NCBI GenBank assembly: GCA_938003955.1
Contig: CALKXE010000053.1
Span: 1-64,000 of the forward strand
Reading direction: 5' to 3'
Origin: an uncultured Saprospiraceae bacterium
GTDB lineage: Bacteria > Bacteroidota > Bacteroidia > Chitinophagales > Saprospiraceae
DNA: 64,000 nucleotides
Under the pieces are notes generated by a model. That model had not been told where the DNA came from, ran no database searches, and was given only the letters and a program-made list of their open reading frames with translations. Shown piece by piece: positions 1 through 64,000 of this stretch. Numbering within the stretch: position 1 is the stretch's first letter; each line of letters begins with the position of its first letter. The position numbers and the translations under genes were made by a program.

Positions 1-702
1 CTCTGATTTACCACCAGTTGGTGTAATACTGATTTTGCCAGATAGGACTTCTACTACTTGCTCTTGCATTGGTTCAGCTTCGACAACGACCTTAGGTTCA
101 TGACTAATAAGCTTAATAGTAAGTTCAATACCGTGGTATGCTTTATATGTACTTTCTGAATTGATGCTTCCAATATTATCTAATCTAACTCCCGACCTTA
201 GCTTCTTATCAATTAGATACGGCAGTGTTTTAGTTTGATTGATATTGCCAGATATTCTACCAGTACTAATAACAGAAAGCTCTATCAAAAATTCATCTCC
301 TCCTATCGTTTCCCATTCTCCCGTAAAACCTTTTGGTGCGACAAATGAATCTCCAGTTTCAAATATGACCTCATCTCCATTGATTGGATTCATTCTTGAT
401 CGACCATTTATCAATTTGATGAATTCCTCCATTCCATAGTTATCTTGTTGCGCAGTCGCAGTTTCGCTGGAGACTATATAAACACTTAATTCAGTACCTC
501 TCACTAATCGTTTTTGGAATAATCTGCGATCTGGTTGATCTTTGTTTTGAACTGGTTTTAAGCCTATTCCAGAAATAGCTTCTCTATCTAGCCGAATGAT
601 AGGAATGCCTTCAGATTCCTTAGTAGAAATGTCTACTTTTTTTTGTTCTCCGCATGATGTAAATATCAAAATCAGTGAGATTAGTAAGAAGTAGAATTTC
701 AT
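1..702 (-). CDS. cupin-domain lipoprotein, 3' end cut by the window edge
   Basis: The reading frame is open for 234 codons from the ATG at 702 to the window edge, so the C-terminus is missing. An in-frame ATG at 714 is an alternative start. Residues 1-17 form a lipoprotein signal peptide with lipobox F-T-S-C (Cys17), so the protein should be an envelope lipoprotein. Residues 117-131 (GDSFVAPKGFTGEWE) match the core of the DUF861/cupin_3 family, in which a Gly-Asp-rich turn precedes a conserved G-x-W-E. A second cupin-like stretch begins near residue 213 (VVEVLSGKISITP), suggesting a bicupin. Substrate and activity are unknown; metal-binding histidines are not evident in the visible part. It is transcribed away from the P-loop gene at 797. 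Confidence 0.75.
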   Translation of the reverse strand, partial: MKFYFLLISLILIFTSCGEQKKVDISTKESEGIPIIRLDREAISGIGLKPVQNKDQPDRRLFQKRLVRGTELSVYIVSSETATAQQDNYGMEEFIKLINGRSRMNPINGDEVIFETGDSFVAPKGFTGEWETIGGDEFLIELSVISTGRISGNINQTKTLPYLIDKKLRSGVRLDNIGSINSESTYKAYHGIELTIKLISHEPKVVVEAEPMQEQVVEVLSGKISITPTGGKSE

Positions 703-784
703 AAGCTTAAACATTTTTCAATCCAAAATACTGAATATGAATAAAGCACAATAAAATCCAAGCGGATTTAACAAACACTTACCA

Positions 785-792
785 TATATTTG
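785..792 (+). promoter_or_regulatory. -7 promoter element TAnnTTTG
   Basis: TATATTTG fits the Bacteroidota -7 consensus TAnnTTTG. It ends four bases before the ATG at 797, so transcription should begin at or next to the start codon. No clear -33 TTTG was found at the usual spacing. Confidence 0.5.
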
Positions 793-796
793 AACT

Positions 797-1315
797 ATGA
801 AAAGGATAATGATCATAGGTTGTTGTGGTGCCGGTAAATCGACCTTAGCTAGGCGATTACATGCGATCACAGATTTACCGTTGTATCACCTTGATCAATA
901 TTACTGGAAAGAAAATTGGACTGAAACACCTAAAGAAGAATGGGACCCCATAGTAGCTGAATTAGCGAGCAAAGAAGAGTGGATAATTGATGGTAATTAT
1001 GGAGGAACTCTCCACTCTAGACTGAAAAGAGCGGATACAATCATTTATCTCAAATACAATACATTGCAATGTCTTGCTAGAGTAACTAAAAGAGTGTTGA
1101 AATATCATGGTAAAGTACGTCCTGATATGCCTGCAGGATGCCGAGAACGATTTGATTTTGAGTTTTTCCATTATGTAGCAACCTATAACTTAGTCAGAGG
1201 GAAATCAATTAAGAATAAGCTTGACAAACTGAATGGTAAAAGAATTTTTACGCTTCATTCAGATAAAGAGGTAGATAAATTTATCGATAACTTGAATATA
1301 ACTAGACTTCCATAA
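797..1315 (+). CDS. topology modulation-type P-loop NTPase
   Basis: This 172-residue protein has a Walker A motif GCCGAGKST at residues 8-16. The later segment WIIDGNYGG (62-70), followed by an Arg-Ala-Asp at 78-80 and a hydrophobic strand, resembles the small adenylate-kinase-like proteins called topology modulation protein or FlaR-like. Family members are cytosolic nucleotide-binding proteins of unproven substrate; nucleoside or nucleotide kinase activity is possible. The ATG at 797 is preferred because the P-loop then sits at the usual distance from the N-terminus and a TAnnTTTG promoter lies directly upstream. It stands alone, with about 200 bases before lpdA. Confidence 0.75.
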   Translation: MKRIMIIGCCGAGKSTLARRLHAITDLPLYHLDQYYWKENWTETPKEEWDPIVAELASKEEWIIDGNYGGTLHSRLKRADTIIYLKYNTLQCLARVTKRVLKYHGKVRPDMPAGCRERFDFEFFHYVATYNLVRGKSIKNKLDKLNGKRIFTLHSDKEVDKFIDNLNITRLP

Positions 1316-1431
1316 TCTAAAGTCACACAAAATCTTCTTGAATCAAAATAAAGATTTGATGTAATATTAGAAAAATACCATTTTAGCATACCTTTTACAA
1401 TTTGCCGACTGAACATCACAAACATTCTTGT

Positions 1432-1439
1432 TATCTTTG
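1432..1439 (+). promoter_or_regulatory. -7 promoter element TAnnTTTG for lpdA
   Basis: TATCTTTG matches the consensus exactly and lies 72 bases before the lpdA ATG, predicting a leader of about 65 bases. A TTTG at 1401-1404 is too far upstream (27 bases) to be a standard -33 box. Confidence 0.5.
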
Positions 1440-1511
1440 CACGACTTTTGGATTGCGATTGTAATATTGCGGAACAATACTTCAAAGACTTAATAAAGAA
1501 AAATCAGAAAT

Positions 1512-2909
1512 ATGAACTTTGACTTGATAATAATAGGCACAGGCCCTGGGGGATATGTAGCGGCAATTAGAGCATCCCAATTGGGACTCAATGTAGCTGT
1601 AATAGAAAGAGAACACATCGGTGGTATCTGTCTTAACTGGGGATGTATTCCGACGAAAGCTCTTTTGAAATCTGCACAGGTGTTCAATTATGTAAATCAC
1701 GCGGAAGACTATGGAATCAAAGTAGCTAGCCCTAAAGTTGATTTTGATGCGATGATCAGCAGGAGTAGAGGTGTAGCTGATGGCATGAGTAAAGGTGTTA
1801 ACTTCTTGATGAAGAAAAATAAAATTACTGTTATCGAAGGAACAGGTAAACTAGCTAGAGGCAAGAAAGTAGTAGTTACGGATGCTGACGGTAAGAAAAA
1901 AGAATATTCTGCAGAAAATATCATCGTAGCGACTGGGGGAAGAGCAAAAGAACTTCCTAATCTTCCTATTGATGGAAAAAAGATTATTGGATACAGAAAA
2001 GCAATGAGTTTACCTAAGCAGCCAAAGAAGATGGTCGTAGTAGGTGCAGGAGCAATTGGAGTTGAGTTTGCTCATTTCTACAATAGTATCGGAACAGAAG
2101 TGACGGTTGTTGAGTTCATGGATGGCGGATTGCTTCCAAGAGAGGACAAAGATGTGTCAAAAGAAATCACAAAAATATTCAAGAAAGCAGGAGTCAAAGT
2201 ATTAAGTGGCCATGCAGTACAAACAGTAGATACTAAAGGGAAACAATGTAAGGTCTCTATTAAGAATAGAAAGAATGACGAAGATATAGTCATCGAGTGT
2301 GATGTGGTTCTGTCTGCAGCTGGGGTTACTCCAAATACAGAAGATATAGGATTAGAAATGCTAGGAATCAAAACAGATAGAGGTCTTATTCTTGTAGATG
2401 ATTACTACCAAACGAATGTAAAAGGAATCTACGCAATAGGAGATGTTATACCTACGCAAGCATTGGCTCACGTAGCAAGTGCAGAAGGTATAACTTGTGT
2501 TGAAAAGATCGCAGGACATCACCCTGAGGTTATGGATTATGATAACATTCCTTCATGTACATATTGTGATCCTGAGGTTGCAAGTGTAGGTATGACAGAA
2601 GCTGCTGCTAAAGAAGCAGGATATGAATTGAAAGTAGGTAAGTTCCCATTCTCTGCATCTGGTAAAGCAAGTGCAGCAGGAGCGAAAAGTGGATTCGTAA
2701 AAGTTATCTATGATGCTAAATATGGAGAATTGCTGGGAGCACACATGGTAGGAGCAAACGTAACCGAAATGATTGCTGAAATGATTGTTGCTAAGAAATT
2801 AGAAACTACAGGTCATGAGATCTTAAAAGCAGTACACCCACACCCAACTATGAGTGAAGCGGTAATGGAAGCAACAGCTGTAGCATATGACGAAGTAATA
2901 CACTTATAA
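1512..2909 (+). CDS. lpdA: dihydrolipoyl dehydrogenase (E3)
   Basis: This FAD/NAD disulfide oxidoreductase reoxidises the dihydrolipoyl groups of 2-oxoacid dehydrogenase complexes and the glycine cleavage system, in the cytosol. The FAD-binding GxGxxG is at residues 9-14. The redox-active disulfide CLNWGC is at Cys40 and Cys45. An NAD-binding GAGAIG follows near residue 177. The C-terminal dimer segment HPHPTMSEAV contains the catalytic His444/Glu449 pair. At 465 residues it has the normal family length. No E1 or E2 gene is nearby, so it is a stand-alone E3 that could serve several complexes. It has its own promoter and a strong terminator. Confidence 0.95.
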   Translation: MNFDLIIIGTGPGGYVAAIRASQLGLNVAVIEREHIGGICLNWGCIPTKALLKSAQVFNYVNHAEDYGIKVASPKVDFDAMISRSRGVADGMSKGVNFLMKKNKITVIEGTGKLARGKKVVVTDADGKKKEYSAENIIVATGGRAKELPNLPIDGKKIIGYRKAMSLPKQPKKMVVVGAGAIGVEFAHFYNSIGTEVTVVEFMDGGLLPREDKDVSKEITKIFKKAGVKVLSGHAVQTVDTKGKQCKVSIKNRKNDEDIVIECDVVLSAAGVTPNTEDIGLEMLGIKTDRGLILVDDYYQTNVKGIYAIGDVIPTQALAHVASAEGITCVEKIAGHHPEVMDYDNIPSCTYCDPEVASVGMTEAAAKEAGYELKVGKFPFSASGKASAAGAKSGFVKVIYDAKYGELLGAHMVGANVTEMIAEMIVAKKLETTGHEILKAVHPHPTMSEAVMEATAVAYDEVIHL

Positions 2910-3336
2910 AAAATAAGATTTTCGAATCTAAAAATATAAAGGCAACACAATTCATTTTGTGTTGCCTTTTTTGTTTGCCTGAGCCAATTTGCACTTGTTC
3001 TTCTTTGGAGGAAAATTAAAGAGGAGGAGGCTGTCGTTTGTATTGGAACATCTGTAAGTTTGAACAGATGTATATAATGATCATGTGGAATCGATGTAAC
3101 AGAAAATATTTATCCTGTCTAGGTTGGGGAGTGCTATTGAATTAATTCAAATATTGGAAAAAGACAGAATCTATTGTTTTTGATTCTTAAGCTAATGTCG
3201 TTTTGAATCCATTCGAAGCTGAAAGAGTGCTTTGCGCAGCAAAATCCTATTTACTATTGCGTTTTATGAATCATCGTTAAAAATCCAATGAATTGCCGTG
3301 GCACGTTGACAGTTTTATGTTATAAGTTACAATTAT
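2905..3336. repeat. first copy of a tandem intergenic duplication (includes the lpdA terminator)
   Basis: About 430 bases from the lpdA stop to 3336 recur, diverged, at 3333-3660. Shared landmarks in order are a hairpin around AAGGCAACACAA, the string GCCTGAGCCAATTTGCACTTG, a CTTTGGAGGA...AAAGAGGAGG stretch, ATTGGAACATCTGTA, GCTAATGTCG, and TTTGCGCAG followed by AAAATCCTATTTACTATTGC. This copy carries about 100 extra bases (roughly 3083-3183), bounded by TGATC and TGATT, that the second copy lacks; loss between short direct repeats is the simplest explanation. No intact gene is seen. Confidence 0.85.
2939..2975 (+). terminator. rho-independent terminator of lpdA
   Basis: A perfect inverted repeat (AAAGGCAACACAA with TTGTGTTGCCTTT, short loop) is followed by a T-run, 30 bases after the lpdA stop codon. 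Confidence 0.9.
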
Positions 3337-3660
3337 AAAAATAGGATTATCAAATCTGAAAATATAAAGGCAATACAATTCATTTTGTGTTGCCTTTATT
3401 GTTAGCCTGAGCCAATTTGCACTTGTTCTCCTTTGGAGGAGAATTAAAGAGGAGGAAGTTGTCGTTTGATTGGAACATCTGTATGTTTGAAGAGTTGTAT
3501 ATTGATCCTTCAGCTAATGTCGCTTTGTATTCATTCGAAGCCGAAAGAGTACTTTGCGCAGTAAAATCCTATTTACTATTGCGTTTTATGAATCGTCTTT
3601 AATACGCCAATGAATTGCCGTGACAAGTTGACGGTTTGATGTTATATGTTACAGTTGTAT
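3333..3660. repeat. second copy of the tandem intergenic duplication
   Basis: This copy spans about 328 bases and aligns along its whole length with 2905-3336 except for the roughly 100-base deletion. Its hairpin at 3367-3400 keeps the stem with one G-U pair but has a poorer T-run. A 61-codon TTG-initiated frame (3417-3602) runs through it. Differences from the first copy are not concentrated at third codon positions and the first copy has a stop in the corresponding frame, so it is treated as non-coding. From 3661 to 3836 nothing further was recognised. Confidence 0.85.
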
Positions 3661-3836
3661 GAAAACTTAGAATCAATATTTCAAACACAGGGACTCAGGA
3701 ACGGGAAGTTGTTGTCATTTTTTGACAGCCTATGAATTAACCCAGTTCACAGATCGCAAGCGATCAATGATCTTTGCTAAAGTGATACTAAAATCAACCA
3801 AATAATCTATCTTGCGTTAGCTACCTAATCAAAAAT

Positions 3837-4871
3837 ATGTCTAGTACTAAACGAATCAACGCACACGGTCATTTACTTCCCAATCCTGAAGATATCCCTC
3901 AATTCATGAAGGATAAAAAATACTTTTGGATTGATGCGGACCGTCAATTTATGAGACAAGGTGATTGGAAACGACCAGTCACTGATCCAAGTTTTTTCTT
4001 AGAAGAGAAGCTCGAATGGATGGCCGTGAATAATATTGATCATGAGGTTCTTATTACTTTATCTCAGCTCTATTGCAATGGATTAGACAGACAAACGACC
4101 AGCGATATTATTCGTTTTCAAAATGATTTTCATAGTAAAGTGCAGAATGAAAATTCGGATAAATTCACCTGTGGATTTGTTGTTCAGCCTGCACATATAG
4201 ACGTTGCATTGGCAGAAATTGATAGATGCGTTTCAGAATTGGGGATGAAGTTACTGTGTCTTCCTACTCATTATCAAGATAAGAAAGGACAGTGGAAGTC
4301 ATCGGCGAATGAAGAAGTCAATCCGATCTGGGAATTAGCAAATGAATTAAATCTAGCCGTAGAAATTCATCCATATGACGCTCCGAAAATGATTGCACTT
4401 GAAGATCAATTCTGGAGATTTCATTTGATTTGGATGTGTGCTCAGACTGCAGATCATTATCACATGTTTACTTCCCTTGATTTTCCAGACCGATTTCTGA
4501 ATGTCAGAACTTGCTATGCCCACGGCAATCAATATGGTCAAGTTAATCTAGGCCGTCGTCGTCAGGGATATGATGGCAGACCAGACTTATTTGAGAAGGC
4601 TGTAGATCCTCGAAAGAGTGTTGGTGCTAAGAATGTATTTTTTGACACTTTAGTTCACGATGTAGATAGCTTAGAGCTGTTGGTGAAACGTCATGGGGTG
4701 AGTCAGGTTGTTGCAGGATTAGATGATCCTTATCCACTGGGCGAAATGGAATCAGTTCCAGGCAGCTATCCGGGTAAAGTAATTGATGAGGGGGTAGAGA
4801 ATGGAGTTTTGAATGACAATGATCTTTCAGCTATATGGAATGAAAATGTCTTGCGTTGGCTCGATATTTAG
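3837..4871 (+). CDS. ACMSD-family metal-dependent amidohydrolase/decarboxylase
   Basis: This 344-residue amidohydrolase-2 protein resembles 2-amino-3-carboxymuconate-6-semialdehyde decarboxylase, the kynurenine-pathway enzyme that removes a carboxyl group from ACMS. The Zn ligands fall where that family has them: His10 and His12 (AHGH), His178 (EIHPYD), His229 (CYAHG) and Asp296 or Asp297 (GLDDPYPLGE). The stretch YDGRPDLFEKAVDPRKS and the segment TLVHDVDSLELL also follow the family pattern. The length is close to the usual 335 residues. The protein is cytosolic, with no signal peptide. No other kynurenine gene is in the window, so the true substrate is uncertain; related decarboxylases such as those acting on 2,6-dihydroxybenzoate share the fold. 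Confidence 0.8.
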   Translation: MSSTKRINAHGHLLPNPEDIPQFMKDKKYFWIDADRQFMRQGDWKRPVTDPSFFLEEKLEWMAVNNIDHEVLITLSQLYCNGLDRQTTSDIIRFQNDFHSKVQNENSDKFTCGFVVQPAHIDVALAEIDRCVSELGMKLLCLPTHYQDKKGQWKSSANEEVNPIWELANELNLAVEIHPYDAPKMIALEDQFWRFHLIWMCAQTADHYHMFTSLDFPDRFLNVRTCYAHGNQYGQVNLGRRRQGYDGRPDLFEKAVDPRKSVGAKNVFFDTLVHDVDSLELLVKRHGVSQVVAGLDDPYPLGEMESVPGSYPGKVIDEGVENGVLNDNDLSAIWNENVLRWLDI

Positions 4872-4898
4872 AAATGGTATTTGAGTTGTATTTATCGA

Positions 4899-5585
4899 TT
4901 AGCTTTTTCTCAACCATCCTAAGACGTACGGACTTCCTATGTTGTATGTACCGTTGTTAGTATCTAGATTGTATGATTTTCTGCTTGGATTATTGCTGCC
5001 AGGATTCTGTTGAGCGATCTCTATCGAATTATTATCTACTTTCGATATGATAGCTACATGTCCGAATTTATTCCATTGTGTAGCTCCAAATACAAGCAAA
5101 TCCCCAATTTTAGGTCTTGCATGACTGGGATTATTAAACTGACGTAAACCACGTGCGGCATTCATATTACCATCAGCAATCGAATAACTGAAGAAATCTT
5201 TAGCATTACCGTAGCTATTAGGCATCTTATGATTGTAGAATTCATAATAATATCGTTTTACAAACTCTACGCATTGGTATTTTAACCCAAGGTTGTATCC
5301 ATCAGAAGTTACGTTTCTACCTTGGATATTGGCTACTCGACCATTATAATATATATCTACACCATTGAATGTATCAATCACTCTCCCTTCATTTCCATTT
5401 GACCGAACGGATGGCTTAGATTGTTTTTTCTTCTTTTTGGTACTTGACTTCTTATTTTCAATTAACGAACTGAAATCCGAAAAGTCAGGCAGGATTCTAG
5501 GAATATCAAATACATATGAAAAGATAGCAACAAATATTATTGTTGTTGTTAGTCCAGCTAATATTTCGGATGTTCTTACTTTCAT
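4899..5585 (-). CDS. membrane-anchored CHAP-domain cysteine amidase
   Basis: This is a 228-residue protein with one N-terminal membrane helix (about 9-26), a Lys-rich linker (45-57) and a C-terminal CHAP domain. The catalytic Cys105 lies in YQCVEFVKRYYYE, the His176 in FGHVAII, and a polar pair Glu189/Asn194 follows. CHAP domains cleave amide bonds in peptidoglycan cross-links or glutathionylspermidine. Placement outside the inner membrane would suit cell-wall remodelling. It converges with the ACMSD-like gene, leaving 27 bases between the stops. The start at 5585 is supported by the immediate membrane helix. Confidence 0.8.
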   Translation of the reverse strand: MKVRTSEILAGLTTTIIFVAIFSYVFDIPRILPDFSDFSSLIENKKSSTKKKKKQSKPSVRSNGNEGRVIDTFNGVDIYYNGRVANIQGRNVTSDGYNLGLKYQCVEFVKRYYYEFYNHKMPNSYGNAKDFFSYSIADGNMNAARGLRQFNNPSHARPKIGDLLVFGATQWNKFGHVAIISKVDNNSIEIAQQNPGSNNPSRKSYNLDTNNGTYNIGSPYVLGWLRKS

Positions 5586-5724
5586 TGTTTTTTAATCGAC
5601 GCGCGAAAGTATGGAATTATTTTCAATTTCAAATAATCATTATGTTGGAGTTTCAGGAAAGGAACCAAATAGGAAAACCTTACCTTTCGAAATTATTAAT
5701 AACTGGTAATATCGTTTTAGGTAA

Positions 5725-6177
5725 ATGGTCAATATTAAAAAGCTTTTTAAATATAAGAAACTGATAAATTTCTATCCTCCGTTTTTGGGTGCAGGTATTC
5801 GTATAAAAGAATATGCGAAGGAAGGCAACTCCTATCTGGTAGAAATGAAACTGCGATGGTATAATAGGAACGTAGCCGGGACTCACTTCGGAGGTTCTCT
5901 ATATGCTATGTGTGATCCATTTTTTGTATTTGCCGCTTATTCCTATTTTGGTGACGGCTATATTATATGGGATAAGAGCGCATCCATTGAGTATGTAAGG
6001 CCGGGTATAGGGACAGTTAGTGCACTATTCGAAATTCCCATTGATAGATTGATCGAAATGAAGACAGAAGTAGACAATGAAGGGAGAAAGACTTTTCACT
6101 TCAAAGCTGAAATTCTTGATACTAAAAATAGGGTAGTGTCAAAAGTTAATAAAGAGATTTACATAAAGAAGATGTAA
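5725..6177 (+). CDS. DUF4442 hotdog-fold thioesterase-like protein
   Basis: This 150-residue cytosolic protein belongs to DUF4442, a hotdog-fold family related to acyl-CoA thioesterases such as PaaI/YiiD. The segment NRNVAGTHFGGSLYAMCDP (about 47-65) corresponds to the family core, where a short motif precedes the long central helix. The following strand segment SIEYVRPGIGTVSA fits the hotdog sheet. Activity is unproven. A second, divergent member is encoded at 8323, so the genome carries at least two. The ATG at 5725 gives the expected length. Confidence 0.8.
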   Translation: MVNIKKLFKYKKLINFYPPFLGAGIRIKEYAKEGNSYLVEMKLRWYNRNVAGTHFGGSLYAMCDPFFVFAAYSYFGDGYIIWDKSASIEYVRPGIGTVSALFEIPIDRLIEMKTEVDNEGRKTFHFKAEILDTKNRVVSKVNKEIYIKKM

Positions 6178-6225
6178 TAAAAAAGCACCTCCAATGCGAA
6201 CAAGAAGCATTGAAGGTGGCATACG
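6178..6225 (-). terminator. terminator of the 6256-6630 gene, possibly bidirectional
   Basis: GCACCTCCAATGC and GCATTGAAGGTGGC form a long stem around GAACAAGAA. On the minus strand it is followed by TTTTTTATTAC, so it terminates the small secreted-protein gene; it may also stop readthrough from 5725. Confidence 0.75.
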
Positions 6226-6255
6226 AATTTATATCAGATAAATGATTGGTTCTAT

Positions 6256-6630
6256 TTACGGAAAATCAAATTTCATCTGGTATAAAAATGGTCCGGCTTG
6301 TTGTATTTTGTAATAGACTGTGGTTCCACAAGTAGTTAGAGCACTTCCATTTGCCGGTGCAGATGGAATTACGCCGGTTACGTAACATCCATTGTCATCA
6401 GCAGCCTTCCATTCGAGCGGAAGTGTGAATAAAGGTGACAACGTTCCTGTTGTAAGACTTGACGGTGTCATTCCTAATTCATATACGGGTGGTGTTGGCC
6501 CTGCATCATCCATTGCAAAGTTCCAAGTAGCAGTTGTAGAAGAGTTATATAACCAATAATCTAGGTTCTGTGCGTCCGAATTGAATGAAAATGCAGTCAT
6601 GAGTAACAAAACAAAAAATAAGTTTTTCAT
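6256..6630 (-). CDS. small secreted protein of unknown function
   Basis: This is a 124-residue protein with a clear signal peptide (MKNLFFVLLLMTAFSFNSDA, cleavage about A20/Q21). The mature part is rich in Thr, Pro and Gly with two Cys pairs (NGCYVTG, LTTCGTTVYY). It ends in a YQMKFDFP strand, as expected for a compact periplasmic or surface beta protein. I do not recognise the family. A good terminator follows on the same strand. The long gap upstream (6631-7230) separates it from the DUF4412 gene. Confidence 0.6.
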   Translation of the reverse strand: MKNLFFVLLLMTAFSFNSDAQNLDYWLYNSSTTATWNFAMDDAGPTPPVYELGMTPSSLTTGTLSPLFTLPLEWKAADDNGCYVTGVIPSAPANGSALTTCGTTVYYKIQQAGPFLYQMKFDFP

Positions 6631-7230
6631 GTAATAAATTTTTGTAGTAATGCCTACTATATTCGCTGTTCGGCATCTGCGGCTAATTGAGCATGGTGCA
6701 TACGAATTCTATTGCATGCTGCGTGTAACATGTGATTACTTGAAGTAGAAAGTATTAGATTGATCTTAACTAATTATGTACCTCAATACTAATGACAATG
6801 AATTGAAAGAATTAAATTAACACGATCAAAAATCGGTTAACTAAAATCTATCCAAGACAGACGTCATGTTCTAAATTGAACTCCTATACTTTTGAATATT
6901 CTAGAAATATCGCCAATTAATTAAAATTTGGCATTTGGTCAATTGACGTTCATAAAATAGCAAAATTATGCCAATTAGACGAATATAAGTAAATTTTATT
7001 CAGCACTTGTGAAATATTGTTAGTTTGGATTACTTTATATAGAAGAGGGTTCGTCTTGTATTTATTTAAAATTTGAAGTCTTGTTTTATATAAATATTTA
7101 GTTGAAAACTAAATAAAGTTCTTTTTAGCTAATTTCTTCAAGAAGAAATTTAAATCTGATGTACTGATGTTTAAAATCAAAGGTTTAAAAAGAAAAAAAA
7201 TAATTTCTAAAACCTTTTCAAGAATTGGTG
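6631..7230. other. AT-rich non-coding gap with two perfect hairpins
   Basis: No gene or RNA family was recognised. It contains the perfect inverted repeats TATTTAGTT/AACTAAATA (7095-7115) and AATTTCTTC/GAAGAAATT (7131-7150). At 7179-7218, AAAGGTTT/AAACCTTT straddles an A-tract and could terminate the minus-strand gene that ends at 7231. Confidence 0.5.
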
Positions 7231-8127
7231 TCAATCCTTCGTATCATATTTAATCTGCTCGTATTGGGTATTATCAAAAACAGTAAGAGTATCTATTATT
7301 TTAGTAACTATAAAAGAAGATTTTTTATTTTTCTTTTTTGTTTTTGATTCGGACTTTAAGGACATGCCCGTAGGCATCTTATCCTTTTGTGTTGTAGGCA
7401 TCATATAAGAAAGGAATTTACTGTGTGAGTCTTTCCAATCAATCGGGAATTCTGTTGCGATATATGCTTTTGTTATCGTTTTTTCGTCTTCGATTTTCCA
7501 TTCTTCACATTTATAACCTTCGATCTTTTTAGTCTTTCCAGTTTTTTCCATTGTCATTTTCATGTCTTCTTCATCCATATTCGCCTTTATGTAGCTTCCT
7601 CCAAAAGTCATCATGTTAGGAATAGCAGTTACTTGCTTCTTGCCATCTTCTTCAGAGTATGTTGCGATTACATCATTGGTAAGATCAATAATAATAAGAC
7701 TAGCTATTTCCTCGTCGATATTTTTTAATCCTAATAAGGATCCATCCGTTGTCAACATGAACTCTATTTTCGATTTCTTTCCATCGTAATCTTTAATGTC
7801 AGCATGTAAAACCATGTCAAATGTATATTGAGCAGGTAAATCAACGGGCGTCATAAAAGCCTTCAGGAAGCCATTGTAGTCAGCTGAATTAGTTCTTCCG
7901 TTAATACTATCAGACTCATATCGTTCTTTTAGCATGTCGTCCATAGCGTCATCGACGGCTCGTACTGTTGCTTTTTCTATTTCTTTGTAAATGGCTTCAT
8001 TGATTTCATCACTTATTTTATCAGATATTTTATCAGTAGCTCTTTCAAATATATTACCTAATATCTGTGCTTGCATAGGCTGGAAAGAAATAGAAATGAA
8101 AAAGAGAATAATGATGAGGTTTTTCAT
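7231..8127 (-). CDS. secreted DUF4412 domain protein
   Basis: The 298-residue protein starts with a signal peptide (MKNLIIILFFISISFQPMQA) and continues with a charged helical stretch (about 25-70, repeated DKISDEI-like units). The DUF4412 region follows (about 95-250), with MLTTDGSLLGLKN and KTKKIEGYKCEEWKIED, a hallmark of this periplasmic bacteroidotal family that resembles LolA/LppX-like folds. Function is unknown. The tail is Lys-rich. It is monocistronic, and a hairpin in the downstream gap may terminate it. Confidence 0.8.
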   Translation of the reverse strand: MKNLIIILFFISISFQPMQAQILGNIFERATDKISDKISDEINEAIYKEIEKATVRAVDDAMDDMLKERYESDSINGRTNSADYNGFLKAFMTPVDLPAQYTFDMVLHADIKDYDGKKSKIEFMLTTDGSLLGLKNIDEEIASLIIIDLTNDVIATYSEEDGKKQVTAIPNMMTFGGSYIKANMDEEDMKMTMEKTGKTKKIEGYKCEEWKIEDEKTITKAYIATEFPIDWKDSHSKFLSYMMPTTQKDKMPTGMSLKSESKTKKKNKKSSFIVTKIIDTLTVFDNTQYEQIKYDTKD

Positions 8128-8322
8128 AGGTTTTAATTTAGGTTACGTAAAAATACTGTTTTTGATTGAAATATATCTGTCAATGATTCATCTGGTCGTT
8201 TGAATGTTTGTTTGGTTATCTTGAATGATTATTTCTGCGAATTATACTTAATTGGCCGCTGTTATTTAAATATACCTGCATTCTAGAAGAAGTTATTTAT
8301 CTTGTTCGATAAAGCCAATTAA

Positions 8323-8802
8323 ATGAATTCTGAGAAAAAGAAGTATTTAGAGAATATATCAAATAGGTGGAAAATTTCCTTGTTCTTTTTGTCCAAATTA
8401 CCATCTGCAATATTTTGGGGTATTCGGATAAAGAGTGTTTCTGCCCTAAAAAGTGAAGTTACTATTCCTTATGGGTGGCGAACTAGAAATCCATTCAAAT
8501 CAATGTATTTTGCAGCGCAAGCTGGGGCAGCTGAGATGGCTACTGGTATATTAGTGCAGGCTTCTTTTCAAGGTAGAGGAAAATGGTCAATGTATGTAAC
8601 TGGTTTTAGAGCCGAATACGGAGTCACTGCCAAATCACTAATCACTTTTACATGTAAAGAAGGTGCTAGACTGGAGGAGTTAATATCCAAAATTGAAAAA
8701 ACCGGTATGCCTGATGATATAATAATGGAATCCACGGGTATTAATAAGGCAGGGGAAATGGTCTCGAAGTTCTTTATTACATGGTCACTAAAGAAGAAAT
8801 GA
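8323..8802 (+). CDS. DUF4442 hotdog-fold protein (second copy)
   Basis: The 159-residue protein has the DUF4442 core RNPFKSMYFAAQAGAAEMATG at about 55-75, analogous to the 47-65 segment of the protein encoded at 5725, and a following beta-rich region. Sequence similarity between the two is low outside this core, so they are distant paralogues. It is probably a cytosolic acyl-thioester or ligand-binding hotdog protein. A single base separates its stop from the ATG of the thiamine-binding protein, so the two are very likely co-translated. Confidence 0.75.
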   Translation: MNSEKKKYLENISNRWKISLFFLSKLPSAIFWGIRIKSVSALKSEVTIPYGWRTRNPFKSMYFAAQAGAAEMATGILVQASFQGRGKWSMYVTGFRAEYGVTAKSLITFTCKEGARLEELISKIEKTGMPDDIIMESTGINKAGEMVSKFFITWSLKKK

Positions 8803-8803
8803 A

Positions 8804-9073
8804 ATGAAAATTACAGTTGAAATGTCTCTATATCCGCTAATAGAAAACTATACAGAACACATTATCAAATTCATTAAATCAATGAAGTCTTATGATAATC
8901 TAAGTATTAGAACAACAGCCATGTCAACATACGTCAGCGGAGAATATAAAGATGTTATGAGTATGCTCAATATAGAATTAGAGGAGTTATACCAGAATGT
9001 ACCCGATAGCTGCACCGTATTAAAAATAATACCAAAAGATTTAAATATTGAGGGTGGATTTCTAGAATTTTGA
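8804..9073 (+). CDS. YkoF-like thiamine/HMP-binding protein
   Basis: This 89-residue protein matches a single ferredoxin-like YkoF/MTH1187 repeat: MSLYPLIENYTEHI near the N-terminus, and RTTAMSTYVSGEY around residues 36-48. That is the family pattern in which an Asn/Thr-Ala-Met-Ser-Thr stretch precedes a Gly. Members bind thiamine or its hydroxymethylpyrimidine moiety in the cytosol and may act in salvage. No thiamine transporter is adjacent; its only close partner is the overlapping-type DUF4442 gene upstream. The gene converges with ftsY, with one base between stops. Confidence 0.75.
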   Translation: MKITVEMSLYPLIENYTEHIIKFIKSMKSYDNLSIRTTAMSTYVSGEYKDVMSMLNIELEELYQNVPDSCTVLKIIPKDLNIEGGFLEF

Positions 9074-9074
9074 C

Positions 9075-10028
9075 CTAGCTAAATAATGAATCTACAAATG
9101 CTTTCTTGTTAAAGATTTGAAGATGTTCCATTCCTTCTCCTACACCGATGTATTTGATTGGAATTTTGAAAATGTCAGATATAGCCAATACGATTCCTCC
9201 TTTTGCTGTTCCATCTAACTTTGTAAGTGCTATTGCAGTTACATTAGCGGCTTCTGTGAATCTTTTAGCCTGTTCTATGGCATTCTGTCCTGTTGATGCA
9301 TCTAATACCAACAGAACTTCGTGAGGTGCACCAGGGAACTTCTTATCGATCGATTTTTTGATTTTAGTCAGTTCATCCATCAAATGCCTTTTTGTATGTA
9401 ATCTACCAGCAGTGTCAATGATTACAGCATCTAAATCCATGTTTTGAGCAAACTGTACTGTTTCATAGGCAACTGCTGCAGGATCCGTGTTCATTCCTTT
9501 TGAGTAGAAGAAAACGCCAGCTCGTTTTGCCCAAATTTCAAGTTGATCAACGGCCGCTGCTCTAAAAGTATCAGCTGCTCCGAGGACTATTCTCTTTCCT
9601 TTCTTGTTGTATTGATGGGCTATTTTACCAATTGTCGTTGTTTTCCCAACGCCATTCACCCCTACTACTAATGTAATATGCGGTGAATCATCTGTTGAGA
9701 ACTCAAAATCATCAACATCGATAGTCTCATTCTCTGTCAAAATACGAACGATTTCATCCTTAAGGATCCCATTTAAATCGCTAGTGTTGATATATTTATC
9801 TTTAGAAACTCTCTCTTCTAATCTTGTAATAATCTTAATCGTAGTATCTAATCCAACATCAGAAGCTATCAATATTCCTTCTAATTCGTCTAAGAATTCT
9901 TCATCAACTGTTGATTTTCCAGCTACTGCCTTCGAAATCTGAGAGAAGATATTACTTTTCGTTTTTTCTAAACCTTTATTAAGGTCTTCTTCTTTTTCTT
10001 TGGTGAAAAACTTCTTAAAAAAACTCAT
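9075..10028 (-). CDS. ftsY: signal recognition particle receptor FtsY
   Basis: FtsY is the SRP-receptor GTPase that docks ribosome-nascent chains at the inner membrane. The 317-residue protein has an N domain (about 20-100) and G domain with GVNGVGKT (123-130), DTAGR (205-209) and TKLDG (269-273). The final GVGEGMEHLQIF matches the family end. The A domain is a short charged stretch only, as is usual in Bacteroidota. It lies downstream of the bL28-bL33-DUF4295 cluster on the same strand, but a hairpin and 240 bases intervene, so it may have its own promoter. Confidence 0.95.
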   Translation of the reverse strand: MSFFKKFFTKEKEEDLNKGLEKTKSNIFSQISKAVAGKSTVDEEFLDELEGILIASDVGLDTTIKIITRLEERVSKDKYINTSDLNGILKDEIVRILTENETIDVDDFEFSTDDSPHITLVVGVNGVGKTTTIGKIAHQYNKKGKRIVLGAADTFRAAAVDQLEIWAKRAGVFFYSKGMNTDPAAVAYETVQFAQNMDLDAVIIDTAGRLHTKRHLMDELTKIKKSIDKKFPGAPHEVLLVLDASTGQNAIEQAKRFTEAANVTAIALTKLDGTAKGGIVLAISDIFKIPIKYIGVGEGMEHLQIFNKKAFVDSLFS

Positions 10029-10198
10029 ATAGGGATATTGTTATTATTGATTATGTATTGCAAACTGTAAATATATAACGATTTTAAGGGAGTAGGGGTG
10101 TCTCTTCTCAAAAATTGATCAATAGTACTAGATCAACAATGAATAGCATGAAATTATAGTCAATTCTACATATTATGTGGCACCAATTATAAACACCA

Positions 10199-10226
10199 AA
10201 AGGCCTTTCAATTAAGAAAAGCCTTT
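10199..10226 (-). terminator. hairpin between DUF4295 and ftsY
   Basis: AAAGGCCTTTC and GAAAAGCCTTT form an 11-bp stem with one mismatch around AATTAA. The T-run on the minus strand is short, so termination is probable but not certain. Confidence 0.5.
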
Positions 10227-10268
10227 CAAGTTTATTTTTGTGAAGTAGCAATCGACTTTAGGGTCAAA

Positions 10269-10445
10269 TTACTTGTTCTCAGCGAAAAATTCTTTCACTT
10301 TATCTTTGTGAACCATTACTTCTTTGTAAGTGTATTTTCCAGAAACAGGGTTCTTGATGCTTTTCACAACTTTCACCATGTCTCTTCCAGAACCTGCAGT
10401 TAAACCTCTTTTACCCGTTCTTGAGTTTTTCGATACTTTAGCCAT
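10269..10445 (-). CDS. DUF4295 small basic protein
   Basis: A 58-residue Lys-rich protein starts MAKVSKNSRTGKRGL and ends VKEFFAENK. It is the DUF4295 family, found in Bacteroidota directly after bL33 and bL28. That position, together with the basic composition, suggests a ribosome-associated role, which is an inference. Two bases separate its ATG from the rpmG stop, so it is co-transcribed and probably co-translated. It is too short to appear in most ORF lists but is well supported by context. Confidence 0.85.
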   Translation of the reverse strand: MAKVSKNSRTGKRGLTAGSGRDMVKVVKSIKNPVSGKYTYKEVMVHKDKVKEFFAENK

Positions 10446-10447
10446 GA

Positions 10448-10636
10448 TTATTTAATTTCTTTATGAAGAGTATATTTCTTTAAGATAGGGTTGTACTTTT
10501 TAAGTTCCAATCTATCAGGAGAATTTTTTCTGTTCTTTTGAGTTACGTACCTTGACGTACCCGGCATACCTGTTGATTTGTGCTCTGTACACTCAAGTAT
10601 GATTTGGTTTCTGTTACCTTTTGATTTCTTTGCCAT
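10448..10636 (-). CDS. rpmG: 50S ribosomal protein bL33
   Basis: This is a 62-residue basic protein with the bL33 pattern: MAKKSKGNR, a single Cys16 in [30 protein letters not shown], and a Lys-rich end. It lacks the paired CxxC motifs, so it is the zinc-free (C-minus) type. It is part of the large ribosomal subunit near the E site. It lies between rpmB and the DUF4295 gene in one minus-strand unit. Confidence 0.95.
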
Positions 10637-10767
10637 TTCCTGCGTATTTTATTTATAAGTCTCCTTATGTTCTAACTTCAGAGAACCGTAATCCAAATAT
10701 ATATATAACCAGAATATCTGATAAGTAATACTTGAATATTTTTTCTAAACTAAAATTGAATTTTATA

Positions 10768-11016
10768 CTAGAGTTTTACACCTGTATCAACTCCTTTTGA
10801 TTCTAATTTTTTCAAATATGCTAAAAGACCTAACTTATTGATAGTTCTTAATGCATGAGAAGATACCTTTAATGTTACCCATCTATCCAATTCAGGAATA
10901 TAGAACTTCTTCTTTTGAAGGTTCGGTAAAAATCTTCTTTTAGTCCTTCTATTTGAGTGAGAGACATTGTTACCTGCTATAGGTCTTTTTCCTGTTAGTT
11001 GACAAACTCTAGACAT
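10768..11016 (-). CDS. rpmB: 50S ribosomal protein bL28
   Basis: This is an 82-residue protein starting [33 protein letters not shown], the diagnostic bL28 N-terminus, and ending in the expected [17 protein letters not shown] helix. The start at 11016 is chosen because the upstream in-frame extension (to 11073) is merely the translation of the 3' half of the tRNA-Arg gene. It sits 27 bases after that tRNA and is likely co-transcribed with it. A 131-base gap with no terminator separates it from rpmG. Confidence 0.95.
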
Positions 11017-11043
11017 CGTTTTATCTTTATTTTTTTTATTTCT

Positions 11044-11120
11044 TGGTGACTCCGGAAGGATTCGAACCTTCAACCGCTTGATTCGTAGTCAAGTACTCTA
11101 TCCAGTTGAGCTACGGGGCC
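11044..11120 (-). tRNA. tRNA-Arg (anticodon ACG), CCA encoded
   Basis: The transcript begins GGCCCCGTAGCTCAACTGGA and ends in an encoded CCA. The D-arm, the anticodon stem CTTGA/TCAAG around loop CTACGAA (anticodon ACG) and the T-arm with GGTTCGAATCC are all present. The acceptor stem contains one C-A mismatch (position 4 with 69) and one G-U pair. ACG would be modified to ICG and read CGU/CGC/CGA. It heads the bL28 transcription unit. Confidence 0.95.
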
Positions 11121-11174
11121 ATTTACTTAGGTAAATATTTCGTATTCCTCTACCACCTTTTATAATTCAGAGCG

Positions 11175-11182
11175 CAAAGATA
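11175..11182 (-). promoter_or_regulatory. -7 promoter element for tRNA-Arg/rpmB
   Basis: Read on the minus strand the sequence is TATCTTTG, an exact TAnnTTTG match 54 bases before the tRNA 5' end. It would drive tRNA-Arg together with rpmB, rpmG and DUF4295. Confidence 0.55.
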
Positions 11183-11241
11183 CATTTATTTTTTAATTCA
11201 GGAAGAAAAAAGATTAATTCTATAAAAAATGTTTTATTCTT

Positions 11242-12858
11242 CTATTTGCTAATAAATAGCTTTTCTGTGCTGATACCATTGTCATTATATATGCTAATAA
11301 AATATATACCAATTGTAGCGTCAGGAATATTTACTTTAATTTGCTTCCGACCAGTAGTAGGAGGGGTGAATTCTAAATGATTTATAGTCTTACCTGATGC
11401 GTCAGTAATTAGTAAACTATATGTACTTTCATCAGGTGTTATATAGTTAATAACTAAATCATCAGTATCCTCTTGAGCTATTTTTGAAATCATAATAGGT
11501 CCTTTTGCAGAAGGTAACTGGAGCTCAGAACATACTTCTTGAAGTTTCTCCATGGAATTATAAATATTCAATCTCCCTCCAGTTGTTGTGATCCCTTCTA
11601 GTGTACTATTCGTTTCTACACCTTTAAATATAGCATCTCGTATTTCTAATGCAACTTGACTAGGATTAGAAAAAGCCATGTCGGCCAAAGATTTACAAGG
11701 TGCACTATATAATAGTCCTATAGTTCCAGCTACATGTGGTGTCGCAGCCGAAGTGCCACCAAAGTTTTGATCGTAACCTGCATCTACATCAAGAGCCAAG
11801 GTCCCTCTACCAGGCGCACCCAGGTCTATATTTAGGGCTCCATATCCAGCATTAGTTACTTTTGTATCTTCTATATCTATATTAGTAACAGATATTAAGT
11901 ATGGACTTTGACACGTCGTAGGAATATCCCCTTCGGCATCTACGTCTCTGTTTGCATTAGTTGTTGCACCAGCTGAAAGTATACCTTGCGCTCCAAGTGC
12001 ATCATAAATATCACACCATGCCATAAGCGGTGCTGTGGTAGGAAATGCTTTGTCAATCCCTGCAGAATAATTAGTCGCAACTATAAAAGCTCCTTTTTCT
12101 CCGTTTGATTCATTATACTCACGACGCATGTCTAATACATATTGATAACTAGCTACAACATCACTCACTGAACCAATTCCAGAAATAGGAAGTATTTTAA
12201 TATTCCAATTAATTCCAGAGATACCTTCTTCATTATCAGTTTTTGCACCGATGATACCTGATACCGCGATACCATGGTTGTCTACGTATGGATGGCTATC
12301 ATCTTCCTCTGATCCATTCCACCCTATATAATCGTCTATATATCCATTGTTATCATTGTCTAATCCATCATCAGCAATTTCATCTGTATTGATAAGTATA
12401 CGGTCTGCAATTTCTGGATGATCCAAGTCGAAACCATCGTCCAAAACAGCAATAACTATTTCTCTTCCATTTATGTCTGTACCTCCAGTCGATACATCCC
12501 AAGCTTGAGATGCTTCAATTAATTGCAAGCCCCATTGCATATCATAGTATTGATCGTCTGGAGTAGCTCTCTTATGTGTTTGTATATTATACCCCCAACT
12601 TTCTATCTGAGGATTATTATCCAATGCTTGTTCAAAATTAACATCGGAATCTGTAGTTGTTATTATCTCTACTACATTCAAATCTAAACTGAGGACTCTT
12701 GTGTTTGTTATTGACCTCGTTTCTTCATTATTCATTTGATTAAGAAATCTATCTATCTGACCCCTTTTCAATGTTATAATATATTCATTTTTGATTTCCT
12801 GTGCTTGCATGTTAAATGCGAAAGCTATAATAAAGAAGAATAGTATAATTCTAGTCAT
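11242..12858 (-). CDS. secreted S8 subtilisin-family peptidase with T9SS sorting domain
   Basis: The 538-residue protein has a signal peptide (1-19), an inhibitor-like prodomain (about 22-100) and a peptidase S8 domain. The triad is Asp140 (AVLDDGFD), His195 (DNHGIAVSG) and Ser370 (GGTSAATPHVAG). A DNDNNGYIDD stretch at about 167-176 looks like a Ca-binding insert of this subfamily. The last 85 residues (SYSLLITDASGK..., ending in IYFISIYNDNGISTEKLFISK-like strands) form a type A Por-secretion/T9SS sorting domain, so the enzyme should be exported across the outer membrane and anchored or released. It is divergent from mnmA across a 361-base gap. Confidence 0.9.
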   Translation of the reverse strand: MTRIILFFFIIAFAFNMQAQEIKNEYIITLKRGQIDRFLNQMNNEETRSITNTRVLSLDLNVVEIITTTDSDVNFEQALDNNPQIESWGYNIQTHKRATPDDQYYDMQWGLQLIEASQAWDVSTGGTDINGREIVIAVLDDGFDLDHPEIADRILINTDEIADDGLDNDNNGYIDDYIGWNGSEEDDSHPYVDNHGIAVSGIIGAKTDNEEGISGINWNIKILPISGIGSVSDVVASYQYVLDMRREYNESNGEKGAFIVATNYSAGIDKAFPTTAPLMAWCDIYDALGAQGILSAGATTNANRDVDAEGDIPTTCQSPYLISVTNIDIEDTKVTNAGYGALNIDLGAPGRGTLALDVDAGYDQNFGGTSAATPHVAGTIGLLYSAPCKSLADMAFSNPSQVALEIRDAIFKGVETNSTLEGITTTGGRLNIYNSMEKLQEVCSELQLPSAKGPIMISKIAQEDTDDLVINYITPDESTYSLLITDASGKTINHLEFTPPTTGRKQIKVNIPDATIGIYFISIYNDNGISTEKLFISK

Positions 12859-13219
12859 TCGTTGTTTTTTGATTTAATGATTGTACGTCAGCTCGGAATT
12901 TATTCACCAAAGATTTATCACGTACGCACTTTTAATTGGTCTCTTCGTAACGTTTGTGCGCTATTAAAAGGTATATGAATACCAAAGATAATACATCAAA
13001 TTTAGAAATCTGTTTTGAAAAGATCAATTTGGTCAATTAAGTATGATTTATGCAAATTTTAATTGATAAAATATTTGCAAGTAGGGGTGTATTTCAATTT
13101 TGGAAAGCTTCAATTTGTTATTTATTCCCATTATTTGAGATTCTTTGACACTAATATCTCTATTCAACGTTTATAATTGATTATTTTTGTGTCACTTTAG
13201 CTAAATAAGATAAATAGTA
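12859..13219. other. divergent intergenic region between the subtilase and mnmA
   Basis: No gene is seen. It must hold both promoters; only the mnmA -7 element is recognisable. A small hairpin GGTAT-ATGA-ATACC lies near 12970-12983. Confidence 0.5.
13182..13189 (+). promoter_or_regulatory. -7 promoter element for mnmA
   Basis: TATTTTTG fits TAnnTTTG and lies 30 bases before the mnmA ATG. Confidence 0.5.
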
Positions 13220-14332
13220 ATGAGTAAAAAAGGAAGAGTATTAGTGGCAATGAGTGGCGGTATTGATAGTACTGTAGCTGCCATGATGTTACACGAAGAA
13301 GGGTATGAAGTAGTCGGTATTACTATGAAAACATGGGATTACGCTAGTAGTGGTTCATCAAGTAAGGAGACTGGTTGTTGCAGCCTAGATAGTATTAACG
13401 ATGCAAGAGAGGTAGCTGTACAAATGGGTTTTCATCATTTCATTATCGACATTAGAGAAGAATTTGGAGATTATGTAATCGATAACTTTGTAGAGGAATA
13501 TATAGCCGGACGTACACCGAATCCTTGTGTTTTATGTAATACACATATTAAGTGGAATGCACTAATCAAACGAGCTGATGCCATGGATTGTGAATTCATT
13601 GCAACTGGTCATTATGCTGCAATAAAGGAGCATGCAGGGAGGAAGTTTATCTCTAAAGGTAAGGATGACCGTAAAGATCAAAGTTATGTTTTATGGGGAT
13701 TGGATCAAGAATGCCTAGAACGTAGTGCATTTCCGTTAGGCAATTATACAAAGCCGGAAATTAGACAAATGGCTAAGGATTGGGGGCACGAAGCTCTATC
13801 TAAAAAGGCAGAAAGTTACGAGATCTGTTTTGTTCCTGATAATGACTATAGAGGTTTTCTAAAACGAAGAGTAGACGGATTAGAAGAAAGAGTTGCTGGA
13901 GGTGTATTTTTAGACAAGAATGGAAAGAATCTTGGTAGTCATGACGGTTATCCCTTTTATACGATAGGTCAGAGAAAAGGTCTAGGTGGCGGATTTCTTA
14001 CACCTAAGTATGTTACTGAGATTATACCAGAAACAAATACTGTAATATTGGGTGAGGCTGAAGACTTATTCAGAAATGGTATGCAAGTTGGACAAATCAA
14101 CATGCAAAAATACGCCTCATTTCCTGCTAATGGTCTAGAATTGACTACACAAGTAAGGTATAATGATAAAGGAGTTCTATCTACAGTTATGAACAATGGT
14201 TTAGATGTGCAAGTTGAATTTCATGCAAATGTAAGTGGAATCGCACCAGGGCAATCAGCAGTTTTCTATGATGGAGATGATGTAGTAGGAGGGGGGATTA
14301 TTTCTAGGAGTGGTCTTTCTCATAATAATTAA
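13220..14332 (+). CDS. mnmA: tRNA-specific 2-thiouridylase MnmA
   Basis: MnmA adenylates and thiolates U34 of tRNA-Lys, -Glu and -Gln, receiving sulfur from a cysteine desulfurase relay. The PP-loop SGGIDS is at residues 12-17. The catalytic cysteines are Cys106 (NPCVLCN) and Cys203 (YEICFVPDNDYRGFL). The central and C-terminal beta-barrel domains follow, with the family motif YTIGQRKGLG. At 370 residues it is normal length. Sulfur could come from the NifS-type protein encoded at 23099, although that gene is 9 kb away. It is monocistronic or followed by the lipoprotein gene after 135 bases. Confidence 0.95.
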   Translation: MSKKGRVLVAMSGGIDSTVAAMMLHEEGYEVVGITMKTWDYASSGSSSKETGCCSLDSINDAREVAVQMGFHHFIIDIREEFGDYVIDNFVEEYIAGRTPNPCVLCNTHIKWNALIKRADAMDCEFIATGHYAAIKEHAGRKFISKGKDDRKDQSYVLWGLDQECLERSAFPLGNYTKPEIRQMAKDWGHEALSKKAESYEICFVPDNDYRGFLKRRVDGLEERVAGGVFLDKNGKNLGSHDGYPFYTIGQRKGLGGGFLTPKYVTEIIPETNTVILGEAEDLFRNGMQVGQINMQKYASFPANGLELTTQVRYNDKGVLSTVMNNGLDVQVEFHANVSGIAPGQSAVFYDGDDVVGGGIISRSGLSHNN

Positions 14333-14467
14333 TTGAAAAGCCGATATTGATTAATTTCAAACGTATTGATTAGAGGATATAATATTATATGTTAATTGTT
14401 AGTTATATATAAGTTGCAAATTATAATCTTAAATAATAACACTACAATCAATTAAAGTTACTACAAA

Positions 14468-15211
14468 ATGAAACGACTACCCATAGTATTATTTAGTATT
14501 TTGATACTCTCTATATTTTCATGTGGAGAAAACGAAATAGAAACGCCAGACGATTCTATATTTGGATATGAGTACTTTCCATTAGAACTTGGATATGAAT
14601 GGATATACGCTGTTGATTCTGTTTTGGTTAATCAAGGAGGAACAAATAATGTTGTAAGCTCATCATTTATAAAAGAAGAACTGATCGAAGTAATAACGGA
14701 TACAGACGACAAGAAAGAGTTTCAATTACAAAGAAGCTATAAAAAAGATTCTATTTCTCAATGGCAAATCACTGATATCTGGGTTGTTCAAAGCGATGAT
14801 ACTAGAGCAATTCGAACAGAAGAGAACCTATCTTTTGTCAAGATGGTTTTTCCTGCGGTAGATGGTACCAAATGGGATGGACACATATTTTTTGATGATA
14901 ATAAAGATTTTCCTGTAGCAGCGGAAAGTGTTACTGTCTATAAAGACTGGGAATATCAAATAAATGAAGTAGAGAGTAAAACGGTTGGAAGTACTTTGTA
15001 TAATGAGGTTTTAGACGTCACTCATATTGATGACGTAACTTTTATTAGTAAGAGATTTAGTACTGAATCATATGCAAAAGGAATAGGTTTGATAGAACGA
15101 AAAATGGAAATCTTTGATACTCAAAATGGAGATACATCACTTCTGTGGGTAGATCGCGCAGAAAAAGGATTCCAGCTTACTCAAACTTTAGTTTCATTTA
15201 ATAAAAATTAG
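14468..15211 (+). CDS. lipoprotein of unknown function
   Basis: A 247-residue protein with a lipoprotein signal peptide (MKRLPIVLFSILILSIFSCG, Cys19). An acidic beta-rich body begins with FGYEYFPLELGYEWIYAVD, a pattern seen in many Bacteroidota lipoproteins of unknown role. Later strands alternate charged and aromatic residues and end at VSFNKN. No catalytic motif was recognised. Six bases separate its stop from the TTG start of rimM, so the two are probably co-transcribed, although no functional link is obvious. Confidence 0.7.
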   Translation: MKRLPIVLFSILILSIFSCGENEIETPDDSIFGYEYFPLELGYEWIYAVDSVLVNQGGTNNVVSSSFIKEELIEVITDTDDKKEFQLQRSYKKDSISQWQITDIWVVQSDDTRAIRTEENLSFVKMVFPAVDGTKWDGHIFFDDNKDFPVAAESVTVYKDWEYQINEVESKTVGSTLYNEVLDVTHIDDVTFISKRFSTESYAKGIGLIERKMEIFDTQNGDTSLLWVDRAEKGFQLTQTLVSFNKN

Positions 15212-15217
15212 ATTTCA

Positions 15218-15736
15218 TTGGAATATATTACTGTTGGTAAATTGAATAAGTCGTTTGGTACCAAAGGACAAATAAGAGTGGTACCCGAAAAGGCTTTCAA
15301 ATCAGACTTAGAAAAAAGTGAGGTGTGGTTTGTTGAAAAAGCTGGTAATATGATTCCTTATTTTGTTGAGAATATAGATCATTCAGTTCACTTTTTAGTA
15401 AAGTTCGAAGATGTTGATGCTCCAGAAACGGCAAAAGAAATAACAGGTTGTATTCTCAAACTCAGGAAAAAAGACGTCTCTTACAAAGAAGACGTTGAAG
15501 TCAGTGATCTTGAAAAATTAGTAGGTTTTACTATTAAAACCGAAGAGGGTGAGACGATAGGTGAGATTCAAACTATCGAGGAGTATCCACAACAATTAAT
15601 GGCTATAATAAAAGACGTCTCACAAAATCAATTGCTAATCCCCTTAGCCTCTGACTTTATGGTTGATCTTGATGTAGAAAATTCTATATTGGTTATGAAT
15701 CTTCCAGATGGACTAGTCGAAAGTCAATTGGAGTAA
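15218..15736 (+). CDS. rimM: ribosome maturation factor RimM
   Basis: RimM binds uS19 and helps mature the 30S head. The 172-residue protein opens with YITVGKLNKSFGTKGQIRVVPE, the N-terminal RimM beta-barrel signature. It continues with a PRC-barrel domain (about 100-168: LVGFTIKTEEGETIGEIQ and LLIPLASDFMVDLDVE). The first codon is TTG; no ATG lies in a suitable place and the first residues already match the family, so the unusual start is accepted. RimM is usually encoded near rpsP or trmD, but here it follows a lipoprotein gene. Confidence 0.9.
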   Translation: MEYITVGKLNKSFGTKGQIRVVPEKAFKSDLEKSEVWFVEKAGNMIPYFVENIDHSVHFLVKFEDVDAPETAKEITGCILKLRKKDVSYKEDVEVSDLEKLVGFTIKTEEGETIGEIQTIEEYPQQLMAIIKDVSQNQLLIPLASDFMVDLDVENSILVMNLPDGLVESQLE

Positions 15737-16078
15737 GTTTATATACATTATTTTACGGTTCGTGTAAGTTCAAAATGAGTTTGTTTTCTGTTGTTAGGAA
15801 GTCAATTTGTAATGCACGAATAGTATTAGTTTTAAGTTAATCCCCCAGAAATCGTGTTATAGAATTAGTAATTTGATTATTTTGCAGATTGAAACTAATT
15901 GCTTGTAAGGATACACATTCTCATGCCTAAGTTTGTATGCTAGTTTGCATTATAAATGATTGACTCTATTTGTTTCAAGATTAGTTTCATATTTGTAGGC
16001 TATTAGAAAATGTAGCTATTAATAAGATTAGCGAAACCGAATAAATTAATTATCGTTTTATATTGTAACTAGAAAGAA
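15737..16078. other. non-coding gap after rimM
   Basis: This is AT-rich sequence with no recognised gene, RNA or clear terminator. It presumably holds the promoter of the following barrel gene, but no exact TAnnTTTG was found. Confidence 0.4.
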
Positions 16079-16993
16079 TTGTATTTACGCCTGATAACTA
16101 TATTGTCATTTTATTTGCTGACATCATGTAATATTGATGCTCAGGAATATGAATTTAGATTTTATCTAGGTGCCAATTATTATCAAGGTGATCTATCACC
16201 AACTACTAGTAAATTTAGTTATTCTCAAGGACAGGTAGCTTGGGCCTCCATGGTAGGTTACAAGCTTAATGATGTGTTCAAAGTAAATGCAAAATTCATG
16301 ACTGGTAAGTTAGTTGGTCGTGATTCAGATTCTAAGAATTTAGCTAGGAAAAGAAGAAACCTTAGTTTCGAAAGCCCATTGTTTGAGGTAGGTATAAACA
16401 CTGAAGTAAATATTAATCACTTTCTTAAGAGGTTAAATAAATATGGAGTCAACATCTATTATACGATTGGAATAAATGTATTCAAATTTAGTCCAAAAGC
16501 GTTCCTAAGAAATGAATTTGGGGATGTCAATATAATTAATCTTCAGCCTTTAGGTACAGAAGGGCAGGGTTTACCTGGTTTTGATGAAAAATATAGCTTA
16601 ACCCAAATAAATATTCCTTTTGGAATAGGGCTTAGATTTCATTTATTCGATAAAATCGAGTTGGGTATTGAAATAGCTCCTAGAATAACATTCACTGATT
16701 ATATCGATGATGTAAGCGGTACATACGTATCTAATGATGAGCTTATTGCAGCGAATCGACCAGTAGCCGCTCTGGTTTCTAATCGAATTGGAGAATATTT
16801 AGGCTCATCTCCTGTTGATGTGTCCACTGGTTCAGTGAGAGGTAATCCAAAGAATAATGATTGGTATTTCTTTTCTGGGGTTTACTTATCTTACAATTGG
16901 GGAACAGGATATAAGCCTTTAAAATTCAAAACTAGTCCGATTGATCAAGATGCATCAGAACCTCAAGAAACTGAACAAGAAGAAAAACAGTAG
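16079..16993 (+). CDS. DUF6089-like outer-membrane beta-barrel protein
   Basis: This is a 304-residue protein with an N-terminal hydrophobic signal (about 1-20, ending SCNIDAQ). YEFRFYLGANYYQGDLS follows, a start typical of the DUF6089 outer-membrane protein family. Alternating amphipathic strands run to WYFFSGVYLSYNWG near residue 275, and an acidic, Gln/Glu-rich tail closes the protein. The fold is inferred to be a small beta-barrel. The start used is TTG at 16079; a Cys at about 17 in TSCNIDA could be a lipobox, but cleavage before QEYEF by signal peptidase I is as likely. Confidence 0.7.
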   Translation: MYLRLITILSFYLLTSCNIDAQEYEFRFYLGANYYQGDLSPTTSKFSYSQGQVAWASMVGYKLNDVFKVNAKFMTGKLVGRDSDSKNLARKRRNLSFESPLFEVGINTEVNINHFLKRLNKYGVNIYYTIGINVFKFSPKAFLRNEFGDVNIINLQPLGTEGQGLPGFDEKYSLTQINIPFGIGLRFHLFDKIELGIEIAPRITFTDYIDDVSGTYVSNDELIAANRPVAALVSNRIGEYLGSSPVDVSTGSVRGNPKNNDWYFFSGVYLSYNWGTGYKPLKFKTSPIDQDASEPQETEQEEKQ

Positions 16994-17169
16994 GGCAGAT
17001 TTATATTTTCCTACATCTAATATGAATTTTAATTTTCCATCAAAAAAACATTTTACATCTTAAAATGTTTGATTTCTAATATCGTTAACTCTCTAAACTA
17101 AAGTTACTCAACATTGATTTGGGCCTAGGCTTTAGTGTCTGTATTTTACTTTTAATTAAAAGAAAAAGA

Positions 17170-17538
17170 ATGTCTGATAAATATAATGAATTGAATGCTG
17201 AAGAGCAAAGAGTAATCATCAATAAAGGAACAGAAAGGGCTTATACAGGAGAGTATGATAAACACAATGTAAAAGGTACATATATCTGTAGACAATGCAA
17301 TACGCCCTTATATGCTTCAGAAATGAAGTTTGATTCTGGCTGTGGTTGGCCTGCATTTGATGACGAGATTGCTGGCTCAGTCAAAAAGGTGCCAGATGCT
17401 GATGGAAGAAGGGTAGAAATAGTGTGTAATACTTGTGATGGTCATCTTGGTCACGTATTTGTTGGTGAGCGATTGACGAAGAAAAATACAAGACATTGTG
17501 TGAATAGCATTTCTATGAAATTTGTAAAAGAGGAATGA
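17170..17538 (+). CDS. msrB: peptide-methionine (R)-S-oxide reductase MsrB
   Basis: MsrB reduces the R epimer of methionine sulfoxide in proteins. From the ATG at 17170 the protein has 122 residues, with a zinc site made by Cys40/Cys43 (CRQC) and Cys86/Cys89 (CNTC). It has GCGWPAF at 58-63 and catalytic Cys110 in [12 protein letters not shown] 17-residue in-frame TTG extension (from 17119) would add a short hydrophobic segment, giving a possible membrane-anchored form. The ATG start is preferred since it reproduces the usual cytosolic length. Confidence 0.9.
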
Positions 17539-17624
17539 CTTACGTGTTTATCTTATGTTTTCAATATCAATCTGACGCAATAATGTCATCGTAAAATAGT
17601 TTCTTACATTTACAGAACTATCAA

Positions 17625-18932
17625 ATGAATTCACGGGCATTGTTTCAGAACATTACAAAAGATACCACAAAATCCTATCAAGCATTACAGGCCTTTCGCT
17701 TGGGTGCATCAATTTTACTAAGTATTGTCTTAGTGAAACTGACTTTTACTAAGTCTGAGATTGGTGATTTTGAGTGGTTTTTATTCTTGACTAATGCGCT
17801 TTCTTTTTTCTGGTCAATGGGCTTATTGAATGCGTTCAAAAGTTATTTTCCTTTAAAAAGTGAATTTGAAAAGGCTACACTTATTTCTAATATTTCTTTC
17901 GTTTTTCTTCTATTTGGAGGACTTGCTATAACTGGTATATACTTTACTAGCTATGGAATAGAATTGATTAATCAAGGCAGTTGGGTTTACTTCTGCACCT
18001 TTGTAGTCTTAGGTATATCAGCATCTATAACAGAGCATGTTTTAATTCTAAAAGAAGCTTCTCAGCGTCTCTTTTATTACGGTTTAGTTTCATACAGTAC
18101 CTATTTTATAGGTTTGTCATTAGTTGCTTTATTATACCAATCTATTGATTTTTTATTCATTTATCTTGCAGTATGGGCGGCTTTAAGGTTTCTGTACATG
18201 TTGATCGTTGTCCATAAATATGGAAGGTGGAGTTTAGATATTCCATTGGCAATAAAATTTATTACTTATTCGATTCCTTTGATCATACACGTCCTCCTCG
18301 GCGGAGGTATGGAGTATGTAGATGGTTATTTGGTTGATTTATATTATTCTAGAGACGATTTCACAGTATTTAGATACGGAGCAAGAGAACTTCCGATTAA
18401 CACCATATTTATTACAGCAATGGTAGCTACTATGATTCCTCTTGCTGTAAGTAACCTTAATCTCACATTAGTTGATCTTAGATCAAGGCTTAATAAGTTA
18501 ATGCATTGGTTATTTCCAGTCAGCATCATTCTAGTATTAACTAGTCCGCTTATTTTTCAAGCTGTTTATAATGAAGGATTCCTGAAATCTGCATTCGTAT
18601 TTAATATCTACCTGCTTATTTTGTGCAGTCGCCTCGTACTGCCACAAATAATTTTATATGCCAAACAAAAGAATAATATACTTATGTGGGTAGGATTGTT
18701 AGAGTTGATTGTTAATGTAGCACTTAGCCTTTATCTCATTAAAGAATATGGAATTTTAGGTGTAGCTTCTGCCACAGTGGTTGCATATATTGTACAAAAA
18801 ATCGCACTCGTAGCGTATTGTAGAATTAGACTTGGGATCAACCTTAGAGAGTATCTAGACATTAAAACACATGTTTTGTATTCCGGACTATTATATTTTG
18901 TATTCGCAGTCTCGTATTATATTTATTATTGA
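17625..18932 (+). CDS. polysaccharide flippase-like membrane protein (MATE/Wzx superfamily)
   Basis: This is a 435-residue integral membrane protein with about twelve hydrophobic segments spread along its whole length. It starts with a short amphipathic N-terminus and a first helix at about 27-45. The arrangement and the segment GGGMEYVDGYLVDLYYSRDDFTVFRYGARELP (about 225-257) resemble oligosaccharide flippases of the Wzx/RfbX type, which move lipid-linked sugars across the inner membrane. No glycosyltransferase genes are adjacent, so the cargo is unknown. It converges with the copper monooxygenase gene. Confidence 0.75.
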   Translation: MNSRALFQNITKDTTKSYQALQAFRLGASILLSIVLVKLTFTKSEIGDFEWFLFLTNALSFFWSMGLLNAFKSYFPLKSEFEKATLISNISFVFLLFGGLAITGIYFTSYGIELINQGSWVYFCTFVVLGISASITEHVLILKEASQRLFYYGLVSYSTYFIGLSLVALLYQSIDFLFIYLAVWAALRFLYMLIVVHKYGRWSLDIPLAIKFITYSIPLIIHVLLGGGMEYVDGYLVDLYYSRDDFTVFRYGARELPINTIFITAMVATMIPLAVSNLNLTLVDLRSRLNKLMHWLFPVSIILVLTSPLIFQAVYNEGFLKSAFVFNIYLLILCSRLVLPQIILYAKQKNNILMWVGLLELIVNVALSLYLIKEYGILGVASATVVAYIVQKIALVAYCRIRLGINLREYLDIKTHVLYSGLLYFVFAVSYYIYY

Positions 18933-18965
18933 GACTACATTTATTAAGATGGATCAATAAATTTC

Positions 18966-20549
18966 CTACCCTTTAATCATTTTAGTAGAAAGATTAATGC
19001 CTTCCCCAACTATATGAACAAAATACACACCACTGTTCAATTGGTTTGAATTGATCAAAAGCTTATGTGCACCTATTCCAAAGTATTCATTTTTTCTTAA
19101 TTGTCGAACTAATCTTCCCTCTATATCAAGAAGGCTTACGCTTATTGTTTTGCCATTTTCTAGATTGAAATCTATAGCGGCAAGTCCTTGATTTACAGGA
19201 TTTGGGTATATAGGTTTTACCCAATTCTCATTTCCTAATGTAGGATTTTCCGTTGATGTAGGATCAGAGAAAATTATATTTTCATCTCCTTCATTATATG
19301 GGATGCTAAGAATAGGTAGATAATACATCTCATCTTTTGTACCTTCTCCCCATGATACAAATACTGGTGGATTTGACGGGTTCTGTGGATTGTCAACTGT
19401 GTTATCATATTTGGCAATCGCATGAATAGTAGATCCTTGAAGTGCAGGTATCAATCTGGTGAAATAGTAACCACCTTGCCAGTTGAAGTCCCAATTTTCA
19501 ATCTTTATCATGTTAACCTTATTTCCATCTGGATCTTCAAGCCAAACTTCCCAATCTGTCCCTAGATAGTGCATATGTGGAGATAATCCTATCAAACTTC
19601 TATCTTCATTTAAAGTCCAAGTACCATGGAATTCTTTTTTCTGGTTAGGAGGTAGGATGAATGAGAAAAAACCACCTGGTAAATCAAAAGGAAGCATTAT
19701 TCTATCATCAACGAATCGTTCAATTTCTTCCTCCTCTTCATCTGCGAAAAAGATATTTACTTTTGATTTGTCAGGTGCATCTATTGGCCATGGCGCATAA
19801 TGCATTTGCACGACTAAGTCAGCACCTGCAGACATTTTCTGACCAAGACCATCAGGATAATATATAGGCTTAGTGCCGGGTACATATCCAGGATATTGAT
19901 CTCTATTAATCACTTCATCCGTACCAAATCCTCCAAATCCTATAAATCCATACTCAGGGGTTTGAGCATCATAAGAGGCAGCAGTTCCTTCTGTATCCTC
20001 GAAGAATAATGCATGGTGTACAATCTGGCTATTGCCTGGTCTTAGTTCTATTGCTTTGATTACTCTATCCTCCGTTAAACCAGTGGGAAGCACAAAGTAT
20101 CTATATTCATCTTGATTGTTACCTGGATGAATGTGTGTTTGGTCAAATTCTAAGATTAAGTCAGGTTCTCCTAAAAGAGACTCTTCAGGAAAATCAGGCA
20201 AGTTTGGTTCCTCAGTGCTATTGCCATATTCTGCGCCTTGATCTACCCAATCAATAATAATCTGTTTTTCAGTATCTGTTAAGTAATACTCTCCGATGAA
20301 GTGACTATAATCTGGATCTGCTTTCCAGGGTGGCATATATCCAGTAGAAACAACTTCTTTTATTATACTCGCTCTATTCACAGCGTCATCATAAGAAGTA
20401 AGTGTAAATGGACCTATTTCTCCAGTTCTATGGCAAGATGTACACTTATCATAAATGATATTTGCAACATCTTTGGTATACGTTTTTTGAGCGGTAGTAA
20501 ATGATATCACTGCTATCGAGAAGATAAGTACACTAAATAATTTTTTCAT
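18966..20549 (-). CDS. secreted cytochrome c/PHM-type copper monooxygenase with T9SS sorting domain
   Basis: This 527-residue exported fusion has a signal peptide (1-20) and a small c-type heme domain with CTSCH at 36-40 and a distal Met in YMPPWKADP. A domain resembling peptidylglycine alpha-hydroxylating monooxygenase follows. The copper ligands are all visible: His178/His179 and His250 for one copper, His325/His327 (SPHMHYLG) and Met408 (TKDEMYY) for the other. The C-terminal about 85 residues (IYPNPVNQG..., ending LSTKMIKG) are a type A T9SS sorting domain. The heme could deliver the electrons that ascorbate supplies in animals, which is an inference. Two thioredoxin-fold genes precede it on the same strand. 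Confidence 0.9.
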   Translation of the reverse strand: MKKLFSVLIFSIAVISFTTAQKTYTKDVANIIYDKCTSCHRTGEIGPFTLTSYDDAVNRASIIKEVVSTGYMPPWKADPDYSHFIGEYYLTDTEKQIIIDWVDQGAEYGNSTEEPNLPDFPEESLLGEPDLILEFDQTHIHPGNNQDEYRYFVLPTGLTEDRVIKAIELRPGNSQIVHHALFFEDTEGTAASYDAQTPEYGFIGFGGFGTDEVINRDQYPGYVPGTKPIYYPDGLGQKMSAGADLVVQMHYAPWPIDAPDKSKVNIFFADEEEEEIERFVDDRIMLPFDLPGGFFSFILPPNQKKEFHGTWTLNEDRSLIGLSPHMHYLGTDWEVWLEDPDGNKVNMIKIENWDFNWQGGYYFTRLIPALQGSTIHAIAKYDNTVDNPQNPSNPPVFVSWGEGTKDEMYYLPILSIPYNEGDENIIFSDPTSTENPTLGNENWVKPIYPNPVNQGLAAIDFNLENGKTISVSLLDIEGRLVRQLRKNEYFGIGAHKLLINSNQLNSGVYFVHIVGEGINLSTKMIKG

Positions 20550-20610
20550 TTTTCAATTGTATTAGATTGGCTAATTCATTTTGGGGTATCACAAAACTTA
20601 TTGCTAAGGT

Positions 20611-21159
20611 CTATTTTTTTTGGTTGATATGATCACTATAATTGATAAAACAGCCAATAGGCTCGGCGAATTGGATCAAAACCTCTTTGGATGCGATTGT
20701 TTGTTCTATAGCATTGACCAATTCGTGTTCTGTGACAACATTTCGACGCTTTCCTAATCGGACAAATTTATTGTCTATCCTTCCTTGATATATAATTTTC
20801 TTCGTTGTGTGGTTATAGAGGATAGCCTCTGGAGTGACCTGAGCATTCCATTTTTTTGCTTGTTCTTTATAATAATCAGTTTGCAAAGGGAATTCTACTT
20901 GATAAGTCTCTTTAAATTGATCTATCTTTTTTCTTTTTGAAGAGAAGTTAGGAAAGTATCCTTGAAAGCTTATCCTTGACCCATATTCTAAATATAAATC
21001 ATTTAACAAAACTGTGTAATTAAGGCAAATTGGACAATCGTCTAAAAGAAAGAGATATAGACTGAGGCTATCTGTATTTGACGATGTTTGGTCTATGTTC
21101 TGAGCTTGCGTAGAACTAACTTGGAGCACAAAGAATAGTAAAAAACAGATTATTCTCAT
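20611..21159 (-). CDS. secreted thioredoxin-fold (redoxin) protein
   Basis: This 182-residue protein has a signal peptide (to about residue 20). A thioredoxin-like domain has Cys42 and Cys45 in DDCPICLNYTV, a cis-Pro region VTPEAILYN, and a following strand KKIIYQGRIDNKF. This layout is seen in AhpC/TSA-like proteins that lie next to cytochrome c/copper monooxygenase genes. It lies 61 bases upstream of that gene on the same strand, so a role in its maturation, copper loading or electron supply in the periplasm is plausible but unproven. Confidence 0.75.
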   Translation of the reverse strand: MRIICFLLFFVLQVSSTQAQNIDQTSSNTDSLSLYLFLLDDCPICLNYTVLLNDLYLEYGSRISFQGYFPNFSSKRKKIDQFKETYQVEFPLQTDYYKEQAKKWNAQVTPEAILYNHTTKKIIYQGRIDNKFVRLGKRRNVVTEHELVNAIEQTIASKEVLIQFAEPIGCFINYSDHINQKK

Positions 21160-21289
21160 ACTCTAATTTATTAAGTTTAATCTAGAACAACTTCAAAGTT
21201 CTGCTTGTCAGTCATCATCCCAAAACAAATCAACAAATCAAACATTTGATATTTCTAACAAGAAATGTAATGAGGAATAAAGGAAGTCT

Positions 21290-21841
21290 TTAGTGACTCA
21301 CTGTATGAACATTAGGATTTGTTTTGTAGGTTCTTGTATAAGATCCCCATGGTTCACTTTTATAAAAATCGCCAGAAAAGTATGTCATAATCATCTCAAA
21401 TGTTTTCTCATCTTGAAATCCAGGTATAGGTTGGATTACAGATAATTCTTCATCTAAGAATACAACAGTAGGATAACTAAGATGACCCTGTGTAATTGCT
21501 ACTGCAAGCTCATGGTATCCTTTTCTACCATTCCTAACATACTTATATGTTTGTCCATTAAAATCAATATCTCTTTTGGTTTCAGCATCGAATCTGATTG
21601 CATAAAAGTTCTTGTTGACAAACGTCGCAATTTTATCTTTTTGAAATGTAGCTTTATCCATCTTCTTGCACCAAGTACACCACTCTGTGTAAATGTCTAC
21701 TAAGATTTTCTTTTGCTCTTTCTTCTGAGCTTCTAAAGCATCCTCCCAGGAGATCCATTTGATCTTATTTTGGGCCTGTGTAGTATTAGTAAAACTAATA
21801 AGTGAAAATAAAACAAGAGATATTTTAAAGATACTTTTCAT
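21290..21841 (-). CDS. secreted thioredoxin-family protein
   Basis: The 183-residue protein has a signal peptide (to about A23) and a thioredoxin_7/DUF255-type domain, with active site WCTWCKK (Cys55, Cys58) and a cis-Pro in LSYPTVVFLDEE. A segment FNGQTYKYVRNGRKGYHELAVA sits between them. It is likely a periplasmic thiol oxidoreductase. It starts the minus-strand run that continues with the redoxin and the copper monooxygenase, with 130 bases between the two thioredoxin-fold genes. Confidence 0.75.
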   Translation of the reverse strand: MKSIFKISLVLFSLISFTNTTQAQNKIKWISWEDALEAQKKEQKKILVDIYTEWCTWCKKMDKATFQKDKIATFVNKNFYAIRFDAETKRDIDFNGQTYKYVRNGRKGYHELAVAITQGHLSYPTVVFLDEELSVIQPIPGFQDEKTFEMIMTYFSGDFYKSEPWGSYTRTYKTNPNVHTVSH

Positions 21842-22068
21842 ACCGTATTTCTGTTAAATAAAAGGCTACCCAAATGGACAGTTATTGTTAGTAAATAAAA
21901 CGTTTTAGTTGATTTTCGCTTCGCTTCACTTCAATAATTTGTTTATTCTTATATTCAAATAACGATAGAAATTATGGATTTACCTTGAAAACTGAACGCT
22001 TTAATTCTTTTTTAACGAATTCCTTAACAGTAATACCAATTGTGCTAAATAATTAATGGTGTTGCTTT

Positions 22069-23109
22069 TTACCTATTATTGTTTTTTACTATATGTATAG
22101 TATTATCAGCAATTAATGTTGAATCAACTAAATGCCCATGAATATGGGGAGCTTTAGCACCGGAATGTAACTTTACTGGCGTATTTATTATGATAGCTTC
22201 ATCCCAAAGTCCACTTTTTATAAAACTTTTTATCAATTGAGCTCCACCTTCTACCATTAAGTGATAAATATTCAAATGTAATAATTCATTACATAGATTT
22301 GTTAAAAAATCCTCAGAATGAAAATCAAGGACAATGAGTGATTTGTTATTTGAGTGGACGTAATCTTTCTTTTCAGTAATTATGATAGTGTAGTGTATAT
22401 CAGATAGTAATGTTAAGTCTTTTGGTAATTTTTCTTCTCGATCAAGCACTATTCTTATCGGTTGTTTACCGGGGAAGTTCCTTAGTGTTAATGATGGATT
22501 ATCGATAAGCCCAGTATTGGTACCAATAAGGATTGCGTCGGTGTAAGCTCTTAGCTTATGCGTATATACATTTGTGAATGGATTTGTCAGATGGACTTGG
22601 CCATTTTCTTGGCCTATGAAATTATCAGCACTTTTTGCAAATTTGATCTGAATGAAAGGCCGTTTTTTTATATTGACAGCTTCAAACTCTGATATCAAAT
22701 GTATCGCTTGATTTGACTGTTCTGAAATTATTACATCCCGGCCTTTACTTTTTAGTTTTTCAATCGATTTGAGGTAGACTTTTTCCGTGGGGTCGGGGAG
22801 AGCGATTCTTATTTTGGGTATATTCTCTTTTAAGATAAGATCCACGCAAGGTGGTGTTGCTCCATAATGATGACAAGGTTCCAATGATATATAAATCGTA
22901 CTATTTTCTATTAAATGTTTGTCTTCATCTCTAACGCTATTTACAGCATTGACTTCAGCATGATGAGTACCAGCTAATTTGTGGTATCCTTCTCCAATGA
23001 TTCTATTTTTATAGACAATAACAGATCCTACCTTGGGGTTAGGACGAACCTCACCTTTACCTAGATTAGCCAAGTCAAAACATCTTTGAAAATATAGCTT
23101 ATCCAGCAT
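22069..23109 (-). CDS. ribD: bifunctional riboflavin biosynthesis protein RibD
   Basis: RibD deaminates and then reduces the pyrimidine intermediate of riboflavin synthesis. From the ATG at 23109 it has 346 residues. The deaminase domain has HAE at 50-52 and the zinc cysteines Cys79 and Cys88 in EPCHHYGATPPC. The reductase domain starts near residue 148 (RPFIQIKFAKSADN) and includes ILIGTNTGLIDNPSLT and MVEGGAQLIKSF. A TTG two codons upstream is possible but the ATG is preferred. The start lies inside the end of the cysteine desulfurase gene (11-base overlap), indicating translational coupling. RibH is encoded 20 kb away at 43311. Confidence 0.95.
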   Translation of the reverse strand: MLDKLYFQRCFDLANLGKGEVRPNPKVGSVIVYKNRIIGEGYHKLAGTHHAEVNAVNSVRDEDKHLIENSTIYISLEPCHHYGATPPCVDLILKENIPKIRIALPDPTEKVYLKSIEKLKSKGRDVIISEQSNQAIHLISEFEAVNIKKRPFIQIKFAKSADNFIGQENGQVHLTNPFTNVYTHKLRAYTDAILIGTNTGLIDNPSLTLRNFPGKQPIRIVLDREEKLPKDLTLLSDIHYTIIITEKKDYVHSNNKSLIVLDFHSEDFLTNLCNELLHLNIYHLMVEGGAQLIKSFIKSGLWDEAIIINTPVKLHSGAKAPHIHGHLVDSTLIADNTIHIVKNNNR

Positions 23110-24259
23110 TTGCAAATTCTGGTTTTACAGGTGTCATTGATTTTAATTTTTCTATAACTTCATCTGCTTCTTCCACAGAATTATACTTAGAAAATGAAAA
23201 TCTTACCGTTTTCCTTTCTGTCTCATGGCCGATAGCTATCAAGACGTGCGAGTCATTCTCTATTCCTGAACTACATGCACTACCTGATGATGCACTGATG
23301 CCGGATATATCTAGATTAAACATTAGCATATCTGCCTTCGGAGAAGCAGGGAAAGAAACACTCAGTACATGATGCATATATAGTTCTTCAGTATTTCCAT
23401 TGATCCGAATATCTTCGAATTCAGTTAACAGTCTATGGATAAATCGTTCTCTTATTTCTGTAATATGTGTTATAGTTGAATCTTGTTCTGTTACTGCAAT
23501 TTCTAAAGCCTCAGCCATTCCAGCAATCCCGATTACGTTTTCGGTACCCGCTCTCATATTCCGTTCCTGTGCTCCTCCATGAATGAATGGTGGTATAATA
23601 TTGTCGTCATTCATATAGAAAAAACCAGCTCCTTTAGGACCGTGAAACTTATGTGCAGTGCCAGAAAGAAAGGCTATTGGAGTTTCATTAACGTCGATGT
23701 TATATTTGCCCATCGCTTGTACAGAATCTGTATGTAACAACACATTATCATGATTGCTACATATGCCACTTACTAACTTGAGATCAAGCATTGTTCCTAT
23801 CTCATTATTACCAAGCATCAGTGAGACTAGAGTCTTGTCCGATGTAGAAGAGAGTATAGTGGACAATTGATCATAGTCTATATTCCCTCGGGAATCTACA
23901 TTCAACATTACAATGTTTACTCCTTTTTTATCACGAAGATAATCCATAGAGTGAAGTATACAGTGGTGTTCTGTTGGTGCACTTATGATTTGAGTAACTC
24001 CAAGGTAGTCCACACAATTCTTGAGAATCATATTATTAGACTCGGTTGCAGAGGAGGTAAAGAAAATTTCACCTATTGATGCTTTTACCGTTCTTGCGAT
24101 ACGCTTTCGAGCATCTTCAATAATAGAACGTGCGTGCCTGCCATGGAAGTGAATAGACGAAGGATTACCATAATGATTCTTCATTACGTCAATCATTCGA
24201 TCTTGTACTCTTGGGTCAAGCGGCGAAGTGGATGCATTATCAAAGTATATTCTATTCAT
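23099..24259 (-). CDS. cysteine desulfurase, NifS/IscS family
   Basis: This PLP enzyme removes sulfur from cysteine for Fe-S clusters or tRNA thiolation. The 386-residue protein starts MNRIYFDNASTSPLDP. His98 (TEHHCIL) stacks on PLP, Lys204 (GTAHKFHGPKG) binds it, and Cys329 in SSGSACSSG is the persulfide-carrying residue on a loop of IscS/NifS type. A Shine-Dalgarno-like AAGGAG lies 5 bases before the ATG and a TATCTTTG promoter 20 bases before it. No iscU or regulator is nearby. It is transcribed with ribD. Confidence 0.9.
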   Translation of the reverse strand: MNRIYFDNASTSPLDPRVQDRMIDVMKNHYGNPSSIHFHGRHARSIIEDARKRIARTVKASIGEIFFTSSATESNNMILKNCVDYLGVTQIISAPTEHHCILHSMDYLRDKKGVNIVMLNVDSRGNIDYDQLSTILSSTSDKTLVSLMLGNNEIGTMLDLKLVSGICSNHDNVLLHTDSVQAMGKYNIDVNETPIAFLSGTAHKFHGPKGAGFFYMNDDNIIPPFIHGGAQERNMRAGTENVIGIAGMAEALEIAVTEQDSTITHITEIRERFIHRLLTEFEDIRINGNTEELYMHHVLSVSFPASPKADMLMFNLDISGISASSGSACSSGIENDSHVLIAIGHETERKTVRFSFSKYNSVEEADEVIEKLKSMTPVKPEFANAG

Positions 24260-24278
24260 ATTATCTCCTTGTTATTTG

Positions 24279-24286
24279 CAAAGATA
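24279..24286 (-). promoter_or_regulatory. -7 promoter element for the cysteine desulfurase-ribD unit
   Basis: On the minus strand this reads TATCTTTG, 19 bases before the ATG at 24259, and is followed by the AAGGAG ribosome-binding site at 24265-24270. Confidence 0.6.
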
Positions 24287-24352
24287 GTGAACTGAATAAT
24301 ATGGACTCATCTTAAAATGAAAACTTTACTAATAATTATGTTTCTCTATGAA

Positions 24353-25852
24353 TTAAATTAATGCTTTCGAAAACCAACCATCCACTAAATCAGACTCTCC
24401 ACATGTTCCATCTTTGTGAGAAAATTCGTTTGCTTTATTACAATATTCATAATCAATCGCCCAAGCTTTATGATTCATAGCGAGCTCGTTGATTGCATCA
24501 CAGATGAATCGTACTTCTTCGTCAGTCATAGTAGGGTGTAGCGATAATCTTACCCAGCCTGGTTTGTTAGTCATGTCTCCCATGCTTACTGACTGTGTAA
24601 TTGATTGAGAGGTCTCATAAGATACTTCTAATAAATAGTGTCCATATGTTCCTGCACAAGAACAACCACCTCTGACTTGGATTCCGAATCTGTCGTTCAA
24701 TAGTTTTACTGCAAGATTATAGTGTAGATCTTCTATATAAAAAGAAATAATCCCTAATCGATCTTTAAATTTATCTGCGAGTATGTGAAGGTTAGCAATA
24801 GAAGATAGTCTAGGCCAAGCTATATCTAATAATTCATGCTCTCTAGCTACGATCTTTTCAGTACTCATTTTTTCCTTTAATTGAATACTTAGCGCAACTC
24901 TCATTGTCTGTAGAAATGAAGGTGTTCCTCCGTCCTCTCTGGCTTCTATAGCATCATAATACTTATGATCGCCCCATGGATTTGTCCAGTCTACTGTTCC
25001 TCCACCTGGATTGTCAGGTACTTTGTTAGAGTATAGTTTTTGATTAAATAAAAGTATGCCCGAACTAGATGGCCCACCAAGAAACTTATGTGGACTGAAA
25101 AATATAGCGTCTAATGACTCCTCTTCGGATGGATGCATATCAATATCAATATAAGGTGCAGAGCACGCAAAGTCAACAAAGCACAATCCTTCGTTTTGAT
25201 GCATTATCTTCGCTATGTCATGATATGGGGTAAATATCCCTGTGACATTACTGCACGATGTAACAGCTGCAATTTTGACCTTTCTGTCCTTATATTTCTC
25301 TATTAGTTCTTGTAAATGCTCTAGATCACAAGATCCTTCAGGGCAAGCTTTTATTATTTCTAAATCACAAATCGTTTCTAACCAACTGGTCTGATTGCTG
25401 TGATGTTCCATATGAGAACAGAAGACGATAGGTCTTTCATTAACGGGGATTTCAAATTTATTAGCAAATTTTTCATGAATCTTTAATCCTAATATTCTTT
25501 GGAACTTATTTACCACTCCGGTCATTCCAGAATTTGACGAAATCAGAATGTCATGTTCGTTGGCATTTACATGCGTTTTGATGATTTCTTTTGCTTTATG
25601 GTAAGCCAATGTCATCGATGATCCTGTAATAGTCGTTTCAGTATGCGTATTACCTACATAAGGATACATCTCTTCATTGAATAATTTTTCAATAGGAGCG
25701 TACATACGGCCACTTGCGATCCAGTCAGCGTATATTATTCTCTTTTGTCCAAATGGAGATTCAAAAGTTTGATTTTGACCAATTATGTTATGCCGGAATT
25801 GATCAAAGTACGTCTCTAAAGACGTCTGGCTAGTTATAGTTGTTGTGTTCAT
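24353..25852 (-). CDS. class-V aminotransferase (cysteine desulfurase-like)
   Basis: The 499-residue PLP protein is longer than IscS or SufS, with an N-terminal extension of about 35 residues before IIYADWIASGRMY. Lys256 in FFSPHKFLGGPSSSG is the PLP lysine and SHMEHHSNQTSW corresponds to the His region. Near the C-terminus, VRGGCSCAGTYGHYLL places cysteines where SufS-type enzymes differ from NifS. I would not assign a substrate. The gene is separated from the NifS-type gene by 93 bases on the same strand, but that gene has its own promoter. The final 60 residues (CDAINELAMNHKAW..., CNKANEFSHKDG) are a family-specific tail. Confidence 0.8.
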   Translation of the reverse strand: MNTTTITSQTSLETYFDQFRHNIIGQNQTFESPFGQKRIIYADWIASGRMYAPIEKLFNEEMYPYVGNTHTETTITGSSMTLAYHKAKEIIKTHVNANEHDILISSNSGMTGVVNKFQRILGLKIHEKFANKFEIPVNERPIVFCSHMEHHSNQTSWLETICDLEIIKACPEGSCDLEHLQELIEKYKDRKVKIAAVTSCSNVTGIFTPYHDIAKIMHQNEGLCFVDFACSAPYIDIDMHPSEEESLDAIFFSPHKFLGGPSSSGILLFNQKLYSNKVPDNPGGGTVDWTNPWGDHKYYDAIEAREDGGTPSFLQTMRVALSIQLKEKMSTEKIVAREHELLDIAWPRLSSIANLHILADKFKDRLGIISFYIEDLHYNLAVKLLNDRFGIQVRGGCSCAGTYGHYLLEVSYETSQSITQSVSMGDMTNKPGWVRLSLHPTMTDEEVRFICDAINELAMNHKAWAIDYEYCNKANEFSHKDGTCGESDLVDGWFSKALI

Positions 25853-26055
25853 TATGGTTAGGGTTTTATAATGTTCAAGTAAATATAATTAGCACAATTG
25901 ACATTCTCGAATAAAATAAATAAGAAATGTCAGCTATGAGTTAATAAAGTTTTATTCCACTTTTGGAATGTTATTTGACTATATATAATAGTATTGATTC
26001 CATTTGATCTCTTCATATAGAATTTGTACGCTTAATAGCTTAAAAACAATCACTT

Positions 26056-26847
26056 ATGAGAAGTATTTGGAAAGGACATATCAGGTTTTCTTTAGTTACT
26101 ATACCGATACAGATATTTAATGCTGTAGAAAAAGGAAATGATATAAGTTTCAAACAACTCCATAGCGAGGATAATGGTCGTATTACGTACAAGAAAATTT
26201 GTACAGTTTGTGATGAAGAAGTGCCATATGGGGATATCGCAAAAGGATACGAATATGAACCTGACCAGTACGTTGTTTTCAAGAAAGAAGAGTTTTCAGC
26301 GATTAAGCTAAAAAGTAATAGAGCTATAGATGTGGATGCATTCGTTGATGTAGATGAGGTGCATCCTTCTAGATTCGAGGCAGTTTATTATGTCGGGCCT
26401 AATGGTGATATTGGAATTCAGACATTCAATTTATTTAGAAAAGCACTGATAAAGACCAATAAGGCTGGGGTAGGTAGGATTATCTTGAGAGATAGAGAAG
26501 ATGTAGTTTTAATTACTGCCCAAGGAGATGGTTTGATCATGTACAAGCTAAGGTATCCATATGAATTAAGAAAGATGGAAGATGTTCCAGACCTCGAAGA
26601 TGCAGACGTTGATGAAACGCAACTTAAACTTGCAGAGACACTTATAGCATCCTTAGATAAGCCGTTTACTGAGATTGATTTCGAGGATAGATATAGAGAT
26701 GCATTACTTGAGTTAGTAGAGGATAAAGTATCTGGTAAAGAGATAGTTACGCTATCTGAAGAAGCGGAGTCAGCGCCGGTTGTAGATATAATGGATGCGT
26801 TAAAGAAGAGTATAGAGGATGCTAAGAAAGTAAAAGAGGATAAATAG
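26056..26847 (+). CDS. ku: Ku protein (non-homologous end joining)
   Basis: Bacterial Ku homodimers encircle DNA ends and recruit repair enzymes. The 263-residue protein begins MRSIWKGHIRFSLVTIPIQIFNAVE, the classic Ku start, continues with RITYKKICTVCDEEVPYGDIAKGYEYEPDQYV and the beta-barrel/bridge region. It ends after a helical arm (VDIMDALKKSIEDAKKVKEDK) with only a short Lys-rich tail. No LigD ligase/polymerase is present in the window. The stop codon abuts the ATG of an ExoIII-like nuclease gene, so the two are almost certainly translated together. Confidence 0.95.
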   Translation: MRSIWKGHIRFSLVTIPIQIFNAVEKGNDISFKQLHSEDNGRITYKKICTVCDEEVPYGDIAKGYEYEPDQYVVFKKEEFSAIKLKSNRAIDVDAFVDVDEVHPSRFEAVYYVGPNGDIGIQTFNLFRKALIKTNKAGVGRIILRDREDVVLITAQGDGLIMYKLRYPYELRKMEDVPDLEDADVDETQLKLAETLIASLDKPFTEIDFEDRYRDALLELVEDKVSGKEIVTLSEEAESAPVVDIMDALKKSIEDAKKVKEDK

Positions 26848-27540
26848 ATGATCAAACTGTGCTCATGGAATATACAAGCGGGCGGCGGTAGTCGTGCGCT
26901 TTCTATTGTAAAAGTGATTGTGAAATCAAAATCCAATATCGTAGCCATGAGCGAATTCAGAAATAATGATTCTGGTAACACGTTAAGAAACTATCTTTTG
27001 AAAGCTGGTTATAGATACCAAGCGGTTACTCATTCGAGTAGAAATGACAACAGTGTGCTTATAGCATCAATATTGCCTTTCAATTCCGAGATATATCCGT
27101 CAAGTGATCCCAAGTTTTCGGGTAATATAATAACAGCACATTTTCCTGCTTTTTCAGTCTTGGGTGTATATCTTCCGCATAAAAAGAAACATCAACTTCT
27201 AGAATTTATCACCAAGGAGACATCAGACAAGGATACTCCATTCATTATCTGCGGGGATTACAATACTGGAGTCAATTACATAGATCAAAAAGGAAATTCA
27301 TTCTGGTATACAGATCAATTGGATAAGCTTAAGAAATCTGGTCAAAAAGATGCTTTCCGCTTAGTAAATGCAGATGCAGAAGAATTTTCATGGTATTCGC
27401 ATCAAGGAAATGGTTTTAGATATGACCATACCTTTGTAGATAATATTCTAGCGCCAATAGTCACGAACTGTTATTACGATCATCAATGGCGGTTGGATAA
27501 GCTTAGTGATCATAGTCCTATGTTTTTAGAAATGGGATAA
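26848..27540 (+). CDS. endonuclease/exonuclease/phosphatase-family protein (ExoIII/APE-like), paired with Ku
   Basis: This 230-residue cytosolic protein has the EEP-fold catalytic set in order: Asn8 (CSWNIQ), Glu36 (SEFR), Tyr108 (GVYLP), Asp137/Asn139 (CGDYNTG), an RYDH element at 191-194 that replaces the usual RIDY, and Asp221/His222 (LSDHSP). Family members include AP endonucleases, exonuclease III and tyrosyl-DNA phosphodiesterase 2. It starts on the base after the Ku stop codon, strongly suggesting a DNA-end-processing role in end joining. The exact activity cannot be read from sequence. A terminator follows. Confidence 0.85.
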   Translation: MIKLCSWNIQAGGGSRALSIVKVIVKSKSNIVAMSEFRNNDSGNTLRNYLLKAGYRYQAVTHSSRNDNSVLIASILPFNSEIYPSSDPKFSGNIITAHFPAFSVLGVYLPHKKKHQLLEFITKETSDKDTPFIICGDYNTGVNYIDQKGNSFWYTDQLDKLKKSGQKDAFRLVNADAEEFSWYSHQGNGFRYDHTFVDNILAPIVTNCYYDHQWRLDKLSDHSPMFLEMG

Positions 27541-27543
27541 AAA

Positions 27544-27567
27544 AGGAATTGTAATTCCTGATTTTTT
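27544..27567 (+). terminator. terminator of the Ku-nuclease operon
   Basis: AGGAAT/ATTCCT stem with loop TGTA, then GATTTTTTAT, four bases after the nuclease stop codon. Confidence 0.75.
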
Positions 27568-27623
27568 ATGGACCTCTCCAACTCGTTATATATCGTTCTC
27601 TTTATTAATACAACTTCTTTGAC

Positions 27624-27631
27624 TACTTTTG
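27624..27631 (+). promoter_or_regulatory. -7 promoter element for the PorP/SprF-family gene
   Basis: TACTTTTG matches TAnnTTTG and lies 27 bases before the ATG at 27659. It overlaps a TTG that would otherwise extend the frame, so the ATG start is favoured. Confidence 0.55.
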
Positions 27632-27658
27632 CGTTTCAATGTCTTCAATAAAGAACAA

Positions 27659-28735
27659 ATGAAAATTAGTCATATATATTCTAGGTTGTCTATCTTGGTA
27701 CTTACGGCGGTTTGTTGCCTGCCATTTACAAGTTATGGACAAGACCCACATTTTTCACAATTCTATGCTAGTCCGTTAAACCTCAATCCTGCATTAGCGG
27801 GAACTGCTGCGGGTAATTATAGAGTTTCTGTTAATTATCGTGATCAGTGGAGAGGGGCTTTAGACAATCCTTTGAAAACATTCGGAGCGTCAGGTGATCT
27901 CAAGTTTTTACTTAATGAAAGACAAAATAGACCAGATATAGCGGCTGGAGGATTTATGTTCTTCTCAGATCAAGTAGGTGATTTTGACTTGAATACCAAT
28001 CAAATTGCATTAGTTGGGGCATATCATAAATCGTTGAGTCAGAATATAGATAATTATCTAGGCATAGGATTTCAACTTGGGCTGACTCAGAAGAGTATTA
28101 ACTACGAAGATTTATTTTTTCAAGATCAATTCAATGCAATTGATGGATTTGATTTGCAGACAGGTGAGTTGCTTCCTGCAAATAATTTTGCATTCTTAGA
28201 TTTTGCTGTGGGAGTTAATTATTCAATAGCGCCGCAGAAAGGAAAACAATACTATGGTGGTTTGTCATATGCCCATTTGACTTCGCCGAATATTAGTTTT
28301 TATGAATCTGACGAAAGCCCAGATCCTAATTTGATAAAGGAAAATAAACTATTTGCAAAGCTTACAGGGTATGTGGGAGCTAGTGTGCAAACCAGTGAAG
28401 CTTTAGAGGTTCAACCTAGAGCTTTATTACTAATTCAAGGATCTCACATGGAGGTTAATTTAGGAACTAACCTTAGATATAAATTTGTGAAGAAGGAAGG
28501 AACTTATGTTCATTTCGGCCCATGGTTAAGATTTGCTAAGAACGAGCAAGGAGTAGGCGTGGAGTCTATTGTATTCTCTGTAGGATACGAGATTAAGAAC
28601 TTTATGCTAGGAGTTAGTTATGATCACAGTATAAGTGACCTTGTTACAGATAGAAAGGGATTGAATGCCTTGGAAATTAGTATTACTTATCTCGGGGAGG
28701 TTGATAACAATGATGGATTTTGTCCTACTTTTTAA
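27659..28735 (+). CDS. PorP/SprF family type IX secretion-associated outer membrane protein
   Basis: From the ATG at 27659 the protein has 358 residues: a signal peptide (to SYGQ, about 28), then DPHFSQFYASPLNLNPALAGTAAGNYRVSVNYRDQW. This is the signature start of the PorP/SprF family. A beta-barrel with regularly spaced strands follows, ending VGYEIKNFMLGVSYDHSISDL...ALEISITYLGEV. PorP/SprF proteins act at the outer membrane with the T9SS or with gliding adhesins such as SprB. No large adhesin or PorE/OmpA-like partner is next to it here. It supports the T9SS use implied by the two sorting-domain proteins. Confidence 0.9.
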   Translation: MKISHIYSRLSILVLTAVCCLPFTSYGQDPHFSQFYASPLNLNPALAGTAAGNYRVSVNYRDQWRGALDNPLKTFGASGDLKFLLNERQNRPDIAAGGFMFFSDQVGDFDLNTNQIALVGAYHKSLSQNIDNYLGIGFQLGLTQKSINYEDLFFQDQFNAIDGFDLQTGELLPANNFAFLDFAVGVNYSIAPQKGKQYYGGLSYAHLTSPNISFYESDESPDPNLIKENKLFAKLTGYVGASVQTSEALEVQPRALLLIQGSHMEVNLGTNLRYKFVKKEGTYVHFGPWLRFAKNEQGVGVESIVFSVGYEIKNFMLGVSYDHSISDLVTDRKGLNALEISITYLGEVDNNDGFCPTF

Positions 28736-29046
28736 TACTTAAATTCTCCGATGCTTGCGTCGTGGTCATAAAAAAGATGTTTTTGCATAAAAACGTCTTA
28801 TCACAAAAAAGATCCGATTTTCGACCTCTAGAGTGAATGAAAATTGGCGAATGCTCCATCCGCTTGCGGTGGGGTCGTCAAAATTTAAGATCCTTTTTAC
28901 TAGCCCATTGAAAAAGATATCATTTATGGAACGCGGATAACACTGATTTAGCAGATTGTACGTTTTTTTTGAAGATATCTAATTTATAATTATCAGTTGG
29001 ATGGCGTAACAAACGGACAAATCCATTATCAATTATCCATTATCAA
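28736..29046. other. intergenic region with a terminator and repetitive fragments
   Basis: It contains the porP terminator (28774-28799), a CCATCCGCTTGCGGTGG hairpin near 28856-28873, and a GGAACGCGGATAACACTGATTT fragment near 28928. The last resembles short sequences I have often seen in intergenic DNA of this phylum. A tandem 14-mer ends the region. No gene is seen. Confidence 0.5.
28774..28799. terminator. terminator hairpin after the PorP/SprF-family gene
   Basis: AAGATGTTTTT and AAAAACGTCTT pair (one G-U) around GCAT, 38 bases after the stop. The T-run after the stem is interrupted, so efficiency is uncertain. Confidence 0.6.
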
Positions 29047-29050
29047 TTAT
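29023..29050. repeat. tandem 14-base repeat at the 3' end of the membrane subtilase gene
   Basis: CCATTATCAATTAT occurs twice in direct succession (29023-29036 and 29037-29050). The second copy supplies the stop codon of the minus-strand gene at 29047. Confidence 0.85.
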
Positions 29051-30549
29051 TTCACCGCCTTAATCGCTTGCATAGGATTAATCATACGTCCAGTCAAGTG
29101 ATTGGCTTTAGTCTTGGTGCCTGTATTGTCCAAAATCTTAAATACTTGTTTAGTGGTCAATTTAGGATTCAATGATTTCATAACAGCGACTAATCCTGAT
29201 ACATGAGGCGCTGCCATACTAGTGCCATCTAAAGATGCATATTTACCTCCTTTCCAAGTCGAAGGTATACTAGTGCCTGGCGCAGCGATGCCGTAATTAG
29301 TATTTGTTATATAGTTAGAAAACTGTGCTTTGTTTAAGGTTCTGTCTAATGCTGTAACTGTTATCACAATTTCAGAATTAGCGGGTACTATTTTAGATGC
29401 ATCACCTGCATTATTACCTGCGGCAGCTACAATGATTACATTGTGATCTTCTGCATATTGCATTGCTGCGTTGTATGCTACTTCTTTTATTTGTGTAGAC
29501 TTACCGCCTAGAGACATTGATATTACATCAGCTCCACCATCTACGGCTTCTATGATTCCTTCTACTATTCTAGCTTGTGTTCCATAACCGAAGTTATTCA
29601 TCACCTTGACGCTACTTACAGTCACCCATTCACTGCCCGGAGACATAGATGCTATTCCAATTCCGTTATCAGATATTGCTGATGCTACTCCTGCGCAGTG
29701 TGTACCGTGTCCATTTATATCAGATTCGTTTGCATTTACATCTTTGGATTGATGTCTTAAGAAATTAGAACCGATGTCTTCATGATTAGGATTTACGCCA
29801 CTATCTAAGATGAATAGTTTGGCAGTTCTTACTGGCTTATATTTAGATTGCTTAAATAGAGGATAGTAATTTTGCATATTCAATATTGCCATATTCCATT
29901 GAGATTCTGCCATTGGATCCGAGACCGTTTTTGAAAATTTTGTTTTTGCAGTTTTTTGAATACTGGTAACTGGTTCTAGTCTTAATATTTCATTTGGTTC
30001 TATCCATTCTACACCATTGAGTTGGCTTATTTCGCTAATGGCTAGATTAATGTCATATCCTTCTTTGACATCAACCTTATAAAAATCATCCAACTCTGTA
30101 TTATCAGAGTCGAAAGGTTTCAAAAGTGCATTTACATTTTCTATGAATGACAAATCTTTCAATTCTGAAATTATAGATTGAGCTTCATCATGATTGAGCT
30201 CTACGATTAATTCAGCTTCTTGATCCATTTTAATACTAGGATCTAGTGTAGAGTGTGGGTTAGTTACATATAGATTAAGACCAACGGCAGCCATCACAAC
30301 CGCTCCGACTTGTGCGATTTTATTTTTACTTAAAGATATAAGAATGAAACCAAGAATAGAGAGACCAAACAATACTGTTAATCCTTCAAATACCTTGGCG
30401 GTACTATTGATTGGCGCTCCTAATGTTGAGAATACCCAGAAAGCAAAGGCTGCCATAAATGAAAAGCCGAGTACTGGACTCAGCGCTTTACTCTTTTTGA
30501 AGATATTCCAAAAACCGAATGTAAATATGAGTATGTTATATAATATCAT
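29047..30549 (-). CDS. membrane-anchored S8 subtilisin-family peptidase
   Basis: A 500-residue protein with three predicted N-terminal membrane helices (about 24-43, 53-72, 79-95) instead of a signal peptide. A prodomain-like region follows (about 112-192: ELIVELNHDEAQ..., VEWIEPNEIL). The subtilase domain has Asp249 (FILDSGVN), His281 (GHGTHCAG), Asn379 (AAAGNN) and Ser444 (DGTSMAAPHVSG). With an odd number of helices, the catalytic domain and the N-terminus lie on opposite sides of the inner membrane; a periplasmic protease is the simplest reading. No sorting domain follows. It is divergent from trxB across 361 bases. Confidence 0.85.
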   Translation of the reverse strand: MILYNILIFTFGFWNIFKKSKALSPVLGFSFMAAFAFWVFSTLGAPINSTAKVFEGLTVLFGLSILGFILISLSKNKIAQVGAVVMAAVGLNLYVTNPHSTLDPSIKMDQEAELIVELNHDEAQSIISELKDLSFIENVNALLKPFDSDNTELDDFYKVDVKEGYDINLAISEISQLNGVEWIEPNEILRLEPVTSIQKTAKTKFSKTVSDPMAESQWNMAILNMQNYYPLFKQSKYKPVRTAKLFILDSGVNPNHEDIGSNFLRHQSKDVNANESDINGHGTHCAGVASAISDNGIGIASMSPGSEWVTVSSVKVMNNFGYGTQARIVEGIIEAVDGGADVISMSLGGKSTQIKEVAYNAAMQYAEDHNVIIVAAAGNNAGDASKIVPANSEIVITVTALDRTLNKAQFSNYITNTNYGIAAPGTSIPSTWKGGKYASLDGTSMAAPHVSGLVAVMKSLNPKLTTKQVFKILDNTGTKTKANHLTGRMINPMQAIKAVK

Positions 30550-30910
30550 AATTGTATCTTAAATCACCATTTAGTTTAATCCATTAAACTCTGATATTGT
30601 TTTACAAATCTAGTCCTAAGTTATGCTTTAGTACTTGGTATAATGACGTCACTTATTGAATTCAACAAAACAAATGTGGAATAAATTCAAGAGTCATTGT
30701 CATTATAACTATATGACTTCAAATTTAACGGTTGGTTACTTAAAAAAATCAAAATATAGATGAGTAAACCACTTTTAACTATGAATAGCATAGCACACGA
30801 CATCAATCAAGTATAAATTAGACCTAGATAAACAAAGAATACATTATAAAAATTTATATTTTTGCGGCGTCTTACTTAATTGATCAAAGCAATACAAACA
30901 AATAAATAAC
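30550..30910. other. divergent intergenic region between the membrane subtilase and trxB
   Basis: No gene is seen. The trxB -7 element is recognised at its right end; no clear minus-strand promoter was found. Confidence 0.45.
30857..30864 (+). promoter_or_regulatory. -7 promoter element for trxB
   Basis: TATTTTTG fits TAnnTTTG, 46 bases before the trxB ATG. Confidence 0.5.
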
Positions 30911-31858
30911 ATGGAAAATAAATCACCAGAAAAAGTACACTGTCTTATAATCGGATCAGGACCTGCTGGATATACTGCGGCAATCTACGCAGCTAGAGCC
31001 AATATGAAACCTATATTGTATACAGGTAAAGAGCCTGGTGGGCAACTTACCATTACGAATGATGTAGAGAATTATCCTGGATACCCAGATGGTATTATGG
31101 GACCTGAGATGATGGAACACTTCAGAAAGCAAGCCGAAAGATTCGGTACTGAGGTCAGATATGAAATGATCGAGAAAGTAGACTTTAGTGGTGATAAGCA
31201 TAGAGTGTGGTCAGAGACTGGACATGAAATCGAAGCGGATGCTGTAATTATATCTACTGGTGCGAGTGCAAGATGGTTAGGACTAGAATCAGAAACTAGA
31301 CTGATGAATAAAGGTGTATCAGCTTGTGCGGTATGTGATGGGTTTTTCTTCAGAGGAAAAGAAGTTATAATAGTAGGTGCTGGTGATACGGCAGCGGAAG
31401 AAGCTACATATCTTGCAAAACTGTGTACGAAAGTACACATGTTAGTAAGAAGAGATGAAATGAGAGCTAGTAAGATCATGCAACAAAGAGTACTTGATGC
31501 TGATAATATTGAAGTATACTGGAATACCGAAACGTTAGAGGTTTTAGGTGATGATGAGGTAATAGGTGCTAAAGTCAAAAATAACAAGACTGGAGAAGAG
31601 AGCGTTATCAATGCGAGTGCATTCTTCGTAGCTATTGGTCATAAGCCTAATACATGGATCTTCGAAGACTATCTTGATATGGATGATGCGAAATATTTAG
31701 TAACTCAGCCGGATACTACAAAAACGAATGTAGAAGGTGTATTCGCTAGTGGAGATGCTCAGGATAATGTGTATAGACAAGCAGTAACTGCTGCAGGTAC
31801 GGGATGTATGGCAGCTTTAGATGCAGAAAGATATCTTGCAGCAAAAGGAATAATATAA
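30911..31858 (+). CDS. trxB: thioredoxin-disulfide reductase
   Basis: TrxB passes electrons from NADPH through FAD to thioredoxin in the cytosol. The 315-residue protein has the FAD motif GSGPAGYTAA (15-24), GGQLTITNDVENYPG (44-58) and the redox pair Cys139/Cys142 in SACAVCDG. It also has the NADPH-binding GAGDTAAEEA (156-165) and the C-terminal ASGDAQDNVYRQAVTAAGTG FAD contact. All match low-molecular-weight TrxB. It is followed by the aldolase gene after 103 bases, without a visible terminator. Confidence 0.95.
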   Translation: MENKSPEKVHCLIIGSGPAGYTAAIYAARANMKPILYTGKEPGGQLTITNDVENYPGYPDGIMGPEMMEHFRKQAERFGTEVRYEMIEKVDFSGDKHRVWSETGHEIEADAVIISTGASARWLGLESETRLMNKGVSACAVCDGFFFRGKEVIIVGAGDTAAEEATYLAKLCTKVHMLVRRDEMRASKIMQQRVLDADNIEVYWNTETLEVLGDDEVIGAKVKNNKTGEESVINASAFFVAIGHKPNTWIFEDYLDMDDAKYLVTQPDTTKTNVEGVFASGDAQDNVYRQAVTAAGTGCMAALDAERYLAAKGII

Positions 31859-31961
31859 TATACAGAATTTAATAAACCCTAACTTATTGAATCTATTAGA
31901 ATTGTTTTGACAATTAAATAGGCGGCTGATGATTGCCTTATAACCAACAAATTTTTAGAAA

Positions 31962-33029
31962 ATGTCAAAGTTTAGAAAAGGAGTATTACATGGTGATGAA
32001 GTCACTGAGTTATTTGATTATGCAAATAAAAATAATTTTGCACTTCCTGCAGTAAATGTAGTTGGTACAAACACTGTAAACGCAGCACTGGAGACAGCAA
32101 GAGAGGTGAATTCACCAATTATTGTTCAGTTTTCAAATGGTGGCTGTGTATTCTACGCTGGCAAAGGCTTAAGCAACGAAGGACAACAAGCAGCAATTTT
32201 AGGTGGTATATCTGGAGCAATGCATGTACATAACCTTGCAGAAGCATATGGAGTTACAGCTATACTACATACAGATCACTGTGCAAAGAAATTACTTCCT
32301 TGGATTGATGGTTTGTTGGATGCAAGTGAAGCGCATTATGAGGCCAATGGTTACCCATTATTCAGTTCTCACATGATTGATCTTTCAGAAGAGCCAATCG
32401 AAGAGAATATCGAAATATGTAAGAAGTATCTAGAAAGAATGTCTAAAATGGGCATGACACTAGAAATCGAATTAGGCGTTACGGGTGGTGAAGAAGATGG
32501 AGTTGATAATACAGGTATCGATTCTTCTAAGATGTATACACAACCAGAAGAGGTAGCATATGCATATGAAGAGTTAAGCAAAGTGAGTGATAAGTTTACA
32601 ATCGCAGCGGCTTTCGGAAATGTACATGGTGTATACAAGCCAGGTAATGTAGAGCTTACGCCAAAGATTCTAAAGAATAGTCAGGAATTCGTAGAGAAGA
32701 AATTCAATACAGCTCCTCAGCCAATCAATTTCGTATTTCACGGTGGATCAGGATCTTCAAAAGAAGAAATCAGAGAAGCAATCGAATATGGTGCAATCAA
32801 GATGAACATTGATACAGATCAACAATGGGCATTCTGGGATGGTATCAAAGTATACGAAGAGAAAAATCATGACTACCTACAAGCACAGATCGGGTCTCCT
32901 GATGGTGATGATAGTCCTAACAAGAAATACTACGATCCAAGAAAATGGTTGAGAGCAGCGGAACAATCATTTATCACTAGGTTAACGCAAGCATTCGATG
33001 ATTTGAATTGTATGAATAAGAATGCATAA
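31962..33029 (+). CDS. fbaA: class II fructose-bisphosphate aldolase
   Basis: This zinc-dependent aldolase splits fructose-1,6-bisphosphate into DHAP and glyceraldehyde-3-phosphate in glycolysis, and runs in reverse in gluconeogenesis. The 355-residue protein is of the class IIA (E. coli FbaA) type. Metal-binding HTDHCAKK begins near residue 106. GMTLEIELGVTGGEEDGVDN follows at about 165-184, and GNVHGVY and FHGGSGSSKEE carry further ligands. NIDTDQQWAFWDGI lies near the phosphate site. It is slightly shorter than the 359-residue E. coli enzyme. A terminator follows. Confidence 0.95.
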   Translation: MSKFRKGVLHGDEVTELFDYANKNNFALPAVNVVGTNTVNAALETAREVNSPIIVQFSNGGCVFYAGKGLSNEGQQAAILGGISGAMHVHNLAEAYGVTAILHTDHCAKKLLPWIDGLLDASEAHYEANGYPLFSSHMIDLSEEPIEENIEICKKYLERMSKMGMTLEIELGVTGGEEDGVDNTGIDSSKMYTQPEEVAYAYEELSKVSDKFTIAAAFGNVHGVYKPGNVELTPKILKNSQEFVEKKFNTAPQPINFVFHGGSGSSKEEIREAIEYGAIKMNIDTDQQWAFWDGIKVYEEKNHDYLQAQIGSPDGDDSPNKKYYDPRKWLRAAEQSFITRLTQAFDDLNCMNKNA

Positions 33030-33056
33030 GTAATTGCAGTTCTTTTATAGATATAG

Positions 33057-33092
33057 AAGCATCCAGCATTGATTTGTTGGGTGCTTTTTTCT
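33057..33092 (+). terminator. terminator of fbaA
   Basis: AAGCATCCA pairs with TGGGTGCTT (one G-U) across a 12-base loop, followed by six T, 28 bases after the stop codon. Confidence 0.8.
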
Positions 33093-33322
33093 TTATGGTA
33101 CAACCCATAATTTCTTGATTTTCTTAAAATTACATTATTTTTTATTTTTGAAAGTGATTAATGTAAATGTGTTAATTGCAGTTATTCAGCATGTTTTGTT
33201 GTCTTTTTGCCAGTGCTTGACATTTAGAATATACAAAATGTAAAATATATCATACTTGACGTAGGGGTATGTCGTCCATTAGCGTGTCTTGTTTATGTAT
33301 TACATTAATAAAAGATATAAAT

Positions 33323-34027
33323 ATGACTACGTCACCAAACGCATTTTTTAAATTAATCGATAAAGTATCTATGTTAAGACACTTTGAATTGTTCTCTAAC
33401 CTAAATGAAGAGGAACTTCAAGATCTTGCAAGAGCAACTGAGATTAAGTCGGTGGCAAAAAATAAATATATATTCAAAAGTGGTGACGAGAGCAATTTCT
33501 TATATGTTTTAATAAATGGTACAATCAAATTAGGAAACACATCTCCTGATGGAAGAGAAGTTATCAAAACGATACTTCACCCAACAGTTCTTTTTGGAGA
33601 GTCTTCACTAAGTACAAATGGAGTTAGAACTTCATTTACTAAAGCCATGGATCCTGATGTGAGGTTATTACAAATAGATGTAACTAGTTTCAAAGAATTA
33701 ATGAAGTCAAATTTCGATTTCAATCTTAAAGTGGTAGAGTGTCTTGGTAATAAAATTGCTAATATTGAAAGTAGATTAGAGTCTTTAGTATTAGATGATG
33801 CAAGGACTAGAATTGTAGATTACATTAAAGATAATGCCAATAAATATGGTCGGAAAGTAGGGTATGAGATGCTTCTTAAGCATAGCCTTACTCAACAAGA
33901 TATTGGAAACTTTACGGGCACTTCGAGACAAACGGTAACGTCTGTGTTGAATGATCTAAAAAGTACGAATCAAATACATTTCAAAAGAAAAAGTATCCTT
34001 ATAAGAGATTTAGAAACTCTTGCATAA
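33323..34027 (+). CDS. Crp/Fnr family transcription regulator
   Basis: From the ATG at 33323 the protein has 234 residues. An N-terminal cyclic-nucleotide-binding-type beta-roll (about 20-135) contains LFSNLNEEELQDLARATEIKSV and LINGTIKLGNTSPDGREV. A dimer helix follows, then a C-terminal Crp-type HTH (about 170-220: HSLTQQDIGNFTGTSRQTVTSVLNDL). No Fnr-type N-terminal Cys cluster is present, so iron-sulfur oxygen sensing is unlikely. The ligand is unknown. An in-frame ATG at 33269 would add 18 residues unlike the family. It is monocistronic. Confidence 0.85.
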   Translation: MTTSPNAFFKLIDKVSMLRHFELFSNLNEEELQDLARATEIKSVAKNKYIFKSGDESNFLYVLINGTIKLGNTSPDGREVIKTILHPTVLFGESSLSTNGVRTSFTKAMDPDVRLLQIDVTSFKELMKSNFDFNLKVVECLGNKIANIESRLESLVLDDARTRIVDYIKDNANKYGRKVGYEMLLKHSLTQQDIGNFTGTSRQTVTSVLNDLKSTNQIHFKRKSILIRDLETLA

Positions 34028-34090
34028 GACGATATAAAGAAGTTTCAGGTAAACGTGTTCTCATAGACCGAATCTGAAATCCTAGCTATA

Positions 34091-34128
34091 AACAGGTATT
34101 CTCGAAAGAGGGAGTACCTGTTTTTTTG
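34091..34128 (+). terminator. terminator of the Crp/Fnr regulator gene
   Basis: ACAGGTA/TACCTGT stem around an internal CTCGAAAGAG hairpin, followed by seven T. Confidence 0.85.
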
Positions 34129-34222
34129 TTTTAACTTAGAGATGTATTAATACTTAGAGTAGTACAGAAAATCAAATTCAATTGTAATTTTCAAAAGAAC
34201 AAAATCAATTTATTGGTCACAA

Positions 34223-35242
34223 TCAGTTTTCGAAAAAATAATCGTAGCCTCTAAATATGGGCTGAGATAATCGATTCTGAGCGACCATGAAGTCGTATTG
34301 TCCATCAGTTGTTTTATTGATAAAGAACCGTTCTATCTTTCTCGCTTGATTAATATCCCTAGTATTACTGTTTCGTGTTATAATATCTTTGAAGGGTATA
34401 AAGTCTATCTCATTGGTGATTCCTTTTTTATCTTTTACAGTAACAGTAGCAAATGGTACAAGTGCTCTAATCGAATCTAATCTGACATTATTATTATCAA
34501 AATCTTCTGCATAAATCCTAGCGAATCCACCTAGATATGCTTTTACTCTTTCTTCTGATACAGACTTAGTAGTGGGCTCCAAGAACTGACTTAGTGGCTC
34601 TACCTCATATTTCGATCCATCTACGGTTAGTTTGAATGATGATTTCTGGTCTTTATGGTAGTTTACACTTACCTCTTTGATATCTTCAGATAGGTATTGG
34701 AACATTTCTCTATCACGATACCTATCTACTTTTTGAGTGAATCTTGATCTCACGTCACCGTTAAGCCCTCTAAGAAACATGTTGTAAGGTTGTGAAGCTC
34801 CATCCATTAGGAAGGCAGTGCCTGTTTCATCATAGGATTCTACACCGATCTGAAAACTCCTTACTTCTTTGCCATCGAGGTCATATATTTTAATTTGGAT
34901 TCCAACCTTTTCAATATCCTTTATTATCGTTTGAGTTTCGCCTTTGGATGGAATGTTTTGAATTTCGATCTTAGCTAAAGTTTTAGTAATCTGTGGTAGT
35001 GTAAATTGACTGACTCTAAATTTGTCATTCAAATACCAAATTCCGCCTTCACCTCTTTTGAATGTCTTTAGAGGTCTTTTCTTTTGTTTTACAGTTATCA
35101 TACCCATCTGATCTTCAGGAAATGAAAATCTACGACCTGATGTATCTAGACTTGTTTTGGGTCCATCGTTCTGGGGCTTCAAAAAATATGCGACAGCTGC
35201 CAATCCTATAAGAAGGGCAAGTAGAATCATTAATTTTTTCAT
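34223..35242 (-). CDS. DUF4340 domain protein, downstream of gldG
   Basis: A 339-residue protein anchored by one N-terminal hydrophobic helix (MKKLMILLALLIGLAAVAYFL). Its body has DUF4340-like features: VKQKKRPLKTFKRGEGGIWYLNDKFRV near residue 55, and an IKIYDLDGKEVRSFQIGVESYDETGTAF stretch. DUF4340 genes commonly lie beside GldG-type ABC accessory genes, and this one begins 63 bases after the gldG stop on the same strand. That suggests a shared role in an ABC export or gliding-related complex at the inner membrane. The molecular function is unknown. Confidence 0.8.
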   Translation of the reverse strand: MKKLMILLALLIGLAAVAYFLKPQNDGPKTSLDTSGRRFSFPEDQMGMITVKQKKRPLKTFKRGEGGIWYLNDKFRVSQFTLPQITKTLAKIEIQNIPSKGETQTIIKDIEKVGIQIKIYDLDGKEVRSFQIGVESYDETGTAFLMDGASQPYNMFLRGLNGDVRSRFTQKVDRYRDREMFQYLSEDIKEVSVNYHKDQKSSFKLTVDGSKYEVEPLSQFLEPTTKSVSEERVKAYLGGFARIYAEDFDNNNVRLDSIRALVPFATVTVKDKKGITNEIDFIPFKDIITRNSNTRDINQARKIERFFINKTTDGQYDFMVAQNRLSQPIFRGYDYFFEN

Positions 35243-35305
35243 ATTACTATTTAATAAGCGTATCTCTGTTCGAAGGAAATATAGATTTTATGTTGATACT
35301 CCTTC

Positions 35306-36997
35306 CTATTTAGAATATCGTCTTCTTCTGATATAATTGAATCCTATCCCAAATAAAGCTAAAAATAACAATGGTAGACCAATATTGATGAATTGCCATT
35401 TCTTTCTTTCCTTCTTTGTCTTAACGGCGTCTAGTAATCTGAGTTTTACTTGCTTAGATCGAGAATCTAGAATGCCGTTATCATCCAACATAAATTCAAC
35501 AGCATTGAGGATGAAATCCTTGTTGCCGTCATATACTCTTTGTTCCCATACATTGAATCCTATCGGCCTTGGTTTGTTCTCTCTAATGCTTATAGAGTTT
35601 TTCATGAAGTCCACGTCACTAAATACCATTTGTTTTGTCGGTGGACTTTTTGCTTGAAATGTAATTCCAAGTTCGTCCAATCCAGATTGGAAGCCTGGTG
35701 TGATTCTATTCGCATAAGCAGATTCGAATTCTCCTTCTAGTAATAAACCAAGAGTTTGTTTTCCCTTATTAAACAATTCTTGTTTTGGTGGAAATTTTAA
35801 TATTTCAAAATTTAATCGAACTGGATTTAATTGAAACCTAGCATAAGGAGACGATGTAAGAAGTGGGGTTTTTTCGACAGCAAATTTTGTTTTTATTGTG
35901 TCTATTGTACTAGGAAAAAACATATTGATCCTATCTAGATTCTTACCAGTAGGGTGGTTGATATTAGCCATTGCCAAAGGATGATAAAACCATTTATACA
36001 GTTTTTGTTGGATCTTTCCATCTTGTTGTCCTACAACTTGCGGAATTTTAGTGCATTCTAAATCCAGTACAAGATTAGGTTGCACTCTCGCTCCATACTT
36101 GAATAGTAAGTCGTCTAGTCCAGTTTCAATATCTCTGGGAACATAGAATTTATATTTATTAATACTATCGAGGTCAGCATTGAGTTTCTCAATAAACCAC
36201 ATTACTTTACCTCCATTCATTATATACTGATCCAGTTTGAATTTTGCTCTATCATCAAATGCTTTCTTGGGAGCAGGAATGATAAGCAAATCAAGTTCTT
36301 GATCTATAGTAACTAGACTATCTAGATTCAGTCTGCCTACATTATAAAATCGATCAAGTTCCTGTTCTAACATAATCGTTTTTTCATAAGGTAATTCATC
36401 ATGACCTGTAGAGAATGCGATCGTTTCTTTATCTTTTTTTGATAATTTCTGAATTAGATTGACAAATTTGTATTCTAGGAGTTCGATACTTCTGTTTAGT
36501 GTTACCTCATCATCTTCATTTAGATTCTGTTCTTTGAGGAGACTTACAGTTGATTTTCTATTTCTGTAACTGATGATAGCATACGGATAGATTCCTTTTT
36601 GTACGGATTCTTTACCATTATTGTACATAAGATTTATTGGAATAATACCATCCTTGGCCAGTTGGTCTCTTCTCGCTCTTATTTCTTGTACAGTGCCGTC
36701 TAGAGGATCTTCGAATATATACTGGATGTTAGGATTGATATCCTTGAGATCATCAAGTAGTTCTGAAGTAGCATTCTGCAATCTCATGAAACCTGCAGGG
36801 AAATCTCCATCCAACAATACTTTGATAAATAGATTGTCAGGAAGTTTTTCCACTACATCATGAGTAGAAGGGGATAGTGTATATCTTTTTTCTTCTGTAA
36901 GGTCTGCACTTGTATAGTAATAATTGGCAATGATGTTCACCACAAAGATGATCCCAATGACAATAAGCAGCTGCGTTAATTTTTGAATTTTACCCAT
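35306..36997 (-). CDS. gldG: gliding motility-associated ABC transporter substrate-binding protein GldG
   Basis: The 563-residue protein has an N-terminal membrane helix (about 9-28) and a signature region YYYTSADLTEEKRYTLSPSTHDVVEKLPD. It has a large periplasmic ABC_transp_aux-type domain (including STGHDELPYEKTIMLEQEL near residue 200) and a C-terminal helix (about 537-556) before RRRRYSK. This is GldG, which in gliding Bacteroidota works with GldF and GldA. No gldF is upstream: 344 bases and a different gene family precede it, and a promoter lies right before its start. GldF and GldA must be elsewhere or absent. Confidence 0.9.
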   Translation of the reverse strand: MGKIQKLTQLLIVIGIIFVVNIIANYYYTSADLTEEKRYTLSPSTHDVVEKLPDNLFIKVLLDGDFPAGFMRLQNATSELLDDLKDINPNIQYIFEDPLDGTVQEIRARRDQLAKDGIIPINLMYNNGKESVQKGIYPYAIISYRNRKSTVSLLKEQNLNEDDEVTLNRSIELLEYKFVNLIQKLSKKDKETIAFSTGHDELPYEKTIMLEQELDRFYNVGRLNLDSLVTIDQELDLLIIPAPKKAFDDRAKFKLDQYIMNGGKVMWFIEKLNADLDSINKYKFYVPRDIETGLDDLLFKYGARVQPNLVLDLECTKIPQVVGQQDGKIQQKLYKWFYHPLAMANINHPTGKNLDRINMFFPSTIDTIKTKFAVEKTPLLTSSPYARFQLNPVRLNFEILKFPPKQELFNKGKQTLGLLLEGEFESAYANRITPGFQSGLDELGITFQAKSPPTKQMVFSDVDFMKNSISIRENKPRPIGFNVWEQRVYDGNKDFILNAVEFMLDDNGILDSRSKQVKLRLLDAVKTKKERKKWQFINIGLPLLFLALFGIGFNYIRRRRYSK

Positions 36998-37007
36998 ATA
37001 TATTTAC

Positions 37008-37015
37008 CAAAAATA
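37008..37015 (-). promoter_or_regulatory. -7 promoter element for gldG
   Basis: On the minus strand this reads TATTTTTG and ends 10 bases before the gldG ATG, predicting a leader of only a few bases. Confidence 0.5.
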
Positions 37016-37301
37016 AGATAAATGTCGCTAAAGAATAACATTTATCAAAATCCCATTTGCAAATATGACATCTTATTATGTAGTGAACAAGAAAGTTGGT
37101 CTTTAATGTCTTTTTGAATGAATTTTGATATTGTGTTAAGATTCTATTTTAATGCAAGGCAGCACTTAGATAGGTGCAAAACGGGAGACGTCTTTGTCGG
37201 GCCTCTCATAGATTATCTGATATATATTATTTATGGAACATGGCAAAATGATACACTAGGTAAATAATATTAGTACTTATTTCTAAGCTACATAACGAAA
37301 A

Positions 37302-37333
37302 AGTGTCCGACACCGTATAGGTGTACAGACACT
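37302..37333 (-). terminator. terminator of the DUF2007 gene
   Basis: AGTGTC/GACACT outer stem and ACACC/GGTGT inner stem, followed on the minus strand by TTTTTCG; it begins 8 bases after the stop codon. Confidence 0.8.
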
Positions 37334-37341
37334 CTTGTTTT

Positions 37342-37557
37342 TTAATCATCTAAAACGCCGGTTTCTTCTAAGATTTTTCTTGCCTCGGCTTGTCGATCTA
37401 TTCCTACGTATAGTTCTACTTTACCTCCAAAGAGGCCTACATGCATAGAGTCCTTTTTATTTAGTATGAATGATTCGATGCCTGATTCTGTTAAGACGTG
37501 ACGTGCAGTTACTATTTTGAGATCAGATATGCTGAAATATACTAATGACGTGTCCAT
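37342..37557 (-). CDS. DUF2007 domain protein
   Basis: A 71-residue acidic protein starting MDTSLVYFSISDLKIVTARHVLTESGIESFILNKKDS and ending EARKILEETGVLDD. It matches the DUF2007 'putative signal transducing protein' family, which has a small ferredoxin-like fold often resembling PII-type domains. Cytosolic; no partner is known. A terminator follows and the dynamin-like gene lies 71 bases upstream on the same strand. Confidence 0.85.
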   Translation of the reverse strand: MDTSLVYFSISDLKIVTARHVLTESGIESFILNKKDSMHVGLFGGKVELYVGIDRQAEARKILEETGVLDD

Positions 37558-37628
37558 AATATTTGATTTTTAGTGTTCACCTTTCAAATAATTGATTCGG
37601 TGTCGTTATAACTATAACAAATTTTTGA

Positions 37629-39359
37629 TCAGATAAATTTCTCAACCTCTTGTTTTATATTTGTTAAATCAGTGTTTATTGTGGTTTTTAGTTCGTTGAG
37701 ATTCTGAAGTGTTTTCTCCTCATGTTTAAGAAGTAAATCTAATTGATAGAAATTATCGTCTATCTTGTTCTTAATACGTTGTGTATAATCTTTAAGTTTT
37801 TCATTGACTTCCCATTCTAATTTAATTCTACCTTTTTTGATTTCTTCTTTAAAACCTGCGAGGACCTTTCTTTTCTTAAGGCCTAGTGTAACTCCAGCGA
37901 ATAGAACTCCTATGGTAGTTAGAATACCGCCAGTTATGTCAAATACGGCCCCTTGTGTTATTGTAGCTAGTATCACTCCAACTACCGCAATTCCAGATCC
38001 AGCTGCAAGATTTGGCGCCACTGTGCCAGCATCACTAGCAATAGATTCATCGTAGAAGTTTTCTGATTCATTCAAGAAAGTTTTAAAGCTCTTTTGCAGA
38101 TCCATAAGTACGTTAGCACGTTTCTCAGCGATATCAGCAAATATCTCATCACTGTCTTCGAGAATAGTTTTACTGTCTTTGATCTTTGCATGAACTAGCT
38201 TTCCCATAGTTTGGATATTATCAGCGACATCAATGATTCCATTTGTTAATTTTTCTTTGAGAGAACTATTAAGTCTTTGTTCAAAATCCTTGACTTGCTT
38301 CTCGAGCCAATCCTTGAGATTTTCTTGACCACCAAACATAGATCCAAATGACCTTTTCATAACAGAAAGAAATCCTAATCCAGCTGCGAGTTCTTCCGTT
38401 TTGGCCGCTGTGATTCTATCATAGTTGGCTACAAGGTTTTCAGTTAATTGATCTATTTGGTTTTGAGTTTTGCCTTCTTGGCTATTTAATGTCTCTCTTA
38501 TTTCGTTTCTGAACTCTTTATCATATTCCCATTGCTGGATTCTTAGATTTAGACTATGGCTTATCTTTTCATTGATGGCAAAAGAGGTATTGACATTATT
38601 TGCTAGTTTTAGGTACGGTGCTTTTCCATCAGTAATGTTTTCAGCAATGTACCTTCTAATATCTAGGAAGCCACTATTTTTTATATAACCATCAAGTTCC
38701 ATCTTAGCGGAGACGGCAAATACATTTGGGTTTTCAATTCCTTTTTTACCAGCATTTTCGATTACTCCATTGATATTAATGGCTAGATCCGCTTCTTCCA
38801 TCAAATCTTTTTGCTGCAGGACAAATATGATCTTACGTCTCCATTCCTCGTTGATGAAATCTAAAAATTGCCAAGCGGATTGTCTATATGGGTTCTTCGC
38901 TTCAAATACAAATACGATCAAATCAGAATGAGGGATAAACCTCTCCGTAATCTCTTGATGATGCTCTACTATCGAATTAGTACCTGGAGTATCTACAATA
39001 GCAATCTCTCTGAGAATATCTACTGGTTGTGTTATACGCGTGTAGTGCTCGTTAACGTGTTCGATGGCCTCTTCTTCGCCATAGGTAATCAACTGAATCG
39101 TGTCAGTCATTGGGGAGGGAGCCACCTTGCAAATATCTTTTCCGGCTTGGAGCAGTGCATTCACGAAACTACTCTTACCAGCTTTCACTTCACCTACAAT
39201 TACAAATGTAAATGGAGCACTTATACGATCAAGTATATCTTTGACTGTTGTTGTGAGTTCAACATTCTGAATATTTGAAGTCAACTCATACAACTTCTTT
39301 ATCGCTGATTCAGTATCATTCGAGAGTTGACGTAGTTTTGGATTTATTGATTCTTGCAT
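37629..39359 (-). CDS. dynamin-like large GTPase with C-terminal membrane segment
   Basis: This is a 576-residue dynamin-family protein. G1 is GEVKAGKSS (56-64), the G2 Thr lies in PSPMTDT (82-88), G3 is DTPG (123-126), and the G4 position reads QQKD (182-185) rather than NKxD or TKxD. SAK at 217-219 is G5. A long helical stalk (about 230-440) follows. A hydrophobic paddle or double TM region sits at about 455-500 (GIAVVGVILATITQGAVFDITGGILTTIGVLFAG), and a coiled-coil end after it. Bacterial dynamin-like proteins remodel or protect membranes. The next gene upstream encodes a 4-TM protein; a joint role is possible. Confidence 0.85.
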   Translation of the reverse strand: MQESINPKLRQLSNDTESAIKKLYELTSNIQNVELTTTVKDILDRISAPFTFVIVGEVKAGKSSFVNALLQAGKDICKVAPSPMTDTIQLITYGEEEAIEHVNEHYTRITQPVDILREIAIVDTPGTNSIVEHHQEITERFIPHSDLIVFVFEAKNPYRQSAWQFLDFINEEWRRKIIFVLQQKDLMEEADLAININGVIENAGKKGIENPNVFAVSAKMELDGYIKNSGFLDIRRYIAENITDGKAPYLKLANNVNTSFAINEKISHSLNLRIQQWEYDKEFRNEIRETLNSQEGKTQNQIDQLTENLVANYDRITAAKTEELAAGLGFLSVMKRSFGSMFGGQENLKDWLEKQVKDFEQRLNSSLKEKLTNGIIDVADNIQTMGKLVHAKIKDSKTILEDSDEIFADIAEKRANVLMDLQKSFKTFLNESENFYDESIASDAGTVAPNLAAGSGIAVVGVILATITQGAVFDITGGILTTIGVLFAGVTLGLKKRKVLAGFKEEIKKGRIKLEWEVNEKLKDYTQRIKNKIDDNFYQLDLLLKHEEKTLQNLNELKTTINTDLTNIKQEVEKFI

Positions 39360-39404
39360 TGGCTAAAAATATAAAAAAATCTAATGCTATTTATAGTTTC
39401 CTAT

Positions 39405-40202
39405 TTAATCAAGCTCTATTATTTTTTCATCTATCAATAAATGTATGCTATCGATTGCATCCGTATATATGTCAGTATTGAGCATTATTGCTCTGCGATA
39501 TATGGTATATTCTTCCAATCTTAGGTCACAATATTCTAGTAATAATTTATTTTGATTAATTAAAACGTCTGTTATATCTTCCAAAGAGTCAAGTTTTTCA
39601 ATTATTGCTCTGTTTTTGTACCAATACGGAATTATTTTATTGTTTAGTTCATCTAATAATTGATCGTTAGGATTTACCATTAAGTTGTCGTAGAATGTTG
39701 AAGTAGCTGTTTCATTCTCGATAAATTCATCAATTTGTCTTTGATACTCTGTGTTTACAGGACTGTTAGCTTCCCAATAGATAAAGCCTAAAAGAAAAGT
39801 AACAATAATTAATGCGCTAATAATTCCAAGACCAAAGGCTTTCCATTTAGTTATGAACTTATAGCCGCTTTGCTCATATTCGTTCAATTTATCACCTTGA
39901 TAATAGTGAACCCATAATGATGTCAACCCAGTGTATATTGCAGGGATAAGCTGACTAGGAATAAAATCAATAATGTGATTCGGAATTATAATTATAAAAA
40001 GAAAGATGAAAATTGTAGTTAGAACCCCAAAGGCTAGAGCAACATCTCCTTTTCTTTCTTCATTTAATGCCCGGTAATTCTCCCTAATTAAAATACTTCC
40101 GCCTAACGGGGCTCCTAAGAATGTTGCCAGTCCAATTGCTGATAAAGAATACATCTTCTGTATTTTCTGATCATTTTGTGTTGAAGTTGAATTCATATTC
40201 AA
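39405..40202 (-). CDS. 4-TM membrane protein with a C-terminal helical domain
   Basis: I do not recognise the family. The 265-residue protein has hydrophobic segments at about 18-38, 54-73, 79-98 and 122-143. A 120-residue soluble, acidic and mostly helical region follows (PVNTEYQRQIDEFIENETAT...). The segment APLGGSILIRENYRALNE after the first helix is a compact conserved-looking motif, seen in small unannotated membrane proteins of this phylum. It lies 45 bases upstream of the dynamin-like gene on the same strand, so it may be a membrane partner. Confidence 0.6.
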   Translation of the reverse strand: MNMNSTSTQNDQKIQKMYSLSAIGLATFLGAPLGGSILIRENYRALNEERKGDVALAFGVLTTIFIFLFIIIIPNHIIDFIPSQLIPAIYTGLTSLWVHYYQGDKLNEYEQSGYKFITKWKAFGLGIISALIIVTFLLGFIYWEANSPVNTEYQRQIDEFIENETATSTFYDNLMVNPNDQLLDELNNKIIPYWYKNRAIIEKLDSLEDITDVLINQNKLLLEYCDLRLEEYTIYRRAIMLNTDIYTDAIDSIHLLIDEKIIELD

Positions 40203-40215
40203 TAATTGTATTGTT

Positions 40216-40839
40216 TTATAACCATAATATCCCTTCCGGTCCTTTACACATCAATAAATCTAATGCAGAAAGGTCCTCTATGAATTCATGCTTTTCTTCA
40301 AATACCTGGTTATATGACTTAGCCACAAAACCTTCGATATCTCTTTTGTTGAATCCCATTTTTCTTACATCTACCGCCTTATCGCTGTACTCTCTAACAT
40401 AGTCTTCACTATTTGTAATAGTTGTATCCAGATCAAACGATTTGACGAAAAACTTAACTATTGCAGCATTCAGATCTATTAACTTATTGTGTTCCGATTT
40501 TATGATTCGTTCTATATCGTCAAAGTAATACTCAAAATATGGCGCATTCCCATAAGCTGATTTAATTGCATGAAGATGGTTTGCGATCCATTCTGAGTCA
40601 TATGATATTTCTACCTCTGTGATTGGCATTCTGTTGTTCTTTCCTTTTTTGAGAGGTACAGACAGTATGTCAATACCATTTACACCAAGGATCTTTGTTC
40701 TATTTCTGGTGCTTTTTTTCTGGTAATTTTCACAGTGCTCTATTATGACTTCATTGGATCTATTCATGAGCCAATATGAAGATACTGGCGGGAAATACTC
40801 AGTTGTTAATATTACTTTATTATTCATTGGTTTATCCAT
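40216..40839 (-). CDS. WbqC family protein
   Basis: The 207-residue cytosolic protein has the WbqC-family layout: EYFPPVSSYWLMNRSNEVIIE near the N-terminus, then RNRTKILGVNGIDILSVPLKKGKNNRMPITEVEI. A central HAIKSAYGNAPYFEYYFDDIERII matches the family's conserved SAYxxxPYFEYY stretch. WbqC proteins occur in polysaccharide loci and elsewhere; their reaction is unknown. Its start overlaps the stop of the TRAP-type gene by 8 bases, which indicates translational coupling. A second ATG four codons in would remove the overlap. Confidence 0.85.
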   Translation of the reverse strand: MDKPMNNKVILTTEYFPPVSSYWLMNRSNEVIIEHCENYQKKSTRNRTKILGVNGIDILSVPLKKGKNNRMPITEVEISYDSEWIANHLHAIKSAYGNAPYFEYYFDDIERIIKSEHNKLIDLNAAIVKFFVKSFDLDTTITNSEDYVREYSDKAVDVRKMGFNKRDIEGFVAKSYNQVFEEKHEFIEDLSALDLLMCKGPEGILWL

Positions 40840-41956
40840 TGTTCATCATATTATAATAGGCTGATTCACTATACTGTGACCACTCATTGATGTTCTTTTG
40901 GAATTTGCTATAAGACTCATACAGTGTTTTTGTCTTTATGTCGCTATCTACCAATTCCTGGATTGTTTCTCTTGTATATTGTCTCATCTTTCTAAGTATA
41001 TCGGGATTGAGTCTTCGAACCTCTACGTCTGTTTCTGTGATTATTTTTTGCAAATATTCATTGTTCTTAGCTTCAAACTCTGACAGAATCCACATGTTTA
41101 ATCTGAAGGCTGCTGTCTGCAGAATTGCTTTTAGATCTGGTTCTAGTGTGTCGAGTAATCGTTTATTTACTATGATTTCAAGATTAGACCCTGGCTCGTG
41201 CCATCCGGGGGAATAGTAGTATTTTGCTATTTCATGGAAACCCATTAGGTAATCATGGTATGGGCCGATCCATTCCGTAGCATCTATTACACCACGTTCG
41301 AGATTAGTATAAAGTTCGGAACCCGCTGAAAGTACTGCAGTTCCTCCTGCTTTTTCTAAAACCTTGCCACCAATGCCAGGCATTCTCATTTTTAAACCTT
41401 TGAAATCTTCTATTGTATTGATCTCTTTATTAAACCAGCCTGCCATTTGTACACCAGTATTTCCACCGGGAAAAGGAACAAGATTAAAACGAGCATACTG
41501 AGCTTCATATAATTCTAATCCTCCCCCAGAATAAAGCCAACTATTCATTTGTTGTGCATTCATACCAAATGGGACTGTGGTAAAAAACTGCAATGAAGCC
41601 TCTTTCCCTCCCCAATAATAGGATGCTCCGCTTCCCATTTCAGCCGCCCCGCTGCTTACAGCATCGAATACTTCTAAAGCTGGAACTAATGTTCCTCCGC
41701 CATATACCTTGATATCAATTCTGCCTCCAGTCATTTCTCTTACCCAATCTGCATACATAGTAGCTCCAGTGCCTAATACAGGAAAGTTAGGAGGCCAAGT
41801 TGTAACCATTTTCCACTTGTACTTTTTGGACGTAATTAGGTTAGGAGCAGTTATGTCAGACTTTTCAGTTGCCCCACATGAAGTCAATAATGATGCACCG
41901 AGTCCAGATATAACTGCAGTTTTAATGAATTTCTTACGATTGATTGTCTTTTTCAT
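40832..41956 (-). CDS. TRAP transporter DctP-type solute-binding lipoprotein (orphan)
   Basis: The 374-residue protein matches the DctP family: KYKWKMVTTWPPNFPVLGTGA, VSSGAAEMGSGASYYWGGKE, and the central WFNKEINTIEDFKGLKMRMPGIGGKVLEKAGGTAV (about 185-220) with the conserved Arg that binds a carboxylate ligand. Such proteins often bind 2-oxo acids or lactate. The N-terminus (INRKKFIKTAVISGLGASLLTSCG) looks like a degenerate Tat signal with a lipobox at Cys27. No DctQ/DctM permease is in the window. The gene is coupled to wbqC, an unusual partnership. Confidence 0.85.
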   Translation of the reverse strand: MKKTINRKKFIKTAVISGLGASLLTSCGATEKSDITAPNLITSKKYKWKMVTTWPPNFPVLGTGATMYADWVREMTGGRIDIKVYGGGTLVPALEVFDAVSSGAAEMGSGASYYWGGKEASLQFFTTVPFGMNAQQMNSWLYSGGGLELYEAQYARFNLVPFPGGNTGVQMAGWFNKEINTIEDFKGLKMRMPGIGGKVLEKAGGTAVLSAGSELYTNLERGVIDATEWIGPYHDYLMGFHEIAKYYYSPGWHEPGSNLEIIVNKRLLDTLEPDLKAILQTAAFRLNMWILSEFEAKNNEYLQKIITETDVEVRRLNPDILRKMRQYTRETIQELVDSDIKTKTLYESYSKFQKNINEWSQYSESAYYNMMNNG

Positions 41957-42168
41957 AAGTTGTATTGTATGGGCTCAAAATACAATTAGTTTGATGTTAT
42001 AGTACGATTATTGATTGAAGATTATCGAAATCTTATTAGTCCATATTTATTTCTTGTTACTAATTATTAGATAGATTTATTGTGTTGATTGTAACATATT
42101 TAGATTTATAGTCTAAAGAAGACTTGATTTGAAAAATAAAAATAAAATATTCAATTTCGGTTATTGTA

Positions 42169-42187
42169 TTTAGGATTTTATCCTAAA
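42169..42187. other. perfect hairpin upstream of the small-protein gene
   Basis: TTTAGGAT-TTT-ATCCTAAA, an 8-bp perfect stem in the 294-base gap before 42251. It has no T-run, so a terminator is doubtful; an operator or leader structure is possible. Confidence 0.4.
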
Positions 42188-42250
42188 TTAGTTTTCTGTT
42201 TTGAATTTATCCTTTTAATTATTCAGAACAAACATTCTAAATCCAACCTG

Positions 42251-42391
42251 ATGAAAAGACTCTTGCTAGGACTAACATTATTAGCTATTATATTTTTAGC
42301 CGTGTTATGTAAACCAATAGATAATGCGAACGAAGAGGCATTGTTGGAAAATAAACCTGTAGAGTCTCTTGCAATTCAAAGCAATAAATAG
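42251..42391 (+). CDS. small membrane or lipoprotein-like peptide
   Basis: A 46-residue protein with an N-terminal hydrophobic stretch (MKRLLLGLTLLAIIFLAVLCKPI) that includes Cys20 in a possible lipobox (LAVLC). A short acidic tail follows (NANEEALLENKPVESLAIQSNK). The longer in-frame extension upstream is rejected because it lacks coding character and crosses a hairpin. The protein is too short to classify; the gene is placed 30 bases before the next one on the same strand. Confidence 0.45.
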   Translation: MKRLLLGLTLLAIIFLAVLCKPIDNANEEALLENKPVESLAIQSNK

Positions 42392-42421
42392 TAAGTCAGG
42401 AGTATCAAAATATAAAACAAA

Positions 42422-42949
42422 ATGAGCGAAATACTAGGAATAGGTTCTAGAGTTAAACATCCTTCATACGGAGATGGTGTTATATTAGAAGTAGATGTGG
42501 CTGCATACAAATGTTGTTTCATGCAGTTTGGACTAAAACATGTAGGAAAAGAATATGATGCATGGGAAGTTATCGAAGCAATAGAGCATACAGCTAGTGT
42601 ATCCTTCACTGAAGCTGAAAAATCACTAGCCAAAATCTTGCAATCATGGATGGGCGTATCAGAGAAGATAGAGCTTGGTGATAAATGGGATGATGGAGTT
42701 ATGATATTGAAACCGGGTGATGATTCATTGAAGTCTAAAGAAATTCCAATAGATACCTTTTTCCATAAGATTGTGATGGTGAGAGATCGCCTTAGAGTTA
42801 TGGAGCAAAGAATCAATAGTAGCAAAATGTCTGATGAGGGCAAAGTGAATCTACAACAGTATATCACTAGAATATATGGTAGTTTGACTTCGTTTAATGT
42901 GCTATTTAAATATAAGGAAGATCACTTCAGAGGTGATGGAGGAAAGTAA
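42422..42949 (+). CDS. cytosolic protein with N-terminal SH3/tudor-like segment
   Basis: The 175-residue protein opens with ILGIGSRVKHPSYGDGVILEVDVAAYKCCFMQFGLKHVGKEY. That G-x-x-V-x-H-P-x-x-G-x-G-V pattern is the small beta-barrel found at the C-terminus of UvrD/PcrA helicases and in CarD-like RNA polymerase-binding domains. A helical C-terminal half (about 60-170) follows, with EQRINSSKMSDEGKVNLQQYITRIYGSLTSFNVLFK. A nucleic-acid or RNA-polymerase contact is possible but unproven. The family recurs in Bacteroidota without a name that I can give. Confidence 0.65.
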   Translation: MSEILGIGSRVKHPSYGDGVILEVDVAAYKCCFMQFGLKHVGKEYDAWEVIEAIEHTASVSFTEAEKSLAKILQSWMGVSEKIELGDKWDDGVMILKPGDDSLKSKEIPIDTFFHKIVMVRDRLRVMEQRINSSKMSDEGKVNLQQYITRIYGSLTSFNVLFKYKEDHFRGDGGK

Positions 42950-43310
42950 TTCTTTGTGATTTTATATTTTTTTCTTGGTTTGTTTTTTATGACTACATGG
43001 GTGATACGCTTCCTCCTGTCATTTATTATAGTGTCTTCGACAAATAAGACCTTTAGTTAAGCGATTATGATAAATATATGTATACACAAACTTCTAATTA
43101 AGTATAATATCATATTCGCTATGCCTTGAAAGAGCAAGGTGTTAAAGTTGTGTGTTGGAATTGATATTGTACTTATTTAATCTGAAAATAACCGAATCGG
43201 TACATCTTTCCATTTTAAGGGAAAGAAAGAGATAGGGAAGAACATGTCAAGATATGTTTGAACACATCAAGTTACAGTTGAATACATCAAGCTACAATTG
43301 AAAAACAATT
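42950..43310. other. non-coding gap before ribH (convergent genes)
   Basis: Both flanking genes end here. The right end carries a 20-base tandem repeat. No terminator or gene was recognised in the rest. Confidence 0.4.
43239..43300. repeat. short tandem repeat, period 20, about three units
   Basis: Units 43239-43258, 43259-43278 and 43279-43298 share the core ACATSAAG-TA-A-TTGAA (for example TGAACACATCAAGTTACAGT and TGAATACATCAAGCTACAAT). The array stops about ten bases before the ribH stop codon. Confidence 0.8.
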
Positions 43311-43823
43311 CTAAAACCCAATACTCTTCTTCGCATGATCAGGTTTAGCCATATGCACCATTTTGATAGCTGTTATTGCGGCTTCTACTCCTTTGTTACC
43401 AAATGCACCACCGGCGCGATCTAGTGCTTGTTCCTTAGTGTTGGGAGTGAGTACGCCAAAAATAACAGGCTTTTTAGATGTTAGTCCGAGATTCATGATC
43501 CCGCTAGCGACAGCGTGATTAATATAAATATCATGATCTGTTTCTCCTTTGATGACACATCCTAGGCAAATAGCTGCATCTACTTTTTCTTGACCCATGA
43601 TGAGTCTGGCACCAATTGGCAGTTCAAAAGCGCCAGGGACATGGTGGATAAGAATGTTGTCTTCTTTAGCTCCATTCTCCTTCAGAGTATCAATACATGC
43701 ATCTCTCAATGCATAAGTTATATCTTCATTCCAGTCAGATACAATAATTGCAAAAGAAAAATCTTCGACTGATTTAAGTTTTTGCTTTGTTCCCGCGGAT
43801 AAATTTTGATCTTTACTTGACAT
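43311..43823 (-). CDS. ribH: 6,7-dimethyl-8-ribityllumazine synthase
   Basis: RibH condenses the ribityl pyrimidinedione with dihydroxybutanone phosphate in the penultimate riboflavin step. From the ATG at 43823 it has 170 residues. It has SFAIIVSDWNEDITYALRDAC, the substrate loop HHVPGAFELPIGARL, and GCVIKGETDHDIYINHAV with the catalytic His in the D-H-D/Y context. PVIFGVLTPNTKEQALDRAGG follows. An in-frame start at 43865 lies at or upstream of the predicted transcription start, so 43823 is chosen. It is divergent from the peptide-binding lipoprotein gene. Confidence 0.95.
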   Translation of the reverse strand: MSSKDQNLSAGTKQKLKSVEDFSFAIIVSDWNEDITYALRDACIDTLKENGAKEDNILIHHVPGAFELPIGARLIMGQEKVDAAICLGCVIKGETDHDIYINHAVASGIMNLGLTSKKPVIFGVLTPNTKEQALDRAGGAFGNKGVEAAITAIKMVHMAKPDHAKKSIGF

Positions 43824-43862
43824 ATTTGATAAATGTTTTAATATTAACTTTTGTAAGTGTTG

Positions 43863-43870
43863 CAAAAGTA
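43863..43870 (-). promoter_or_regulatory. -7 promoter element for ribH
   Basis: On the minus strand this reads TACTTTTG, 39 bases before the ribH ATG at 43823. It argues against the longer start at 43865. Confidence 0.5.
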
Positions 43871-43894
43871 ATGAAGTTGTTAGCTTTTTGTTTT

Positions 43895-45505
43895 ATGAAA
43901 CTGAATAATAGTAGACTTATTTTATTTTTTTTAATTCTGACGGTCTTTTCTTGTAAAGAGGATCTGTCAGAAAAGCCCAATGTTTTTAGATATAATCAAA
44001 TAAATCATATCACGTCTCTTGACCCTGCTTTTGCAAAGAGTCAGAATAATATATGGGCTACACATCATTTGTTTGATGGATTGGTTCGTCTTGATGATTC
44101 TCTTAATGTGGTGGCGTCGATAGCCAAGGAATGGGATATTTCTGAAGATGGACTTGTTTATACATTCTTCTTGAGAGATGATGTGAGATTTCACAGTAAC
44201 GATTGTATCGATAACGAACGTGTCGTAACTGCTATCGATGTGAGCTATAGCCTAGGAAGGTTAATAAGTGAAGAAGTGAATTCTCCCGGTTCATGGTTGT
44301 TTATTGACAAGGTTGATGGGATAGAGTCTTTTGAGGTGGTCGATGATACGACTTTTGTGATGAAGCTTAATCAGCCATTTATTCCAATGATGGGCATATT
44401 GACGATGCAGTACTGCAGTGTATTACCGAAGGAATGTGTAGATTATTATAAATCTGACTTTAGATCAAACCCTGTTGGTACGGGCCCATTCCAATTTAAA
44501 AGATGGGAAGAAAATCAGGCTCTTTTCCTTGTTAATAACGAGAACTATTTTGGTGATATTACTCATAATCTAGATGGAATAAAAACTACTTTCATACCTG
44601 ATAAGAAAATAGCGTTCTTAGAGCTGCTCAATGGAAATCTGGATTTTGTAAGTGGATTGGAATCCTCGTTTATTCATGATTTATTGACCCAAGAAGGAGA
44701 TTTGTTGCCGAAACGACAGGAAGAGCTTAACTTGTTAAAAGCACCATATCTTAATTCAGAGTATTTAGGAATTAATATGGCAAACCAAGCTGAGGATAGT
44801 CCACTTAGAATAAAAGAAGTAAGACAAGCACTAAACTTAGGGCTGGACAGGAAATTAATGCTAGCCGCTTTGAGAAATGGGGTAGGGAAGCCCGCTAATG
44901 CAGGGTTTGTTCCTTCTGGTCTTCCATCTCATGACCCGTTGAAAGTTGCTGGATATACCTACGATCCTGATTCTGCAAGAGTTTTGATTTCTGCTGCAGG
45001 ATTTGGAAGTGGTATTCCATTGCCTGAGATAGAACTTTTCACTAACAAAGATTACTTAGATCTAACAACATTTATAGCCAGGCAGTGGCAAGAGATTGGT
45101 GTAAAGACGAAAATTGAAGTATTAGAATCATCTATACTTCGTGATGGTATGCGTAAATCTTCAATTCCGTTTTTTAGAGCAAGTTGGATTGCTGATTACC
45201 CTGATGCAGAGTCATTTCTCTGTATGTTTTATAGTAAGTACCCTGCACCGCCAAACTATACTAGATATTCAAATCTAGCTTATGATCAGCTTTATGAAGA
45301 GGCAATTAAAACTGGTGATATCAAAAGAAGATATGAATTATATCATCAAATGGATCGAATGCTGATTGAAGATGCGCCAGTAATCTTTTTATTTTATGAT
45401 GAGACAGCTTTGTTTTCTCAAAAGAACATCAGTGGAGTCTCTGGAAATGCTGTTAATCTATTAATAGTGAATGATTTAAAGAAAGATGTCTCAAAGCATA
45501 AATAA
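43895..45505 (+). CDS. peptide/nickel-type ABC solute-binding lipoprotein (SBP family 5)
   Basis: From the ATG at 43895 the protein has 536 residues with a lipoprotein signal (MKLNNSRLILFFLILTVFSC, Cys20). The body follows the OppA/DppA family: ITSLDPAFAKSQNNIWATHHLFDGLVRLDDSLNVVASIAKEWDISEDGLVYTFFLRDDVRFH, then FRSNPVGTGPFQFKRWEENQALFLVNNENYF and a C-terminal YHQMDRMLIEDAPVIFLFYDE. It would bind oligopeptides or similar ligands in the envelope. No permease or ATPase genes are adjacent, as is common for this phylum. ATGs at 43871 and 43787 would lengthen the signal region. Confidence 0.85.
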   Translation: MKLNNSRLILFFLILTVFSCKEDLSEKPNVFRYNQINHITSLDPAFAKSQNNIWATHHLFDGLVRLDDSLNVVASIAKEWDISEDGLVYTFFLRDDVRFHSNDCIDNERVVTAIDVSYSLGRLISEEVNSPGSWLFIDKVDGIESFEVVDDTTFVMKLNQPFIPMMGILTMQYCSVLPKECVDYYKSDFRSNPVGTGPFQFKRWEENQALFLVNNENYFGDITHNLDGIKTTFIPDKKIAFLELLNGNLDFVSGLESSFIHDLLTQEGDLLPKRQEELNLLKAPYLNSEYLGINMANQAEDSPLRIKEVRQALNLGLDRKLMLAALRNGVGKPANAGFVPSGLPSHDPLKVAGYTYDPDSARVLISAAGFGSGIPLPEIELFTNKDYLDLTTFIARQWQEIGVKTKIEVLESSILRDGMRKSSIPFFRASWIADYPDAESFLCMFYSKYPAPPNYTRYSNLAYDQLYEEAIKTGDIKRRYELYHQMDRMLIEDAPVIFLFYDETALFSQKNISGVSGNAVNLLIVNDLKKDVSKHK

Positions 45506-45506
45506 C

Positions 45507-46304
45507 CTATTCATAAAACTTAAACTCCGCTAAATCTGTAAATGCTTTTTCATCAACTGTATCGTATACCTTTACATTAGATGGCCCTTTTTTATCAGAT
45601 CTTTCAGCTGATAACATGAGTCCATTGTAAGATTTATAATTGTCCCAAGGCCAAACAGCCGACGGTTCTTTATTATCCCATTTGTTGAAGAAACTCCATT
45701 GTTTTATGAGATTATCCGATTGATCTACATATACTTCGTACTTGTTATCCGGGGTGTCACCGACCTCATTAAATGTCAATTCCAATACATCACTATTTAT
45801 CCCAGTTAAAGTTTTACCTTGACGTAAGTATTTCAAATTGACTCCAGGATCTTGCAGTTTAAACGGCATAAATAGCCAGTACATATCATTGATCCAGATG
45901 CTTTTACCCTTATCTATGGCGGGTTGATCAATATTGCTGAGTACTAACTTTCCAGGGGTTAGTTTCTTACCTTCTCCAGTATCTAGGTTTACAATGTATA
46001 AAGAAGAGTCAGTTGTGTTTTTGATTCTTACTCGACTATTTTGTTTGTCCCATAGTAGATGCCTTGCATCAAAGAATGTCCAAGAAACGTATTTAAGATT
46101 ATCCCATTTTTCTTGACCTCCCATTGCTTCCATGACTTTATTTGCAATAGCTGCAGCTTTGGGGTCTTTGGTACTACTGTCAACTATTTCAGATTTTTCA
46201 TTAGTATTGTTAGTTTCAAGGTTTTTACAACCTGAGAAACAGAACAAAAATGAAATAATTACAAAATTCAATATTGATAATCTAAGCATATTTTTTCCTT
46301 TCAT
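45507..46304 (-). CDS. lipoprotein with LolA-like beta fold, function unknown
   Basis: This is a 265-residue lipoprotein with Cys26 in FSGCKNLET; an ATG five codons in gives a shorter signal. KAAAIANKVMEAMGGQEKWDNLKYVSWTFF begins a domain seen in many Bacteroidota lipoproteins, where a helix and EAxGGxxxWxxL motif precede beta strands. The strands read much like outer-membrane lipoprotein-sorting proteins (DSSLYIVNLDTGEGKKL, SDVLELTFNEVGDTPDNKYEVYVDQSDNLIKQW). No active site is evident. It lies 17 bases after the secreted amidohydrolase gene on the same strand, so they form an operon. Confidence 0.7.
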   Translation of the reverse strand: MKGKNMLRLSILNFVIISFLFCFSGCKNLETNNTNEKSEIVDSSTKDPKAAAIANKVMEAMGGQEKWDNLKYVSWTFFDARHLLWDKQNSRVRIKNTTDSSLYIVNLDTGEGKKLTPGKLVLSNIDQPAIDKGKSIWINDMYWLFMPFKLQDPGVNLKYLRQGKTLTGINSDVLELTFNEVGDTPDNKYEVYVDQSDNLIKQWSFFNKWDNKEPSAVWPWDNYKSYNGLMLSAERSDKKGPSNVKVYDTVDEKAFTDLAEFKFYE

Positions 46305-46321
46305 TCAATCATTCATTGTTA

Positions 46322-47605
46322 TTAATCTACCATCTTTTCTACTATTCCATTCTTCATTACGAAATTGATACTCTGAAGAATTGATATGTCTTTAAGTGGA
46401 TCACCTTTTACAGCTACAATATCCGCATATTTCCCCTGAGCAATAGATCCTAGTATATCTTTAATATTCAGTAGATCTGCAGCATTAAGAGTAGCAGCTT
46501 GAATTGCTTCTATTTCTGGCATTCCAGCTTCCACCATGAACACAAATTCTTTTGCATTGTCGCCATGAGCTGACACACCGGTATCAGTACCAAATGCTAT
46601 TTTAACTCCAGCCTTGTATGCTTCACCAAAAGTTACTTGTATTTGAGCACCTATCTTTATTGCTTTGGGTACTATGATCGCGGGAAAGTAACCAGGTATC
46701 TTTGCTTTCTCCGCTACAAACTTACCTGCAGATATTGTAGGCACTAAGTATGTACCGTGTTTCTTCATTAGATCCATTGTCTCCTGATCCATTAATGTAC
46801 CGTGTTCTATACTAGTTATACCACCGATGATTGCTCTTTGCATTCCTTCGACTCCATGAGCGTGAGCTGCTGTAGTCATTCCATAGTCTTTAGCAGCTTT
46901 CACAACAGCTTGCACTTCTTCTAGCGTGAATTGTGGACCGGATCCATCTTTTGCTACGCTTAAAACACCTCCAGTGGCTGTTATCTTAATACAGTCCGCT
47001 CCATTTTTATATCTCTGACGAACAGCTTTGTAGGCATCTTCTACACTATTTATTACACCATCTTTTGGGCCTGGATTACCTTTTAATTCTGATTTTACGC
47101 CATTGGTTGGATCTGCGTGCCCGCCAGTAGTTGCTAAAGATTTCTCTGCGGTATATATTCTTGGCCCTTTTATAAATCCTTTGGTGATTGCTTTTCTGAG
47201 GGAGACATTAACACCCGATCCTCCGAGATCTCTAACTGTTGTGAATCCCGCATCCAATGTTCTTCGGCAAAACACAGTAGCCTCGAGTGCTACATCTGTA
47301 TCCTCAAGTCTGAATTTTTCCTCATAAGTCTTTGGTCTAGACTCGTGCTCGATATGAACGTGCATATCCATGAATCCTGGCATTACTGTCATATCCTTAA
47401 GATCTATTACTTCCGTATCTCTTGGTGCTGAGGCATAACCCTTTTTGACTTCAAGTATTTTATTTCCGTCTATGATTATTGTTCTTTCTTTGAGAGCGTC
47501 TTTGTTTTCTACATCGATTAATGTTCCACAGTGGATGTATTTCACTTGTGCACTCAATGAAAAAGCCAGACATGTGGCCCCCAATATTGTTAAAACTCGT
47601 TTCAT
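46322..47605 (-). CDS. secreted amidohydrolase (prolidase-like metal-dependent hydrolase)
   Basis: This is a 427-residue protein with a signal peptide (to about A19-Q20). The amidohydrolase metal site is complete: His82 and His84 (MHVHIEH), the bridging Lys207 ([11 protein letters not shown]), His248/His250 (AAHAHG), His268 (IEHGT) and Asp341 ([12 protein letters not shown]). The overall pattern, including [18 protein letters not shown], fits the imidazolonepropionase-like/Xaa-Pro dipeptidase subgroup, which hydrolyses dipeptides or related amides in the periplasm. The true substrate is unknown. It is followed by the lipoprotein gene, a likely operon partner. Confidence 0.85.
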
Positions 47606-47754
47606 ATCAATTTATTTAATTCCCAAAGTAATGAATATTAAGGTCATATTGACAACGATTACTTGTTTTGATGGTTACTTGTTAGCGAATTAGTATTGTC
47701 ATCTTCAATTCGTGGCACTTCATTTGTTATACATTACTGACAGACAAACAATAT

Positions 47755-48171
47755 ATGAAAGGAATTGCTGATTTACTAGGTAGAATATTTCTGAGTACCA
47801 TTTTCTTCTTTGAAGTTTTGGATACTATATTTTTCTACAGTGCGGCAAAGGATTCGATGACTAATTATGGTGTTACGTGGATGCAGGACACTTTACTTAC
47901 GATTGCCCTTTTGATGATGGGTATAGGTGCATTTTTGGTTGTGATTGGATATTTTGCTAGGGTAGGTGCTGTTATGCTCTTGCTAGTATGGATTCCTTTT
48001 ACATTTGTAGTATATTCTTTTTGGAATGATCCACCTGATATTCAGAGAGAGCATATGTTGTTCTTCATGAGGAATCTTGCATTGATAGGTGGCCTTCTTT
48101 TATTATTGGCTAATGGCAGTGGTGAATATAGTGTTAGACGCTTGATCCATGTAATGAGACTTCCAAAGTAA
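47755..48171 (+). CDS. DoxX family membrane protein
   Basis: The 138-residue protein has four membrane helices (about 5-25, 46-66, 68-90, 100-120). It has the DoxX-family pattern: LLGRIFLSTIFFFEVLDTIFFYSAAK near the start, and FFMRNLALIGGLLLLLANGSGEYSVRR at the end. DoxX-like proteins are quinone-reducing or redox-associated inner membrane proteins of varied role. It is monocistronic here, divergent from the amidohydrolase across 149 bases. Confidence 0.85.
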   Translation: MKGIADLLGRIFLSTIFFFEVLDTIFFYSAAKDSMTNYGVTWMQDTLLTIALLMMGIGAFLVVIGYFARVGAVMLLLVWIPFTFVVYSFWNDPPDIQREHMLFFMRNLALIGGLLLLLANGSGEYSVRRLIHVMRLPK

Positions 48172-48282
48172 GTTTGCTATTACTATTTTCTAAAAGTAAA
48201 GTTAAAACCAGATTTATTCTAAGGTTATCAGTATCTAGTTTCGTTATTCGACAGATAAAGATGATAGTTTGATCAATCTGAC

Positions 48283-48290
48283 TATTTTTG
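48283..48290 (+). promoter_or_regulatory. -7 promoter element very close to the ATG
   Basis: TATTTTTG fits TAnnTTTG and ends 5 bases before the ATG at 48296, predicting an almost leaderless transcript. A TTTG lies 11 bases upstream, closer than a normal -33 box. Confidence 0.45.
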
Positions 48291-48295
48291 CCCAC

Positions 48296-50269
48296 ATGAA
48301 TTATTCTTCATTGAAAAATATATTTTGTTTCATAATCCTTTCGATACTAATCTGGAGTTGTGCCAGCACAGGAAGACCTAGTGGTGGACCCAAAGATACA
48401 ACTCCGCCTTCTCTTGTAGAGGAAGAATCATCTCCTAATTTTAGTACTAATTATACACCTAAGAAAATAGAACTTGTTTTTGATGAATGGATTGAATTGA
48501 AGAATCAAGCCAAGGAAATTCTTATTTCACCACCTTTTTTTAAGCAACCAAAGATTACACAACGAGGAAAAAAGGTTACAGTAGAATTTCCTGAAGAAGA
48601 ACCACTAAGAGAAGATGCAACATACACACTGAACTTTGGTAAATCAATTGTAGATTTTACAGAAGCTAATCCAGTAGAAGGTTTTCGTTTTTTATTTGCT
48701 ACAGGAGACAAACTAGATAGTCTTACTTTTGATGGGACTATTGTAGATGCATATGGAGGAGAACCGGTCAAAGATGTTCTCATTATGCTATACGATGTCT
48801 TAGGTGATTCTGTAGTCGTGTCTGAAAAACCGTTTTATTACGCTAGAGCAGATGAAGATGGTGGATTCAAATTCGAATACTTGAAGAATGATACTTTCAA
48901 ATTAATCGTAATTGAAGATCTGAACCTCAATTATTTATTGGATGACGAATTGGAGAGATTGGCTTTTATAGACTCTACTTTTATGTTAAATGATAGTACT
49001 GTTTTTAAACCAGAATTGAGACTTTTTACACCAGAGCAATCTACACGAATCATCAATTCTAATAGTAAGACGCCTGGACTGATCACAACGGTATTTAACA
49101 AGAAAGCTGATTTAGTTGGTTATGAATTCCTGTATCCTGATTCATTTGATCCGTATGTAGAATCAGTAGGAGATACTTTGAAATTCTGGTTTGAGAGTGA
49201 AATTGATTCTGTCGGGATCCTGTATGGGCCCGATACGCTTGACTTTACTGTAAAGCCTTTTGATACTGTGTTTTATAATTCGAAGATTATAATTCAAGAT
49301 GATAATCTAACTAAATTAAAGCTGGCTCCATTTGACAGTTTAGTATTGTCTTTCTCAGCACCTATTGGTAAAGTAGATACTTCATTTATTACCTTATCTG
49401 ATAAGCCCAAACCAATACTTGTTGATACGCTAAAATCTAAGAATGACAGTTTGTTTTTAGATAATAAAGTGGATAGTGTTTTAAATAAGAATTTAGTTCG
49501 AGATAGTACCATTACAGATATAGATTCTATCAAGAAAACTATAGAAAAAGTCATAGTACAAGATACTGTCCAAATAGATTCTTTATTGATGGTTGACAGT
49601 TTGGTAACTAATACACTTGATACCATATCATATTATTCTTTTGATCAAAGCACAAGCATTAGGAACTTAACCATAAAGAATACTTGGAAAGAAGCACATG
49701 ATTATCAATTAATTATACTTCCTGGTGGAGTTACGGATATATATGGTAGAATGTCAGACACAATAGTATTTGATTTTACAACCACGTCCTTAGATGAATA
49801 TGGTAATATTAAATTATTGGTATCTGATTTAGACAGTACAGAACAATATGTATTGATTCTAAGGGACGGTGATAAAGTAGTTGGTGAGTCAACAATTACG
49901 GAGTTGAATAAGAAACAAATAACGTTTAATCGCTTACCCGTAAGCTCTTACAATGTACATCTTATCAAGGATGAAAATAGAGATGGAAAATGGACTACTG
50001 GTGATTATTGGTTAGGAAAACAGCCTGAACTACTAAAGCAATTCGAATTAGAGAAATTAAGAGAAAACTGGGATTTAGAAGCTAATATCTCTTGGAAGGG
50101 ATCAGTTGTGGATTCTTTGGGTAATGGTGTAGATTCATCGTTTATCCAAGTCGATAGTCTTGGTCAACCCATCAAAACAGATATAAAGGATAAATCGAAA
50201 ATACCTAATAAAAAGAAATCCGATGAGCTACCAAACAATAAAAAGGGGATCAGAGGACGTAAAGGATAG
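48296..50269 (+). CDS. Ig-like domain lipoprotein
   Basis: The 657-residue lipoprotein has a signal peptide (to Cys22 in IWSCASTGRPSGGPKDTTPP, a lipobox followed by a Gly/Pro-rich linker that is typical for this family). An N-terminal bacterial Ig-like domain follows (SPNFSTNYTPKKIELVFDEWIELKNQAKEILISPP..., about 40-140). A carboxypeptidase-regulatory-like segment comes next (GTIVDAYGGEPVKDVLIMLYD). Ser/Asp-rich repeats with DSL/DTV strands cover about 360-460, and the C-terminus is charged. It is probably an outer-membrane or surface structural lipoprotein. lptB follows after 36 bases but carries its own promoter. Confidence 0.8.
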   Translation: MNYSSLKNIFCFIILSILIWSCASTGRPSGGPKDTTPPSLVEEESSPNFSTNYTPKKIELVFDEWIELKNQAKEILISPPFFKQPKITQRGKKVTVEFPEEEPLREDATYTLNFGKSIVDFTEANPVEGFRFLFATGDKLDSLTFDGTIVDAYGGEPVKDVLIMLYDVLGDSVVVSEKPFYYARADEDGGFKFEYLKNDTFKLIVIEDLNLNYLLDDELERLAFIDSTFMLNDSTVFKPELRLFTPEQSTRIINSNSKTPGLITTVFNKKADLVGYEFLYPDSFDPYVESVGDTLKFWFESEIDSVGILYGPDTLDFTVKPFDTVFYNSKIIIQDDNLTKLKLAPFDSLVLSFSAPIGKVDTSFITLSDKPKPILVDTLKSKNDSLFLDNKVDSVLNKNLVRDSTITDIDSIKKTIEKVIVQDTVQIDSLLMVDSLVTNTLDTISYYSFDQSTSIRNLTIKNTWKEAHDYQLIILPGGVTDIYGRMSDTIVFDFTTTSLDEYGNIKLLVSDLDSTEQYVLILRDGDKVVGESTITELNKKQITFNRLPVSSYNVHLIKDENRDGKWTTGDYWLGKQPELLKQFELEKLRENWDLEANISWKGSVVDSLGNGVDSSFIQVDSLGQPIKTDIKDKSKIPNKKKSDELPNNKKGIRGRKG

Positions 50270-50280
50270 CATGAGTTGTT

Positions 50281-50288
50281 TATCTTTG
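50281..50288 (+). promoter_or_regulatory. -7 promoter element for lptB
   Basis: TATCTTTG matches TAnnTTTG and lies 17 bases before the ATG at 50306. It overlaps the upstream extension of the frame, supporting that ATG. Confidence 0.55.
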
Positions 50289-50305
50289 GAAATGTAAATG
50301 AGGAT

Positions 50306-51049
50306 ATGAAGCTAAAAGGAGAGAATCTTGTTAAGCAGTATGGGAATAGAGAGGTCGTGCAATCGGTCACTATCGAGGTGAATCAAGGCGAGATAGTAGG
50401 TTTGCTTGGGCCTAATGGAGCGGGTAAAACAACTACGTTTTACATGATGGTAGGCTTCGTGCAACCTAATTCTGGGAATGTTTATCTTGATGGAGAAGAC
50501 ATCACTGGACTGGCAATGTACAGAAGAGCACAGAAAGGATTAGGTTACCTTCCCCAAGAACCCTCGGTATTTAGAAAATTGTCTGTAGAAGATAATATAT
50601 CTGCTATTCTCGAAATGACAAAATTATCTAAAGCAGAACAAAAGGAAAAGTTAGAATCACTAATCGATGAGTTTGGTCTGCATAAAGTACGTACGAACTT
50701 GGGTGATTCGCTTTCTGGAGGAGAACGTAGAAGAACAGAGATTGCAAGGTCATTAGCTTCAAGTCCTAAGTTTATTCTTTTAGATGAGCCATTTGCTGGT
50801 ATTGATCCAATAGCGGTGGAAGATATTCAATTCATTGTAGAGAAGCTCAAGGACAAGAATATTGGTATACTGATTACCGATCATAATGTACAAGAAACGT
50901 TAAGTATTACAGAAAGGGCATACCTTATGTTTGAAGGTAATATCTTGAAAACTGGAACAGCCGAAGAATTGGCAGCGGATGAGATGGTAAGAAAAGTCTA
51001 TTTAGGTCAGAATTTCGAATTGAGAAAAAAAGTCGGTCGAAATGAATAA
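50306..51049 (+). CDS. lptB: LPS export ABC transporter ATP-binding protein LptB
   Basis: LptB powers extraction of lipopolysaccharide from the inner membrane through LptFG. The 247-residue protein has Walker A GPNGAGKT (35-42), Q-loop Gln84 ([10 protein letters not shown]), signature LSGGERRR (136-143), Walker B ILLDEP (157-162) with FAGIDP, and switch His193. The sequence [18 protein letters not shown] and the [10 protein letters not shown] end are LptB-specific. The ATG at 50306 restores the usual N-terminus [18 protein letters not shown]. It overlaps the next lipoprotein gene by 8 bases; LptA/C/F/G genes are not here. Confidence 0.95.
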
Positions 51050-51302
51050 GGTTTTAATTTCAATTTCAATAATTCTAGTGATAGTTGGTTTTCAAAGTTG
51101 CGAGGAACCCGTACGTACTACACTTACCAAAGAAGAAACGGTATTGTTAGATAGTTTATATGCGAAAAGCGTGTCTGGGATCAGAAAAAAAGCTGATTCT
51201 ATTTGTGATGCTCGGTATCAATCTATATTCGAAGCGGCTAAAGATTCTTTCTATCTAAATGAATTAAAAGAAATAGAATCTATAATAAACGGAGAAGGAT
51301 GA
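51042..51302 (+). CDS. small lipoprotein downstream of lptB
   Basis: An 86-residue lipoprotein: signal peptide with Cys20 in [17 protein letters not shown], then a helical region rich in Lys, Asp and Glu ([31 protein letters not shown]). The family is not recognised. Its start overlaps lptB and its end overlaps the next gene by 4 bases, so the three are translated as one unit; a role near the LPS export machinery is an inference from position only. Confidence 0.65.
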
Positions 51303-51658
51303 TCTGGAATAATAAGTATAGAATCGTAGGAGTTATTGTAGGCATATTATGTATTGCAGTATTCGCTTCGTTTCCCAAAACGGATACCACAAAAATAAAA
51401 ACTCAAGCGGAGAATGTTGGCCCTGCATTAATACAACAGGAATTAAAGAAAAAGCTTGATAAATTTAGCAATACCATTCTAGCAAAGTGCAGAAGGGAGG
51501 CAATAGCTGATGCAGAGATATTTGTAGATAGTTTAGTGTCAGAGGAGCTCAATTCACTTTCAGGGGATACCATTGCTTTTCCAAGAAAACCAATAAGACC
51601 AAGTCTTCCACAAAAAGTAATTCTTAACGATAGTACCAAGATTGATCCTATCTTCTAA
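51299..51658 (+). CDS. single-pass membrane protein in the lptB operon
   Basis: A 119-residue protein with one N-terminal membrane helix (about 8-24: RIVGVIVGILCIAVFASF), a helical periplasmic region with a Cys in ILAKCRREAIADAEIFVDSLV, and a Pro-rich basic end (PRKPIRPSLPQK). It resembles the preceding protein in layout: both have a K/D-rich helix with a single Cys in an AD(S/A)-rich helix, so the two may interact or be a related pair. The family is not recognised. It is coupled to the preceding gene by a 4-base ATGA overlap. Confidence 0.6.
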   Translation: MIWNNKYRIVGVIVGILCIAVFASFPKTDTTKIKTQAENVGPALIQQELKKKLDKFSNTILAKCRREAIADAEIFVDSLVSEELNSLSGDTIAFPRKPIRPSLPQKVILNDSTKIDPIF

Positions 51659-51735
51659 GAAACTACTTATTGTAGAATGGTGCCTAACTATATGGAAATT
51701 AATTTTAAGTGTTTATTTTATCTGAGATTCTACCT

Positions 51736-52779
51736 CTAAACTTTTTTCACTAAGTATAAAACTACAGGGAAGTGATCTGAATATCCTGCCTGGTATTTGT
51801 CTCCGGAGAATGTACGGAAAGGATATCCTTTATATTGACCAGATCTCTGTATTAGATATTTTTTGTTAAATATTTGTGCTTTGTAGTAAAAGTACCCATT
51901 ATTCTCTTTGTCAAGTAAGCCTGGAGATACAATTATCTGATCAAATAGACTCCAGTTGTCTCTATAAGCGTTGCTTCCAAGTCCTCTTCTATAAGGATCA
52001 TACATTGGGTTGAACATATCATCCGAAGACTTTACATCTTTCTTTTTCCCTTTCGCCCTGAGAACTGATTTTAGACTTTTACTTGTAGGATCATCATTAA
52101 AATCCCCCATGACCATTACTTTTACATCAGGATTTTTTGATTTTAATCTATCTACTATTTCTTTGACCTTCTCCGCAGCTTTATTTCTTCTTGGAGCAGA
52201 TCTTTTTTCTCCACCGCTTCTTGATGGCCAGTGATTAACCAAAACATGGGTTGTGTCACCATCAAGTATACCTGTAACATGCATAATTTCTCTAGTTAGG
52301 AGTGTATCTCCATCATCAAAAATAAAATTCATATTTTCCATTTCTACATTAAGAAACGTAAAATGGAGTGGATTGTAAAGCATGCCTACATCTATTCCTC
52401 TTCTGTCAGGACTATCTCTGTGTACGATTTGGTAGTTTCTATCCTTGATAGCATCCTGCTTAACAAGATCTTCTAGCACTCGTTTATTTTCGATTTCTGA
52501 GACGCCAAGTATTGATACACCAGCTGGCGTTACATCAAGCCCCATTTGACTAATTACATAAGCCATATTAGCTTGTTTCTCATTATATTTTTCTTCGGTC
52601 CATGCTTTTTTTCCCCATGGTGTGAATTCTGAATCTCTGATTGTAGTATCCCTTTCGAAATCGAATAGGTTTTCAAGATTATAGAAGCCCACAGATACTG
52701 CTTTGAAATTTGTTTCTTGGCTAAAACTATATGATATAAACAATAAAGTAATTGCTATAGAGTAGATTATTTTTTGCAT
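51736..52779 (-). CDS. secreted endonuclease/exonuclease/phosphatase-family protein
   Basis: This is a 347-residue exported EEP-fold hydrolase. After a signal peptide (to about Q21), the catalytic set is Asn34 (YNLENLFD), Glu95 (VSEIENK), His183 (NHWPSRSGG), Asp226/Asn228 (GDFNDDP) and Asp335/His336 (SDHFPV). The NHWPSR and YNLENLF signatures are those of secreted nucleases of this phylum. It is expected to cut nucleic acid or phosphodiesters in the periplasm or outside. It is divergently transcribed from the TonB receptor across 146 bases, with promoters back to back. Confidence 0.9.
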   Translation of the reverse strand: MQKIIYSIAITLLFISYSFSQETNFKAVSVGFYNLENLFDFERDTTIRDSEFTPWGKKAWTEEKYNEKQANMAYVISQMGLDVTPAGVSILGVSEIENKRVLEDLVKQDAIKDRNYQIVHRDSPDRRGIDVGMLYNPLHFTFLNVEMENMNFIFDDGDTLLTREIMHVTGILDGDTTHVLVNHWPSRSGGEKRSAPRRNKAAEKVKEIVDRLKSKNPDVKVMVMGDFNDDPTSKSLKSVLRAKGKKKDVKSSDDMFNPMYDPYRRGLGSNAYRDNWSLFDQIIVSPGLLDKENNGYFYYKAQIFNKKYLIQRSGQYKGYPFRTFSGDKYQAGYSDHFPVVLYLVKKV

Positions 52780-52799
52780 TGTTTTTCTATTATGATGTG

Positions 52800-52807
52800 C
52801 AAATATA
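52800..52807 (-). promoter_or_regulatory. -7 promoter element for the secreted nuclease
   Basis: On the minus strand this reads TATATTTG, 20 bases before the ATG at 52779. Together with the plus-strand element at 52896 it makes a divergent promoter pair. Confidence 0.55.
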
Positions 52808-52895
52808 GATTTTAAAATAGCTCATTATCTAACTGTTGCTACACATTCGTAATTAATTTATATGAATTTCTAGTATGTGTTATCATTCTAAGCAT

Positions 52896-52903
52896 TACTT
52901 TTG
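52896..52903 (+). promoter_or_regulatory. -7 promoter element for the TonB-dependent receptor
   Basis: TACTTTTG fits TAnnTTTG, 22 bases before the ATG at 52926. It lies downstream of the ATG at 52875, ruling out the longer frame if it is used. Confidence 0.55.
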
Positions 52904-52925
52904 TGGGAAATTGAAAATTAAATCA

Positions 52926-55769
52926 ATGATTAGACGTAACACATTTATACTAGTAATGTTGTTTTCTGTATTTAGTATTTGTTTAACTAATGCTCAGTCA
53001 ATAACAGGAAAGATCTTATCATCTTCTAACAAGGCTCAAGTAGGAGCACTCGTTAATATAGGTGGAGCAGAAGCTGTAACTAATGCATCAGGTACTTTTA
53101 GAATAATGGACTTAGCATTGGGATCCTATACCATGAAAGTCGAATATGATGGTAAAGAATTCACTCGAGGAAGAATTACAATAAGACAAGAGGATACGGA
53201 TCTTGGTGATCTTAAATTGGTCGGTAAGAAGATCTACCTTAATGATGAAACGATATCAGAAACATTAGATGAACCAAATTCTACGACTCCAATAGAAAAG
53301 AACGAAGAAGATATCATTGGGATATCAGCTATGGAAATAGATATAGCTGTAATCACAATAAATGCTGATGATATAGGTGATGATGATGGACAAGGTCAAC
53401 AATACTCTAGTTTGTTAACAGCCGGTAGAGATCCATTTAATGCTGCGGCAGCTTATAACTTTAGTAGTGGAAGATTCTACGCTAGAGGATATAACAATGA
53501 AGATAGACATGTATACCTTAACGGATTTGCAGTGAATGATCTTGATGACGGTAGAGTTTCATGGGCAGTATGGGGAGGATTAAATGATGTATTGAGAAAT
53601 CAAGATCAGAGTAATACGCTTCAAGCTACTTCTTTTGCACTTGGTGGTGTAGGTGGGGCTAATTTTATAGATACTAGAGCATCACTTCAGAGACCTGGTA
53701 CACGTATAGTATATAATAGGTCTAACCGTTCTTATTCAAATAGATTTATGGTTACACATAATTCAGGAGAACAAGAAAACGGATGGTCTTACTCTTTATC
53801 TGCAAGTAGAAGATGGGGTGATTCTGGATACATTGATGGGACATTTTATGATGCATATGCATTGTTTTTATCTGTAGAGAAAAAAATAAATGACAAGCAT
53901 TCTATTGGGCTTACTGTATTGAATTCTCCATCAAGTAGAGGTAGATTCTCGGGCAGTGTTCAGGAGGCATATGATCTTGCTGGTTCTAATTACTACAATG
54001 CAAATTGGGGTTACCAAAACGGAGAAGTAAGAAATTCTAGAGTAAATAACTCAAATCAACCAATAGGTATTCTAAGACACGATTGGAAGATTAATGATAA
54101 GTTGAGCTTAAGAACAACTGCCGCTGGAGAGATAGGAACATTTGGTAGTACTAGGTTAGATTGGTACAATGCTAGTGATCCAAGGCCTGATTATTATAGA
54201 AAGTTACCAAGTTTTTACAGACGAGTTGGATTGAATGGTCTAGCGGATGATGTTGCAGCTAAGTTTAGTGGCAGTGAAGATGGAAGACAGTTAGATTGGG
54301 ATAGAATGTATGCTGTGAACCAAGAACGAAACATAACTATAGAAAATGCAAATGGATCTGGTGAAGCACTTACTGGAGCATTGGCAGCATATATAGTAGA
54401 GGAACAACATTTCGATAATGAGAAATATAACTTCAATACCAACTTGCAAGCTGAAATTTCTGAAAACTTCACTATAAATGGTGGATTAGAGTACTTATAT
54501 GAAAATGTACATAACTACAAGTTACTCGATGATTTATTAGGTGCAGACTACTATGTTGATTTGAATGTATTTGCATTAAGAGATTTTCCTGGTAACACTG
54601 ATGTTGCACAAAATGATTTACAAAGACCTAACAGAACCTTGGAGGTCGGAGATAGATTTGGTTGGGATTATGATATTGTAACACAAAGAGCTGGAGGTTG
54701 GATGCAAGGAGAATATTCTTTGAATCAATTAGATATTTTTGTTTCAGGTGAATTAACAAATACTTCTTTCTATAGAAACAGTTTTGTTCAGAGTGGTTTA
54801 TTTCCTGATAGCTCATTAGGGAAATCAGAAACACAATCATTCAATAATTATGGATTGAAAGCGGGTCTTACTTATAAATTAGATGGTAGGAATTATTTTT
54901 ATGGAGTTGGTACAATGAAAACTAGAGCTCCATTTAGTCGATTCGCATTCTTATCACCTAGAACTAGAAATGAATTTGTAAAAGATCCTACAAGTGAAAA
55001 AATTCAAGGATTCGAAGCTGGTTACATATTTAGATATGCCGGACTGAAAGGTAGACTAAGTGGATACTATACTACATTCCAAGATCAAATAGAAAATAAT
55101 AGTTTTTATAATGATCAACAAAGAACCTTTGTAAACTTTATATTAGCTGGTGTTGATAAAAGACATCAAGGAATAGAGTTAGGTTTGGAAGCTAAAATAA
55201 ATAGTACGTTGACTGCAAAGTTTGCAGCTGCTGTAGGAGCAAATCAATATACTTCTAGACCTCTTGGAACATATACGCAAGATAATGATGCGAATGTTTT
55301 TGCAGAGGACAGAGTTATATACATAGAGAACTTCTATGTTCCAGGTCCACAACAGGCCTATACACTTGGACTTGAATATAGATCTCCGAAATATTGGTTT
55401 GTAAACTTGAACTTGAATCACTTCAGAGAAATATATCTAGATTTTAATCCGGATAGAAGAACAGATGAAACAGTAGCTGGATTGCTTTTACCAGACAGAA
55501 ATGAAACTTTCCAAAACGTAATTGCTCAAGAAAAGCTTCCATCTCAATTTACGGTTGATTTCTTTGGAGGAAAGTCTTGGAAAATTGATGACTACTTTCT
55601 TAACTTGACATTAGGAATTAATAATATTCTTAATAACAAAGGATTTAGAACTGGGGGATTTGAGCAAGGAAGATTTGATTACGAAGGTTTTGATACTGAA
55701 CGATTCCCACCTAGATATTTCTATGCTTTTGGTACAACATATAGCGCAGGATTAACTTTAAGGTTTTAA
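52926..55769 (+). CDS. TonB-dependent outer membrane receptor
   Basis: From the ATG at 52926 the protein has 947 residues: a signal peptide (to LTNAQ, about 24), a carboxypeptidase-regulatory-like domain (about 25-95: SITGKILSSSNKAQVGALVNIGGAEAVTNASGTFRIMDL...) and a plug region containing GRFYARGYNNEDRHVYLNGF and LGGVGGANFIDTRAS. A beta-barrel then runs to a terminal aromatic residue (FGTTYSAGLTLRF). There is no SusD-like partner; instead a DUF5689 lipoprotein gene follows after 38 bases. The transported ligand is unknown. The coupling to a nuclease suggests nucleic-acid fragments or phosphorus compounds. Confidence 0.9.
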   Translation: MIRRNTFILVMLFSVFSICLTNAQSITGKILSSSNKAQVGALVNIGGAEAVTNASGTFRIMDLALGSYTMKVEYDGKEFTRGRITIRQEDTDLGDLKLVGKKIYLNDETISETLDEPNSTTPIEKNEEDIIGISAMEIDIAVITINADDIGDDDGQGQQYSSLLTAGRDPFNAAAAYNFSSGRFYARGYNNEDRHVYLNGFAVNDLDDGRVSWAVWGGLNDVLRNQDQSNTLQATSFALGGVGGANFIDTRASLQRPGTRIVYNRSNRSYSNRFMVTHNSGEQENGWSYSLSASRRWGDSGYIDGTFYDAYALFLSVEKKINDKHSIGLTVLNSPSSRGRFSGSVQEAYDLAGSNYYNANWGYQNGEVRNSRVNNSNQPIGILRHDWKINDKLSLRTTAAGEIGTFGSTRLDWYNASDPRPDYYRKLPSFYRRVGLNGLADDVAAKFSGSEDGRQLDWDRMYAVNQERNITIENANGSGEALTGALAAYIVEEQHFDNEKYNFNTNLQAEISENFTINGGLEYLYENVHNYKLLDDLLGADYYVDLNVFALRDFPGNTDVAQNDLQRPNRTLEVGDRFGWDYDIVTQRAGGWMQGEYSLNQLDIFVSGELTNTSFYRNSFVQSGLFPDSSLGKSETQSFNNYGLKAGLTYKLDGRNYFYGVGTMKTRAPFSRFAFLSPRTRNEFVKDPTSEKIQGFEAGYIFRYAGLKGRLSGYYTTFQDQIENNSFYNDQQRTFVNFILAGVDKRHQGIELGLEAKINSTLTAKFAAAVGANQYTSRPLGTYTQDNDANVFAEDRVIYIENFYVPGPQQAYTLGLEYRSPKYWFVNLNLNHFREIYLDFNPDRRTDETVAGLLLPDRNETFQNVIAQEKLPSQFTVDFFGGKSWKIDDYFLNLTLGINNILNNKGFRTGGFEQGRFDYEGFDTERFPPRYFYAFGTTYSAGLTLRF

Positions 55770-55807
55770 TTAAACCATTTACATTAACAGACAATAAATA
55801 ACTTGTA

Positions 55808-57769
55808 ATGAATACATTAAATAAATTTTTCTTTTTACTGATTATCGTATCTGGTTTGTTTATCACTTCTTGTGTTGACAATAATTTTGATGAACCTGAG
55901 AATACTTTAACAATTGATGCTGCTGATGTACTAACGATCAGTGAAATTTTAGATTTTCTACCTGCTACGGGTGGAGCGGTATTTGGTGAAGCCAATATTG
56001 GTACAGAAACTAAATACATTAAAGGAACGGTAACAGCAGATGATGCTAGTGGTAATTTCTTTAAGACAATAACATTTCAGGATGAAACAGCTGCATTAAG
56101 TATAGCTGCGGATAGAAATGAACTAAATGCTGAGTTCCCAGCTGGGAATGTAATCTATGTAAAGTTAAATGGATTGACACTCGGAAAAGATGCTGAATTG
56201 CCAAGAATAGGATATAGTATAGAAGATGATAGGCTTCAACGAATTCCTGATTTATTGGTTAATGATTTCATGATCGCAGGTGGTCAGGGGGAAGTAATCG
56301 AACCAACTGTGGTGACGATAAGTGAGTTAAGACAAAACACAAATCTTTATTATAATAAGTTGATTTCAATTGAACAAGCTCAATTTACACTTGCATTTGT
56401 AGGACAAACGTATGCAGACGCTGAGAATATTGATGGTCCTCAGACTGTAAATGCAATGATTGAGGATTGTGATGGTGATGATGTTATATTAAGAAATAGT
56501 GGATTTGCTGATTTCGCTACAGAGGTAATGCCTCAAGGAAGTGGTAAAGTTACAGCAATTGCAAGTGTGTTTTTAGATGATCTACAGTTGTTTATCAGAG
56601 ACTTGAATGATATAGAATTCATGGAGTTGAGATGTGATGGTTCTGGTGGACAAGCGAGTAATGAGATAGAAATAGCTGACATCCAAGATAGATTTTATAA
56701 TTCTGGTGCTGATGCAGCGGAAACTGGATTTATAACTGGAACTGTAATATCAGATAGAAATACGGGACAAGTAAATTCACAAAATGTGTTTTTCCAAAAT
56801 GGAGATCGTGGTATTTTGATAAGATTTTCAAGTGATCATTCTTTTAACTTAGGTGACCAATTGAAGCTGACCGTTTCTGGTCAAGAAGTGTCTGAATTTA
56901 GAGGTTTATTACAAATTAATAATGTGCCACTATTCAATGCAGAGTTAACAGGAAATGGTTCTTTACCTACACCAAAACAAATCACGATTGATGAGATCTT
57001 AGAAGATAATAATAGATATGAATCTACAAGAGTGATAATTGCAGGTGCGATGTTAAGTGGAGGTAGTACTTATGGAGCTGGAGATATTACAGTAGATGAC
57101 GGAACAGAGACGATAAGTTTATTTACTTTCAGTACAACTTCATATGCAAATGAGCCTGTACCTTCTGGAACGGTAAATGTTACAGCTGTTGTAAGTCAAT
57201 TTGATGATAATCCTCAATTATTGATAAATGCTGCATCTGATGTTTCTGGTGGTACTATTGATCCAGGAGGTAGCGGAAGTGATGGCCAAGTAAGCCAAAG
57301 CTTTGAAGGATTTACTGATTTTGATCCTGTAGCTATTGAAGGATGGTTAAGCGTAGCAACGAAGGGTGATAGACAATGGTATACAAGAACGTTTGATGAT
57401 AATGGTTTTATAGAGTGTGAAGCATTTATGGATAGTAATCCAGCAACTGAAGCGTGGTTAGTAACGCCTACGATAGATACAGATGATAAGTCTATTTTCT
57501 CATTTGAGACAGCAATAGCTTTCTGGCAACACCAAGGATTATCGATTTGGATAAGTCAAGATTTTACTAGTCTTGGTGAGGCCAATTGGGTGTCAATAGA
57601 TCAAGCAACCCTGGCAAATAGTGGAAATGAAAATTACGAGTTTGTTGCTTCTGGAGATATTGATTTGACAGATTACCTTTCTGGAAAAGTAAGAGTAGGT
57701 TTCAAATATGAAGGAACAGCTTCACAGAATACAACTAAAGTAAGAATAGATAATGTGGTTTTAAAATAA
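55808..57769 (+). CDS. DUF5689/choice-of-anchor J lipoprotein
   Basis: The 653-residue lipoprotein has Cys22 in LFITSCVDNN. A DUF5689 domain (about 60-280: KGTVTADDASGNFFKTITFQDETAALSIAADRNELNAEFPAGNVIYVKLNGL) has an OB-like pattern. A second OB-type unit covers about 300-475 (ITGTVISDRNTGQVNSQNVFFQNGDRGILIRF and TSYANEPVPSGTVNVTAVVSQF). The last 150 residues (QSFEGFTD...GWLSVATKGDRQWYTRTFDDNG...WLVTPTID) form a choice-of-anchor J beta-sandwich. It should sit on the outer surface beside the receptor; the OB-like domains make nucleic-acid binding conceivable. Confidence 0.8.
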   Translation: MNTLNKFFFLLIIVSGLFITSCVDNNFDEPENTLTIDAADVLTISEILDFLPATGGAVFGEANIGTETKYIKGTVTADDASGNFFKTITFQDETAALSIAADRNELNAEFPAGNVIYVKLNGLTLGKDAELPRIGYSIEDDRLQRIPDLLVNDFMIAGGQGEVIEPTVVTISELRQNTNLYYNKLISIEQAQFTLAFVGQTYADAENIDGPQTVNAMIEDCDGDDVILRNSGFADFATEVMPQGSGKVTAIASVFLDDLQLFIRDLNDIEFMELRCDGSGGQASNEIEIADIQDRFYNSGADAAETGFITGTVISDRNTGQVNSQNVFFQNGDRGILIRFSSDHSFNLGDQLKLTVSGQEVSEFRGLLQINNVPLFNAELTGNGSLPTPKQITIDEILEDNNRYESTRVIIAGAMLSGGSTYGAGDITVDDGTETISLFTFSTTSYANEPVPSGTVNVTAVVSQFDDNPQLLINAASDVSGGTIDPGGSGSDGQVSQSFEGFTDFDPVAIEGWLSVATKGDRQWYTRTFDDNGFIECEAFMDSNPATEAWLVTPTIDTDDKSIFSFETAIAFWQHQGLSIWISQDFTSLGEANWVSIDQATLANSGNENYEFVASGDIDLTDYLSGKVRVGFKYEGTASQNTTKVRIDNVVLK

Positions 57770-57793
57770 GCCGCATCTATAATTAACATACCT

Positions 57794-57830
57794 AAAGTCC
57801 ATGTAAACAAGCGTTTACATGGACTTTATT
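57794..57830 (+). terminator. terminator of the TonB receptor-DUF5689 operon
   Basis: A perfect 15-base stem (AAAGTCCATGTAAAC with its complement, loop AAGC), 24 bases after the stop codon; the T-rich tail is short (TTATTATTTTG). Confidence 0.85.
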
Positions 57831-57840
57831 ATTTTGTTGC

Positions 57841-57848
57841 TATCTTTG
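57841..57848 (+). promoter_or_regulatory. -7 promoter element for the DUF937-OmpA gene
   Basis: TATCTTTG matches TAnnTTTG, 65 bases before the ATG at 57914 and directly after the preceding terminator. Confidence 0.55.
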
Positions 57849-57913
57849 TGTATTGTTTCAGCTGACTATTAGTTTCTGAACAAAAGGAATAACAACTAAC
57901 TAAAACATAAAAA

Positions 57914-59287
57914 ATGAATTTATTAGACAGTGTAAAAGGCGTAATGACGAATGCAGTAGTAGATAAAGCTGCAAGTGCATTAGGAATTGAAAATGGTATG
58001 ATGAAATCTGCCCTGAAATTAGCATTGCCAGCAATTATAGGTGGATTAATCAATAAAGGAAGCTCAGAAAGTGGAGCAGGTGGACTTATTGATCTTTTCA
58101 AAAATGGTGGGTTTGGTGACAGCAATAATGGAGACCTTGTGGGTGTGCTAGGAGATGAAGCTAAGAGAGGTGGAATGTTAGAAACTGGAGCTGATCTTTT
58201 AGGGACTATTTTTGGAAACAATCAATCAGGAATACTTGATATGATATTGAAGGCAACAGGCATAGGCAAATCTGGGGGCTCTTCGATATTGAGTTTCCTA
58301 GCGCCAATCGTGATCAATAAGTTAGCTGGAATTGTATTTGGCGAAAAAATGTCTGCATCGGGATTGTCTAAATACCTTGGTAATCAGAAAAGTGATATTA
58401 TGGGATTAGTACCTGGGATGTCTACATTACTTGGTGGATCTAGTGCAGTTAATGAAACTGTGGGTGCAGTATCAGGATCGAGCAACAATAATGATGATTC
58501 TGGAGGAGGCATTGGTTTTTTAAAGTACTTATTACCATTATTGTTTTTAGGTGCTATCGGGTATTGGTGGATGAATAAGGATAAGGCAGCAACCACAGAT
58601 ATAGATACAACAAAAACAGAAATTACTACAGGACAGAAAGATGTTGAGCCAAAGAAAGTGATAACAACATCAAGAGATAATGAAACGAAAGTCTCAACAG
58701 GAGAAACAGCCGCAATAACTGGATATTCTGTAAACGCTAATGGAGACATCGTTGACGAGAATGGTAAAGTTTTATTTGCAAATGGCACGTATGAGTTGGA
58801 TGCTAAAGGAAACTTAATAAATAAAGTAAATAAAAGGATAGTTCTACCTGCAGCATCTATTTCGAGAGACCTTGGTGATAAAATCAGCTCGATTTTATCT
58901 GGTCTGTCTACAACAGTTACAATGGAGGATATGAAATCCATCTTCGGGGACATGATTATGAAAAAGAGTACCAGAACATCATACGGACTCTCTAACATCG
59001 AGTTTAACAAAGAAGACCATAAGATATCAAACTTCTCAAAAGCAGAGGTAATGGGTCTCGCAGAAGCTTTAAAAGAAAATGTGGATGGTAAAATAGAAGT
59101 GCAAGTTCATACTGCTGATGGAAAAAGTGAAAAGGAAAGCGATAAGTTATCTGATACGAGAGCGAATGTTATTAGAGATATGCTAGTAACATTAGGCGTG
59201 AATAAAAATCAAATATCTGCACAAGGAATGGGCGACTCAAATAAAGAGAAAGCTAAATCAGGTAAGGTAGAGATCGTAATTAAATAA
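57914..59287 (+). CDS. DUF937-OmpA fusion protein
   Basis: The 457-residue protein has an N-terminal DUF937 region (about 10-135: LKLALPAIIGGLINKGSSESGAGGLIDLFKNGGFGD...). One membrane helix lies near 203-217 (GFLKYLLPLLFLGAIGYWWM). A repeat-like segment YSVNANGDIVDENGKVLFANGTYELDAKGNLINK follows (about 270-303), then a C-terminal OmpA peptidoglycan-binding domain (about 350-457) with ADGKSEKESDKLSDTRANVIRDMLVTLGV and ISAQGMGDSN. The helix places the OmpA part in the periplasm. It may tie the cell envelope together; function is otherwise unknown. Confidence 0.85.
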   Translation: MNLLDSVKGVMTNAVVDKAASALGIENGMMKSALKLALPAIIGGLINKGSSESGAGGLIDLFKNGGFGDSNNGDLVGVLGDEAKRGGMLETGADLLGTIFGNNQSGILDMILKATGIGKSGGSSILSFLAPIVINKLAGIVFGEKMSASGLSKYLGNQKSDIMGLVPGMSTLLGGSSAVNETVGAVSGSSNNNDDSGGGIGFLKYLLPLLFLGAIGYWWMNKDKAATTDIDTTKTEITTGQKDVEPKKVITTSRDNETKVSTGETAAITGYSVNANGDIVDENGKVLFANGTYELDAKGNLINKVNKRIVLPAASISRDLGDKISSILSGLSTTVTMEDMKSIFGDMIMKKSTRTSYGLSNIEFNKEDHKISNFSKAEVMGLAEALKENVDGKIEVQVHTADGKSEKESDKLSDTRANVIRDMLVTLGVNKNQISAQGMGDSNKEKAKSGKVEIVIK

Positions 59288-59313
59288 TTTATTATTGATA
59301 AGATGAATTTAAT

Positions 59314-59354
59314 AGAACCAACATTTTACACTATGTACTTTGTTGGTTCTTTTA
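59314..59354 (+). terminator. terminator of the DUF937-OmpA gene
   Basis: A perfect 10-base stem AGAACCAACA/TGTTGGTTCT across a 17-base loop, followed by TTTACAT, 26 bases after the stop codon. Confidence 0.8.
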
Positions 59355-59386
59355 CATATATTATTAACCAACTAAAAACTTAAACT

Positions 59387-59833
59387 ATGGTAGATTTATC
59401 AATGAATTGGCCAGCAATAATTGTGGCTGCATTAATACCTATGATTCTAGGGGCAATATATTATGGTCCACTTTTCGGGAAGACATGGAGAGACTCACTT
59501 GGGAAAACGGAAGATGAGCTTAAACCAAATAATGCAGCTTTAGCGTATGGTGGCGCGCTCATTTGTGCGTTTCTTGTTTCAACGTCTCTAAATTTTATTA
59601 TCCAACTTGTGCATAAGGATATTAATAGTGCAGGTGAGTTATTCGTAAATACAAATAGTACATTTGGACATGGAGCACTTCACGGAGCTATACTTGGTCT
59701 TACATTTGTTGGTCCAGTTATTATCTCCTTGAGTATATTCCATAAAATGAATTGGAAAACAGTGGTGCTTAACGTTGCCTTCTGGTCAGCATGTTTTGCC
59801 ATAATGGGCGGAATATTGGATGTATGGAAATAA
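59387..59833 (+). CDS. DUF1761 membrane protein
   Basis: This is a 148-residue protein with four membrane helices. It has the DUF1761 pattern: MNWPAIIVAALIPMILGAIYYGPLFGKTWRDSLGKTEDEL at the start, FGHGALHGAILGLTFVGPVIISLSIFHKMNWKTVVLNVAFWSACFAIMGGILDVWK at the end. Members are small bacterial membrane proteins of unknown function. It is monocistronic, lying between the terminator at 59314 and the histidine leader region. Confidence 0.85.
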   Translation: MVDLSMNWPAIIVAALIPMILGAIYYGPLFGKTWRDSLGKTEDELKPNNAALAYGGALICAFLVSTSLNFIIQLVHKDINSAGELFVNTNSTFGHGALHGAILGLTFVGPVIISLSIFHKMNWKTVVLNVAFWSACFAIMGGILDVWK

Positions 59834-59983
59834 TGAATATATTTTTCTTTTGGATCATTCAGCATTAAAGATTGTAATTTGAGTTATTTCATAAATTGAT
59901 TCTGAATTTTAACTGAGAACAATATTTTATATTGAATTTTATGATTAGTAATTTTCAGTCATATCTACTCGAACAAAATAGCA

Positions 59984-59991
59984 TACATTTG
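59984..59991 (+). promoter_or_regulatory. -7 promoter element of the his operon
   Basis: TACATTTG fits TAnnTTTG. It lies 21 bases before the hisL ATG and so precedes the attenuator. Confidence 0.6.
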
Positions 59992-60012
59992 CATTGTATT
60001 ACAAAATAAACA

Positions 60013-60075
60013 ATGAACAACATAAACATACATACACATCATCATTACATCTTGACAGAGTCGGGCCTTTGGTGA
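60013..60075 (+). CDS. hisL: his operon leader peptide
   Basis: A 20-codon frame encodes MNNINIHTHHHYILTESGLW, with four His in five residues (7, 9, 10, 11). It is preceded by the his promoter and followed 27 bases later by the terminator hairpin at 60103. Histidine starvation would stall a ribosome on the CAT run and prevent the terminator from forming, the standard attenuation logic known from enteric bacteria. No clear antiterminator pairing was found by eye, so the RNA switch is not proven. Confidence 0.8.
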   Translation: MNNINIHTHHHYILTESGLW

Positions 60076-60102
60076 TATTGTAGTATATGTATACTTTATA
60101 AT

Positions 60103-60140
60103 AATCCTGCTTGATTCATTTCAAGCGGGATTTTTTATTT
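60103..60140 (+). terminator. his attenuator (terminator) hairpin
   Basis: AATCCTGCTTGA pairs with TCAAGCGGGATT (one G-U) around TTCATT, then TTTTATTT. It ends 37 bases before hisG. A small palindrome AGTATATGTATACT at 60082-60095 lies between the leader and this stem and may be a pause structure. Confidence 0.85.
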
Positions 60141-60176
60141 CTGGTGATGAATGAATGAGTAGATAACAAAATAAAT

Positions 60177-61028
60177 ATGATAAAAATAGCAATTCAGAAA
60201 TCGGGTAGATTGTATGACGAATCAATAGATCTACTTCGAAAGTGTGGACTAAAGATCGATAACGGTAAAGGACAGCTTAAGGCAAAGATCAAGCATTATG
60301 ATGCAGAAGTGTTTTTTCTGAGGAATAGTGATATACCTCAGTATCTAGAAGATGGTATTGTAGATCTTGCAATTATAGGTGAAAATGTCATTACGGAAAA
60401 GCAAGCTAATGTTACCAATTTACTTGGACTAGGCTTTTCACAGTGTCGATTATCGATTGCTACTCCAAAAGATATGGCTTATACTGATATCAAATCATTA
60501 GAAGGGAAAAAGATCGCTACGTCGTATCCGAATACGCTTAGGACTTTTCTCGATGAGAATAATGTGAATGCAGATCTTCATATAATATCTGGATCAGTAG
60601 AGATCGCACCAAACATCGGATTGGCGGATGCTATCTGTGATCTTGTTAGTAGCGGATCTACTTTGTTTAAAAATGGATTAGTAGAACAAGAAATAATTCT
60701 AGAATCCGAAGCTGTCATAGCTGCTAACAATAGTGCTATATCAGAGAAGTCGGAGTTGATTGAGGATATCCTCTTTCGGATAAGAGCCGTTCTGAAGGCA
60801 GAGAACAATAGATATATCTTGTTTAATATTCCAGATGACAAGATAGAAACGGTATCTGGAATACTGCCCGTGCTCAAAAGCCCAACAGTACTTCCTCTTA
60901 TAGAAGAAGGTTGGTCTTCGATTCACACTGTAATCAATCAAAAAGATTTCTGGAATGTTATTTCAAAAATAAAAAAAGAAGGTGCCCAAGGAATATTAGT
61001 TCTTCCAATCGAAAATATGATTCTATGA
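60177..61028 (+). CDS. hisG: ATP phosphoribosyltransferase (long form HisG)
   Basis: HisG catalyses the first committed step of histidine synthesis (ATP plus PRPP) and is the site of feedback inhibition. The 283-residue protein is the long form, with an N-terminal catalytic region (IAIQKSGRLYDESIDLLRKCG, then DLAIIGENVI near residue 62). The PRPP region is ADAICDLVSSGSTLFKNGL (about 150-169). The C-terminal ACT-like regulatory domain (about 205-283) binds histidine. Because it carries that domain, no HisZ partner is needed. It is the first structural gene after the attenuator and overlaps hisD by four bases (ATGA). Confidence 0.95.
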   Translation: MIKIAIQKSGRLYDESIDLLRKCGLKIDNGKGQLKAKIKHYDAEVFFLRNSDIPQYLEDGIVDLAIIGENVITEKQANVTNLLGLGFSQCRLSIATPKDMAYTDIKSLEGKKIATSYPNTLRTFLDENNVNADLHIISGSVEIAPNIGLADAICDLVSSGSTLFKNGLVEQEIILESEAVIAANNSAISEKSELIEDILFRIRAVLKAENNRYILFNIPDDKIETVSGILPVLKSPTVLPLIEEGWSSIHTVINQKDFWNVISKIKKEGAQGILVLPIENMIL

Positions 61029-62326
61029 TTAAGAATATAATAGTAGAACCGAAAAGGTCAGCATTCAAATCATTGACCATTCGACCGAAGAAGGATGCAA
61101 AGAAATTGGATGCGACGGTAAAAGAGATTTTTGAGCAAGTAGAGAGCGCTGGAGATTCGGCATTAATAGACTTGACTGAAAAGTTTGATAGGTGCAGGCT
61201 TGTAGATCTAGAAGTGACGAGTGAGGAGATAGCTTATACTTCAGGTCAGGTATCCGATGAGCTAAAACAAGCTATAGGAAATGCAAAAGCGAACATAGAG
61301 AAATTCCATGCTGCACAAGTATCCGAACCAATATCGATTCAGATTTCGGATGGAGTAGAATGCATGCAGAAATCAATAGCGATAGAAAGGGTAGGGATCT
61401 ATATTCCTGGTGGAACGGCGCCTTTGTTTTCTACTGTTTTGATGCTTGCTGTACCAGCTATTATTGCAGGTTGTAAAGAGATCATTCTTTGTTCTCCTCC
61501 GAATAGTGAGGGGCAAATTCATCCTGCAATATTATGGACGGCCCAGTTGTGCGGAGTAACAAAAATCTACAAAGTTGGAGGTGCTCAAGCAATAGCGTCA
61601 ATGAGCTTAGGAACAGAATCAGTACCGAGGGTAGATAAGGTATTCGGCCCAGGTAATCAATACGTGACTGCTGCCAAGGCCTTTGCAATGAATTATGGTG
61701 TAGCTATGGATATGCCCGCTGGTCCTTCAGAACTACTCGTATACGCTGATAGTACTTGTGTTCCAGAATTTGTAGCTGCAGATTTACTATCTCAAGCGGA
61801 ACATGGTGTAGATAGTCAAGTAATATTAGTTGCTTCTGATTCTAAGATAGTTGATGCAGTAAATAAGGAAATAGAAATCCAAATTAGTGACTTGCCACGA
61901 AAATCTATTGCATTAGGGGCATTAAGAAATAGCAAGGCGGTAGTCATATTTGATATAGAGTTAAGTTTTGATTTTATAAATGAATATGCTCCAGAGCATT
62001 TGATTATAGCCACCGAAAATGCATCGGATTATGTAGAAAGAATCATCAATGCTGGATCAGTTTTTCTGGGTAATTACTGTCCCGAAAGTGCTGGTGATTA
62101 TGCGTCTGGAACCAATCATACATTGCCAACTGATGGATGGTCAAAATCATACAATGGTGTAAACGTAGATAGCTTTTCTAGGAAGATCACATTTCAAAGT
62201 ATATCTAAGAAAGGCATTCAAGATCTAGGAGCTACTATAATTACAATGGCCGAAAGTGAAAACTTACAAGCACATGCGAATGCGGTGAAAGTTAGATTAA
62301 ATAATCTCAAAAGCGAAGAGATATGA
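61025..62326 (+). CDS. hisD: histidinol dehydrogenase
   Basis: HisD oxidises histidinol to histidine in two NAD-dependent steps. From the ATG at 61025 the protein has 433 residues. It has the family motifs RVGIYIPGGTAPLFSTVLMLAVPA, GPGNQYVTAAK, DMPAGPSELLV, AEHGVDSQVILV, NEYAPEHLI and SGTNHTLPT, which carry the zinc and substrate residues. The frame extends further upstream inside hisG, but the ATG at 61025 is preferred because it overlaps the hisG TGA (ATGA) and starts directly before the family N-terminus. Confidence 0.95.
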   Translation: MIKNIIVEPKRSAFKSLTIRPKKDAKKLDATVKEIFEQVESAGDSALIDLTEKFDRCRLVDLEVTSEEIAYTSGQVSDELKQAIGNAKANIEKFHAAQVSEPISIQISDGVECMQKSIAIERVGIYIPGGTAPLFSTVLMLAVPAIIAGCKEIILCSPPNSEGQIHPAILWTAQLCGVTKIYKVGGAQAIASMSLGTESVPRVDKVFGPGNQYVTAAKAFAMNYGVAMDMPAGPSELLVYADSTCVPEFVAADLLSQAEHGVDSQVILVASDSKIVDAVNKEIEIQISDLPRKSIALGALRNSKAVVIFDIELSFDFINEYAPEHLIIATENASDYVERIINAGSVFLGNYCPESAGDYASGTNHTLPTDGWSKSYNGVNVDSFSRKITFQSISKKGIQDLGATIITMAESENLQAHANAVKVRLNNLKSEEI

Positions 62327-63357
62327 GAGGATTAGAAAAGCTAATAAAACCGAATGTGCTAGCACTGCAACCATACACCTCTGCAAGAGATGAGTATCAA
62401 GGTGACGCAGGTGTGTTTCTGGATGCAAATGAAAATCCTTACGATCTAGCCTACAATAGGTACCCAGACCCTTACCAAAGAGAACTGAAGGAGAAAATTG
62501 CTTCTTGGCGGTCTGTAGATGTGGAGAATATCTTTTTGGGTAATGGTTCTGATGAAGTAATCGATCTACTCATAAGGGCGACTTGTGTATCAGGTGAAGA
62601 CCGAATATTAAGCCTTGATCCTAGTTATGGCATGTATCGAGTCTCAGCGGCCGTTAATGATATACCTATTGATTTAGTATCTCTTAATTCTGATATGAGT
62701 ATTGATGAAGATAATTTGGATTCATCGATAAACGAAGATCACAAACTTATATTTATTTGTTCGCCAAACAATCCTAATGGTGCCGTCATTCCTTCAGCGA
62801 TAATAGAAAAGGTAATTGGGTTAACAAATAATCTAGTGGTCGTAGATGAAGCTTATATTGATTTTTCAGATTCTTATTCTTGGTGTCGTAGGTTAGACGA
62901 GTATAGTAATTTAGTTGTGCTTCAAACCTTTAGTAAGTCGCTCGGTGCAGCGGGCATTCGACTTGGAATGGGCTTTATGAATCCTTATCTCGTTGGAATA
63001 TTGAATAAGATAAAGCCTCCGTATAATATCAGTACTCCTAATCAAGAAATTGCGATTGATAGATTGAGTGATCTTGGTAAATTAGAAACGGTGATCAATG
63101 ACATCATAAAATCTAGAGCGGAATTGGTAACTGCCTTAATGCATTTGGATATTGTAACGTTTATCTATCCTTCGAATGCTAATTTTCTATTAGTCCGGTT
63201 TCAAGATTGTAAACATGTGTTTTCTACATTAATCAAGAACAAAATAATAGTGAGAGACAGATCATCTAATACCAACTGCGAAGGCTGTCTTCGGATCAGC
63301 ATAGGTACAGAAGACGAGAATCAAAAATTAATAGAAGTCCTAAAAACGATCAAATGA
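62323..63357 (+). CDS. hisC: histidinol-phosphate aminotransferase
   Basis: HisC transfers an amino group from glutamate to imidazoleacetol phosphate using PLP. The 344-residue class-I/II aminotransferase has FLDANENPYD near the N-terminus, GNGSDEVIDLLIRA, SPNNPNGAVIP, VDEAYIDFS with the PLP Asp, and QTFSKSLGAAGIRLGMG with the PLP lysine. It ends CLRISIGTEDENQKLIEVLKTI. Its ATG overlaps the hisD stop (ATGA), and its own stop overlaps the start of hisB in the same way, so hisGDCB are coupled. Confidence 0.95.
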   Translation: MRGLEKLIKPNVLALQPYTSARDEYQGDAGVFLDANENPYDLAYNRYPDPYQRELKEKIASWRSVDVENIFLGNGSDEVIDLLIRATCVSGEDRILSLDPSYGMYRVSAAVNDIPIDLVSLNSDMSIDEDNLDSSINEDHKLIFICSPNNPNGAVIPSAIIEKVIGLTNNLVVVDEAYIDFSDSYSWCRRLDEYSNLVVLQTFSKSLGAAGIRLGMGFMNPYLVGILNKIKPPYNISTPNQEIAIDRLSDLGKLETVINDIIKSRAELVTALMHLDIVTFIYPSNANFLLVRFQDCKHVFSTLIKNKIIVRDRSSNTNCEGCLRISIGTEDENQKLIEVLKTIK

Positions 63358-64000
63358 AAAAAGTACTATTTATAGATAGAGATGGAGTTCTATTAGAAGA
63401 ACCATTAGATGAGCAAGTAGATTCTTTGGATAAAGTGAAGTTTCCGAAAGGTATGTTTTCTGCTTTAAGTAAGATCGTGAAATCACTTGATTATGAATTG
63501 GTCATGGTGACTAATCAGGATGGATTAGGCACTAGTTCTTATCCTGAATCCGATTTCTGGCCATATCAAGAATTACTAATCAGAAGTCTTGCAGGAGAAG
63601 GCATTGCATTTGATGAGATTTGTATAGATCGGAGTTTTGCGGCGGATAAGTCGAAATACAGAAAACCAGAAACTGGCTTACTGACGAAGTATATGACCGG
63701 CAACTATGATCTCGAAAATAGTTTTGTAATTGGGGATAGGTGGAGTGATATGCAATTGGCTTCTAATCTAAGTTGCAAGGGCATCTGGTTACACCCAAGA
63801 GAGAACGACAAAGATGGTGATTGGAGAGCCTCTGTTGTCTTGAAAACAACCAACTGGCTAGATGTGTATGATCATCTAATAAAAGAGGATAGAAAAGCTA
63901 AAGCAATACGCAGTACATCAGAAACGAATATCAGCGCAAGCATTAATCTGGATGGTTCTGGGATTGGAGAAATTAAAACAGGTCTCTCTTTTTTCGATCA
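63354..64000 (+). CDS. hisB: bifunctional HisB (histidinol-phosphatase / IGP dehydratase), 3' end cut
   Basis: The frame is open from the ATG at 63354 to the window edge (215 codons seen). The N-terminal HAD phosphatase starts MKKVLFIDRDGVLLEEP (nucleophile Asp8, Asp10) and continues with TNQDGLGTSSYP, YRKPETGLL and IGDRWSDMQLA. After a linker, RSTSETNISASINLDGSGIGEIKTGLSFFD begins the imidazoleglycerol-phosphate dehydratase domain. The fused form is the two-domain HisB known from enteric bacteria and Bacteroidota. It should be followed by hisH, hisA, hisF and hisIE outside the window. Confidence 0.9.
   Translation, partial: MKKVLFIDRDGVLLEEPLDEQVDSLDKVKFPKGMFSALSKIVKSLDYELVMVTNQDGLGTSSYPESDFWPYQELLIRSLAGEGIAFDEICIDRSFAADKSKYRKPETGLLTKYMTGNYDLENSFVIGDRWSDMQLASNLSCKGIWLHPRENDKDGDWRASVVLKTTNWLDVYDHLIKEDRKAKAIRSTSETNISASINLDGSGIGEIKTGLSFFD

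Follow-up and report, generated by a model that had tools for sequence, protein, structure and literature searches.

A Ku-linked ExoIII/APE-class nuclease as a probable third member of non-homologous end-joining operons in one order of Bacteroidota

We describe a nuclease of the ExoIII/APE class (hereafter EEP) that is encoded directly behind the DNA-end-binding protein Ku and that is probably the third gene of a non-homologous end-joining (NHEJ) operon, its product cleaning 3′ ends at Ku-held breaks. The gene lies in a 64,000-nucleotide stretch of DNA (the window) from an uncultured Saprospiraceae bacterium (assembly GCA_938003955.1, here G000; contig CALKXE010000053.1, positions 1 to 64,000). 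Our analysis identifies EEP as a lineage-specific third component of a system described as having two, and we found no paper reporting it.

Ku and LigD are presented as the core of bacterial NHEJ in the accessible text of several studies (PMC1378119, PMC8656161, PMC7719229), and the neighbourhood analysis in the accessible part of the last of these considers Ku and LigD relative to each other. Our search of the open-access literature, whose sources were in part accessible as excerpts and which did not extend to the early Ku-ligase operon predictions, returned no report of a Ku operon that includes an EEP or ExoIII gene, and no paper on non-homologous end joining in Saprospiraceae. The loci analysed here resemble the two-component system in that Ku and, in relatives of the window, LigD (mostly Pol-PE-Lig) are encoded in one gene string, but they differ from it in carrying a conserved third nuclease gene after Ku.

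The Ku protein of the window (Table 1) clears the cut-off of the bacterial Ku equivalog TIGR02772 (150 bits) by a wide margin, which assigns it by family the role of DNA-end-binding protein in bacterial non-homologous end joining, and it is the single Ku match in the whole genome. Its TAG stop codon ends at position 26847 and the ATG of the EEP gene begins at 26848; this gap of 0 is what the original prediction for this DNA had read from the letters. The EEP protein matches Pfam PF03372 with 47.2 bits (cut-off 24.5). That prediction had also placed a terminator behind the pair, for which we find little backing: the hairpin there has 6 bp before its T run, 49 of 200 shuffled sequences fold at least as well, and a consensus terminator scan does not list it. 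The eight neighbouring proteins tested, spanning 20.6-31.9 kb, comprise two class V aminotransferases, a RibD-like deaminase/reductase, two thioredoxin-like proteins, a PorP/SprF protein, a subtilase and a pyridine nucleotide-disulphide oxidoreductase; no ligase is among them, in agreement with the predicted lack of a nearby LigD. A defence system was considered and ruled out, a PADLOC search having matched neither the Ku nor the EEP protein.

Table 1. Features of the Ku-EEP locus in the window
Feature	Position	Strand	Basis
Ku, 263 aa	26056..26847	+	TIGR02772 274.5 bits, PF02735; closest PDB relatives are bacterial Ku
Ku-linked EEP nuclease, 230 aa	26848..27540	+	PF03372, intact catalytic set, ExoIII/APE fold (predicted)
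Subfamily signature span, EEP residues 35-225	26950..27522	+	(Nearly) invariant columns of alignment A1
Weak hairpin resembling a terminator, with a T run, 3′ of the pair	27544..27567	+	-5.2 kcal/mol, z -0.77

The chemistry of the ExoIII/APE class appears to be fully retained in EEP. The catalytic set that the original prediction had recognized (N8, E36, Y108, D137, N139, D221 and H222) is invariant in 41 of 41 aligned members, and the AlphaFold model (pLDDT 89, pTM 0.89) has as its best 50 fold matches structures of this class, with Z 23.6-25.4 and rmsd 2.2-2.8 over 213-224 residues (for 5ewt, Z 25.4 and rmsd 2.2 over 213 residues). EEP thus shares with ExoIII, ExoA, APE1 and Mth212 a predicted fold (Z about 24) and a complete catalytic set, but differs from them in scoring below the xth cut-off, in the length of three putative DNA-gripping-loop segments (shorter by 6-12 residues), in the possession of the motifs YLPHKKKH, IDQKGxSFWY and NGxRYDH, and in its linkage to Ku. 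Against the exodeoxyribonuclease III equivalogs the window protein reaches 72.0 bits for TIGR00633 (xth; cut-off 99.05) and 71.4 bits for TIGR00195 (cut-off 182.55), while all 40 members of alignment A1, which combines the window protein with those of 39 loci out of the 40 described below (all but L031, which a contig end truncates), match both models at E <= 0.001. In this alignment the subfamily signature runs through SEFRNN (35-40), YLPHKKKH (108-115), GDYNTGxNxIDQKGxSFWY (136-154), SWYSHQGNGxRYDH (181-194), C208, R215 and SDHSPM (220-225).

A phylogenetic tree of 64 rows likewise sets 29 subfamily rows apart from 33 ExoIII-type rows, among them E. coli ExoIII and Mth212, with support of 99/95, although the bootstrap had not settled. 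The remaining two rows are distant EEPs on branches of 4 and 10, and a long-branch effect may explain why one of them joins the subfamily. Twenty of the subfamily rows were labelled Ku-linked (hand-picked) and nine solo, the latter including one locus with a Ku fragment at a contig edge (L011) and one with Ku 3.6 kb off (L020); the Ku-linked rows do not form one clade, and solo rows are interspersed among them. The genome of the window, moreover, encodes its own ordinary ExoIII (G000:C211, L138), which scores 280 bits against B. subtilis ExoA and 55 against the subfamily profile. The low xth score, the separation in the tree, the shorter segments and the presence of a separate ExoIII together rule out a housekeeping ExoIII orthologue and, on protein sequence, mark the Ku-linked EEP as a separate subfamily of the ExoIII/APE class. 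A separate subfamily had been suspected from the RYDH that replaces the usual RIDY, and this element is real, with Y192 present in 41 of 41 members and H194 in 40 of 41. In one genome (G012, 91% complete) we found no ordinary ExoIII, just the Ku-linked EEP and larger EEP proteins.

The differences from ExoIII concentrate in three segments, whose lengths we compared between 41 subfamily members and 35 ExoIII-type rows. The Y108-D137 segment measures 27-29 residues vs 39-42 in ExoIII-type enzymes (medians 28 and 40), the D137-F152 segment 15 vs 22-30 (medians 15 and 24) and the W182-D193 segment 11 vs 17-18 (medians 11 and 17), so that the subfamily is 12, 9 and 6 residues shorter, with ranges that do not overlap those of the ExoIII type. 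The N68-Y108 segment is slightly shorter (38-40 vs 42-46), and D193-D221 somewhat longer (28 vs a median of 25, range 25-29). In APE1, the loops around Arg177, Asn222-Asn229 and Met270 clamp the DNA at the abasic site, and we take the three shortened segments to be, by position, those that hold these loops. Going by these lengths, the subfamily appears to lack the full-length DNA-binding loops of ExoIII/APE1-type AP endonucleases; loop loss is read from sequence lengths because the model is at its least certain in the loop regions (pLDDT below 50 at 183-188, mean of 63 over block 141-150). The same regions carry invariant residues of the subfamily's own: HKKK (followed by a His in 40 of 41), N143, D146, Q147, S151, F152, N188, G189, R191, Y192 and D193.

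These features bear on the possibility that EEP, as an ExoIII paralogue, serves as a second AP endonuclease, cutting at abasic sites in general BER or near break ends and standing beside Ku only because the same stress calls for both. Its fold and catalytic set do match those of AP endonucleases, and the literature offers a context: the Ku of B. subtilis is involved in the processing of abasic sites (PMC4245934, accessible text), and LigD has 5′-dRP lyase activity (PMC4770248, accessible text). We nonetheless regard this reading as unlikely, given that the genome has an ordinary ExoIII of its own, that the three segments are shortened in all 41 members and that the distribution of the gene follows Ku, with none of 45 Ku-less relatives carrying it. 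A precedent for an ExoIII-fold paralogue with a different specialization exists in Neisseria meningitidis, where NExo is described, in the available text of PMC6294502, as a specialized 3′-phosphatase that works beside a general AP endonuclease and whose His167 blocks the abasic pocket. NExo, a fold match to EEP (Z 24.5), thus sets a precedent, in that partly available source, for specialization of an ExoIII paralogue towards 3′ lesions. EEP differs from it in lacking a His at the place that would correspond to His167, where the pocket residue appears to be small, as would suit an AP endonuclease (G149 or S151, the alignment being ambiguous here and NExo itself lying outside it). The invariant His111 of EEP would fall at the place of NExo Asn108 and NApe Ser112, again with NExo outside the alignment; zebrafish Ape has Asn there, and 23 of the 35 ExoIII-type rows have Ser.

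Profile comparisons address two further activities. The subfamily profile finds its best matches in Mth212 and other bacterial and archaeal ExoIII-type enzymes (67.6 bits; best 60 of 65 matches). The 5′-tyrosyl removal by a Tdp2-like enzyme that had been suggested for EEP finds no support, since no Tdp2 occurs among those 60 of 65 profile matches or the 50 best fold matches, all of which are of ExoIII/APE or LINE-1 type. The LINE-1 endonuclease, a 238-residue member of the fold, reaches 51 bits and outscores E. coli ExoIII (37.5) and human APE1 (about 36), which would fit a nicking or resecting nuclease, LINE-1-endonuclease-like or acting as a 3′-5′ exonuclease, that exposes microhomology for the LigD polymerase. 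This activity is distinctly improbable: the best matches of the profile are those to Mth212 and the ExoIII type, the best fold matches agree with them, and, as an argument and not as evidence, an unguarded exonuclease beside Ku would threaten the ends.

Whether the pairing with Ku extends beyond the window was assessed on relatives sought by EEP similarity alone, Ku playing no part in the search. Exact peptide patterns of the window EEP, which reach close relatives only, returned 78 stretches, and 40 of them were confirmed as EEP loci (39 labelled Saprospiraceae or Saprospirales, one Pirellulaceae). Of these 40 loci, several of which are near-copies, 32 have Ku upstream in the same orientation, or 33 when L011 is included, where the end fragment of a Ku gene precedes EEP at the contig edge; the adjacency seen in the window is therefore conserved in other genomes. 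Ku lies within 616 nt of EEP in 31 of the 32 loci, L020 being the exception. The gap is at most 15 nt in 23 of 32 and the genes overlap in 14 of 32; these distances run to where the BLAST match begins, which does not prove the start codon. Adjacency was not seen in seven of the 40 loci, one of which (L033) is at a contig edge. In nine genomes with EEP and no adjacency in view, Ku was found beyond the examined flank in seven; the remaining two are G069, in which L011 and its Ku fragment lie, and G091, the bin that carries the label Pirellulaceae.

The genes beyond the pair mostly vary between loci, so that Ku and EEP stay together amid changing surroundings. A gene order inherited within the lineage, with no functional link, would be consistent with the confinement of the subfamily to one order in our samples, since shared descent could carry the order along. 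It is, however, a very remote explanation: the adjacency persists down to 44% EEP protein identity (L041) and across three families, with mostly differing outer genes, and among 60 genomes none without Ku has EEP. In one near relative (L002:4162-4935) Ku is broken across reading frames and the EEP gene that follows is whole, which reflects either an assembly error or EEP outliving Ku; the Ku of G002 also yields two separate matches. An apparent Ku-EEP fusion in G543 was dismissed, the join being a scaffold gap of N, and G526 has such a gap as well. In G020, a second subfamily fragment consisting of the last 38 residues (C85:19607-19720, 47 bits) sits at the end of the contig that bears the intact Ku-EEP pair and is perhaps an assembly repeat.

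The distribution of the two genes was examined in three genome samples. Among 60 genomes (that of the window and its relatives), Ku occurs in 15 and the EEP subfamily, called at matches above 300 bits with the next best match at 80 bits, in 12, all of them among the Ku genomes; 12 of 15 Ku genomes vs 0 of 45 Ku-less ones thus carry EEP (Fisher p 3e-10, relatedness ignored), the Ku genomes without it being G027, G045 and G052. In G037 Ku and EEP are on different contigs; in the other 11 genomes they share a contig and are no more than about 1 kb apart. A sample of 396 genomes of the order contains 25 with EEP, 20 from the family of the window, two from family f2 and three from f12, these three being partial matches of 133-261 bits. 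A 1.5-kb flank shows Ku for 20 of these 25 genomes and LigD for 13, and no Ku for the other five. The loci, the 60 relatives and the order sample overlap partly (L012 and L172, for instance, have equal coordinates and identities), and their counts are not independent. Among 395 genomes of the phylum, Ku occurs in 50 and the subfamily in two, both from the family of the window and both with Ku; 11 of the 395 gave matches at E <= 1e-20, and nine of these, ExoIII-type proteins at 76-82 bits, were excluded. A further member of the window's family in this sample (G161) has Ku without the EEP subfamily. As three of the 15 Ku genomes among the relatives and 48 of the 50 in the phylum sample are without EEP, Ku and LigD evidently work without it. 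The EEP gene is hence an NHEJ accessory in one order of Bacteroidota, where it occurs in three families, plus one bin labelled otherwise. That bin holds L033, a contig labelled Pirellulaceae and the sole member outside Bacteroidota by label; its EEP is 51% identical and near a contig edge, no Ku was found in the bin, and either mis-binning or transfer would account for it.

A phage or plasmid origin was ruled out. Although 32 viral stretches match a peptide pattern, none was confirmed as an EEP relative, and ten plasmid records carry EEP proteins, the eight listed being 26-29% identical; two plasmids inspected have no annotated Ku within 5 kb in gene tables that are incomplete. Two Streptomyces plasmid EEPs (L170, L171; ~26% identical) neighbour genes for aldo/keto reductase, aminotransferase or radical SAM proteins and may belong to biosynthetic clusters. 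An ordinary ExoIII adjoins Ku in a genome of the same class and another family (G377; L122:2145-2921, + strand, with Ku on the other strand); it scores 208 bits on the ExoIII profile and 51 on the subfamily profile, and possibly represents an independent pairing. Within 1.5-kb flanks, an ordinary ExoIII beside Ku was seen in one of 20 Ku loci of the phylum and in none of five further loci. Three solo subfamily EEP genes (L004, L013, L040), which form a starred clade in the tree and whose genomes have Ku elsewhere, each have a PdeM-type gene and an ECF sigma factor gene a few genes away. They recall in this the ligase-associated DNA damage response genes: the PdeM-type neighbours fall in one protein cluster, whose L004 member is PdeM by TIGR04123 (217 bits); PdeM differs in being another enzyme than EEP, most members of which sit beside Ku.

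The original prediction had EEP standing in for LigD, and suggested checking whether the pairing tracks the absence of LigD or of its phosphoesterase domain; the data do not support such a replacement. LigD ends at most 576 bp upstream of Ku in 16 of the 26 loci that have Ku and at least 600 bp of upstream sequence, is 2.6 and 3.8 kb off in two and is unseen in eight (L019 is itself the LigD query of this search); it also adjoins Ku in two loci with a shorter flank (L018, L035). LigD-sized ligase frames (660-794 aa) occur in 10 of the 12 EEP genomes among the 60, the exceptions being G000 and G022. An ATP-dependent ligase domain is present in 39 of 40 EEP genomes, a count that takes in a non-LigD ligase type and one weak match (G093) and in which genomes reached through loci come with no completeness figures. 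The domain order Pol, phosphoesterase, ligase is found in EEP genomes (L019, L006, L039, and the congeners G001 and G002, confirmed in L094 and L093) and in Ku genomes without EEP (L091, L090), and the phosphoesterase domain (Pfam PF13298 on a subset) is present in 14 of the 16 LigDs with a readable region. In three LigDs (L026:101-1942, L027:2290-4164 and L099:2-1447, the last from G065) Pol is joined straight to the ligase with no phosphoesterase domain.

A replacement by EEP of a missing LigD or LigD phosphoesterase would accord with these three LigDs, whose genomes all carry EEP, with the phosphoesterase of the two scanned LigDs from EEP-less genomes, and with the two genomes in which LigD was not found, in G022 by frame size and in G000 by a genome-wide search with the ATP-ligase family and a congener's LigD. 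The same ligase-family search found LigD-sized frames in the congeners G001, G002 and G003; at 304 contigs and 94.4% completeness, however, loss of LigD from G000 is not distinguishable from missing sequence. A second ATP ligase of the congeners, of 533-566 aa type, is also missing from the G000 assembly. With the phosphoesterase retained in most readable LigDs, including those of two congeners, and a ligase domain in nearly all EEP genomes, replacement is highly improbable for EEP and is ruled out as a general rule. As LigD adjoins Ku in relatives and mostly keeps its phosphoesterase, the EEP gene usually joins LigD rather than replacing it. The idea of an alternative end-processing partner accordingly stands in part: there is a dedicated EEP tied to Ku, by adjacency and by co-occurrence, but LigD is not replaced.

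With its chemistry kept, its duplex-gripping parts shortened and its gene encoded with Ku, EEP is best read, as far as sequence can tell, as most likely a dedicated 3′-end-cleaning nuclease for Ku-bound breaks. The commonest operon order in this order of Bacteroidota would be LigD-Ku-EEP, and in the genus of the window LigD would lie elsewhere, leaving the Ku-EEP pair. Presumed co-translation would yield the nuclease together with Ku, placing it at Ku-held ends, where it would strip 3′ blocking groups such as 3′-phosphoglycolate, 3′-phosphate or the 3′-unsaturated aldehyde from AP-lyase cleavage. ExoIII-type enzymes are established removers of such 3′ blocks. Metal-dependent hydrolysis of the ExoIII type would leave a 3′-OH for LigD to extend and seal, and loss of the APE1-type loops that hold unbroken duplex around an abasic site may allow the enzyme to reach an end beside Ku and may also lower its action on intact DNA. 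EEP would in this way supplement the phosphoesterase of LigD and not replace it, and, as LigD usually keeps its own 3′-phosphoesterase, a further 3′ cleaner would be partly redundant. According to the accessible text of PMC4245934, B. subtilis Ku has AP/5′-dRP-lyase activity, and the authors state that AP-lyase cleavage leaves a 3′-unsaturated aldehyde in need of cleaning; the lyase is, per the same text, negligible on 3′ overhangs, which would lessen the need for a 3′-PUA cleaner at ends. This result and the broken Ku of L002 slightly lower our confidence in a 3′-end cleaner.

The conserved third gene tracking Ku points to an end-processing step in bacterial NHEJ that has not been accounted for. 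Being small and open to assay, the Ku-linked EEP offers a way to probe which 3′ lesions are beyond LigD, and it illustrates how the ExoIII fold may be pared down for Ku-bound ends. More tentatively, end joining in this order could have three components. The third, an ExoIII-type enzyme stripped of its loops, would be produced along with Ku, be guided by Ku to break ends and remove 3′ blocks beyond the reach of the LigD phosphoesterase. If so, EEP would be the bacterial counterpart of those accessory enzymes that clean ends in eukaryotic NHEJ.
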